DNA of 36,530 nucleotides from Pseudomonadota bacterium (GTDB lineage Bacteria > Pseudomonadota > Gammaproteobacteria > Burkholderiales > Burkholderiaceae_C): the NCBI GenBank assembly GCA_018241895.1, contig JAFECX010000142.1, forward strand, positions 1-36,530, in the 5' to 3' direction. Position numbers and translations under genes: made by a program. Every line of letters starts with the position of its first letter. Positions within the stretch are counted from its first letter, which is position 1. The notes under the pieces were generated by a model. The model was not told the origin of the DNA and ran no database searches. It worked only from the letters and a program-made list of their open reading frames with translations. Of the stretch, positions 1-36,530 are shown in pieces.

Positions 1-18
1 ATGATCCGCAAAGGTTAA
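1..18 (+). CDS. C-terminal tail of an upstream gene, possibly HIT family
   Basis: The first six codons of the window read M-I-R-K-G-stop in the frame ending at base 18, immediately before the tatA ribosome binding site. HinT-like histidine-triad proteins often end in a short G-P-M-x-x-K-G tail, and a HIT gene commonly precedes tatA in Burkholderiales, so a hinT-like gene is the best guess. Only five residues are visible, so the identity is inference from position. Confidence 0.35.
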
Positions 19-32
19 GGAAGGAGCACACC

Positions 33-266
33 ATGGGTGGCTTGAGCATCTGGCATTGGCTGATCGTCCTCGTCGTCGTCGTGCTGATCTTCGGCACCAA
101 GAAGCTGCGCAACATCGGCGAGGATCTCGGCAGCGCCGTCAAGGGCTTCAAGCAGGGCATGAAAGACGGCGGCAGCGACGAACCGGTGCCGCCGAGCCAG
201 CAGGTGACGTCCAGCAAGAAGCCCGACGCGAACACCGTCGACGTCGAGGCCAAGACCAAGGTCTGA
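33..266 (+). CDS. tatA: Twin-arginine translocase subunit TatA
   Basis: Small pore-forming subunit of the Tat system, which moves folded, often cofactor-bearing proteins across the inner membrane. The 77-residue protein has the classic layout: a very short N-terminus, one hydrophobic helix (about residues 5-21, ending in F-G-T-K-K-L), an amphipathic helix with the conserved G-S-A-V-K-G-F-K pattern, then an acidic, poorly conserved tail. The start is set by a strong AAGGAAGGAG sequence a few bases upstream. It heads a tatA-tatB-tatC cluster. Tat substrates in the window probably include NapG (35576-34944), whose signal carries S-R-R-K. Confidence 0.97.
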
Positions 267-331
267 GCGCAGCTTCGCGACCCGCTGCATCACCCCCTGC
301 CCGGCCCCGCGGCGCGCCGGCTGCCGTACAG

Positions 332-814
332 ATGATCGATTTCGGCTTCGACAAGCTCGCGCTCATCGGCGCCGTGGCGCTCATCGTCATCGGTCCCGAG
401 AAGCTGCCGCGCGTGGCGCGCACCGTCGGCCACCTGCTGGGCAAGGCGCAGCGCTACGTCGCCGACGTGAAAGCCGAGGTCAACCGCTCGATCGAGCTCG
501 ACGAGCTGAAGAAGATGAAGACCGAGTTCGAGAACGCGGCGCGCGACGTCGAGCACACGGTGCGCAGCGAAGTCGACGGCGTCGCGAGCAGCCTGAACCA
601 CGAGTGGAGCGAGATCGGCGCCGACGGCGGCGCGCCCGGCGGTGCCCAGGCCCCGGCGGTGCCGCAATATCGGCACCCGAAGAAGAACTGGCGCCTCAAG
701 CGCGGCGCCACGCCGCAGTGGTACAAGCAGCGCCAGGGCGTGCGCACGCACGCGCAGTCGGGCGCGGCGCGCGTGGCGCGCCATCGCCCGCCGGGCGTCG
801 GCCGGCGCCGCTAG
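332..814 (+). CDS. tatB: Twin-arginine translocase subunit TatB
   Basis: TatB forms the substrate receptor with TatC. The start at 332 gives M-I-D-F-G-F-D-K-L followed by a hydrophobic helix and the conserved G-P-E-K-L-P-R motif near residues 21-27, which distinguishes TatB from TatA. A long amphipathic and coiled section (about 30-95) follows. The protein is 160 residues with a strongly basic C-terminal tail (about 110-160, many Arg/Lys/His), typical of betaproteobacterial TatB and variable between species. No clear ribosome binding site is seen before the ATG. A longer open frame from base 56 overlaps tatA and is not used, because the conserved N-terminus begins at 332. Confidence 0.95.
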
Positions 815-846
815 CGCGCCAGCCGCAGCGAGCGAGCCGCAGCGCG

Positions 847-1659
847 ATGAGCGAAGCGCCCAAGGACAAGGAAGACGAACTCGCAGGCACCGAGGCCCCG
901 TTCGTCTCGCACCTGATCGAGCTGCGCGACCGCATCATCCGCGCGCTCGTCGCGGTCGGCATCGCGTTCGGGCTGCTCGCGCTGTGGCCGGGGCCCGGGC
1001 ACCTGTACGACCTGCTCGCCGCGCCGCTGCTCAGCCACCTGCCGCAGGGCGCCCGGCTCATCGCCACCAACGTCATCTCGCCGGTGCTGGTGCCGCTGAA
1101 GATCACGCTGATGGCCGCGCTGCTGCTGGCGCTGCCGTACGTGCTGTACCAGGTCTGGGCCTTCGTCGCGCCGGGGCTGTACTCGCACGAAAAGCGCATG
1201 GTGCTGCCGCTGGTCATCAGCAGCACGTTCCTCTTTCTCGTCGGCATCGCGTTCTGCTACTTCATCGTGATCCCGGGCATGAGCCGCTTCATCCAGGCCT
1301 TCGCACCGACCTCGATCATGGCGGCGCCCGACATCGAGCAGTACTTCGGCTTCGTGCTGACGCTGTTCGTCGTCTTCGGCATCGCGTTCGAGGTGCCGAT
1401 CGCGGTCATCGTGCTCGTGCACATCGGCATCGTCAGCGTCGAGCAACTGGCCAAGGTGCGCGGCTACTTCATCGTCGGCTCGTTCGTCGTGGCGGCCATC
1501 GTCACGCCGCCGGACGTCATCTCGCAGCTCGCGCTCGCGATCCCGATGTGCCTGCTCTACGAGGTCGGCATCGTGGCGGCCAAGATGTCGCGCAAGAACA
1601 AGGACGAGAAGGACGCGGGCGCCGAGGGCAGCGCCGCAGGCGACAAGCCGGCGGGTTGA
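847..1659 (+). CDS. tatC: Twin-arginine translocase subunit TatC
   Basis: TatC is the multispanning core of the Tat receptor and binds the twin-arginine signal. From the ATG at 847 the protein is 270 residues, the usual length, starting M-S-E-A-P-K-D-K-E-D-E-L and reaching the conserved F-V-S-H-L-I-E-L-R-D-R segment at about residues 18-28. Six hydrophobic segments follow, with conserved family blocks such as Q-V-W-A-F-V-A-P-G-L, F-G-I-A-F-E-V-P and I-V-T-P-P-D. The open frame extends further upstream, but that part is not TatC-like and overlaps tatB. The gap after tatB is 32 bases, so all three tat genes are probably one transcript. Confidence 0.97.
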   Translation: MSEAPKDKEDELAGTEAPFVSHLIELRDRIIRALVAVGIAFGLLALWPGPGHLYDLLAAPLLSHLPQGARLIATNVISPVLVPLKITLMAALLLALPYVLYQVWAFVAPGLYSHEKRMVLPLVISSTFLFLVGIAFCYFIVIPGMSRFIQAFAPTSIMAAPDIEQYFGFVLTLFVVFGIAFEVPIAVIVLVHIGIVSVEQLAKVRGYFIVGSFVVAAIVTPPDVISQLALAIPMCLLYEVGIVAAKMSRKNKDEKDAGAEGSAAGDKPAG

Positions 1660-1846
1660 GCCGGCGCGCCGGCCCGGCAATCGCGCGCCACGGGCGGCGA
1701 CATGCCGCGACATCCCGCGACAGGCGGCGACCGGCGGCGATGCGCAGCGATCCTCCGGGAGCGGCCCCGGGCGGACATCGCCTCCGGCCCGGCGCAGGCG
1801 CCACAATCGCCCCCTCCCCACGACCCGAACCCGACCGAGGAGACCC

Positions 1847-3493
1847 ATGAACGGCCAAATGATGCAAATGCCGCTGCTGATCTCGTCCCTGATCGTGCAC
1901 GCCGAGCGGCACCACGGCGAGCAGGAGATCGTCTCGCGCCGCGTCGAGGGCGACCTCCACCGCACCACCTACCGCGAGCTGGCCGCGCGCTCGCGCCGCC
2001 TGGCCAATGCACTGGCCGCGCTCGGCGTCCAGGCGGGCGAGCGCGTGGCGACGCTGGCCTGGAACGGCTACCGCCACATGGAGCTGTACTTCGGCGTCAG
2101 CGGCTCGGGGGCCGTGCTGCACACGCTCAACCCGCGGCTGCACCCCGAGCAGCTCGTCTACATCGCCAACCACGCCGAAGACGCGGTGCTGTTCTTCGAC
2201 CTCACCTTCCTGCCGCTCGTCGCCGCGGTGGCGGGGCACGCGAAGAGCGTGCGCCACTGGGTGGCGATGACCGACCGCGCGCACCTGCCGGCCGATGCGG
2301 CCAAGATCCCCAACCTGCTCGTCTACGAGGAGATCGTCGAGGCCGCCAGCGAGCGCTACGTCTGGCCCAGCTTCGACGAGAACACCGCCTGCGGCCTGTG
2401 CTACACGTCGGGCACCACCGGCAACCCCAAGGGCGTGCTGTACAGCCACCGCAGCAACGTGCTGCACGCCTATGCGGCGGCGCTGCCCGACGCGCTCGAC
2501 TGCTCGGCGCGCGACGTCATCTTGCCGGTGGTGCCGATGTTCCACGTCAACGCCTGGGGTCTGCCGTACGTGGCGGCGATGACCGGCTCCAAGCTGGTGT
2601 TCCCGGGTCCGGCGCTCGACGGCAAGAGCCTGCACGATCTGTTCGAGTCCGAGAAGGTCACCGTCTCGGCCGGCGTGCCCACCGTCTGGCAGGGGCTGCT
2701 GGCCTACGTCGAGGCCAACAAGCTGGGCTTCACGACGATGCGGCGCACGGTGATCGGCGGCTCGGCCTGCCCGCCGGCGATGGCACGCGTCTTCGGCGAG
2801 AAGTACGACGTGCACGTGCTGCACGCCTGGGGCATGACCGAGACCAGCCCGCTGGGCACCACGTGCGCCTTCAAGAGCCAGCACGCGAGCCTCGACAAGG
2901 AGGGCCGCTATGCGCTGATGACCAAGCAGGGCCGGGCGATCTACGGCGTCGACATGAAGGTGGTCGACGCCGACGGCCACGAACTGCCCTTCGGCAGCGA
3001 GCAGTCGGGCGAGCTGCTCGTGCGCGGCCCGTGGGTCCTCCAGCGCTACTTCAAGGAAGAGGCCGCCAACCCGCTCGTCACCGACGCGGCCGGCCACCAG
3101 TGGTTCCCGACCGGCGACGTGGCGACGATCGACGCCGACGGCTACATGCACATCACCGACCGCAGCAAGGACGTCATCAAGTCCGGCGGTGAATGGATCG
3201 GCTCGATCGACCTCGAGAACATCGCCATGGCGCATCCGGCGGTGGCGATGGCCGCCTGCATCGCCGCCGCGCATCCCAAGTGGGACGAGCGGCCGCTGCT
3301 GGTGGTGGTCAAGAAGCCCGGCGCCGAGGTGACGCGCGAGGAGCTGCTGGCCTTCTACGAAGGCAAGGTCGCCAAGTTCTGGCTGCCCGACGACGTGGTG
3401 TTCGTCGACGCCATCCCGCTGGGCGCCACCGGCAAGATGCAGAAGAACAAGCTGCGCGAGCAGTTCAGGGACTACAAGCTGCCGACGGCCTGA
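1847..3493 (+). CDS. Acyl-CoA ligase, 3-methylthiopropionate/medium-chain fatty acid type
   Basis: ATP-dependent acyl-adenylate-forming enzyme that activates a carboxylic acid to its CoA thioester. The 548-residue protein has the phosphate-binding signature Y-T-S-G-T-T-G-N-P-K-G (about 186-196), the adenine-binding block G-M-T-E-T-S-P-L-G, the hinge/C-domain segment S-G-G-E-W-I-G-S-I-D-L-E-N and the C-terminal catalytic lysine context G-A-T-G-K-M-Q-K-N-K-L. The N-terminus (M-Q-M-P-L-L-I-S-S-L-I) and overall length fit the DmdB-like subgroup usually annotated as 3-(methylthio)propionyl-CoA or long-chain fatty-acid ligase. The start has a GAGGAGA sequence just upstream. Exact substrate cannot be read from sequence. 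It stands alone between tatC and the hpa operon, so a link with aromatic degradation is only possible. Confidence 0.9.
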   Translation: MNGQMMQMPLLISSLIVHAERHHGEQEIVSRRVEGDLHRTTYRELAARSRRLANALAALGVQAGERVATLAWNGYRHMELYFGVSGSGAVLHTLNPRLHPEQLVYIANHAEDAVLFFDLTFLPLVAAVAGHAKSVRHWVAMTDRAHLPADAAKIPNLLVYEEIVEAASERYVWPSFDENTACGLCYTSGTTGNPKGVLYSHRSNVLHAYAAALPDALDCSARDVILPVVPMFHVNAWGLPYVAAMTGSKLVFPGPALDGKSLHDLFESEKVTVSAGVPTVWQGLLAYVEANKLGFTTMRRTVIGGSACPPAMARVFGEKYDVHVLHAWGMTETSPLGTTCAFKSQHASLDKEGRYALMTKQGRAIYGVDMKVVDADGHELPFGSEQSGELLVRGPWVLQRYFKEEAANPLVTDAAGHQWFPTGDVATIDADGYMHITDRSKDVIKSGGEWIGSIDLENIAMAHPAVAMAACIAAAHPKWDERPLLVVVKKPGAEVTREELLAFYEGKVAKFWLPDDVVFVDAIPLGATGKMQKNKLREQFRDYKLPTA

Positions 3494-3568
3494 GCGGGTG
3501 CGCCGGCGGCGTGCCCGAGAGCGCCTCGGGCGCACCGACGACGCGCCGCCAGCCGCTGTCGGTCAAAT

Positions 3569-3581
3569 GTGGCTCGGCCAC
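3569..3581. promoter_or_regulatory. Small inverted repeat upstream of the hpa operon
   Basis: GTGGC-TCG-GCCAC is a perfect 5-bp dyad with a 3-base centre, about 57 bases upstream of the proposed -10 of hpaG1. Homoprotocatechuate operons are often repressed by a MarR-type HpaR, which binds dyads near the promoter, but no hpaR gene lies in the window and such short dyads are common in GC-rich DNA. Weak candidate operator only. Confidence 0.2.
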
Positions 3582-3637
3582 TGTGCCCGGCCTCCCACGG
3601 CGGGCGAGTTGGACGCGGCCCGGCCCCTGCGGCGCTC

Positions 3638-3643
3638 TATAGT
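3638..3643 (+). promoter_or_regulatory. -10 element of the hpa operon
   Basis: TATAGT matches the sigma-70 -10 consensus at five of six positions and ends 8 bases before the hpaG1 ATG at 3652. No good -35 is seen at 16-18 bases spacing, and there is no ribosome binding site before hpaG1, so transcription probably starts at or next to the ATG (leaderless or near-leaderless mRNA). Confidence 0.5.
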
Positions 3644-3651
3644 CGCCGCTC

Positions 3652-4359
3652 ATGAGCCTGTCCGCCGCATCGACGCCCGCCGGCAGCGACGCACTGCCCG
3701 CACTCGACGTCGCGCCGTGGCGGCTCACGGGCACCGTCGTCGGTGCCGCGATCGCCGACCCGGCACTGCTCGACGCGCTCGGCGAGCGCGTCGGGCAGGC
3801 CCCGTACCGCGGCGCGCCGCGTGCGCCGGTGCTCTACGTCAAGCCGCGCCACACGCTGGCCGCAGCGTGCTCGGCGTTCACGCTGCCTGCCGGTGCCGAC
3901 GCGATCGAGGCCGCGGCGACGCTCGCACTGGTGATCGGCCACACGGCGTGCCGCGTCGACGCGGCGGCAGCCGCCGGCTGCATCGCCGCCCGTGCGCTCG
4001 CAGTCGACCTCGGCCTGCCGCTCGTGAGCTGGTACCGCCCGGCCGCGCCGGCGCGCGCACTCGACGGGTCGCTGCGGCTGGGCCCGCCGCAGCCGGCTGC
4101 AGCCGATGTCGCCGCGGCGCCGGCCACGCTGCAGGTGTTCGTCGACGGCCGGCTCGCGCAACAGGTCGACACCGGCCGCTTCCTGCGCACGTCGGCGCAG
4201 CTCGTGGCGGACGTGTCCGAATTCATGACGCTCGCCGCAGGCGACGTGCTGCTCGTCGGCCTGCCGCATGCCGCGCCGCTCGTGCGCGGCGGGCAGCGCG
4301 TGCACATCGAAGGCAGCGGGCTCGGCAGCCTGCAGTTCACCGTCGAGGGCGCGCCGTGA
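3652..4359 (+). CDS. hpaG1: HpaG1, N-terminal-type subunit of the HHDD isomerase/OPET decarboxylase
   Basis: Fumarylacetoacetate-hydrolase-fold protein of 235 residues that aligns by eye with the N-terminal half of the single-chain HpaG of E. coli (shared blocks: K-P-R-H-T, A-L-V-I-G-H-T-A, S-W-Y-R-P-A, S-E-F-M-T-L-A-A-G-D-V-L-L-V-G). The acidic metal-binding E-x-E seen in the partner HpaG2 is replaced here by Ala-rich sequence (E-A-A-A-T-L-A-L-V), as in the degenerate N-terminal domain of E. coli HpaG, so this subunit is probably not the main catalytic one. It opens the hpa operon; its TGA overlaps the GTG start of hpaG2, which suggests coupled translation and a one-to-one complex. The ATG is preceded by a -10 element rather than a ribosome binding site. 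Confidence 0.85.
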   Translation: MSLSAASTPAGSDALPALDVAPWRLTGTVVGAAIADPALLDALGERVGQAPYRGAPRAPVLYVKPRHTLAAACSAFTLPAGADAIEAAATLALVIGHTACRVDAAAAAGCIAARALAVDLGLPLVSWYRPAAPARALDGSLRLGPPQPAAADVAAAPATLQVFVDGRLAQQVDTGRFLRTSAQLVADVSEFMTLAAGDVLLVGLPHAAPLVRGGQRVHIEGSGLGSLQFTVEGAP

Positions 4360-5165
4360 GCCGCCCGGGCGCCGGCACGGGTCGCACGGCGCGCACCGCA
4401 CGCGTCGCCCACGCCGGCGCCATCCACGAGGCGCACCCGCACGCAGCCGGGGTGCAGCTCGCCGACGGCCGCGTGCTCGCCGAGGACGCCGTCGTCTGGC
4501 TGCCGCCGGTGCAGCCGGGCACCGTCGTCGCGCTCGGCCTGAACTACGCCGATCATGTGCAGGAGCTGGCCAAGGAGCTGGCCCGGCCGGCGGCGCCGTC
4601 CGACAGCGAGCCGCTCGTCTTCTTCAAGACCGCCGCCAGCCTGCTCGGCCATCGCGGCCTGACCTGGCGGCCGCGCGCGGTGCGCTTCATGCACTACGAG
4701 TGCGAGCTGGCGGTGATCATCGGGCGCGGCGGCCGCGACATCGCCGAGCCGGACGCGATGGCGCACGTGGCCGGCTACACGGTGGCCAACGACTACGCGA
4801 TCCGCGACTATCTCGAGAACTGGCACCGTCCCAACCTGCGCGTCAAGAACCGCGACGGCGCCACCGTGCTCGGCCCCTGGTTCGTGCCCGCGGCCGAAGT
4901 GGGCGATCCGCACGCGCTCGCGCTGCGCACCTGGGTCAACGGCAAGCTCGTGCAGCAGGGCCACACGTCGAACATGGTGCACCGCGTGGCGCCGCTCGTC
5001 GCGTGGCTGAGCCGCTTCATGACGCTGGCGCCGGGCGACGTCATCCTGACCGGAACGCCCGAGGGCGTGGTCAACGTCGACGCCGGTGACGAAGTGGTGT
5101 GCGAGATCGAGGGCATCGGCCGCCTGGTCAACACCCTCGCCGACGATGCGGCCTTCGGTCGCTGA
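4356..5165 (+). CDS. hpaG2: HpaG2, catalytic subunit: 2-hydroxyhepta-2,4-diene-1,7-dioate isomerase / 5-oxopent-3-ene-1,2,5-tricarboxylate decarboxylase
   Basis: Catalyses decarboxylation and tautomerisation in homoprotocatechuate breakdown. The 269-residue protein matches the C-terminal half of E. coli HpaG: A-L-G-L-N-Y-A-D-H near residues 61-69, the metal-binding H-Y-E-C-E-L-A-V-I-I-G, A-G-Y-T-V-A-N-D-Y-A-I-R-D-Y-L-E-N with its metal-binding Asp, and the C-terminal T-G-T-P-E-G-V. All key acidic residues are present. The start is the GTG at 4356, which overlaps the hpaG1 stop in a GTGA; the open frame continues upstream but only as the opposite reading of hpaG1. The first 30 residues are Arg/Ala-rich and poorly conserved, so a slightly later start cannot be excluded. 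Confidence 0.9.
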   Translation: MSRPGAGTGRTARTARVAHAGAIHEAHPHAAGVQLADGRVLAEDAVVWLPPVQPGTVVALGLNYADHVQELAKELARPAAPSDSEPLVFFKTAASLLGHRGLTWRPRAVRFMHYECELAVIIGRGGRDIAEPDAMAHVAGYTVANDYAIRDYLENWHRPNLRVKNRDGATVLGPWFVPAAEVGDPHALALRTWVNGKLVQQGHTSNMVHRVAPLVAWLSRFMTLAPGDVILTGTPEGVVNVDAGDEVVCEIEGIGRLVNTLADDAAFGR

Positions 5166-5220
5166 GCCCGGCCGCCGCGCGTCGAGCGACGATCATGGAC
5201 ACCGAACGGAGACCCGCCGC

Positions 5221-6678
5221 ATGTACATCCGCCATCTGATCGGCGGCAAGGCGCACGACAGCGCCGAGCACTTCGAGACCGTCAATCCGGCGACGCAGGC
5301 CGTGCTGGCCGAAGTCGCGCGCGGCGGCGCGCCGGAGATCGATGCCGCCGTCGCCGCGGCCAAGGCGGCGTTCCCCGCCTGGTCGCGCCTGCCGGCACCC
5401 GAGCGCGCGAAGATCATGCACCGCCTGGGCGACCTGATCACGGCCAACGTGGCCCCGCTCGCCGCCACCGAGACCAGCGACACCGGCCAGCCGATCGCAC
5501 AGACCGGCGGCAGCCTGGTGCCGCGCGCGGCCGACAACTTCCACTACTTCGCCGAGATGTGCGTGCGCGTCGACGGCCACACCTATCCGACGCCGACGCA
5601 CCTGAACTACACGCTGTTCCATCCGGTGGGCGTGTGCGCGCTCGTCAGCCCGTGGAACGTGCCGTTCATGACCGCGACCTGGAAGGTCGCGCCCTGCCTG
5701 GCGTTCGGCAACACGGCGGTGCTGAAGATGAGCGAGCTGTCGCCGCTCAGCGCGGCGCGCCTGGGCGAACTCGCGCTCGAGGCCGGCGTGCCGCCGGGCG
5801 TGCTCAATGTCGTGCACGGCTACGGCAGGGAGGCCGGCGAGCCGCTGGTCTGCCACCGCGACGTGCGCGCCGTCAGCTTCACCGGCTCGACGCTGACCGG
5901 CCAGCGCATCGTGCAGGCCGCGGGCCTGAAGAAGTTCAGCATGGAGCTCGGCGGCAAGAGCCCGTTCGTCGTCTTCGAGGACGCCGACCTGGTGCGCGCG
6001 ATGGACGCCGCGGTCTTCATGATCTTCTCCAACAACGGCGAGCGCTGCACCGCCGGCAGCCGCATCTTCGTGCAGCGCTCGATCTACGCGGCGTTCGCCG
6101 ACAAGTTCGCCGCGCGCGCCTCGCGCATCACGGTCGGCGACCCGATGCTCGACACCACGATCGTCGGCCCGATGATCAGCCGCCAGCACCTGGCCAAGGT
6201 GCGCAACTACATCGCCCTCGGCGTCGAGGAAGGCGCCGAACTGCTCACCGGCGGCCTCGAGCCGCCGCGCATGCCGCTCGGCCTGGCCGGCGGCAACTTC
6301 GTCGTGCCCACGGTGTTCGGCAAGGTCGCCAACCGCATGCGCATCGCGCAGGACGAGATCTTCGGCCCCGTCGCCTGCCTGATCCCGTTCGACGACGAGG
6401 ACGACGCGATCCGCCTGGCCAACGACATCCCGTACGGACTGTCGAGCTACGTCTTCACCGAGAACCTCGGGCGCGCGCACCGCGTGGCCGCCGCGATCGA
6501 GGCCGGCATGTGCTTCGTCAACAGCCAGAACGTGCGCGACCTGCGCCAGCCCTTCGGCGGCACCAAGGCCAGCGGCATCGGGCGCGAAGGCGGCACCTGG
6601 AGCTACGAGGTCTTCCTGGAGCCGAAGAACGTGTGCGTGTCGCTCGGCTCGCACCCGATTCCGCACTGGGGGCGCTAG
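5221..6678 (+). CDS. hpaE: 5-carboxymethyl-2-hydroxymuconate semialdehyde dehydrogenase HpaE
   Basis: NAD-dependent aldehyde dehydrogenase that oxidises the ring-cleavage semialdehyde made by HpaD. The 485-residue protein has the family motifs: V-S-P-W-N-V-P-F-M cofactor segment, F-T-G-S-T-L-T-G, the general base Glu242 in M-E-L-G-G-K-S-P and the nucleophile Cys276 in N-N-G-E-R-C-T-A-G-S. The conserved C-terminus P-F-G-G-T-K-A-S-G-I-G-R-E-G-G is complete. An ACGGAGA ribosome binding site precedes the ATG at 5221 by 8 bases, and the N-terminus (I-G-G-K-x-x-D-S) fits the family, so the longer open frame beginning within hpaG2 is rejected. The assignment to HpaE rather than a generic dehydrogenase rests on context and on the fit with the family. 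Confidence 0.92.
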   Translation: MYIRHLIGGKAHDSAEHFETVNPATQAVLAEVARGGAPEIDAAVAAAKAAFPAWSRLPAPERAKIMHRLGDLITANVAPLAATETSDTGQPIAQTGGSLVPRAADNFHYFAEMCVRVDGHTYPTPTHLNYTLFHPVGVCALVSPWNVPFMTATWKVAPCLAFGNTAVLKMSELSPLSAARLGELALEAGVPPGVLNVVHGYGREAGEPLVCHRDVRAVSFTGSTLTGQRIVQAAGLKKFSMELGGKSPFVVFEDADLVRAMDAAVFMIFSNNGERCTAGSRIFVQRSIYAAFADKFAARASRITVGDPMLDTTIVGPMISRQHLAKVRNYIALGVEEGAELLTGGLEPPRMPLGLAGGNFVVPTVFGKVANRMRIAQDEIFGPVACLIPFDDEDDAIRLANDIPYGLSSYVFTENLGRAHRVAAAIEAGMCFVNSQNVRDLRQPFGGTKASGIGREGGTWSYEVFLEPKNVCVSLGSHPIPHWGR

Positions 6679-6700
6679 CCACCGCGAAGGAGCACTCACG

Positions 6701-7639
6701 ATGGGCAAGCTCGCACTCGCCGCCAAGGTCAGCCACGTGCCGTCGATCTACCTCAGCGAGACCGGCGGCGGCACGCGCCAGGGCTCGCGCCAGGACGCGA
6801 TCGACGGCTACGCCGAGATCGGCCGGCGCTGCCGCGACCTGGGCGTCGACACGATCGTCGTCTTCGACACGCACTGGCTCGTCAACGCCAGCTACCACAT
6901 CAACTGCGCGCCGCAGTTCAAGGGCCTGTACACGAGCCCCGAGCTGCCGCACTTCATCACCAACATGGCGTACGAGTTCCCGGGCAACCCGGTGCTCGGC
7001 CGCCTGCTGGCGGCCAAGGGCAACGAAATGGGCGTCGAGACGCTGGCGCACGACGCGACCTCGCTCGCGCCCGAGTACGGCACGCTGGTGCCGATGCGCT
7101 ACATGAACGGCGACCGGCATTTCAAGGTCGTCTCGGTGTCGGCGATGTGCACGGTGCACCACCTGGACGACAGCGCACGCCTGGGCTGGGCGATGCGCCG
7201 CGCCGTCGAGGAGGACTACGACGGCGCGGTGGCGTTCCTGGCCAGCGGCTCGCTGTCGCACCGCTTCGCGCAGAACGGCCTCGCGCCGCAGTTCGCGTTC
7301 AGGATCTGGAGCCCGTTCCTCGAGGAACTCGACCACCACGTGATCGCGATGTGGAAGGCCGGCCGCTGGCGCGAGTTCTGCGGCATGCTGCCCGAGTACG
7401 CGCCCAAGGGCCACGGCGAGGGCTTCATGCACGACACCGCGATGCTGCTGGGCGCGCTCGGCTGGAGCGCGTACGACGGCAAGGCCGAGATCGTCACGCC
7501 CTACTTCGGCGCCTCGGGCACGGGCCAGATGCACGCCGTGCTGCCGGTGACGCCGCAGACGGGCGACGCCATCCCGGCCGCGGTGGCCTCGCACGCCGAG
7601 GGCTTCATGGCCGCGACCTCCGCGCCCCGGCGCGCGTAG
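6701..7639 (+). CDS. hpaD: 3,4-dihydroxyphenylacetate 2,3-dioxygenase HpaD
   Basis: Extradiol ring-cleavage dioxygenase of the LigB superfamily; opens homoprotocatechuate to 5-carboxymethyl-2-hydroxymuconate semialdehyde. At 312 residues it is slightly longer than the E. coli enzyme and matches it almost continuously: the N-terminus M-G-K-L-A-L-A-A-K-V-S-H-V-P-S, V-F-D-T-H-W-L-V-N, N-C-A-P-Q-F-K-G-L-Y-T-S, E-L-P-H-F-I, G-T-L-V-P-M-R-Y-M-N, A-S-G-S-L-S-H-R-F and G-E-G-F-M-H-D-T. These include the His residues and acidic residues expected around the Fe(II) site. A strong GAAGGAG site lies 10 bases before the ATG. The C-terminal tail of about 25 residues is extra and Ala-rich. Confidence 0.95.
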   Translation: MGKLALAAKVSHVPSIYLSETGGGTRQGSRQDAIDGYAEIGRRCRDLGVDTIVVFDTHWLVNASYHINCAPQFKGLYTSPELPHFITNMAYEFPGNPVLGRLLAAKGNEMGVETLAHDATSLAPEYGTLVPMRYMNGDRHFKVVSVSAMCTVHHLDDSARLGWAMRRAVEEDYDGAVAFLASGSLSHRFAQNGLAPQFAFRIWSPFLEELDHHVIAMWKAGRWREFCGMLPEYAPKGHGEGFMHDTAMLLGALGWSAYDGKAEIVTPYFGASGTGQMHAVLPVTPQTGDAIPAAVASHAEGFMAATSAPRRA

Positions 7640-7675
7640 CGGCGCGCGCGCATCCACGACGCGGGAGGACGCGGC

Positions 7676-8137
7676 GTGCCGCACCTGGTGATCCTGTACA
7701 CGCCGCAGCTCGACGCCGAGACCGACGTCGGCGCGCTGTGCCGCAAGCTGGCCGACACGCTGCTGGCCGCGCGCGACGAGGCCGGCAAGCCGGTGTTTCC
7801 ACCCGGTGGCACGCGCGTGCTCGCGTACGCGGCGACGCACCACGCAGTGAGCGACGGCGGCGCGGCCGACCGCGCCTGCGGCGGCAGCGGCGACTACGCC
7901 TTCGTCTACGCCAACCTGCGCATGGGCGCCGGCCGCAGCGCTGCCGTGCAGCGCGAAGTGGGCGCGGCGCTGCTCGCCACGGCGAAGGCGCATCTGGCGC
8001 CGCTGTACGAGCGGCGGCGCATCGGCCTGACGCTGCAGATCGACGAAGGGCGCGAGGTCTTCGACGCCAAGCTCGGCACCATCCACCCGCTGTTCGCCGC
8101 GCCCGCGCCCGCCAGGGGCGAGCCGCCCGGGCCATGA
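7676..8137 (+). CDS. hpaF: 5-carboxymethyl-2-hydroxymuconate delta-isomerase HpaF
   Basis: Tautomerase-fold enzyme that isomerises 5-carboxymethyl-2-hydroxymuconate for the next step by HpaG. The start is a GTG with a GGGAGGA site 8 bases upstream; the mature enzyme begins with the catalytic Pro after the initiator Met (M-P-H-L-V-I-L), as in E. coli HpaF. The block [15 protein letters not shown] near residues 77-91 corresponds to Y-A-F-V-H-M-T-L-K-I-G-A-G-R-S of the E. coli protein, and the C-terminus keeps the conserved H-P-L-F. At 153 residues it is longer than the usual 125-130, with an extra Gly/Pro-rich tail. Confidence 0.9.
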
Positions 8138-8198
8138 GGCGCCGGCAAGCGCGCCGGCGCACCGGCACCACCGCACGCTCCGTGCCGGGGATCGAGCC

Positions 8199-9008
8199 TT
8201 GACCACGCTGCACCACGACCAGCACGTCGCCCTGGCCCGCGAACTGCGCGAGGCGCGCCGCACGCGCGTGCAGCTGCGCCACTTCTCGCAGCGCTTTGTC
8301 GGCATGACGATCGCAGACGGCTATGCGATCCAGCGCGAATGGGTCGAGCTCGAGCTGGCCGAGGGCCGCAGCATCCGCGGCCGCAAGATCGGCCTGACCT
8401 CGCGCGCGATGCAGCTCGCCAGCCAGATCACCGAGCCCGACTACGCGCCGCTGATGGACGACATGTTCCACGCCAACGGCAGCGACATCGCCATCGAGCG
8501 CTTCATCGCGCCGCGCATCGAGGTCGAGTTCGCCTTCGTCCTCGGCCGCCCGTTGCGCGGGCCCGGCGCGACGCTGTTCGACGTGCTCGCTGCCACCGAC
8601 TACGTGTGCCCGGCGATCGAGATCATCGACGCGCGCATCGAGCAGTACGACCGCGACACGCGGGCGCCGCGCAAGGTCACCGACACCATCAGCGACTTCG
8701 CCGCCAACGCCGGCATCGTGCTCGGCGGCCGCCCGGTCAAGCCCGACGCCGTCGACCTGCGCTGGGCCGGCGCGATGCTGTTCAAGAACGGCGTCATCGA
8801 GGAGACCGGCCTGGGCGCCGCCGTGCTCGGGCATCCGGCGATGGGCGTGGCATGGCTCGCCGACCGGCTGGCGCCCTACGGCGAGCAGATCGCCGCCGGC
8901 GACATCGTGCTCGCGGGCTCGTTCACGCGGCCGGTCGGCGGCGCCGCAGGCGACACCTTCCACGCCGACTACGGGCCGCTCGGGGCGGTGAGCTTTCGCT
9001 TCGTGTGA
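8199..9008 (+). CDS. hpaH: 2-oxohept-4-ene-1,7-dioate hydratase HpaH
   Basis: Hydratase that adds water to 2-oxohept-4-ene-1,7-dioate, giving the substrate of the HpaI aldolase. The 269-residue protein tracks E. coli HpaH closely: [39 protein letters not shown] with the metal-binding acidic pair, and the C-terminal G-S-F-T-R-P-V. The start is an unusual TTG at 8199 with no clear ribosome binding site; it is chosen because the N-terminus from there matches the family length and no ATG or GTG fits. Translation may depend on coupling with hpaF, 61 bases upstream. The aldolase gene that normally follows is absent here; a candidate lies at 17070. Confidence 0.92.
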
Positions 9009-9094
9009 AGGCGTCGCGGCCGACGACGCCATGACGCGCACGCGCGGCTCCTCGGCAACCACGCCCTGAGGCAACGTCCGGCACGCGACAACCC

Positions 9095-9763
9095 ATGCGC
9101 ATCCTGCTGGTCGAAGACGACACGATGATCGGCGAGAGCCTGCGCGAGGCGCTGCGCGCGCAGGGCCTGGCCGCCGACTGGGTGCGCGACGGGCGCGCGG
9201 CCGATGCGGCACTCGCGAGCGAGCGCTTCGACGCCGTGCTGCTCGACCTCGGGCTGCCGCAGCGCAGCGGGCTCGACGTGCTGCGCGCGTTGCGTGCACG
9301 CGGCAACGCGACGCCGGTGATCGTCGTCACCGCGCGCGATGCGCTGGCCGACAAGGTCGCGGGGCTGGACGCCGGCGCCGACGACTACCTGCTCAAGCCC
9401 TTCGAGCTCGACGAGCTGCTCGCGCGGCTGCGCGCCGTGGTGCGTCGCCAGGCCGGGCGCGCGACGAGCGCGCTCGTCGTGGCCGACCTGCGGCTCGATG
9501 CGGCAACGCGCGAAGTCAGCCGCGGCGGCCGTCCGGTGCTGCTGTCGGCGCGCGAGTTCGCCCTGCTCGAGGCGCTGATGGAGCGCCCCGGCGCCATCCT
9601 TTCGCGCGCGCAGCTCGAGGACCGTCTCTATGGCTGGGGCGAGGAGCTCGAGAGCAACGCCATCAGCGTCTACGTGCACCAGCTGCGCAAGAAGCTGGGC
9701 GACGACGTGCTGCACACGCTGCGCGGCGTCGGCTACTACGTCGGGCCGGCCAAGGAACGCTGA
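9095..9763 (+). CDS. OmpR/QseB-family response regulator
   Basis: Two-domain transcription factor of 222 residues. The receiver (about 1-115) has the acidic pocket E-D-D, the phospho-acceptor Asp51 in L-L-D-L-G-L-P, the T-A-R-D switch and the K-P-F lysine. The C-terminal winged helix (about 128-218) has the typical L-S-A-R-E-F-A-L-L-E and the S-N-A-I-S-V-Y-V-H-Q-L-R-K-K-L-G recognition helix. It resembles QseB/TctD-type regulators most. It is followed after 66 bases by its sensor kinase and then by a Do protease gene whose promoter carries an OmpR-type repeat array (11210-11248), so the protease is the probable target. It starts 86 bases after hpaH, so read-through from hpa is possible. Confidence 0.93.
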   Translation: MRILLVEDDTMIGESLREALRAQGLAADWVRDGRAADAALASERFDAVLLDLGLPQRSGLDVLRALRARGNATPVIVVTARDALADKVAGLDAGADDYLLKPFELDELLARLRAVVRRQAGRATSALVVADLRLDAATREVSRGGRPVLLSAREFALLEALMERPGAILSRAQLEDRLYGWGEELESNAISVYVHQLRKKLGDDVLHTLRGVGYYVGPAKER

Positions 9764-9829
9764 GAACCCCCGTGCAGACAGGACTCGCATGACCGGCGCG
9801 CGCGATTCCGGCCGCCGCAGGCGCCGCCG

Positions 9830-11158
9830 ATGAAGGCGATGCGCTCGCTGCGCCTGCGGCTGTTCTCGTTCCTGCTCGCGCTCGCGGCGGTGGTGGCGGC
9901 GGTGGTCGGCAGTGCCACCTACGCCAGCGTGCGCACCGAAGCCGACGAGTTGTTCGACTACCAGCTGCGCCAGATGGCGCTGTCGCTGCGCGACCAGGGG
10001 CGCATCGCCGACGACGAACGCAGCGCGCTGGCCAATGCCGAGTTCGACTACGTCGTGCAGGTCTGGTCGATCGACGGCGTGCAGCTGTACTCGAGTCTGC
10101 CCGGCCGCCAGACGGCGCTGCTGCCGGCGCGCGCCGTGCTCGGCTTCAGCAACGTGGAAGTCGACGGACACACCTGGCGCGTGTTCGGCGCGGCGACGCC
10201 GTTGCGCGTCGTGCAGGTCGGGCAGCCGCTGGCCGTGCGACGCCGGCTCGCCGCCGAGGCCGCGGGGCGCAGCGTGCTGCCCGTGCTGGTCGCCGCGCCC
10301 GCGGTGGCGCTGGCGATGTGGTGGCTGGTCGGCCTGTCGCTGGCGCCGCTGGCACGCGTGGCCGAGGCCGCACGGCGGCGCGGCGCCGCGGCGCTCGATC
10401 CGCTGCCCACCGCGGCGCTGCCCAGCGAGATGCAGCCGCTGGTCGACGCCTTCAACGCCCTGCTCGGCCGCCTGAGCGCGGCGTTCGATGCCGAGCGCGC
10501 CTTCATCGCCGACGCCGCGCACGAGCTGCGCACGCCGCTCACCGCACTCAGGCTGCAGATCGGCCTCGTGCGCGATGCGCCCGACGCCCCGGCGCGCGAG
10601 GCCGCGCTGGCGCGGCTGCGCGCCGGCGTCGAGCGCGCCGTGCACCTCGTCGAGCAGCTGCTGGCGCTGGCACGGGCCGAACCCGGCGCCGGTGCCGCGC
10701 AGGCGACGATCGATCTGGCGCTCGTGGCACGCCAGGCGCTGGCCGACGCCGAGCCGCTGGCTGCCGCGCAGGGCGCCCAGATCCGGCTCGATGCCCCCGA
10801 GGCGCTGCCGATGCAAGGCGACGCGGCGGCGCTGCGCTCCCTGCTGCGCAACCTCGTGGACAACGCGCTCAAGCACGGCCGCCGCGACGGCGAAGCCGGC
10901 GCACGGGTGGCACTCACGCTGCGCTCGGCGGCCGAGGGCGCGGTCCTCGAGGTCGACGATGCCGGCACCGGCATCGCCGCAGCCGAGCGCGAGCACGCGT
11001 TCGAGCGCTTCCGCCGCGGCGACACCAGCCGCAGCGAAGGCAGCGGGCTCGGGCTGGCCATCGTGCAGGCCGTGGCGCGCCAGCATGGCGGCAGCGTCGA
11101 GCTCGGCAGCAGCGCCGAAGGCGGGCTGCGCGTCACGGTGCGCCTGCCGCGCCGCTAG
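9830..11158 (+). CDS. QseC-like sensor histidine kinase
   Basis: Inner-membrane sensor kinase of 442 residues, partner of the regulator at 9095. It has two membrane helices (about 10-32 and 148-172) flanking a periplasmic domain of roughly 115 residues with many acidic residues, a HAMP-like linker, the H-box F-I-A-D-A-A-H-E-L-R-T-P-L-T with phospho-acceptor His231, the N-box N-L-V-D-N-A-L-K-H, and G-boxes D-D-A-G-T-G-I and G-S-G-L-G-L-A-I-V. The acidic periplasmic part could sense cations or envelope state, as in PmrB/QseC, but the signal cannot be read from sequence. No strong ribosome binding site precedes the ATG at 9830; the next in-frame Met is only two codons on. Confidence 0.92.
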   Translation: MKAMRSLRLRLFSFLLALAAVVAAVVGSATYASVRTEADELFDYQLRQMALSLRDQGRIADDERSALANAEFDYVVQVWSIDGVQLYSSLPGRQTALLPARAVLGFSNVEVDGHTWRVFGAATPLRVVQVGQPLAVRRRLAAEAAGRSVLPVLVAAPAVALAMWWLVGLSLAPLARVAEAARRRGAAALDPLPTAALPSEMQPLVDAFNALLGRLSAAFDAERAFIADAAHELRTPLTALRLQIGLVRDAPDAPAREAALARLRAGVERAVHLVEQLLALARAEPGAGAAQATIDLALVARQALADAEPLAAAQGAQIRLDAPEALPMQGDAAALRSLLRNLVDNALKHGRRDGEAGARVALTLRSAAEGAVLEVDDAGTGIAAAEREHAFERFRRGDTSRSEGSGLGLAIVQAVARQHGGSVELGSSAEGGLRVTVRLPRR

Positions 11159-11209
11159 CGCCGTGCGCGTGCGCCGCACCGCGGCGGGCACCGCGACGGC
11201 CGCCGCCGC

Positions 11210-11248
11210 CTTCACCTACACCTCATCTTCGCCTCACGCTGCGTTCAT
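11210..11248 (+). promoter_or_regulatory. Four direct repeats at 11-bp period: OmpR-family regulator box
   Basis: CTTCAC (11210), CCTCAT (11221), CCTCAC (11232) and GTTCAT (11243) begin exactly 11 bases apart, the helical-turn spacing of tandem half-sites for OmpR/PhoB-family dimers. The last repeat ends 10 bases before a -10-like TAGAGT, the geometry of a Pho-box that replaces the -35. The regulator encoded directly upstream (9095-9763) is the natural candidate to bind here and activate degP. Confidence 0.65.
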
Positions 11249-11258
11249 CGGCGCTGCC

Positions 11259-11264
11259 TAGAGT
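11259..11264 (+). promoter_or_regulatory. -10 element of the degP promoter
   Basis: TAGAGT matches four of six -10 consensus positions and lies 10 bases downstream of the repeat array, with no recognisable -35, as expected for an activator-dependent promoter. It would give a leader of about 40 bases containing the AAGGAG site of degP. Confidence 0.4.
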
Positions 11265-11309
11265 GCTTCGCAACGCCGGTCGACCGGCGGCACTCACCAA
11301 GGAGCTCTC

Positions 11310-12809
11310 ATGACCAAGCGCACCCTCATCGCCGCTGCCGCGGCGCTCGCCATCGGTGGTCTGGGCGTCAGCGCCGACGCCTGGACGCTGCCGTCCTGGC
11401 TGCATCGGCCCGCCGACGTGGCACAGAACGACACCACCGTCGCCGCCGCGAGCGGCACCGCCGCCGCGGCGCCGGCAGCCGTGAACGTCGCGCCGTTGCC
11501 GCCGGGCAGCGTGCCGAATTACGCCGCCATCGTGAAGGCCGAAGGGCCGGCCGTGGTCGGCGTCATGGTGAGCGGCCTGCGCACGCCGCAGGGCATGTCG
11601 GGCGTGTCGCCCGATCAGGATCCGTTCTACCAGTTCTTCCGCGGCCTGCCGGGGTTCCGTGGCTTCCAGATGATGCCGCAGGGCCCGCAGCCGTTCCGCG
11701 GCCAGGGTTCGGGGTTCATCGTCAGCTCCGACGGGCTCGTGCTCACCAACGCGCACGTGGTGCGTGATGCCAAACAGGTGACGGTGAAGCTGTCGGATCG
11801 GCGCGAGTTCAAGGCGAAGGTCCTGGGCAGCGACACCGCCACCGACATCGCGGTGCTGAAGATCGACGCCAAGGGGCTGCCCACGGTGACGCTGGGCGAC
11901 AGCCGCGCCGTGCACGTGGGCGACTACGTGCTTGCGATCGGCGCGCCGTACGGCTTCGAGCAGACCGCCACGCAGGGCATCGTGAGCGCCAAGGGGCGCT
12001 CGCTGCCGGGCGAAAGCGTGGTGCCGTTCATCCAGACCGACGCCGCGGTCAACCCGGGCAACTCCGGCGGTCCGCTGTTCGACGCCGCGGGCCGCGTGGT
12101 CGGCATCAACGCGCAGATCTTCTCGCAGAGCGGCGGCTTCCAGGGTGTCGCGTTCGCGATCCCGATCGACGTCGCGCTCAACGTCAAGAGCCAGATCGTC
12201 GAGCACGGCCAGGTCGAGCACGCGCGGCTCGGCGTCATGCTGCAGGACCTGTCGGCGCCGCTGGCCGATTCGTTCGGCCTCAAGGCACCGGACGGCGCGC
12301 TGGTGGCCAGCGTGAGCCCCGACAGCGCGGCCGCGAAGGCCGGGCTGAAGGCCGGTGACGTGATCACCCAGTTGGACGGCCAGCAGGTGCAGACCGCGGG
12401 CGACATCTCGACGCGCGTGGGCATGGCGCGGCCGGGCGAGCACATCAAGCTCACCGTGTGGCGCGACAGGACGCAGCACGACATGCAGGTCACGCTGGGC
12501 AAGGCGCAGCCGGACAAGGAAGCGAAGGTCGCGGCCGCCGAAGGCGGTGCGCTCGGCCTGACGGTGCGCCCGCTCAACCACGACGAGCAGGAAAGCGCCG
12601 GCGTCGACCACGGACTGCTCGTCGAGCAGGCGCAGGGCCCGGCGCAACTGGCCGGCGTGCAGCCCGGCGACGTGCTGCTCGCCGTCAACGGCAAGCCGGC
12701 CAAGAGCGTCGATCAGGTGCGCGAGGCGCTGCGCAACCACCCGGCGCACGTCGCGCTGCTGGTGGCGCGCGACGGCCAGCAGATCTTCATCCCGGTCGAT
12801 CTCGGGTGA
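11310..12809 (+). CDS. degP: Do-family periplasmic serine protease (DegP/MucD type)
   Basis: Envelope quality-control protease/chaperone of 499 residues. A Sec signal peptide (about 1-24, ending A-D-A) is followed by an Ala-rich linker, a trypsin-like domain (about 70-275) with catalytic His149 (T-N-A-H-V-V), Asp179 (T-D-I-A-V-L) and Ser252 (N-P-G-N-S-G-G-P-L), and two PDZ domains (about 290-385 and 405-497). The Phe/Pro/Met-rich LA-loop-like stretch near 100-132 fits DegP/MucD. A clear AAGGAG sits before the ATG. It follows a two-component pair and a probable regulator-binding array, so it is likely induced by envelope stress sensed through that pair. The hairpin at 12833-12861 ends its transcript. 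Confidence 0.95.
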   Translation: MTKRTLIAAAAALAIGGLGVSADAWTLPSWLHRPADVAQNDTTVAAASGTAAAAPAAVNVAPLPPGSVPNYAAIVKAEGPAVVGVMVSGLRTPQGMSGVSPDQDPFYQFFRGLPGFRGFQMMPQGPQPFRGQGSGFIVSSDGLVLTNAHVVRDAKQVTVKLSDRREFKAKVLGSDTATDIAVLKIDAKGLPTVTLGDSRAVHVGDYVLAIGAPYGFEQTATQGIVSAKGRSLPGESVVPFIQTDAAVNPGNSGGPLFDAAGRVVGINAQIFSQSGGFQGVAFAIPIDVALNVKSQIVEHGQVEHARLGVMLQDLSAPLADSFGLKAPDGALVASVSPDSAAAKAGLKAGDVITQLDGQQVQTAGDISTRVGMARPGEHIKLTVWRDRTQHDMQVTLGKAQPDKEAKVAAAEGGALGLTVRPLNHDEQESAGVDHGLLVEQAQGPAQLAGVQPGDVLLAVNGKPAKSVDQVREALRNHPAHVALLVARDGQQIFIPVDLG

Positions 12810-12832
12810 GCGCCGTCGTCGACCTGGGCGCG

Positions 12833-12861
12833 CGCGGCCGGCTGCACCCCAGCCGGCCGCG
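12833..12861. terminator. Bidirectional hairpin terminator between convergent genes
   Basis: A perfect 12-bp GC-rich stem (CGCGGCCGGCTG with its complement) closes on the 5-base loop CACCC. It lies between the stop of degP and the stop of the convergent thioredoxin-fold gene, which ends 3 bases away at 12864. On the plus strand a short TGCTATTT stretch follows; on the minus strand no T run follows, so termination in that direction is less sure. Confidence 0.7.
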
Positions 12862-12863
12862 TG

Positions 12864-13892
12864 CTATTTCCAAAGATCCACGGTCCGACCGCGCTGGCGC
12901 AGGCGCTCGGCGCGCGCCTGGATGAAGCGCTGGAAGCTCGGCTGCTCGCGCCAGGCGCCGCTGGCGACGTACTCGAGCGCTTCGGCGAGGTGAAACGGCC
13001 GCAGGTACGACTCGACGCGAAACACCTCGCCGCGGCCGGCCTCGAAGAACACCAGCGCCGGCGCGTACGGCAGTGCCAGCTGGCGTGCCCACGCGCGCGC
13101 GTCGGTGCGCGTGCCGTCGGGCGCCGTGAGCGGCGTCGGCGCATCGGCGTCGATCTGCACGACGACGAAGCGCCCGAGCAGTTTCCTCACCTCGGGGCGC
13201 CGAAAGCCTTCGCGGTGCATCTCGTCGCAGCTCGCGCACGACTTGCGCTCGACCAGCACGAGCAGCGGCCTGGCGCCGGCGCCCTGGAGCAACGCCGCCA
13301 GGTCGTGCGGCGGCGCGCGCAGGAACGGCTCGGGGCTCAAGGTCGCCCTGGCCGCGTCCGCCGGGAGCCCGTTCAGATGCTCGGCCAGCGTCAGACGCCT
13401 TTCCATGCGGCCGGCCACGTAGTCGAGCGCCGCCTCCATGCGCGGCGCCGGGAAGTAGCCGTCGAGCCGCGCCACCACCTGCGCCTTCTCGTCGAACATC
13501 AGCACGGTGGGCGTGAACTGCACCTGCAGCACGCGGCCGAGTTCCTTCTCGCTCATCGTGCGCCCGTCGATCCAGGTCACCTCGCGGTCACCCCACAGGT
13601 TCAGCGCGATGGCGACGAAGTGCTGTGCGGCCTTGGCCGCAATGCGCGTCTCGACGAAGGTGGTCTGCATCAGCGCGCGGCAATAGGGACAGCCGTCCTG
13701 CCCGAAGTACAGGAGCAGGCGCTTGTTGTCGCGCGCCGCATCGGCGATGTCCTCGCGCAGGTCGAGCAGCGTCTCGACGAACCACGGCGGGATGCGGATG
13801 GCGTGCGGCGCGGGCACCTGCGCCGTGGCCAGCCCCGCGCACGAGGCAAGCAGCGCGCCGACGAGCGTGCGGCGGTCGGGGTCTGGCGGCAT
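12864..13892 (-). CDS. Exported protein with two thioredoxin-like folds
   Basis: Predicted exported thiol protein of 342 residues. The start at 13892 is chosen because a perfect AGGAGG lies 9 bases upstream; an ATG 12 codons earlier lacks this. The N-terminus D-R-R-T-L-V-G-A-L-L-A-S-C-A-G-L-A-T-A is a signal peptide with a twin Arg, so either Sec or Tat export is possible. The first thioredoxin-like domain (about 35-165) has D-G-C-P-Y-C-R (Cys68, Cys71) and a cis-Pro in F-T-P-T, similar to SoxW/thioredoxin-fold proteins. The second (about 195-320) has K-S-C-A-S-C-D (Cys219, Cys222) and a possible cis-Pro in L-P-Y-A-P-A. The C-terminal 25 residues are Arg-rich. The redox partner is unknown; it does not sit in a sox or dsb operon. 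Confidence 0.8.
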   Translation of the reverse strand: MPPDPDRRTLVGALLASCAGLATAQVPAPHAIRIPPWFVETLLDLREDIADAARDNKRLLLYFGQDGCPYCRALMQTTFVETRIAAKAAQHFVAIALNLWGDREVTWIDGRTMSEKELGRVLQVQFTPTVLMFDEKAQVVARLDGYFPAPRMEAALDYVAGRMERRLTLAEHLNGLPADAARATLSPEPFLRAPPHDLAALLQGAGARPLLVLVERKSCASCDEMHREGFRRPEVRKLLGRFVVVQIDADAPTPLTAPDGTRTDARAWARQLALPYAPALVFFEAGRGEVFRVESYLRPFHLAEALEYVASGAWREQPSFQRFIQARAERLRQRGRTVDLWK

Positions 13893-13973
13893 GGCGTCGC
13901 GCCTCCTGAGCCCCAAGGGTAGCGGCAACGGCGGGCCCAGGCCAGCCGTCGCCGCCGTCGCCCTTCGCGGCCG

Positions 13974-15272
13974 CTACGAGCGCACGCGCACGCCGGCGTG
14001 GCGCGGCCCCGTGCGGCGCGGCGCCTGCGGCAGCGCCTGCGCCAGCGGGCGGTCGCCCTGCGCGTCCTGGATGCGCGTGGGCAGGCCCATCTCGTCGAGC
14101 AGCGCCAGCAGCGGCCGCGGCGCCAGTTGCTCGACGTTGACCATGCGCCGCACGTCCCAGGTACCGTGCGCGATCAGCAGCGCCGCCGCCACCGCCGGCA
14201 CGCCTGCGGTGTACGAGATGGCCTGGCTGCCGACCTCGCGCCAGCACGCGGCGTGATCGCAGACGTTGTAGACGAAGACCTCGCGCGGTCGCCCGTCCTT
14301 CACGCCGCGCACCTTGTTGCCGATGCAGGTCAGCCCCTGGTAGGTGGGCGCCAGCGAGGCCGGATCGGGCAGCAGCGCCTTGACCACGTGCAGCGGCACC
14401 ACCTCCTGCCCACCGGGCAGCCGCACGGGACGCTCGGACAGCAGCCCGAGCTTGTTCAGCACCGTGAAGACGTTGATGTAGTGATCGGAAAAGCCCATCC
14501 AGAAGCGGATCGTGGGCACCTCGAGCAGGCCGGACAGCGAATGCAGCTCGTCGTGCCCGGTCAGGTAGGTGGTCTGCCGGCCCACGGCCGGCAGCTCCCA
14601 TTCCTGGCGCCGCTCGAACATCCTGTTGGCGACCCACTGGCGATCCTGCCATGACCAGACCGTGCCCGTGAACTCGCGGAAGTTGATCTCGGGGTCGAAG
14701 TTGGTCGCGAACCAGCGCCCGTGCGAGCCGGCGTTGGTGTCGATGATGTCGATCGAGTCGATGCGGTCGAACAACTCGTCCTGCGCCAGCCGCGCGTACG
14801 CGTTGACCACGCCCGGATCGAAGCCGATGCCCAGCACCGCGGTGACGCCGGCGGCCGCGCACTCGTCGCGCCGCTTCCACTCGTGGTTGGCGTACCAGGG
14901 CGGCGGCTCGCACACCTTGTCGGGATCCTCGTGGATCGCGGTGTCGATGTACGCCGCCCCGGTGGCGATGCAGGCCGAGAGCACCGACATGTTCAGGAAC
15001 GAGGTGCCGGCCTGGATCACGATGCGCGCATTCGTGGCCCGGATCAGCGCGGCCGTCGCCTGCACGTCCATCGCATCGATCGGGTGCGCCTGCACGACGC
15101 CGAGCTGCTGCAGGCTGCGTTTGGCGAGCACCGACTCGACGATCGCCTGGCACTTGGCCGGCGTTCGCGACGCGATGTGGATCTCGCCCAGCAGGGCGTT
15201 GTTCTGCGCGCACTTGTGCGCCACCACGTGGGCGACGCCGCCGGCACCGATGATGAGGACGTTCCTTTTCAT
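13974..15272 (-). CDS. Carboxynorspermidine/carboxyspermidine dehydrogenase (saccharopine dehydrogenase fold)
   Basis: Condenses aspartate semialdehyde with a diamine (putrescine or diaminopropane) and reduces the imine with NADPH, giving carboxyspermidine or carboxynorspermidine. The 432-residue protein has the Rossmann signature I-I-G-A-G-G-V-A-H-V-V at its N-terminus and characteristic blocks A-S-R-T-P-A-K-C, G-T-S-F-L-N-M-S, Y-I-D-T-A-I-H-E-D, G-I-G-F-D-P-G-V-V-N-A-Y and D-T-N-A-G-S-H-G-R-W-F-A-T-N-F-D-P-E-I-N. It lies 53 bases downstream of the matching decarboxylase gene, which makes the assignment firm against saccharopine dehydrogenase proper. The Arg/Pro-rich last 30 residues are not expected to be conserved. 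Confidence 0.9.
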   Translation of the reverse strand: MKRNVLIIGAGGVAHVVAHKCAQNNALLGEIHIASRTPAKCQAIVESVLAKRSLQQLGVVQAHPIDAMDVQATAALIRATNARIVIQAGTSFLNMSVLSACIATGAAYIDTAIHEDPDKVCEPPPWYANHEWKRRDECAAAGVTAVLGIGFDPGVVNAYARLAQDELFDRIDSIDIIDTNAGSHGRWFATNFDPEINFREFTGTVWSWQDRQWVANRMFERRQEWELPAVGRQTTYLTGHDELHSLSGLLEVPTIRFWMGFSDHYINVFTVLNKLGLLSERPVRLPGGQEVVPLHVVKALLPDPASLAPTYQGLTCIGNKVRGVKDGRPREVFVYNVCDHAACWREVGSQAISYTAGVPAVAAALLIAHGTWDVRRMVNVEQLAPRPLLALLDEMGLPTRIQDAQGDRPLAQALPQAPRRTGPRHAGVRVRS

Positions 15273-15325
15273 GGCTCGCTGCTCCGTTCGCTAGGTGAAT
15301 CCTTCGGGAGGGGTGGCAGAAGGGG

Positions 15326-16426
15326 TCAGCCGAGGCTGCCGACGAAATCCTGGTAGCCGAACTCGCGCACCACGCGAATGCCGCCGTCCAGGTCCTTCAA
15401 GGCGATCGCCGGCATGGCGACGCCGTTGAACCAGTTCTTCTTGACCATCGTGTAGCCGGCCGCATCGCGCAGCGACAGGCGCGAGCCGGGCACCAGCGGC
15501 TCGGGGAAGTCGTACTCGCCGAACACGTCGCCGGCCAGGCAGGTCTTGCCGCAGACCATGTAGCGATGCGCGCCGCGGTTGGGCTCGATGCGTGCGGCGG
15601 CGCCGTACAGCAGCAGGTCGGGCATGTGCGCCTCGGTGGCGGCATCGACGATGGCCAGGTGCTTGCCGTGGTAGAGCGTGTCGAGCACCGTGACCTCGAG
15701 CGAGCCGGCGCCCTGCACCAGCGCCTCGCCCGGCTCGAGATAGACCTGCACGCCGTGGCGCTGTGCGAAACGCCGCAGCCGCGCCGCCAGCGCCTCGAGC
15801 GGGTAGCCGGCGGCGGTGAAGTGGATGCCGCCGCCCAGGCTCACCCAGGAGACGCGCTCCAGCAGCGGGGCAAAGCGCTCCTCCACCTGCCCGAGCAGGC
15901 GGTCGAAGCGCGCGAAATCGCGGTTCTCGCAGTTGTTGTGGATCATGAAGCCGTCGAGCTGCTCGATCACCGCCTCGGCGCGCGCCGGATCGCTCTCGCC
16001 CAGGCGGCTGAAAGGACGCGCGGGGTCGGCCAGGTCGTAGCCCGAGGCACTGACACCGGGGTTCAGGCGCAGCCCGCGCGGGATGGCTGCCGCGCGCGCG
16101 CCCAGCCGCTCCAACTGCGAGACCGAGTTGAAGATGATCTTGTCGGCATGCGCCACCGCCTCGTCGATCTCGTGCCCGGCCCAGGCCACGCTGTAGGCGT
16201 GCGTCTCGCCGCCGAACTTCTCGCGTCCGAGCTTGAGCTCGTACAGCGACGACGAGGTGCTGCCGTCGAGGTAGGCGCGCATCAGGTCGAACGCCGCCCA
16301 GGTGGCGAAGCACTTGAGCGCGAGCTGGATCTTCGCGCCCGAGAGTTCGCGCAGGCGCGCCGCCTGCTGCAGGTTCGCCTGCAGCGCGCCCATGTCGACG
16401 AGGTAATAGGGGGTCTGGATCGGCAT
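15326..16426 (-). CDS. nspC: Carboxynorspermidine decarboxylase NspC
   Basis: PLP-dependent alanine-racemase-fold decarboxylase that turns carboxy(nor)spermidine into (nor)spermidine. From the ATG at 16426 it has 366 residues, starting M-P-I-Q-T-P-Y-Y-L-V-D. The PLP lysine is Lys38 in A-L-K-C-F-A-T-W, and G-G-G-I-H-F-T, E-P-G-E-A, C-G-K-T-C-L-A-G-D-V-F-G-E-Y-D-F and the C-terminal G-Y-T-M-V-K-K-N-W-F-N-G are family blocks. An open frame extends 21 codons further upstream but is not family-like. No strong ribosome binding site is seen. The gene is preceded by a leader region with a hairpin and a short ORF (16607-16861), so it may be post-transcriptionally controlled. Whether spermidine or norspermidine is the product cannot be told. 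Confidence 0.92.
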   Translation of the reverse strand: MPIQTPYYLVDMGALQANLQQAARLRELSGAKIQLALKCFATWAAFDLMRAYLDGSTSSSLYELKLGREKFGGETHAYSVAWAGHEIDEAVAHADKIIFNSVSQLERLGARAAAIPRGLRLNPGVSASGYDLADPARPFSRLGESDPARAEAVIEQLDGFMIHNNCENRDFARFDRLLGQVEERFAPLLERVSWVSLGGGIHFTAAGYPLEALAARLRRFAQRHGVQVYLEPGEALVQGAGSLEVTVLDTLYHGKHLAIVDAATEAHMPDLLLYGAAARIEPNRGAHRYMVCGKTCLAGDVFGEYDFPEPLVPGSRLSLRDAAGYTMVKKNWFNGVAMPAIALKDLDGGIRVVREFGYQDFVGSLG

Positions 16427-16496
16427 CGGTTTCGGGCGCGGACGGCCGCTCGAGGAGTCGGCGCGTCGAAGCGACGGCACACAGGGCAACGGGCCA

Positions 16497-16511
16497 GGCT
16501 CCGGTGGAGCC
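16497..16511 (-). other. Perfect small hairpin between the leader ORF and nspC
   Basis: GGCTCC-GGT-GGAGCC forms a 6-bp stem with a 3-base loop, about 70 bases upstream of the nspC start on the minus strand. No T run follows it, so it is not a standard terminator; it could be part of a leader fold or chance. Confidence 0.3.
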
Positions 16512-16606
16512 CGAGGACGAGGGGGAGCGACCGCACGCCGGGCTGCCGGCTCGGGCAGCGGGCGCAGACTGGGCGGCGCGCACGCGCGGCGCGCACGCCT
16601 GGGCGG

Positions 16607-16861
16607 TCAGGCCGGTGTTCGGCTGTGGCTGACCTGGTCCTGCATCGGATGCAGGCGCGCCCGCGACACGGGCGGCGAGGCAACCCGGCATCGGGTCGCC
16701 TCACGGGCAACCCGACGGACGACGACGTGGCCGCGCAACGGCGTGCGCGCCGCTCGTCCCGGGCGGCGGAAGCGGACTTGCGCGGCTTCCGAATCTTCCT
16801 CTTGGGCGGGGTTCAGCAGGACTGAGACCATCCCCAATTGGAAGAGGGCGTCTTTGGACAT
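16607..16861 (-). CDS. Short ORF in the nspC leader (candidate leader peptide or small protein)
   Basis: An 84-codon frame begins with an ATG preceded by a strong GGGGAGGAC site 5 bases away, one of the best ribosome binding sites in the window. The first 28 residues (M-S-K-D-A-L-F-Q-L-G-M-V-S-V-L-L-N-P-A-Q, then E-E-D-S-E) look protein-like and not Arg/Pro-rich, while the remainder turns into the Arg/Ala/Pro-rich composition typical of non-coding GC-rich DNA. I do not recognise the family. It sits upstream of nspC in the same direction, downstream of a hairpin and an extended -10, so a regulatory leader peptide whose functional part is the N-terminus is the most attractive reading; a decayed gene start is the alternative. 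Confidence 0.45.
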   Translation of the reverse strand: MSKDALFQLGMVSVLLNPAQEEDSEAAQVRFRRPGRAARTPLRGHVVVRRVAREATRCRVASPPVSRARLHPMQDQVSHSRTPA

Positions 16862-16884
16862 GGCGTCCTCCCCAACCAGCAGAA

Positions 16885-16912
16885 GGCTCCTTCGCGCAGC
16901 GCGAAGGAAGCC
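16885..16912 (-). other. Hairpin at the 5' end of the nspC leader transcript
   Basis: CCTTCGCG-CAG-CGCGAAGG is a perfect 8-bp stem with a 3-base loop; GGCT and AGCC extend it by 4 bp past a single bulged base. On the minus strand it starts only a few bases after the expected transcription start and ends about 24 bases before the short ORF's ATG, so it could protect the 5' end or control access to the ribosome binding site. Confidence 0.55.
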
Positions 16913-16915
16913 CGC

Positions 16916-16924
16916 ATTCTAGCA
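16916..16924 (-). promoter_or_regulatory. Extended -10 promoter for the leader ORF/nspC
   Basis: On the minus strand TGC-TAGAAT is an extended -10 (TGn followed by five of six consensus bases). The region is less GC-rich than its surroundings. No -35 is evident in the GC-rich upstream sequence, which extended -10 promoters may tolerate. Expected start of transcription is near 16909, at the foot of the hairpin. Confidence 0.5.
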
Positions 16925-17069
16925 GCCGCTGCCCCACCCGGGCCGCAGGCCTGGGCGGGGGCAGGTGCGGCGGCGTTCACTCGCGTCGCAAGCCGCGCGC
17001 CGGGTCGCCGCTGCGGGTCACAGGCGCAAACGCGCGACACTCCCGCTCGTCGTCGACGAAGGAGCATCC

Positions 17070-17840
17070 ATGCGAGAAAACCGCCTGCGCCGCCTGTGGG
17101 CTGCCGAGCAGCCGGTGCTCAACGGCTGGCTGGCGCTGCCCGGGAGCTTCGGTGCCGAGGTCATGGCCCACCAGGGCTGGGACGCGCTCACCATCGACCT
17201 GCAGCACGGACTCATCGACGCTCAGGCGATGGTCGGCATGCTGCAGGCCATCGCCACGACCAACACCGTGCCCGTGGTGCGCGTGCCCTGGCTCGAGCCG
17301 GGCATCGTGATGAAGGCACTCGACGCCGGCGCCTACGGCGTGATCTGCCCGATGATCGACAGCGTGGACGACGCCGCGCGCCTCGTCTCGTACACGCACT
17401 ACGCGCCGCGCGGCACGCGCAGCTTCGGCCCCATCCGCGCCGCGCTGTACGGTGGCGCCGATTACGCGGCGCATGCCGACGACACCATCGTCGCGTTCGC
17501 GATGATCGAGACGGCGCACGCGCTCGAGCGGCTGGACGCCATCCTCTCGGTCGAGGGGCTCGATGCGATCTACGTCGGCCCCTCCGACCTGTCGCTGGCG
17601 CTGGGCTGCCGGCCGGTGTTCGACGACGTCGAGCCCAAGGTCGCCGAGGCCATCGCCCACATCGCCCAGCGCGCGCAGGCGCACGGCGTGGTGGCCGGCA
17701 TCCACAACGGACGCGTCGACGTGGCGCGCGCGCGCGTCGCACTGGGCTACCGCTTCGTGACCCTGGGCACCGACAGCCGGCTGCTGGCCGCGGGCTCGCA
17801 GCAGCTGCTCGGCGCGATGCGGGCCGCTCCAGCGCAGTGA
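17070..17840 (+). CDS. hpaI: HpcH/HpaI-family aldolase, probable 4-hydroxy-2-oxoheptanedioate aldolase
   Basis: Class II pyruvate aldolase of 256 residues. It keeps the family's functional residues: His46 in D-L-Q-H-G, Arg71 in V-V-R-V-P-W, Glu147 in M-I-E-T and Asp173 in V-G-P-S-D-L-S, matching the catalytic His, pyruvate-binding Arg and metal-binding Glu/Asp of E. coli HpaI. The start is set by GAAGGAG 5 bases upstream of the ATG. In most genomes hpaI is the last gene of the hpa operon; here the hpa cluster (3652-9008) lacks one and this gene is 8 kb away, so it may complete that pathway. Other family members cleave 2-keto-3-deoxy-glucarate or rhamnonate, so the physiological substrate is inferred, not shown. 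Confidence 0.8.
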   Translation: MRENRLRRLWAAEQPVLNGWLALPGSFGAEVMAHQGWDALTIDLQHGLIDAQAMVGMLQAIATTNTVPVVRVPWLEPGIVMKALDAGAYGVICPMIDSVDDAARLVSYTHYAPRGTRSFGPIRAALYGGADYAAHADDTIVAFAMIETAHALERLDAILSVEGLDAIYVGPSDLSLALGCRPVFDDVEPKVAEAIAHIAQRAQAHGVVAGIHNGRVDVARARVALGYRFVTLGTDSRLLAAGSQQLLGAMRAAPAQ

Positions 17841-17928
17841 ACGGCTCCCGCCCAGGCCCGTTCGCGGATTGCGCTGCCCACCGCGGGGCTGGCTGCACCC
17901 CACCCCCGCCCCGCCATCGCACTGTGCC

Positions 17929-17934
17929 AATAAT
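17929..17934 (+). promoter_or_regulatory. -10 element of pgi, leaderless start
   Basis: AATAAT (five of six consensus) ends 6 bases before the pgi ATG, so the expected start of transcription falls on the A of the ATG. No ribosome binding site is present. No convincing -35 is seen. Confidence 0.5.
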
Positions 17935-17940
17935 CACGCC

Positions 17941-19542
17941 ATGAGCACCGCCGACCGCACCCCCGCCTGGACCGCCCTCGCCCGCCACTACGACGCCGAG
18001 GGCCGCCGCTTCGACCTGCGCGAGGCGTTCGCGCGCGAGCCGCGGCGCTTCGACGCCTACTCGCTGCAGGCGCCCGAGGTGTTCGCCGATCTGTCGAAGA
18101 ACCTCGTCGACGCCCAGGCGCTGCGGCTGCTGCTCGACCTGGCGCGCGAGCGCGATGTCGAGGCGCGGCGCGACGCGATGTTCGCCGGGCGCCCCATCAA
18201 CACCACCGAAGGCCGCGCGGTGCTGCACACCGCGCTGCGCGCGCCGCGCGGCGCGGCGCCGCACGGCGTCGAGGTGCATGCGGTGCTCGATGCGCTGCTC
18301 GCCTACGCCGAGGACGTGCGCGAGGGCCGCACCGCGCGGCGCATCACCGATGTCGTCAACATCGGCATCGGCGGCAGCGACCTGGGCCCGCGCATGGCGG
18401 TGCAGGCCTTCGAGGCCTACCGCGCGCCGCAGCTGCGCTTTCACTTCGTCAGCAACGTCGACGGCCACGACATCGCGCCGGTGCTGGCCGGGCTCGACGC
18501 GGCGCGCACGCTGTTCGTGGTCGCCAGCAAGACCTTCACGACGCAGGAGACGATGGCCAACGCCGCGGTCGCGCGGCAGTGGTTCACGGCGCGCGCGGGC
18601 GCCTTCGGCGGCAGCGTCGCCGAGCACTTCGTCGGCGTCACGACCAATCTGGAGGCGGCGGCCGCCTTCGGCGTCACGCGCACCTTCGGCTTCTGGGACT
18701 GGGTGGGCGGGCGCTACTCGCTGTGGAGCGCGATCGGGCTGCCGATCGCCATCGCCATCGGCGCCGAGCGCTTCCGCGAGTTCCTGGCCGGCGCGCACGC
18801 GATGGACCGCCACTTCGCCACCGCCCCGCTGGCCAAGAACCTGCCGGTGCTGCTGGGCCTGATCGACGTGTGGTATCGGGGCTTCCATCGCTACACGAGC
18901 CGCTGCGTGGCGCCGTACCACCAGTGGCTGGCGCGGCTGCCGGCCTATCTGCAGCAGCTCGAGATGGAGAGCAACGGCAAGAGCGTCGACCTCGACGGGC
19001 GCAGCCTCGGCTACGGCACGAGCCCGGTCATCTGGGGCGAGCCCGGCACCAACGGCCAGCACGCCTACTTCCAGATGCTGCACCAGGGCACCGACGTCGT
19101 GCCGCTGGAGTTCATCGCCGTCAGGCACGCCGCGCACGACCACCCCGAGCTGCACGCCAAGCTGCTCGCCAACTGCCTGGCGCAGGGGCGCGCGCTGATG
19201 CTGGGCAAGACGAGCGCCGCGGCGCTCGGCGAGAAGGCACCCACCGCGGCGCCCGACATCGCGCCCGAGGTGCTGGCACACCACCGCACCTTCCCCGGCA
19301 ACCGGCCGAGCACGACCTTCTTGCTGGACGCGCTCACGCCGCGCACGCTCGGCGCGCTGATCGCGATGTACGAGCACCGCGTCTTCACCGCCGGCGCCGT
19401 CTGGGGCATCGACAGCTTCGACCAGTGGGGCGTCGAGCTCGGCAAGGCACTGGCCAACGAGCTGCTGCCGCGGCTGGCGTCGGGTGACGTCGCCGGCCTG
19501 GACGCCTCCACCGCCGGGCTGCTGGCGCGGCTGCGCGAGTGA
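17941..19542 (+). CDS. pgi: Glucose-6-phosphate isomerase
   Basis: Interconverts glucose 6-phosphate and fructose 6-phosphate in the cytoplasm. The 533-residue protein has the phosphosugar-binding blocks N-I-G-I-G-G-S-D-L-G-P, S-K-T-F-T-T-Q-E-T, the family pattern G-G-R-Y-S-L-W-S-A-I-G-L, S-N-G-K-S-V-D, and the catalytic Glu and His in W-G-E-P-G-T-N-G-Q-H, with the C-terminal lysine in Q-W-G-V-E-L-G-K. The ATG at 17941 gives the usual N-terminus; the open frame extends 24 codons further upstream without family features. It shares a GTGA overlap with the following HAD phosphatase gene, so the two are co-translated. Confidence 0.97.
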   Translation: MSTADRTPAWTALARHYDAEGRRFDLREAFAREPRRFDAYSLQAPEVFADLSKNLVDAQALRLLLDLARERDVEARRDAMFAGRPINTTEGRAVLHTALRAPRGAAPHGVEVHAVLDALLAYAEDVREGRTARRITDVVNIGIGGSDLGPRMAVQAFEAYRAPQLRFHFVSNVDGHDIAPVLAGLDAARTLFVVASKTFTTQETMANAAVARQWFTARAGAFGGSVAEHFVGVTTNLEAAAAFGVTRTFGFWDWVGGRYSLWSAIGLPIAIAIGAERFREFLAGAHAMDRHFATAPLAKNLPVLLGLIDVWYRGFHRYTSRCVAPYHQWLARLPAYLQQLEMESNGKSVDLDGRSLGYGTSPVIWGEPGTNGQHAYFQMLHQGTDVVPLEFIAVRHAAHDHPELHAKLLANCLAQGRALMLGKTSAAALGEKAPTAAPDIAPEVLAHHRTFPGNRPSTTFLLDALTPRTLGALIAMYEHRVFTAGAVWGIDSFDQWGVELGKALANELLPRLASGDVAGLDASTAGLLARLRE

Positions 19543-20156
19543 AGACCCTGGTCTTCGACTTCGGCGGCGTGCTGTTTCGCTGGCACCCGCCGACGCTGCT
19601 GCAGCGCGTGCTGCCGCGGCTGGCGCACGACGCGGCGAGCGCCGCCCACTGGACGCGCGAAATCTTCCACAGCGAGGCCGGCGACTGGACGCACTTCGAT
19701 CGCGGCCTGCTCGATGCGGGTCAGGTCGTGCGCCGCATCGCGCAACGCACCGGGCTCGTCGAGGACGACGTGCAGCGCGTGCTCGACGGCGTGCCCGACG
19801 AGCTGCAGCCCATCGCCGAGGGCGTGGCGCTGCTCGCGCGCCTGCGCGCGGCGGGGCATCGGCTCGCGTATCTGTCCAACATGCCTGCGCCGTACGCCGA
19901 GCGCCTCGAGCGCGAGCACGAATTCGTCGGCTGGTTCGCCGCCGGCGTGTTCTCGTCGCGCGTGCACGAGGTGAAGCCCGACGCCGCGGTGTTCCGCCTC
20001 GCCGCCGAGCAGTTCGGCCGTCCGCCGGCGGAGCTGGTGTTCCTCGACGACCACCTGCCCAACGTCGAGGCCGCACGCACGCTGGGCTGGAACGCGCTGC
20101 ACTACGCGCACGCGACGCAGGCGGAGTCCGAAATGCGCACGGCCGGCTGGATCTGA
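19539..20156 (+). CDS. HAD-family phosphatase, YihX-like
   Basis: Haloacid-dehalogenase-fold hydrolase of 205 residues. Motif I is F-D-F-G-G-V-L: the nucleophilic Asp is present and the usual second Asp is Gly, as in YihX-type glucose-1-phosphatases (D-x-G). Motif II is Y-L-S-N-M, the lysine is in E-V-K-P-D-A-A-V-F, and motif III is F-L-D-D-H-L-P-N-V-E-A-A. A helical cap of about 65 residues sits between motifs I and II. The start is a GTG overlapping the pgi stop. Overlap with pgi supports a sugar-phosphate role such as glucose-1-phosphate hydrolysis, but HAD substrates are not reliably read from sequence. Confidence 0.85.
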   Translation: MKTLVFDFGGVLFRWHPPTLLQRVLPRLAHDAASAAHWTREIFHSEAGDWTHFDRGLLDAGQVVRRIAQRTGLVEDDVQRVLDGVPDELQPIAEGVALLARLRAAGHRLAYLSNMPAPYAERLEREHEFVGWFAAGVFSSRVHEVKPDAAVFRLAAEQFGRPPAELVFLDDHLPNVEAARTLGWNALHYAHATQAESEMRTAGWI

Positions 20157-20293
20157 GGCGGCGCGAGGCGCCGAGAGGCGCGCGCTGACGCGCAGGTCGA
20201 TCCGCCCGTCGACGCGACTCGGCAACCTGTGAATGAATCGGTCGCGCCCGAGCGGCACGACAGGGGGCGGCGCCGAACAAGGCGCAAAGCGCA

Positions 20294-20313
20294 GCCCTAT
20301 CGCGCGATAGGGC
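20294..20313. repeat. Perfect 20-bp palindrome between convergent genes
   Basis: GCCCTATCGCGCGATAGGGC reads identically on both strands. It sits in the 227-base gap between the stop of the HAD phosphatase and the stop of the convergent permease. It could fold as a symmetric hairpin terminator for both transcripts (GAGCCTTT follows on the plus strand) or be a protein-binding site. The remaining sequence of the gap shows only short GC-rich inverted repeats. Confidence 0.5.
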
Positions 20314-20383
20314 GAGCCTTTGCAACGCCGAGCGCGGGCGCCAGGGCGCCTCGAGCGGGCGTGAGTGGTTCGTTCACGGGTTC

Positions 20384-21496
20384 TCAGTGCCGCTGCGGCG
20401 GCGAACGCGGCGTGTCTGGCGCCGGCGCCCCGTCGTCACTCATCCAGTCGTCGAGCAGCTTGTAGGCCACGGCCAGGATCACCGGGCCGGCGAAGATGCC
20501 GATGAGGCCGAAGGCGAGCAGGCCGCCGACGACGCCGGCGAAGATCAGCAGCAGCGGCAGGTCGGCGCCCAGCTTGATGAGCAGCGGCTTGAGCACGTTG
20601 TCCAGCGTCGTCACCACCGCGGCGACGACGATCAGGAAGACCGCCCAGCCGGTGCGCCCCTGCCAGAAGGCCCAGCCGATCGCCGGCACCAGCACCGGCA
20701 GCGGACCGACGTTGGCCACGCACAGCATGAACATCAAGGCCGTGAGCAGCCCGGCGAAGGGCACGCCGGCCAGCGCCAGACCGAGGCCCGCCACGACCGA
20801 CTGCACGGCGGCCGTGACGCCCACGCCGAGCGCGACGCCGCGGATCGCATCGGCAGCGAGCTGCGCGCTCGCCTCGCCGCGCGCGCCGCCCAGGCGATGC
20901 GCGAAGCGACGCACCTGAGCGGCCGCACGCTCGCCGCGCGCGTACATCACCGCCGCGATGGCCACCGTGAGCAGGAACTGGAACAGCACCATGCCCATGC
21001 TGCCGACCTCGGCCACGAACCAGCGCGTGACGTCGCCCGCATACGGGCTGATCCGGGGCAGGATCTCGTCCAGGCCCATTGCCCGCAACTGCTCCCACAT
21101 CCCCTCGGCCAGGTCGCCCACCATCGGCAGGCTGCGCAGCCAGTCGGGTGCGTGCTCGGGCGGGCGCCACGTCGCCAGCAGCCGTGCCCAATCGACCAGC
21201 CGGTCGGCATTGCCGACGATGGTGACGATGGCCAGCACGAGCGGCACCACGAACAGCAGCAGCAGCAGCAGCGTCATCACCAGCACCGCCGGCAGGCGCC
21301 GGTTCCACAGCAGCCGCTGCACGCGCAGCATCAGCCGCCAGCTCGCGACCACGAGCATCGTGGCCCAGATGGTGGGCCCGAGGAACGGCCGCAACACCCA
21401 CAGCGTGCCGCCGAGCAGCAGCCCGATCGTGAGCACGCGAAAGGTGATGCGCGTCAGGTCGTGGGCGTTGCCGCCCGGGTCGCTCGCGCGCGGCAT
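20384..21496 (-). CDS. AI-2E/PerM-family permease, YdiK-like
   Basis: Polytopic inner-membrane protein of 370 residues with about eight hydrophobic segments in the family pattern: two pairs near the N-terminus (about 20-50 and 65-90), a soluble section (about 95-150), then closely spaced helices to residue 350. Family blocks include A-N-V-G-P-L-P-V-L-V-P-A, D-N-V-L-K-P-L-L-I and the final G-L-I-G-I-F-A-G-P-V-I-L-A-V. The start is the ATG at 21496 with GGAGG 5 bases upstream; a TTG one codon earlier is not needed. It follows the sigma-54 activator gene after 63 bases in the same direction, so it may be read from that transcript. Transported substrate unknown. Confidence 0.85.
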   Translation of the reverse strand: MPRASDPGGNAHDLTRITFRVLTIGLLLGGTLWVLRPFLGPTIWATMLVVASWRLMLRVQRLLWNRRLPAVLVMTLLLLLLFVVPLVLAIVTIVGNADRLVDWARLLATWRPPEHAPDWLRSLPMVGDLAEGMWEQLRAMGLDEILPRISPYAGDVTRWFVAEVGSMGMVLFQFLLTVAIAAVMYARGERAAAQVRRFAHRLGGARGEASAQLAADAIRGVALGVGVTAAVQSVVAGLGLALAGVPFAGLLTALMFMLCVANVGPLPVLVPAIGWAFWQGRTGWAVFLIVVAAVVTTLDNVLKPLLIKLGADLPLLLIFAGVVGGLLAFGLIGIFAGPVILAVAYKLLDDWMSDDGAPAPDTPRSPPQRH

Positions 21497-21559
21497 CAAC
21501 GCCTCCGCGCGCGCGCACGGCGCGGCCCGACGGGCGGTGGCTCGGCGGCGGCCAGGATG

Positions 21560-23025
<1,466 letters not shown>

Positions 23026-23029
<4 letters not shown>

Positions 23030-24519
23030 GCCGGCTCGCGCAGCCGCTCGGTCTGCACCGCAGGCAGCCGGATCAGGAAGCGCGCGCCGGGCGCGTGGCC
23101 GGCGTCGAAGTCGATGCGCCCGCCGCGGCGCGTGACCAGCGCCTGGCTGATGAACAGACCCAGTCCCGAGCCCTGGCCGACCTCCTTGCTCGTGAAGAAG
23201 GGGTCGAACAGGCGCGCGCGCGCCTCCGGCGGCACCCCGGGCCCGTTGTCGGCCACCGCGATCACGACGCTGGCGCCTTCGCGGCGCGTGCCGACGACGA
23301 TCTTTGGCTCGGGCACGCGCGCCAGTGCCTGGATGGCGTTCGAGATCACGTTCGTGAGCACGATGTCGACCTCGCCGCAGCCGCCCTCGGCCAGCGGCTC
23401 GGGCTCGGCCAGCTGCAGCTCGACGTCGATGCCGTAGCGGCGCAGCCGGCAGTGGATGAAGGCGTCGATCAGCTCCTTGATCATCGCGTTGACGGCGCAG
23501 GTCTCGCCGCTGCACTGGTCCTTGCGCGCGTACGCCAGCAGATCCTCGACCACGCGCGACGCGCGCTGCGCATGGTTGGCGATGATGTCGGCATAGGCCG
23601 CGGGCGTGCTCTGCGCGCCGACCTCCTGGCGCAGCAGTTGCGCGTAGCCGAGGATGTTGCCCAGCGGCGTGTTCAGCTCGTGCGCGACGCCGGCCGCGAG
23701 CTGCCCCATCGCGACCAGCTTCTCGCGCATCGCCACGGTCTGCATCAGCTGGCGCTTGTCGGTCACGTCCTGCAGGATCATCACGCCGCCCATGTCGTCC
23801 TGCGCGTCGGTCAGGAACGCCAGGTTGACGCTGAACGCGCGCTCCTCGCCGTCGATGCTCAGCTGCATCTCCTGATCGTGGATCTCGCGCTTGTACAGCA
23901 ACGCGTCGCGCAGCAGGTTGCGGCTGCGCTCGTCGGGCACCAGCAGGTCGAACAGGCCCCGGCCGACGAGGCCGCCGGCGACGGCACCGAACAGCGCCTC
24001 GGCGCGCCGGTTCGCGATCGCGACGACGAGGTCGTCGCTCACGCCCAGCAACGCCCCGGGCGAGCTCTGCAAGATGGCGTTGATGCGGTTGCGCTCCTCG
24101 AGAAAGCGCGTCTGGCAATCCTCGACGGTGCGAAACATCAGCGCCAGCGCGGCGACCGTCGTGTCGTGCTCGGGGATCAGGCGGCCCACCGAGGTCCACG
24201 TCAGGTTGCGCGGCGTGCTGGCGCTCAGGATGCCTTCGCGCGCGTTGTGGATGCCGCGCTCGAGCTGGCGCAGCGCCGCCAGTTCGGCCGCGGCACGCAC
24301 CAGCAGCCAGCACACGAGCGCCACCAGGGCGGCACCGAACGCGAGCTCGAACGTGGCGTCGTGCCAGCGTCGGCCGGCGACGGCGTAGACCGCGGCGCCG
24401 AGCCATGCCGCCAGCACCGGCAGCCAGGGCCCGAGGCGCACCGGCCGCGTCAGCAGCCCCTCGCGGCGCGACGCCGGCGCCCCGAAGGGCATCGGTTGCT
24501 GGCTCGCGTCGCTGCTCAT
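23026..24519 (-). CDS. PAS-containing membrane sensor histidine kinase
   Basis: Sensor of 497 residues partnered with the adjacent NtrC-type regulator. Two close hydrophobic helices (about 31-49 and 58-77) leave almost no periplasmic loop, so the signal is probably sensed in the membrane or cytoplasm. A PAS domain (about 140-255) follows, then the H-box M-G-Q-L-A-A-G-V-A-H-E-L-N-T-P-L with His280, and the ATPase domain with N-V-I-S-N-A-I-Q-A-L, D-N-G-P-G-V and G-S-G-L-G-L-F-I-S-Q. The start at 24519 is preceded by GGGGAG at 9 bases; an ATG 36 codons upstream has no ribosome binding site. The PAS domain has no heme or FAD signature that I recognise. A redox or sulfur signal is inferred from neighbours only. 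Confidence 0.9.
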
Positions 24520-24677
24520 CTCGCCCGTCTCCCCGGCCGGCGCGTCGTCGTGCGTCGGGGCCCGGACGGCCGAAGCTGCGGGCCCGGCGCGCCGCCGGAC
24601 GCTGTCGTCATCGATGCGCTGCCGCATGCCGTGCGGGGGGGCGCCGCGCCGGCGTCGGGGCAGGCCCGCCGCCAGGC

Positions 24678-25859
24678 TCAGAAGATCAACTGCAGCGCCA
24701 GTGTAGCCTGCCGGTAGTCGGCGAGCGCCTTGATCACCGGGTGCGGGTGGTCGAACTTGATCTCGGCGACTTCGGCCGTCACCTTCAGTCGCTGGCCGTC
24801 GATGTAGTAGTTGAAGCCCAGGCTGTTCCAGCGGTTGTCGTAGTACTCGACGTTGCCGGTCTTGACGCCGTAGTTCAGCCGTTCGTGGCGGCCGAAGAAC
24901 TGCAGCCGTCCGGGCCCGAGCTTGCCCGGCAGCATGTAGCCGCCCTTGACGTAGTAGCCCTTCAGATCCGAGTTGGCCGGCAGCTTGGGGTCGGGCGACA
25001 TGCCGAAGGCGCCGCCGGTGTCGTACTTGAAGCCGGCCGCCGACAGCGTGTACACGCCGGTGGCATGGGGCAGTTCCATGAAGCCGTCGACGGTCCAGGC
25101 CTTGTAGTTCTTGCGCCCGGCGCGCGAGAGGTAGTTCGCGTAGGCCACGTCGGCCTGCGTGTCGTAGGCGGCGCCGAAGGTGAGCACCTTCTTCGTTCCC
25201 AGGTACGTGCCCTCGTAGCCGTAGTCGTACTCCGGGTCCCACAGGCTGACGTGCACGCGTGCCGTCAGCCGCGGCCTGTCGGCCGGGCGCTCGGCATCCT
25301 TGCGCCCGTCGGCGATCATGAAACGGTACTGCAGCGTGGCATCGAGCAGGTTGCCCCACACCGCCACGCCGGTGTCGCGCGTGCCGCCCCACGGCGTGTA
25401 CGACAGCACCTCGGCGCGGTCGAGCGTCAGCGGCTCGAGGCAGGCCTCGAGGTTCTCGCGCGAGAAGGTGTTCTTGAAGCGCCCGACGATGAAGCGCACG
25501 GCATCGGTCCAGTCGATCGACACGTAGGCGTCGCGCCAGAACACGGGCCGGTCGAACAGGCCGTCCTTGCCGTCGCCGCCGGCCTCGAGCTGTGCGTACA
25601 GACTGATGTAGTCGTTGTACTGCCCGGTGAAGGCCAGACGGTTGCGGCGCAGGAAGAAGTCCGTCGTGTCCGACGTGACGCCGCCGAAGCGCTGGTGCTT
25701 GGTCTGCAGCCAGCCCTGCACCGCATAGGTGATGTTCAGCGACTGGCCGTTGCCGAACTCGATCGTCGGCCCGGCGACGGCGCCCTGACCGAGGGCGAAG
25801 GCCGCCGTTGCCGCCACGGCCAGCCGGGCGCCAGACAGGGAAGCTCGATCGACGCGCAT
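24678..25859 (-). CDS. extI: Outer-membrane porin of an Ext-type electron conduit (ExtI-like)
   Basis: Beta-barrel protein of 393 residues: signal peptide (about 1-29, A-V-A-G), then alternating polar/aromatic strands with many Tyr/Trp/Asp, ending A-L-Q-L-I-F with the C-terminal Phe typical of outer-membrane proteins. Internal features include F-L-R-R-N-R-L-A-F-T-G, W-R-D-A-Y-V-S-I-D-W and F-I-V-G-R-F-K-N-T-F-S-R-E-N-L-E, as in phosphate-selective-porin-like barrels. The gene follows a triheme cytochrome gene after one base and belongs to a cluster with a rhodanese lipoprotein and a pentaheme lipoprotein, the set known from Geobacter sulfurreducens extHIJKL, where ExtI is the barrel. The name rests on context and general features; a generic porin is the alternative. 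A GGGAGGG site precedes the ATG. Confidence 0.7.
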   Translation of the reverse strand: MRVDRASLSGARLAVAATAAFALGQGAVAGPTIEFGNGQSLNITYAVQGWLQTKHQRFGGVTSDTTDFFLRRNRLAFTGQYNDYISLYAQLEAGGDGKDGLFDRPVFWRDAYVSIDWTDAVRFIVGRFKNTFSRENLEACLEPLTLDRAEVLSYTPWGGTRDTGVAVWGNLLDATLQYRFMIADGRKDAERPADRPRLTARVHVSLWDPEYDYGYEGTYLGTKKVLTFGAAYDTQADVAYANYLSRAGRKNYKAWTVDGFMELPHATGVYTLSAAGFKYDTGGAFGMSPDPKLPANSDLKGYYVKGGYMLPGKLGPGRLQFFGRHERLNYGVKTGNVEYYDNRWNSLGFNYYIDGQRLKVTAEVAEIKFDHPHPVIKALADYRQATLALQLIF

Positions 25860-25860
25860 G

Positions 25861-26394
25861 TCACTTCCCTCCCTGTGCGTAGGCGTTCTTCACCTTGTCC
25901 AGATCGCTGGTATGGCAGCCGGCGCAGCTGCCGGCGGTGTCGTCGCGCGGCTTGGCCACCAGCTTGTTGTGCGCGACGTCCTCCTTCATCACGCGGGGAT
26001 TGCCGTGGTGGCAGCCGACGCACGAGTTGTTGACCTTGCTGTGCTGCAGGTGCCAGGGCCCCTTGACCGGATCGGCCGTGGGCAATGCGGCACGCTTGCC
26101 GTTGTGGCACTTGAAGCAGCTCGACGCGCCCAGGCCGCAGGCATTGGCCGGCGCCAGCGGCAGCCAGGCCGCCACAGTGTCCGTCGCGGCCGGCTCGGCC
26201 TGCAGGGCCTCGTCACCCCATGCGAGCGTGCCCTGCGGCGCCTCGGGCGTGCCGCGCGGCGCGCCGAAGGTCCACAGCGCGAGGCCCAGCAGCAGCGCCA
26301 GCGCCAGCGAAGCCGCGCGGCGCAACGGCCGCAGCCAGATACCGCCACGCCGCGCGCCCGCGCGGCCCGGATGCTCGGAAGACTTCGAATTCAC
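25861..26394 (-). CDS. Triheme c-type cytochrome
   Basis: Protein of 177 residues with an N-terminal hydrophobic segment (about 27-44) that is either a signal peptide or a membrane anchor after a basic 25-residue lead. Three heme-binding C-x-x-C-H motifs follow: C-F-K-C-H (93-97), C-V-G-C-H (125-129) and C-A-G-C-H (157-161), spaced exactly 32 residues apart, with extra His residues (H-L-Q-H, H-H-G-N, A-H-N-K) as possible distal ligands. Start is a GTG overlapping the stop of the small gene upstream (GTGA) with an AGGAG 9 bases before it. Next to the porin gene, it is likely the periplasmic electron carrier that docks into the barrel. It may occupy the ExtL/ExtM role of Geobacter conduits, but that equivalence is unproven. 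Confidence 0.85.
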   Translation of the reverse strand: MNSKSSEHPGRAGARRGGIWLRPLRRAASLALALLLGLALWTFGAPRGTPEAPQGTLAWGDEALQAEPAATDTVAAWLPLAPANACGLGASSCFKCHNGKRAALPTADPVKGPWHLQHSKVNNSCVGCHHGNPRVMKEDVAHNKLVAKPRDDTAGSCAGCHTSDLDKVKNAYAQGGK

Positions 26395-26711
26395 GGTGCG
26401 GTTCTCCTCGTCGTGGTGGGGCCGGACTGGCTCTTGCTCTCGTCGGACATCTGGCGTTCGGCGGCCGCAGCGGAGGCAGCCGCGGCGCTGCGTGCGGCCT
26501 GCGCGCTCTCGATGGCCTCTTCGTCCAGGTCGCTACCGCAGTCGCACACCGCGCGCCGCGAACGAAAGCGCAGACGCGGTGGCGCGACGGCCGGTTCACC
26601 CGCCGCCTGCGGCGCGAGCGCCGCGAGCAGGCACAGCGCCAGCCAATGCCGGCGCACGAGCCGGACGGACGAGGCGGCCGAAGCGGCCGCTGCGGATGAA
26701 GCCGGTGCCAT
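26391..26711 (-). CDS. Small exported protein with C-D-C motif, in the ExtJ position
   Basis: Predicted 106-residue protein. The ATG at 26711 has AGGTGG 8 bases upstream; a GTG four codons earlier is also open. Residues about 25-42 form a signal peptide core (H-W-L-A-L-C-L-L-A-A-L-A-P-Q-A-A-G). The mature part is short: a Pro/Arg section, the cysteine pair in A-V-C-D-C-G-S-D-L-D-E-E, then an Ala-rich acidic helix and a Ser/Thr-rich tail. I do not recognise the family. Its overlap with the triheme gene and its place between two cytochrome genes suggest a role in assembling or tuning the conduit. Composition is consistent with a real exported protein but not proof; confidence that it is translated comes mainly from the ribosome binding site and the GTGA coupling. 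Confidence 0.65.
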   Translation of the reverse strand: MAPASSAAAASAASSVRLVRRHWLALCLLAALAPQAAGEPAVAPPRLRFRSRRAVCDCGSDLDEEAIESAQAARSAAAASAAAAERQMSDESKSQSGPTTTRRTAP

Positions 26712-26725
26712 GCATCGAACCACCT

Positions 26726-26741
26726 AGCACGACACGTGCCA
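26726..26741 (-). promoter_or_regulatory. Second -24/-12-like site inside the conduit cluster
   Basis: On the minus strand TGGCACGTGTCGTGCT matches the sigma-54 consensus TGGCACG-N4-TTGCW at all fixed positions but one. It lies in the 104-base gap after the pentaheme gene. Against it: the predicted start would fall near 26715, four bases before the ATG and after the ribosome binding site, and the sequence also contains a dyad GCACG-ACA-CGTGC that could explain part of the match. Confidence 0.4.
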
Positions 26742-26827
26742 CGGCCCGCATCGCGCCGCTGCAAGGCGCTGCGCCGCCTGCGCATCGTCGCCGCGGTTGC
26801 ACGGGCGCGCCGCGCACGCGCGATCTT

Positions 26828-28099
26828 TCAATTTGCAATGCGCGGCGCCCGGCTGAGCCGCATCAGCTCGTACGCCGTGCTGCGGCTGTGCTCGAACGCG
26901 GCGCGCAGCGGCGCAAGCGCCGCTGGCGGCAACCGCTCGCCCTGCGCCAGGCTCTGGGCGAAAGTGCGTTCGTAGTGCTCGTCGGGGCGCACGACGATGC
27001 GCAGCTCGAGCTGCCAGCCCGCTGGCGTCGGTGCGTCGAAGGCGAGCTCGAAGCGCCGCGACGCGCCGGCCGGGATGCGCGTGTCGGCCGTCTCGTGGCG
27101 CAGCTCGGTATCGACGCTCCAGCCGATCACCTGCGTGCCCAGCGGTGTGCGGCTGCCGTCTGCGGCCACGCGCGCGAACTGCAGCTCGACCTTGGGCACC
27201 ATGTAGGTCGGGAAGTGATGGCCGGCGCCGACGTTGCGCACCACGGCAGCGGCCAGGTAGCCGCCAGGCGCCGTGCGCTGCACGTGCAAGGTGACGTCGA
27301 TCGCACTGCGCGTGGTCTCGGGGTCGTGGATGCCGCGCCACAGGTGCCGGCGATCGGGCATGTGGCAGTCCTGGCAGCTGCGCTGCGCGGCAAAGGGGCT
27401 GGCCTTCCACTGCTCGTAGGTGTCCTCGTTGAGCTTGCCTGCGGTGCGCGGCCCGTCGTCCGGGAACTGGTGGCAGTGCGCGCACAGGCGGCTGTCGGAG
27501 AACGCCGGCGTCGCCACGAAGCCGCCGTGCGCGCCGGCCGTCGTCGCGCCCGCGCGAGCGCCGCGCGGCACCGGGCCGATGCGGCGATGGCCGCGCACGT
27601 GGCAGGCGGCACAGACGAGGCCCTGCTGTGCAAGATCCTGCGGCACGTACGACGGTGCCGATGCCGCCGGCCGCGCCGGCCACGCCATGGCTTGCGCGAG
27701 CAGCGCCTTCTGCTCGGCCAGCGGTGCGTGACAGCGCAGGCAGCGGTTGGCCTGTGCCTGGTCCATCAGGTGCAGCTGCCACAGCAGGCCCGGGCCGACG
27801 GCGCGCGCATGCAGGCTGGTCTGCCATTGCTGCCACTGCTGCGCATGACACTGCCCGCAGGCCTGCGGCGCCAGCGAGGCCTCGAGCGCGGACAGGCCCG
27901 CCGGCAGCGGCCCCTGCGCTGCGAGCGGATCGGCCCAATGGCGTTCGAAGAAGCGTGCGTCGTCGACGGCACCTCCCTCGTGCCGCGTGCACGCTCCGAG
28001 GACGAGCCCGGCCGCGCAGGCGGCCACGACCCCCCTGGCGAACGCGGCTGCGCTCGCCGCGATGAACGTGAGCCGGCGCGGCGCGAAGCGAGCCGTCAT
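26828..28099 (-). CDS. Pentaheme c-type cytochrome lipoprotein
   Basis: Protein of 423 residues with a lipoprotein signal ending L-V-L-G-A-C (Cys37). Five heme motifs: C-G-Q-C-H (81-85), C-L-R-C-H (120-124), C-A-A-C-H (153-157), C-A-H-C-H (196-200) and C-Q-D-C-H (222-226). The C-terminal part (about 240-365) has no heme sites and looks like a beta-rich, immunoglobulin-like domain (alternating strands, G-A-G-H-H-F-P-T-Y-M-V-P-K-V-E-L), an arrangement seen in cytochrome c554-type multiheme proteins. As an outer-membrane lipoprotein it would pair with the porin, like the multiheme lipoproteins of Geobacter ext clusters. It follows the rhodanese gene by 40 bases. The ribosome binding site is weak, and the long 20-residue lead before the hydrophobic core leaves a later start possible. 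Confidence 0.88.
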   Translation of the reverse strand: MTARFAPRRLTFIAASAAAFARGVVAACAAGLVLGACTRHEGGAVDDARFFERHWADPLAAQGPLPAGLSALEASLAPQACGQCHAQQWQQWQTSLHARAVGPGLLWQLHLMDQAQANRCLRCHAPLAEQKALLAQAMAWPARPAASAPSYVPQDLAQQGLVCAACHVRGHRRIGPVPRGARAGATTAGAHGGFVATPAFSDSRLCAHCHQFPDDGPRTAGKLNEDTYEQWKASPFAAQRSCQDCHMPDRRHLWRGIHDPETTRSAIDVTLHVQRTAPGGYLAAAVVRNVGAGHHFPTYMVPKVELQFARVAADGSRTPLGTQVIGWSVDTELRHETADTRIPAGASRRFELAFDAPTPAGWQLELRIVVRPDEHYERTFAQSLAQGERLPPAALAPLRAAFEHSRSTAYELMRLSRAPRIAN

Positions 28100-28139
28100 G
28101 CCCGATCCGCTTCGCGCCGGCCTTCCCGCCGCGCGGGGA

Positions 28140-29618
28140 TCAGCCCCCGCAGGGATTGGCCGGCAGGCCGCCGCCGCCCGTACTCACGCTCTCGCCGGTC
28201 TTGTAGCCCTTGTCGCTGTCGACGACGAGATCGGTGTTGCGGGCGTAGGCATTGGTGATGTGGCGCGTGTCCACCGTGGCGGTGCTCATCGCCGGGCGGA
28301 AGTACGAGCGCACATCGGTGCGCCACGGCGAGTCGGCCGGCAGGATGGTGCGGCCCGTCTTGTCGGCGATGTTCGACAGCGAGTTCCACTCGACCATCGC
28401 GCCGTCGTAGAAGCGCGTCGGCTTGCCGAGGATGACCGCGCTCGTGATGCCGGTGATCATGGCGCGCAGCGTCGTCTCACAGTAGGTGTAGACCGTGTCG
28501 CCCTCCTGGTAGCCGTTGCCGGCGCCGACCAGCTGCTGCGAGCCGTCGATGAAGCCGATGCCCGTCGCATCCGGCGCCCCCGTCAGGTAGCCCGCGAGCA
28601 CCGACTTGGGCTTGTAGGCAAAGCCCTTGCCCGAGTCGAGCATGTAGGTGTACTGCAACTGCAGCGCGCCGAACGGGTGGCCCTGGCGCGAGCCGTTGTT
28701 CTGGAACGTCCAGTTGTAGTTGGCGGGATTGCGCGGCGTGCAGTAGGCCGACGCGCAGGCCTGGACGCCGGCGGTGTCGGAGTCGGTGTCCTCGCCGCGC
28801 TCGACCAGCGTGCCGGCGGTGTACTGGCTCACGCTGCGTGCGTCCCAGAGGAAGATGCCGCTCGTGGTGACGTTGCGATCGGCCGCGGGCAGCACGGCCA
28901 GCACGTCGCGCACCGTCGCCTGCAACTGCGTGTTGTCGACCAGCAGGTCCTTGACGCTGGCGCTGCCGTTGTTCGGCGCCGCCGACGCGCTCGCCTGGAA
29001 GTCGCCGGCCGTCATGCCGTGCCCGTTCAGCCACTGGTTGCCGCCGTTGAGCAGCGCCAGGTGCTCCTTGCCGACGCCCCAGTAGCGCAGCGCGTACCAG
29101 ATGCGGCCCTGCCCCATGGCGTTCGGTGCGCTGCCCGTGCCCATCGCGGCGACGATCATGTCGCGCGCCGGGTCGATGTTGTACTTCTTGAGCAGCGCGT
29201 CCATCGTCGCGCCGTCGGGCACCATGCTCTGCGTCTCGATGACGCCGTTGTCGCGCGTCTGCAGCCACTCGCTGCTGGGCGACAGGTAGGTGAAGACCTG
29301 CGTGCCGTTCGGCCTGACGTACTCGGCGCCGGCGGGACCGGCCGCCACCTGCAGGATGACGAGCTTGCCGGTGACGCCGCTCGGGCGCTGGTTGGCCCAG
29401 TCGGACATCCAGCGCTCGAGCGTGGCGCCGCTGACGATGCCGTTGACGTTGTCGTCGTAGTTGTCGGCCGAGGTCTGCGCGATCGCTGCCGGCGAATTCA
29501 CCGTCATGCGTCGCGCGATGGAATTGGCATCGTCGCCGCCTCCGCCGCAGCCGTGCAGCAGCACGGCGACCGATGCGGCAGCCAGCGCGATCCGCAAGAT
29601 CCTGGGCATCGAGCTCAT
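28140..29618 (-). CDS. extH: Rhodanese-domain lipoprotein, ExtH-like
   Basis: Lipoprotein of 492 residues: signal peptide ending L-L-H-G-C (Cys24) followed by Gly/Asp, then two rhodanese-like domains. One contains L-W-D-A-R-S (about residue 257); the other has the active loop C-E-T-T-L-R with Cys380, the C-x4-R geometry of sulfurtransferases, and the substrate-pocket lead T-V-Y-T-Y. The start at 29618 has a perfect AAGGAGA site. A rhodanese lipoprotein next to multiheme cytochromes and a barrel is the hallmark of the extH group of Geobacter sulfurreducens, where the locus affects selenite and tellurite reduction. Here the neighbouring TusA, DsrE-like and YeeE genes strengthen a sulfur or selenium role. 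Cell-surface or periplasmic orientation is not predictable. Confidence 0.82.
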   Translation of the reverse strand: MSSMPRILRIALAAASVAVLLHGCGGGGDDANSIARRMTVNSPAAIAQTSADNYDDNVNGIVSGATLERWMSDWANQRPSGVTGKLVILQVAAGPAGAEYVRPNGTQVFTYLSPSSEWLQTRDNGVIETQSMVPDGATMDALLKKYNIDPARDMIVAAMGTGSAPNAMGQGRIWYALRYWGVGKEHLALLNGGNQWLNGHGMTAGDFQASASAAPNNGSASVKDLLVDNTQLQATVRDVLAVLPAADRNVTTSGIFLWDARSVSQYTAGTLVERGEDTDSDTAGVQACASAYCTPRNPANYNWTFQNNGSRQGHPFGALQLQYTYMLDSGKGFAYKPKSVLAGYLTGAPDATGIGFIDGSQQLVGAGNGYQEGDTVYTYCETTLRAMITGITSAVILGKPTRFYDGAMVEWNSLSNIADKTGRTILPADSPWRTDVRSYFRPAMSTATVDTRHITNAYARNTDLVVDSDKGYKTGESVSTGGGGLPANPCGG

Positions 29619-29668
29619 CGTGTCTCCTTCGAAGGTCTGGGTGGGCGGCGCACGGGATCGAGCCCGGC

Positions 29669-29875
29669 TCAGGAATCGGGGACGGGGCAGGGGGCGGCTC
29701 CCATCACCACGGGCAGCCAGCCGTCGGCCAGGGCGTCGAGCAGTTCGCCCGCGGGCGCGTCCAGCCGCTGGCGGCGCACGACGGCGCCGAGCACGTGCAG
29801 CGCGTCGACGAGCGGCGCCAGGTCGGCGGCGCCCTCGCCTTCTTCGAGCACCAGGACTTTGCGGCCCGTGGTCAT
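29669..29875 (-). CDS. Small protein of unknown function (68 aa)
   Basis: Short frame beginning M-T-T-G-R-K-V-L-V-L-E-E-G-E-G, with a beta-strand-like start and two Leu/Ala-rich helices, and one Cys near the C-terminus (A-P-C-P-V-P-D-S). The pattern (hydrophobic strand, helix, strand) is reminiscent of the small DsrE/TusBCD-type fold but no signature is clear. Its AGGGGGC ribosome binding site is supplied by the edge of the 71-bp repeat copy at 29879. It lies 50 bases upstream of the rhodanese gene. I do not recognise a family. Confidence 0.6.
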   Translation of the reverse strand: MTTGRKVLVLEEGEGAADLAPLVDALHVLGAVVRRQRLDAPAGELLDALADGWLPVVMGAAPCPVPDS

Positions 29876-29878
29876 GTT

Positions 29879-29949
29879 GCCCCCTTGGCCCGGCGGGCCG
29901 TCCCCCCACGGGGGAATGAGCGCCTTCGGAACGGCCGCGCGGCGCTCAT
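29879..29949. repeat. 71-bp tandem repeat, copy 1
   Basis: First of two direct copies, 69 of 71 bases identical by eye, 4 bases apart. Each copy contains two inverted repeats: CCCCCTTGG-type arms ending in a G run, and TGAGCGCC/GGCGCTCA arms around about 15 bases. The copy touches the ribosome binding site of the 68-residue gene. Resembles extragenic REP-like elements. Confidence 0.85.
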
Positions 29950-29953
29950 GTAA

Positions 29954-30024
29954 GCCCCCTTGGCCCTGCGGGCCGTCCCCCCAAGGGGGAATGAGCGCCT
30001 TCGGAACGGCCGCGCGGCGCTCAT
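29954..30024. repeat. 71-bp tandem repeat, copy 2
   Basis: Second copy, differing from copy 1 at two positions (T for G in the first arm's spacer and A for C next to the G run, which makes the CCCCCTTGG/CCAAGGGGG arms perfect). Its right end includes the stop codon of the 85-residue gene at 30021, so on the minus strand the repeat begins inside that gene's last codon. Confidence 0.85.
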
Positions 30025-30278
30025 ATCACGTACACCGCGTCGCTGGCGACGATGGCGCCGGCGATGTGGGCCCAGGTGTCGGGCGCATCGGCGGCGAGCG
30101 CTTCGGGCGTGATGTCGGCGAAGGCCAGCGCCTCGAGCTGGACCTCGGCCGCCTCGCCTTCGGGCAGGGGCCCGATCGCGAGCACGCTCAGTTCGCTGTC
30201 GGTGAGCGTCAGCCCGGCGGCCACGCGCAGCGCCTCGAGCGGCTTGTGGCGGGCGACGACGAGGATCTTCTTGGCCAT
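30021..30278 (-). CDS. Small DsrE-like-fold protein (85 aa)
   Basis: Predicted protein of 85 residues: M-A-K-K-I-L-V-V-A-R-H-K-P-L-E-A-L-R-V-A-A-G-L-T-L at the N-terminus, then S-E-L-S-V-L-A-I-G strand and an acidic helix, ending A-S-D-A-V-Y-V-I. The strand-helix-strand pattern and gene position beside a DsrE-like gene suggest a shortened DsrE/F/H-type protein. No cysteine is present, so it cannot be the sulfur-carrying member; it could be a structural partner. The AAAGGGG sequence 10 bases upstream of the ATG is its likely ribosome binding site. Assignment to the fold is by pattern only. Confidence 0.7.
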   Translation of the reverse strand: MAKKILVVARHKPLEALRVAAGLTLTDSELSVLAIGPLPEGEAAEVQLEALAFADITPEALAADAPDTWAHIAGAIVASDAVYVI

Positions 30279-30299
30279 CGCAGCAACCCCTTTTGCGCG

Positions 30300-30608
30300 C
30301 TAGAGCACCAGCAGGGCGTGCGCCGACTGCGCCAGCTTCGCGCCCTGGAACTGGCTGCCCATTACGACGTGCTCCGACAGCGCGGCCAGGTCGCGCCCCG
30401 GCAGCAGTTCGTCGACGCTGTGCCGGCACACGGCGACGCTCTTGGGTCGCGCGCGCGCCTCGGCCATGAAGCCCTCGTGCTCGAGCAGACAGACGCCCGA
30501 GTCGGTGAGGAAGCAGCGCGCGTCCCAGCCGCGCGCCGCGGCGCCGGCCAGCAGCGCCGCGGCACGCGCGGCGTGGCGCCGGTCGGTGATCACGAGTCCG
30601 AACTGCAT
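30300..30608 (-). CDS. DsrE-family-like protein (102 aa)
   Basis: Small protein beginning M-Q-F-G-L-V-I-T-D, followed by an Ala-rich helix, G-W-D-A-R-C-F-L-T-D-S-G-V strand and turn, and S-V-A-V-C-R-H-S-V-D-E-L-L, whose Cys occupies the position of the conserved cysteine of DsrE/TusD and of the C-terminal domain of YedF. It has three cysteines. The start at 30608 is chosen because the open frame upstream only overlaps tusA. It sits 19 bases after tusA, an arrangement expected for sulfur relay partners. In selenium-metabolism YedF, TusA-like and DsrE-like domains are fused; here they are neighbours. Confidence 0.75.
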   Translation of the reverse strand: MQFGLVITDRRHAARAAALLAGAAARGWDARCFLTDSGVCLLEHEGFMAEARARPKSVAVCRHSVDELLPGRDLAALSEHVVMGSQFQGAKLAQSAHALLVL

Positions 30609-30627
30609 GCCTGCGACTGCCCGACGC

Positions 30628-30879
30628 TCAGCCCTTGCGGATCGTCCAGCTGAACTGGCCGCCATCCTCGCTGCGCTCGACGATGTCGTTGCCTTCGGAC
30701 TCGCACATGGCCTGGATCGACTCACCGGACGAGGGGTTGTCGAACATCACCAGCAGCGTGTCACCGCTGGCCATCTTCTGCAGCGCCTTGCGCGTGTACA
30801 GCTGGGGATGCGGGCACGAGTAGCCGCACACGTCGAGCTTCCACTGGCCTGCACCGACCTGGTTGAACGTCACTGCCAT
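30628..30879 (-). CDS. tusA: TusA-family sulfur carrier
   Basis: Persulfide carrier of 83 residues with the family signature V-C-G-Y-S-C-P-H-P-Q (C-P-x-P; Cys22), followed by the usual amphipathic helix, S-G-D-T-L-L-V-M-F-D-N-P strand and a second helix. A second Cys (Cys18) precedes the signature and a third lies in A-M-C-E-S-E-G, so more than one thiol is available. A strong AGGAGG precedes the ATG by 9 bases. It is flanked by a YeeE/YedE transporter and a DsrE-like gene, so it probably hands imported sulfur (or selenium) from the transporter to downstream partners. It is distinct in sequence from the other TusA-like protein at 32392. Confidence 0.9.
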   Translation of the reverse strand: MAVTFNQVGAGQWKLDVCGYSCPHPQLYTRKALQKMASGDTLLVMFDNPSSGESIQAMCESEGNDIVERSEDGGQFSWTIRKG

Positions 30880-30925
30880 CGCGCTGGTCCTCCTGTACCG
30901 GATCGGGTGCTCGCACGGCGCCGCT

Positions 30926-32368
30926 TCACGACAGCGACAGCTCGTCGCCGCGGCGCGCGCTCTGCCAGTCGATCCACCAGGCGAAGATCTTCACGCCGAC
31001 GTAGGCGCCCAGCGCCATGCCGACGAGGAAGATCCAGCCACTCGGGTCGCCGTTGGTGACGGTGGCGAAGAAGGCACCGATGTTGCAGCCCATCGCAACG
31101 CGCGCACCCAGGCCCATCAGCGCCCCGCCGAGGAGCGCGAACAGCGCGCCCTCGAGGTTGGGCACCTTCCAGCGGAACTCGCGCCGCACCAGCGCCATCA
31201 TCGCGGCGCCCAGGATGATGCCGATCGACATGAAGCCCGGCGCGTTGAGCCACGGCGGCGGCAGCCCGTTGTCGAGGCCGAAGAAGATGTTGTCGCCGAG
31301 CGGCACGCCCGCGCGCTCGAGCAGCCAGCCGCCCCACTGCGCCTCCTGCGTCGTGATGTACCAGTAGCCCGGATCGAAGACGGTGTCCTGGATCGACAGC
31401 CCGCGCTTCAGGTGCATGGCTGCGAGCAGCTCGCCGAAGTTGTCGATCTTGAAGTGCGCGCGCATCGCGCCGGTGGTCCACATGTGCGCCCCGGCGAGGA
31501 TGCCCAGCCCGGCGCCGGCCAGCGCGGTGTTGCGCGACGCGGTGGCCATCGCCCACAGGCCCGACAGATGGTCGCGCCAGGTCGGCCTGGCGATCTTGGC
31601 GCGCCGCATGTGGCCGGGCCGGAAATAGACGGCGTACAGCAGCAGCAGGATCAGGCCCACCGGCAGCAGGGCCACCACCAGCATGTTCACGAGGGCGGCG
31701 AGCCACGACGCATCGGCCACGCCCAGCCGCTGCGCCAGCGTGGCGGCCTTCAGATCCCAGACGTAGCCGGCGGTGAAGAGGTCGAACCAGCCGTGCGTCA
31801 CGTCGAGCTCGGCCGGCATGTCCTTGGCGAGCGCCGACTTGGTCCAGCTCGCCGGCGCCAGTGCGTCGCCGAAGCCCTTGCTGCCGACCACCAGCGCCTG
31901 CGAGAACGAGATCGAGACGATGACCAGCGCCGAAGCCAGATTGCCCTCGCCGGCCTTGTACAGCGAGCCCGACGCGCAGCCGCCGGTGAACACGATGCCG
32001 AAGCCGAAGATGGCGGCACCGATCAGCACGTGCCAGCCGATCGGGTTGGGATGGAAGGTGTTGAAGCCGCTCAGGCTCACGCCGGCCGCGACCAGCGCGT
32101 ACAGCGCGACGGCGATCATCATGCCCACCGCCATGCGCGGCACGCGCACCGCGAACAGGTCGCGCACCGCCGAGGCCATGCAAAAGCGCCCGTACTGCAG
32201 CAGCAGGCCGTAGGCGAGGCCGAACCAGGCATAGACGAGGATGTACGACCAGCGCGCGTCGGCCGCGTAGGCCCACAACGACGCCGCCAGCACCGCGACC
32301 AGCAGGCCCAGCGCACTCCAGCGCCCGCGATGCCAGACGCCGCCCTTGTCGATCGCCGCTGCCCCCAC
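30926..32368 (-). CDS. YeeE/YedE-family thiosulfate (or related) transporter
   Basis: Inner-membrane protein of 480 residues with about a dozen hydrophobic segments in two inverted halves. Three conserved cysteines stand in pore-lining contexts: Y-G-R-F-C-M-A-S-A (about 64), F-T-G-G-C-A-S-G-S (about 131) and V-A-M-G-C-N-I-G-A-F (about 428), corresponding to those that relay thiosulfate in the YeeE/TsuA structure. The start is a GTG at 32368 with AAGGAG 8 bases upstream; the open frame further upstream overlaps the TusA-like gene. A polar insert (about 165-220) separates the halves. It lies between two TusA genes, the usual companion of YeeE. Some relatives (YedE) are linked to selenium metabolism, so the substrate may be thiosulfate or a selenium species. 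Confidence 0.88.
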   Translation of the reverse strand: MGAAAIDKGGVWHRGRWSALGLLVAVLAASLWAYAADARWSYILVYAWFGLAYGLLLQYGRFCMASAVRDLFAVRVPRMAVGMMIAVALYALVAAGVSLSGFNTFHPNPIGWHVLIGAAIFGFGIVFTGGCASGSLYKAGEGNLASALVIVSISFSQALVVGSKGFGDALAPASWTKSALAKDMPAELDVTHGWFDLFTAGYVWDLKAATLAQRLGVADASWLAALVNMLVVALLPVGLILLLLYAVYFRPGHMRRAKIARPTWRDHLSGLWAMATASRNTALAGAGLGILAGAHMWTTGAMRAHFKIDNFGELLAAMHLKRGLSIQDTVFDPGYWYITTQEAQWGGWLLERAGVPLGDNIFFGLDNGLPPPWLNAPGFMSIGIILGAAMMALVRREFRWKVPNLEGALFALLGGALMGLGARVAMGCNIGAFFATVTNGDPSGWIFLVGMALGAYVGVKIFAWWIDWQSARRGDELSLS

Positions 32369-32391
32369 GCGCTGCGCTCCTTGCTGCGGGC

Positions 32392-32718
32392 TCAAAGACC
32401 CTTGCGCAGGTACACGCGCCAGGCGTGCCCGTCGCGCACCGTCGTCAGGTGCGTGGCCAGCAGGGTGTGCGCGAGCGCCGGAAAGCCCTCGACCGCCGCG
32501 GCGCTGTCGCAGCGCAGTTCCACCACCTCGCCGTCCGCCATCCTGCTCATGACCTTCATCGCCAACAACTGCGGCCTCGGGCACGAGGCGCCCAGACAGT
32601 CCACCGAGACCGCGATGCGCGTGCGCCCGGCGCCGGGCAAGTCGACTTCCCGGGGCGGCGGCGGTTGCGGCTTGGCCTCGCGCCCCAGGATGCGTCGCCA
32701 CCAGCCCGCTGCGCCCAT
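32392..32718 (-). CDS. TusA-like sulfur carrier with N-terminal extension
   Basis: Protein of 108 residues. The TusA core has C-L-G-A-S-C-P-R-P-Q-L-L (C-P-x-P at about 46-49), followed by the helix M-K-V-M-S-R-M, the strand E-V-V-E-L-R-C and a second helix. About 35 residues precede the core (W-W-R-R-I-L-G-R, then a Pro run), which is not part of the usual 75-85-residue TusA. This could attach the carrier to the membrane surface or be an unneeded early start; no strong ribosome binding site is seen. It is the first gene of the minus-strand sulfur/cytochrome block, 23 bases before the yeeE-like GTG. A -24/-12 promoter lies 33 bases before its ATG. Confidence 0.85.
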   Translation of the reverse strand: MGAAGWWRRILGREAKPQPPPPREVDLPGAGRTRIAVSVDCLGASCPRPQLLAMKVMSRMADGEVVELRCDSAAAVEGFPALAHTLLATHLTTVRDGHAWRVYLRKGL

Positions 32719-32750
32719 GGTCCGCTCGTCTCGCTGTGCCCGATTCGGAA

Positions 32751-32766
32751 AGCAGCTTGCATGCCA
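32751..32766 (-). promoter_or_regulatory. Sigma-54 (-24/-12) promoter of the sulfur/cytochrome block
   Basis: On the minus strand TGGCATGCAAGCTGCT matches TGGCACG-N4-TTGCW with the invariant GG and GC at the right spacing and two mismatches in the other fixed bases. Predicted transcription start is near 32741, giving a leader of about 22 bases before the ATG at 32718. The same operon ends with a sigma-54 activator gene, which supports the call. Confidence 0.6.
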
Positions 32767-32809
32767 GCCCCGGCGCGAGGGGCGAGGACGGACAGCCGCG
32801 TGAATATTG

Positions 32810-32826
32810 CAACCGGCGCCGGATTG
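32810..32826. promoter_or_regulatory. Candidate activator-binding dyad
   Basis: CAACCGGCGCCGGATTG is a near-perfect dyad (10-bp CCGGCGCCGG core flanked by CAA and TTG arms, one base of asymmetry) centred about 77 bases upstream of the predicted start from the -24/-12 site, a distance suited to an NtrC-type enhancer site. GC-rich palindromes are common here, so this is tentative. Confidence 0.35.
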
Positions 32827-33132
32827 AGGCCGCGGGCCGTCGTGTTCTGCAATCGGGTCCGGCCGCGCGGAACCGGCGGTCCCGCGGGGCCGGCCACGGG
32901 AGCGGACACGGGGCTGCGGCCGATGACGATGCGGCTCACGCCCGGCACGTGCCGTCGCCGGGCGGGCGCATCGACCGCACCGAGCCCGGCAGCGGCGAAG
33001 CGCCCGCGATCGGCCGCCGGGCCGCCAGTGCGGTGCGCTGTCGGGCCGCGCAGCCAGGCTGCAAATCGCTTGGCCCGGTCGCCCTGCCGGCGGCGTCTGC
33101 GCGGACCGCGAATGCAGGGTTCGGCGATCGCG

Positions 33133-33858
33133 TCATCGGCGCTCGCGCCCCGGCAGCCACGGCGCCAGGGCGCGATCGGCCATCGACGGCCAGTCCCGAT
33201 TCGCGGCCGGGCTGGCGGGGCTCGGGTGCGGCAGGTAGACGATGCGGGTGCCCTCGCCCGCCAGTTCCTGCGCGCGGGCCTCGGCGTAGCGGCCGATGCC
33301 GACCACGGCCGCCGGCTGCAGCGCGCGCAACACGCGCCTGAGCGCAGGAGCGCAGGCCGCGTCCAGCGCATCGCGCTCGCGGCGATCGAGGCTGCCGGGG
33401 ATGAGGTTGCGGCCCGCGCCGAGGAACAGCAGCGGGCAGTAATTCCAGATGAAGAAGCGCTCGAAGAACGCATCGGGCGTCGCGAACCGCTCCTGCGCCC
33501 AGGCCCACAGTCGCTGGCCGCTGCCCTCGTTGCGATGGCACCGCATCCCGAGGATCGGGTACTTCGGGTGCTGCTCGGGAAGCTCGCCCGCCAGGCGCGT
33601 CTCGATGCGCAGCCAGTCGCGCACCACGGCGACGTTGCCGAACGGCACGCCCGTCTGGGCCATGCCCCAGGGGCCCGGGTTCATGCCCAGCAGCAGCACG
33701 CGGCCGCGCTGGCGCCCGTAGCGCAGCAGGTACTGCCGATGTCCGCTCCACGCGTAGTCCAGCGGGTTGTAGACGTGGCTGGGCGTGCGCCAGTCGAGCG
33801 CGGCCAAGCGGCGGGCCAGTTCACGCGCGATGCGCAGCGATGCAGGTTCGGATGCCAT
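33133..33858 (-). CDS. SMUG1-type uracil-DNA glycosylase
   Basis: DNA repair glycosylase of 241 residues that removes uracil and oxidised pyrimidines. The active-site motif G-M-N-P-G-P-W-G-M-A-Q-T-G-V-P-F-G (about 58-74) is that of SMUG1, and the second motif H-P-S-P-A-S-P-A-A-N-R-D-W (His at about 211) carries the catalytic-site loop. The preceding N-P-L-D-Y-A-W segment and N-Y-C-P-L-L-F in the middle are also SMUG1-like. The start at 33858 gives the expected N-terminus; the open frame reaches further upstream without similarity. There is no ribosome binding site, but a -10-like TATCCT lies 7 bases before the ATG. Functionally unrelated to its neighbours. Confidence 0.92.
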   Translation of the reverse strand: MASEPASLRIARELARRLAALDWRTPSHVYNPLDYAWSGHRQYLLRYGRQRGRVLLLGMNPGPWGMAQTGVPFGNVAVVRDWLRIETRLAGELPEQHPKYPILGMRCHRNEGSGQRLWAWAQERFATPDAFFERFFIWNYCPLLFLGAGRNLIPGSLDRRERDALDAACAPALRRVLRALQPAAVVGIGRYAEARAQELAGEGTRIVYLPHPSPASPAANRDWPSMADRALAPWLPGRERR

Positions 33859-33865
33859 GTGCCGG

Positions 33866-33871
33866 AGGATA
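33866..33871 (-). promoter_or_regulatory. -10-like element of the SMUG1 gene
   Basis: On the minus strand TATCCT (four of six consensus) ends 7 bases before the ATG, placing the predicted start of transcription at the ATG itself. The match is weaker than at pgi and hpaG1; it is listed because the same geometry recurs in this window. Confidence 0.35.
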
Positions 33872-34042
33872 GAACCGGCTGGCGGCGCCGGTGCGGCCGG
33901 CCACCCCTGCCGTTGCAGGGCCGGGCCGAGCAGGCGCACGACGCGCCGGGACGTCGGGCGCCTGCCTGCTGCTCGCGGCTCGATGCACGCATCGGCCCAC
34001 GCCGCGCAGGCGGGAGGATGCGGCCACGCGGGAGGCCCGCCG

Positions 34043-34936
34043 TCACGCAGCCGGCCACCGGGCACCAGGGGCGTCGGCGCGGCGCGCGGCACTCGCGCGC
34101 CGCGCCGGGCCCCCCTGCCAGGCGAACACCTCCTCGTCGCACACGTCGAGGCAGCGCGCACAGCGCGTGCAGTCGGCACTCGTGATCACGGGCCCGCGCC
34201 CCTGCGCCGCGCCGTGCAGCGCCGGCGCGATCACGTGCGGCTCGGGGCAGACGCGAAAGCACTCGCCGCACTGCGTGCAGGCGTCGCGGCGCGGCGTGCT
34301 CATGTGCAGCAGGCCCACGCGGCCGATCGTGCCGTAGAAGGCCCCCACCGGGCAGACGTGGCCGCACCACAAGCGCGGCGCGACGAGCAGATCGAGCAGG
34401 AAGACCGCCAGCACCACACCCCAGCCGCCGGCGAGGCCGAACACCAGCGCACGATGCAGCATCGTGATCGGGTTGACCGTCTCCCAGGCCACGCTGCCCA
34501 GCAGCGCCGACAGCGCCAGCGCCAGCACGAGCACGGCGTAGCGCAGGCGGCGATCGAGCCGGTGGCGGCCGAGCAGGCTCGGCAGCTTCAACGTCGTGCG
34601 CAGCCAGGCGGCGAAGTCCGTCACCGGGTTGATCGGGCAGACCCAGGCACAGAAGAAGCGCCCACCCGCCAGCACGTACGCCGCCGTGACGAGGCCCGCA
34701 CCGACGAGCGCGGCCGTCGCCAGCGTGTGGCGCGCGAGCAGGGCCTGCAGCGCGACGAAGGGATCGGTGAGCGGCAGCACGCCGAACCAGACGCTCGAAG
34801 CGAGCGTGCCGCGCACCAGCCACAGGCCCGTCCAGGGTCCGAGCACGAACGTGCCGAGCACGAGCAGCTGCACGCCGCGCCGCGCGACGAGCCAGCGGCG
34901 GCGCCGCAGCGGTGCGAAGGCGGCCGACCTCGTCAT
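34043..34936 (-). CDS. napH: NapH-type quinol dehydrogenase membrane subunit
   Basis: Inner-membrane iron-sulfur protein of 297 residues that with NapG takes electrons from quinol. Four hydrophobic helices (about 19-40, 70-90, 135-155, 170-195) carry the two C-x3-C-P motifs F-F-C-A-W-V-C-P-I-N-P and L-W-C-G-H-V-C-P-V-G typical of NapH, and the C-terminal cytoplasmic part has two [4Fe-4S] motifs, C-T-Q-C-G-E-C-F-R-V-C-P and C-T-R-C-A-R-C-L-D-V-C-D (the last position followed by Asp in place of Pro). The start is the ATG at 34936, 7 bases after the napG stop. No napA, napB or napC is in the window, so it may serve another periplasmic acceptor, such as the cytochromes at 25861-28099. Confidence 0.88.
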   Translation of the reverse strand: MTRSAAFAPLRRRRWLVARRGVQLLVLGTFVLGPWTGLWLVRGTLASSVWFGVLPLTDPFVALQALLARHTLATAALVGAGLVTAAYVLAGGRFFCAWVCPINPVTDFAAWLRTTLKLPSLLGRHRLDRRLRYAVLVLALALSALLGSVAWETVNPITMLHRALVFGLAGGWGVVLAVFLLDLLVAPRLWCGHVCPVGAFYGTIGRVGLLHMSTPRRDACTQCGECFRVCPEPHVIAPALHGAAQGRGPVITSADCTRCARCLDVCDEEVFAWQGGPARRASAARRADAPGARWPAA

Positions 34937-34943
34937 GTCGCGC

Positions 34944-35576
34944 TCAGCTCGCCGCCGCATCGCGCGCCCGCACGGTGATGGCCGCCGCGTCGTCGAGCAC
35001 GCAGGCCTGCTCGCACAGCCCGCAGCCGGTGCAGTGCGCGGCATCGACGGCCGGGCGGATCGTTCCGCCCTGCGGCGTGCGCCCCTGCTGCATGCGGATC
35101 GCGCGGCCCGGCAGCGGACAGGCCTTGAAGCAGCTGTCGCAATACGCGGCGCCGCTGGCGCTCAGGCAGCGGTCGGGGTCGCTGAGTTCGGCCGTGCCCA
35201 TGCGCGCGTCGCGGATCGTGAGCAGCGCGTGATCGAGCGCGCCGGTGGGGCAGGCCGGCACGCAGGGGATGTCCTCGCACATCCGGCACGCCGCGCTGCG
35301 GGCGACGAAATACGGCGTGCCGACGGGCATCGCGCCGCCCGGCCCGGCCAGGCGCAGCACGTCGTAGGGGCAGGCGCGCACGCACAGGCCGCAGCGCACG
35401 CAGGCGCCGAGGAAGGTGTCGCCAGCCAGCGCGCCGGGCGGGCGGATGCGATCCGCCGGCGCCGCCGCCGCGCGCTCGCCGCGCACGCGCGTGGCCACCA
35501 GTGCGGCTGTGGCGCCGAGCGCAAGCACGCTCGACACCGCCTTGCGACGCGAAATGCCCACCGAGCTGCCCTGCAT
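34944..35576 (-). CDS. napG: NapG-type periplasmic ferredoxin
   Basis: Periplasmic polyferredoxin of 210 residues, partner of NapH. The N-terminus has a Tat signal, G-I-S-R-R-K-A-V-S-S-V-L-A-L, so export would use the TatABC encoded at the left end of the window. Four [4Fe-4S]-type Cys clusters follow: C-V-R-C-G-L-C-V-R-A-C-P, C-R-M-C-E-D-I-P-C-V-P-A-C-P, C-D-S-C-F-K-A-C-P and C-T-G-C-G-L-C-E-Q-A-C-V. The ATG at 35576 has only a weak upstream site. It is divergent from the 5'-nucleotidase gene, sharing a 65-base promoter gap. Related FeS proteins (MauM/NapG family) exist outside nitrate reduction, and no nitrate reductase gene is visible here. Confidence 0.88.
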   Translation of the reverse strand: MQGSSVGISRRKAVSSVLALGATAALVATRVRGERAAAAPADRIRPPGALAGDTFLGACVRCGLCVRACPYDVLRLAGPGGAMPVGTPYFVARSAACRMCEDIPCVPACPTGALDHALLTIRDARMGTAELSDPDRCLSASGAAYCDSCFKACPLPGRAIRMQQGRTPQGGTIRPAVDAAHCTGCGLCEQACVLDDAAAITVRARDAAAS

Positions 35577-35625
35577 GAACGTGCCGATCGGCGGTGTTTA
35601 CCACGACCCGCGTCGCCGCGCCGCG

Positions 35626-35631
35626 TACGAT
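35626..35631 (+). promoter_or_regulatory. -10-like element of the 5'-nucleotidase gene
   Basis: TACGAT (four of six consensus) ends 10 bases before the ATG at 35642, so the predicted leader is only 3-4 bases. No ribosome binding site is seen. Same geometry as at pgi, hpaG1 and the SMUG1 gene. Confidence 0.35.
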
Positions 35632-35641
35632 CGCCCTCACC

Positions 35642-36530
35642 ATGCCCGCCTCGCTTGCCGGCCAGCTCGTCGTCGCGATCGCCTCGCGCGCGCTGTTCGA
35701 CTTCGAGGAGGAGAACCGCATCTTCGAGGCCGGCGACGACGCGGCCTACATGCAGCTGCAGCTGGCACGCCTCGAGCAGCCGGCGCGCCTCGGCGTGGCC
35801 TTTTCGCTCGTCAACAAGCTGCTCGGCTTCAACGACGCCGGCGCCGAGCCACGCGTCGAGGTCGTGATCCTGTCGCGCAACGACCCGGTTTCGGGCTTGC
35901 GCGTGTTCCGCTCGGCGCAGCACTACGGACTGCCGATCGAGCGCGGCGTGTTCACGCGCGGGCGCAGCCCGTGGCGCTATCTGCGGCCGCTGGGCGCGCA
36001 CCTGTTCCTGAGCGCCAACATGGCCGACGTGACCAGCGCGCTCGACGCCGGCGTGCCGGCCGCACGCGTGTACCCGCAAAGCGCACGCGCCTCGGCCGCG
36101 CATCCGTTCGAGGTGCGCATCGCCTTCGACGGCGACGCGGTGCTGTTCTCCGACGAGGCCGAGCGCGTGTTCCAGCGCGACGGCCTCGCGGCCTTCCAGG
36201 ACCACGAGTCCGAGCGCGCCGCGACGCCGCTCGCCCCGGGCCCGTTCAAGCCGCTGCTGGCCGCGCTGCAGCGGCTGCAGCGCGAGCCCTCGCGCTCGAT
36301 GCGGCTGCGCACCGCGCTCGTCACCGCACGCAGCGCGCCGGCGCACGAGCGCGCGGTGCGCACGCTGATGGACTGGCGCATCGAGGTCGACGAGGCGATG
36401 TTCCTCGGCGGACTGGCCAAGGGCGAGTTCCTGCGCGAGTTCGAGCCCGACTTCTACTTCGACGACCAGACCGGGCACATCGAGAGCGCGGCCGAGCACG
36501 TGCCGGCCGGGCACGTCGCGGCCGGCGTCG
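35642..36530 (+). CDS. 5'-nucleotidase (cytosolic NT5C1-like), 3' end outside window
   Basis: Open reading frame from the ATG at 35642 to the window edge, 296 complete codons with no stop, so the gene is truncated only by the window. The protein begins M-P-A-S-L-A-G-Q-L-V-V-A-I-A-S-R-A-L-F-D and includes V-A-F-S-L-V-N-K-L-L, V-I-L-S-R-N-D-P-V-S-G-L-R-V-F, H-L-F-L-S-A-N-M-A-D-V, A-F-D-G-D-A-V-L-F-S-D-E-A-E and E-A-M-F-L-G-G-L-A-K. This pattern, with the central F-D-G-D-A-V-L-F-S-D Asp-rich motif, fits the bacterial homologues of cytosolic 5'-nucleotidase I, which dephosphorylate nucleoside monophosphates. The identity is by family pattern; the substrate is not determined. Confidence 0.85.
   Translation, partial: MPASLAGQLVVAIASRALFDFEEENRIFEAGDDAAYMQLQLARLEQPARLGVAFSLVNKLLGFNDAGAEPRVEVVILSRNDPVSGLRVFRSAQHYGLPIERGVFTRGRSPWRYLRPLGAHLFLSANMADVTSALDAGVPAARVYPQSARASAAHPFEVRIAFDGDAVLFSDEAERVFQRDGLAAFQDHESERAATPLAPGPFKPLLAALQRLQREPSRSMRLRTALVTARSAPAHERAVRTLMDWRIEVDEAMFLGGLAKGEFLREFEPDFYFDDQTGHIESAAEHVPAGHVAAGV

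Follow-up and report, generated by a model that had tools for sequence, protein, structure and literature searches.

In Escherichia coli, the envelope protease gene degP is controlled by CpxR, a two-component regulator of the OmpR family. We know of no established assignment of degP control in Burkholderiales. Among OmpR/PhoB-family operators, the box of the PmrA (BasR)/QseB type is exemplified by Klebsiella pneumoniae pbgP, where it reads CTTAAT-N5-CCTAAG (PMC3973317, PMC4660055). In the crystal structure of PmrA bound to DNA, Asn196 is among the base-specific residues of the recognition helix (PMC4660055). The equivalent position is Arg201 in PhoB, where it contacts a guanine, and in free PmrA a salt bridge joins Glu191 to Arg171 (PMC3973317). 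BqsR (CarR) from Pseudomonas aeruginosa binds TTAAG-N6-TTAAG operators. Its target promoter PA14_04180 contains four natural pentamers, of which 3 and 4 are critical and 1 and 2 additive (PMC4682146). Finally, the double pho box bound by PhoB at E. coli pstS consists of four half-sites at 11-bp steps, located 10 bp from the -10 element TATTTT.

Results

Genes and array upstream of degP

The window, i.e. the whole stretch of 36,530 nucleotides that was analysed, carries a two-component system immediately upstream of degP. The features of this region are the following.

9095-9763, forward strand: response regulator, 222 aa, OmpR/PhoB family, PmrA/QseB-like (Pfam, NCBIfam, alignment)
9830-11158, forward strand: sensor histidine kinase, 442 aa, QseC-like, with periplasmic sensor 2CSK_N, HAMP, HisKA and HATPase_c domains (profile searches)
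11211-11215, forward strand: half-site 1, TTCAC, in the putative added upstream dimer site (sequence, genome scan, relatives)
11222-11226, forward strand: half-site 2, CTCAT, in the putative added upstream dimer site (sequence, genome scan, relatives)
11233-11237, forward strand: half-site 3, CTCAC, in the putative promoter-proximal dimer site, at the presumed position of the ancestral box and in place of a -35
11244-11248, forward strand: half-site 4, TTCAT, in the putative promoter-proximal dimer site (sequence, relatives)
11259-11264, forward strand: -10 element TAGAGT, 10 bp 3′ of half-site 4 (sequence, relatives)
11299-11304, forward strand: ribosome-binding site AAGGAG (sequence)
11310-12809, forward strand: degP, Do-family periplasmic serine protease/chaperone, 499 aa, the putative downstream target gene (TIGR02037, Pfam)

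The regulator contains the Response_reg (PF00072) and Trans_reg_C (PF00486) domains in Pfam, which bears out its assignment to the OmpR/PhoB family in the initial annotation. Its best NCBIfam models are PmrA (PRK10643, 224.3 bits for a curated cut-off of 330) and QseB (PRK10336, 221.1 bits for a cut-off of 345). Since both cut-offs are missed, the protein is a relative of PmrA and QseB and not an equivalog. It aligns without gaps to BasR/PmrA (8jo2/4s04), and PmrA residue numbering is therefore used throughout. The recognition helix reads S187-N-A-I-S191-V-Y-V-H-Q196-L-R, with Ser191 and Gln196 instead of the Glu191 and Asn196 of PmrA; regulators of this kind are called Ser/Gln below. The degP product scores 472.8 bits with TIGR02037 (cut-off 416.2) and carries a Trypsin_2 domain and two PDZ domains. 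On the other side of the regulator gene, a cluster at 1847-9008 encoding an AMP-binding enzyme, an aldehyde dehydrogenase and FAA-hydrolase-type proteins resembles an aromatic meta-cleavage pathway; it stops 86 bp 5′ of the regulator gene.

Direct reading of the sequence places the hexamers CTTCAC, CCTCAT, CCTCAC and GTTCAT at 11210, 11221, 11232 and 11243. The four repeats at an exact 11-bp period that had been proposed are thus present letter for letter, as is the -10-like TAGAGT, which follows the last hexamer at a distance of 10 bases. Each repeat has the 5-mer YTCAY as its informative core. When spacings from 5 to 22 were scanned, chains of three or four YTCAY were found in the window at spacing 11 only, and the array before degP is the only chain of at least three. 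The 400 bp that precede the regulator gene do not contain even a pair. The absence of an array belonging to the regulator and kinase genes themselves, as claimed initially, therefore stands.

Could the periodicity have arisen by chance in GC-rich intergenic DNA? Unrelated CTCAC/TTCAT tandem repeats do exist in some genomes of the genus. However, when the 151-bp intergenic region was shuffled 20,000 times at constant dinucleotide composition, three or four in-phase YTCAY never occurred (two occurred in 116 shuffles), and about 30 species keep the array together with its spacing to the -10. A chance origin is thus extremely improbable.

The best match to a -35 for the degP promoter, at spacers of 15-19 bp, is 1/6, and a consensus scan of positions 8950-12900 revealed no sigma-70-like promoter. 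This layout equals that of E. coli pstS and agrees with the geometry of two adjacent OmpR/PhoB-type dimer sites replacing the -35, as first proposed. The start of degP transcription is predicted at about 11270-11272. A perfect 16-bp palindrome, CGCCGGTCGACCGGCG, lies at 11274-11289 in the predicted degP 5′ leader, just past this start.

Comparison with described operators

The array shares with the PmrA/QseB-type box its direct half-sites, their 11-bp steps and their location in the -35 region, and the regulator family is the closest one. It differs by having four half-sites and not two, by C or T at position 5 and often by C at position 3. All four half-sites are YTCAY, and none is TTAAG or otherwise fits the (C/T)TTAA(G/T) half-site (YTAAG/T) of PmrA, QseB and BqsR. 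The BqsR promoter PA14_04180 is similar in its 5-bp half-sites, 6-bp spacers and number of pentamers, but its half-site is TTAAG, its last pentamer overlaps the -35, and it belongs to a ferrous-iron system whose target is not degP. The pstS operator has the same four half-sites at 11 bp, with about 10 bp to the -10 and no -35, but a CTGTCAT/CTTACAT half-site, in the phosphate regulon of another subfamily. CpxR offers a functional parallel, namely control of an envelope protease gene by an OmpR-family two-component system; it differs in subfamily and box, and regulates many genes whereas only two full arrays were found here. No prior description of the degP array was found in the literature searched, which included few subscription papers. 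One candidate, the BiofilmReg operon paper (PMC5192318), was discarded because it concerns an unrelated operon.

Conservation of the array and of its regulator

The degP promoters of relatives contain exactly four YT[A/C]AY units at 11-bp steps, followed by 10 bp and a -10 element. The array is common to about 30 related species, with the 11-bp phase and the 10-bp gap fixed. Named species bearing it include members of Pelomonas, Piscinibacter, Ideonella and Aquincola, and Rubrivivax benzoatilyticus, whose strain JA2 (L101), a laboratory phototroph, shows this arrangement too. The initial annotation had suggested looking for such conservation, and had given YTCAY as consensus. This consensus holds for the four sites of the present genome but not for the relatives, and was rejected as a strict rule in favour of YTMAY. 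Moreover, A2 and T6 of the -10 are present in 30/30 aligned relatives. Since the arrays of these relatives were located from the half-sites alone, without use of the -10, this supports the assignment of the promoter independently.

We scanned 81 genomes of the genus (the GTDB grouping). The array at degP was found in 28 and a matching regulator orthologue in 28, both being present in 27 genomes and neither in 52, in a sample that is phylogenetically non-independent. One exception (G072) has a Ser/Gln regulator without an array, and an N run (assembly gap) occupies the expected degP promoter. The other (G056) has the array but no regulator was found in its assembly, which is 89% complete.

These counts bear on the identity of the protein that reads the array. 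Other PmrA/QseB-like paralogues exist, for example on contig C126 of this genome, and the array could be the operator of one of them, with the two-component genes adjoining by chance. However, the array tracks the neighbouring orthologue with two explained exceptions, and this pairing holds where the regulator lies on another contig (L041/L193, L039/L224). In addition, the C126 paralogue has a Glu191/Ala196 helix, and YTAAG-N6-YTAAG has no site in this genome. Recognition by a paralogue is thus very improbable, and the neighbouring regulator very probably binds the four half-sites.

Before the regulator gene itself, no array was found in Ser/Gln members of the genus, except for two-unit near-matches at two loci (L182, L183). 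In an outlying Ser/Gln lineage (family f13, 6 genomes: L304, L306-L309, L043), a two-unit CTAAC-N6-TTAAC (YTAAC) precedes the regulator gene, suggesting autoregulation with the new letters. One genome (G290) contains a Ser/Gln regulator with neither a nearby degP nor an array.

A second candidate target

The exact four-unit YTCAY array has 2 matches in the whole 3.98-Mb genome, and a reversed control pattern has 0. The scan at 11-bp spacing proposed in the initial annotation thus yields one site besides degP, at G000:C184:3194-3231 (L002/L046). This second array lies in front of the gene of a 147-aa protein that seems to carry a signal peptide, and 10 bp separate its last half-site from a -10-like TAGCTT, as at degP. 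Array and gene together span G000:C184:3194-3785 (L046), and the 147-aa protein matched no Pfam family. Since a second candidate target exists, degP is not the sole target. In one relative (G064, L078), the orthologous gene (58% identity) is preceded by a like array. Arrays are absent before more distant homologues, including a match in G082 that begins at residue 22. As the array accompanies this protein only in G000 and G064, the second target was rejected as a regulon-wide rule. When two mismatches were allowed and a -10 required, no further array was detected in this genome. A wide search for four YTMAY units in other genomes (G011, G066, G068, G075, G096 and others) mostly returned simple tandem repeats that lacked a -10 and lay elsewhere than at degP; these were set aside.

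A probable ancestral two-unit box

In other Burkholderiales, in Rhodocyclales-type genomes and in one Reyranella, the same neighbourhood, ordered regulator-kinase-degP or degP-regulator-kinase, carries a single YTAAG-N6-YTAAG box. This is the canonical PmrA/BqsR-type operator (PMC3973317, PMC4682146). It mostly lies at the same 10-bp distance from the -10 as the proximal pair of the array. Half-sites 3 and 4 would thus occupy the place of the ancestral box, with half-sites 1 and 2 added upstream. From this sequence comparison, the array appears to be a doubled and re-lettered PmrA/QseB box that changed with its reader.

Four-unit arrays also occur before degP with Glu191 regulators, in Telluria aromaticivorans (L145) and at one other locus (L338), and their letters are mostly TTAAG/CTAAG. 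Doubling therefore does not require the helix change, and the two are separable. In one case (L173), a Glu191 regulator has degP nearby but no box was detected. The initial interpretation stood in all its sequence-level predictions, and missed both the origin from a two-half-site TTAAG box and the link to the recognition helix. The comparison thus supports it in essentials and adds an account of where the array came from.

Recognition helix and half-site letters

Concordance between helix and box was examined in 89 distinct promoters with a linked regulator. In the proximal half-sites, base 5 is G in 115/122 cases with Glu191 regulators, C or T in 54/54 with Ser191 regulators, and A in 2/2 with the single Asp191 regulator. 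The number of units follows the same division. Four units were counted by script in 26/27 Ser191 promoters, and the 27th (L310, genome G261) also has four, compared to two units in 58/61 Glu191 promoters. All regulators linked to four-unit YTMAY arrays share the helix S-N-(A/T)-(I/V)-S191-V-Y-x-H-Q196. Regulators linked to TTAAG boxes carry Glu191, and their residue 196 is G, A, S, N, T, H or M. The Asp191 case is Hydrocarboniphaga effusa (L138), where TTAAA-N6-TTAAA lies 10 bp before CATCGT at degP. One genome, G084, holds both types: a Ser/Gln regulator with the four-unit degP array, and a Glu/Gly regulator that has a TTAAG-N6-CTAAG box beside it (L090, L210).

We infer that residues 191 and 196 may cause the new half-site specificity. 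The Ser/Gln regulators form one clade, even with the recognition helix masked. This indicates a single evolutionary switch that has persisted, rather than a series of parallel ones. Helix change, half-site change and doubling each represent one historical event, so that the causal link between them is not independently replicated. Asp191 with TTAAA is the only combination separate from this event. Residues 191 and 196 could accordingly be hitchhikers: the regulator would still bind the array, but specificity would reside in other parts of the domain, with the agreement between helix and box letters due to common descent only. The monophyly of the Ser/Gln regulators, and the many further residues at which the clades differ, speak for such a reading. 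It is nevertheless rather unlikely, since both residues are on the recognition helix, 196 is a known base reader, both are invariant in 27 linked Ser/Gln pairs whose identity falls to about 65%, and in the separate Asp191 case this position of the box holds yet another base, the third.

A change of alphabet in one step is a tentative reading, to which we give somewhat less than an even chance. The replacement of Glu191 by Ser, with Gln196, would have removed the need for G at position 5, the doubling to four half-sites would have compensated, and the outcome would be a near-private regulon of degP and one secreted protein.

Discussion

Most probably, the phosphorylated regulator occupies the array in the form of two dimers in tandem and thereby activates degP, the array being a doubled, re-lettered box. 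The QseC-like kinase would sense envelope stress and the regulator would become phosphorylated; the nature of the signal is suggested by the target and by the periplasmic sensor domain. The phosphorylated regulator would then bind head-to-tail as two dimers, one on half-sites 3 and 4 in the place of the -35 and the other just upstream on half-sites 1 and 2. The former would contact sigma, in a class II activation, and the latter would add affinity or output. The promoters of pstS and PA14_04180 and the PhoP boxes of Salmonella are precedents in keeping with this mechanism. Once bound, the regulator would bring RNA polymerase with sigma-70 to the -10 element TAGAGT and so switch degP on. The ancestral promoter would have borne a single dimer site, TTAAG-N6-TTAAG, equally far from the -10, as is still the case in most Burkholderiales with this neighbourhood. 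In the lineage of this genome, the box would have been extended to four YTMAY half-sites together with the change of Glu191 to Ser and of residue 196 to Gln.

OmpR-family regulators bound across a promoter can repress, and the array might act on degP in this way. Indeed, PmrA represses pmrD (PMC3335776). However, the degP promoter lacks a -35, and a box directly 10 bp 5′ of the -10 occupies the place from which PhoP acts as a class II activator. In Salmonella, the architecture I boxes of PhoP are about 12 nt 5′ of the -10 (PMC3335776), and those of PmrA and PhoB are similarly placed. Repression thus seems quite unlikely, and activation is the preferred reading.

Control of degP in Burkholderiales would thereby be assigned to the neighbouring two-component system, and both the transcription start and the consensus can be predicted. 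The family moreover provides a natural experiment on the joint change of regulator and operator, with two box types and two helix types, each in many species, and G084 with both. If the one-step change of alphabet is true, residue 191 would act as a simple switch of specificity within the PmrA/QseB subfamily, with Glu specifying G, Ser specifying C or T, and Asp specifying A.
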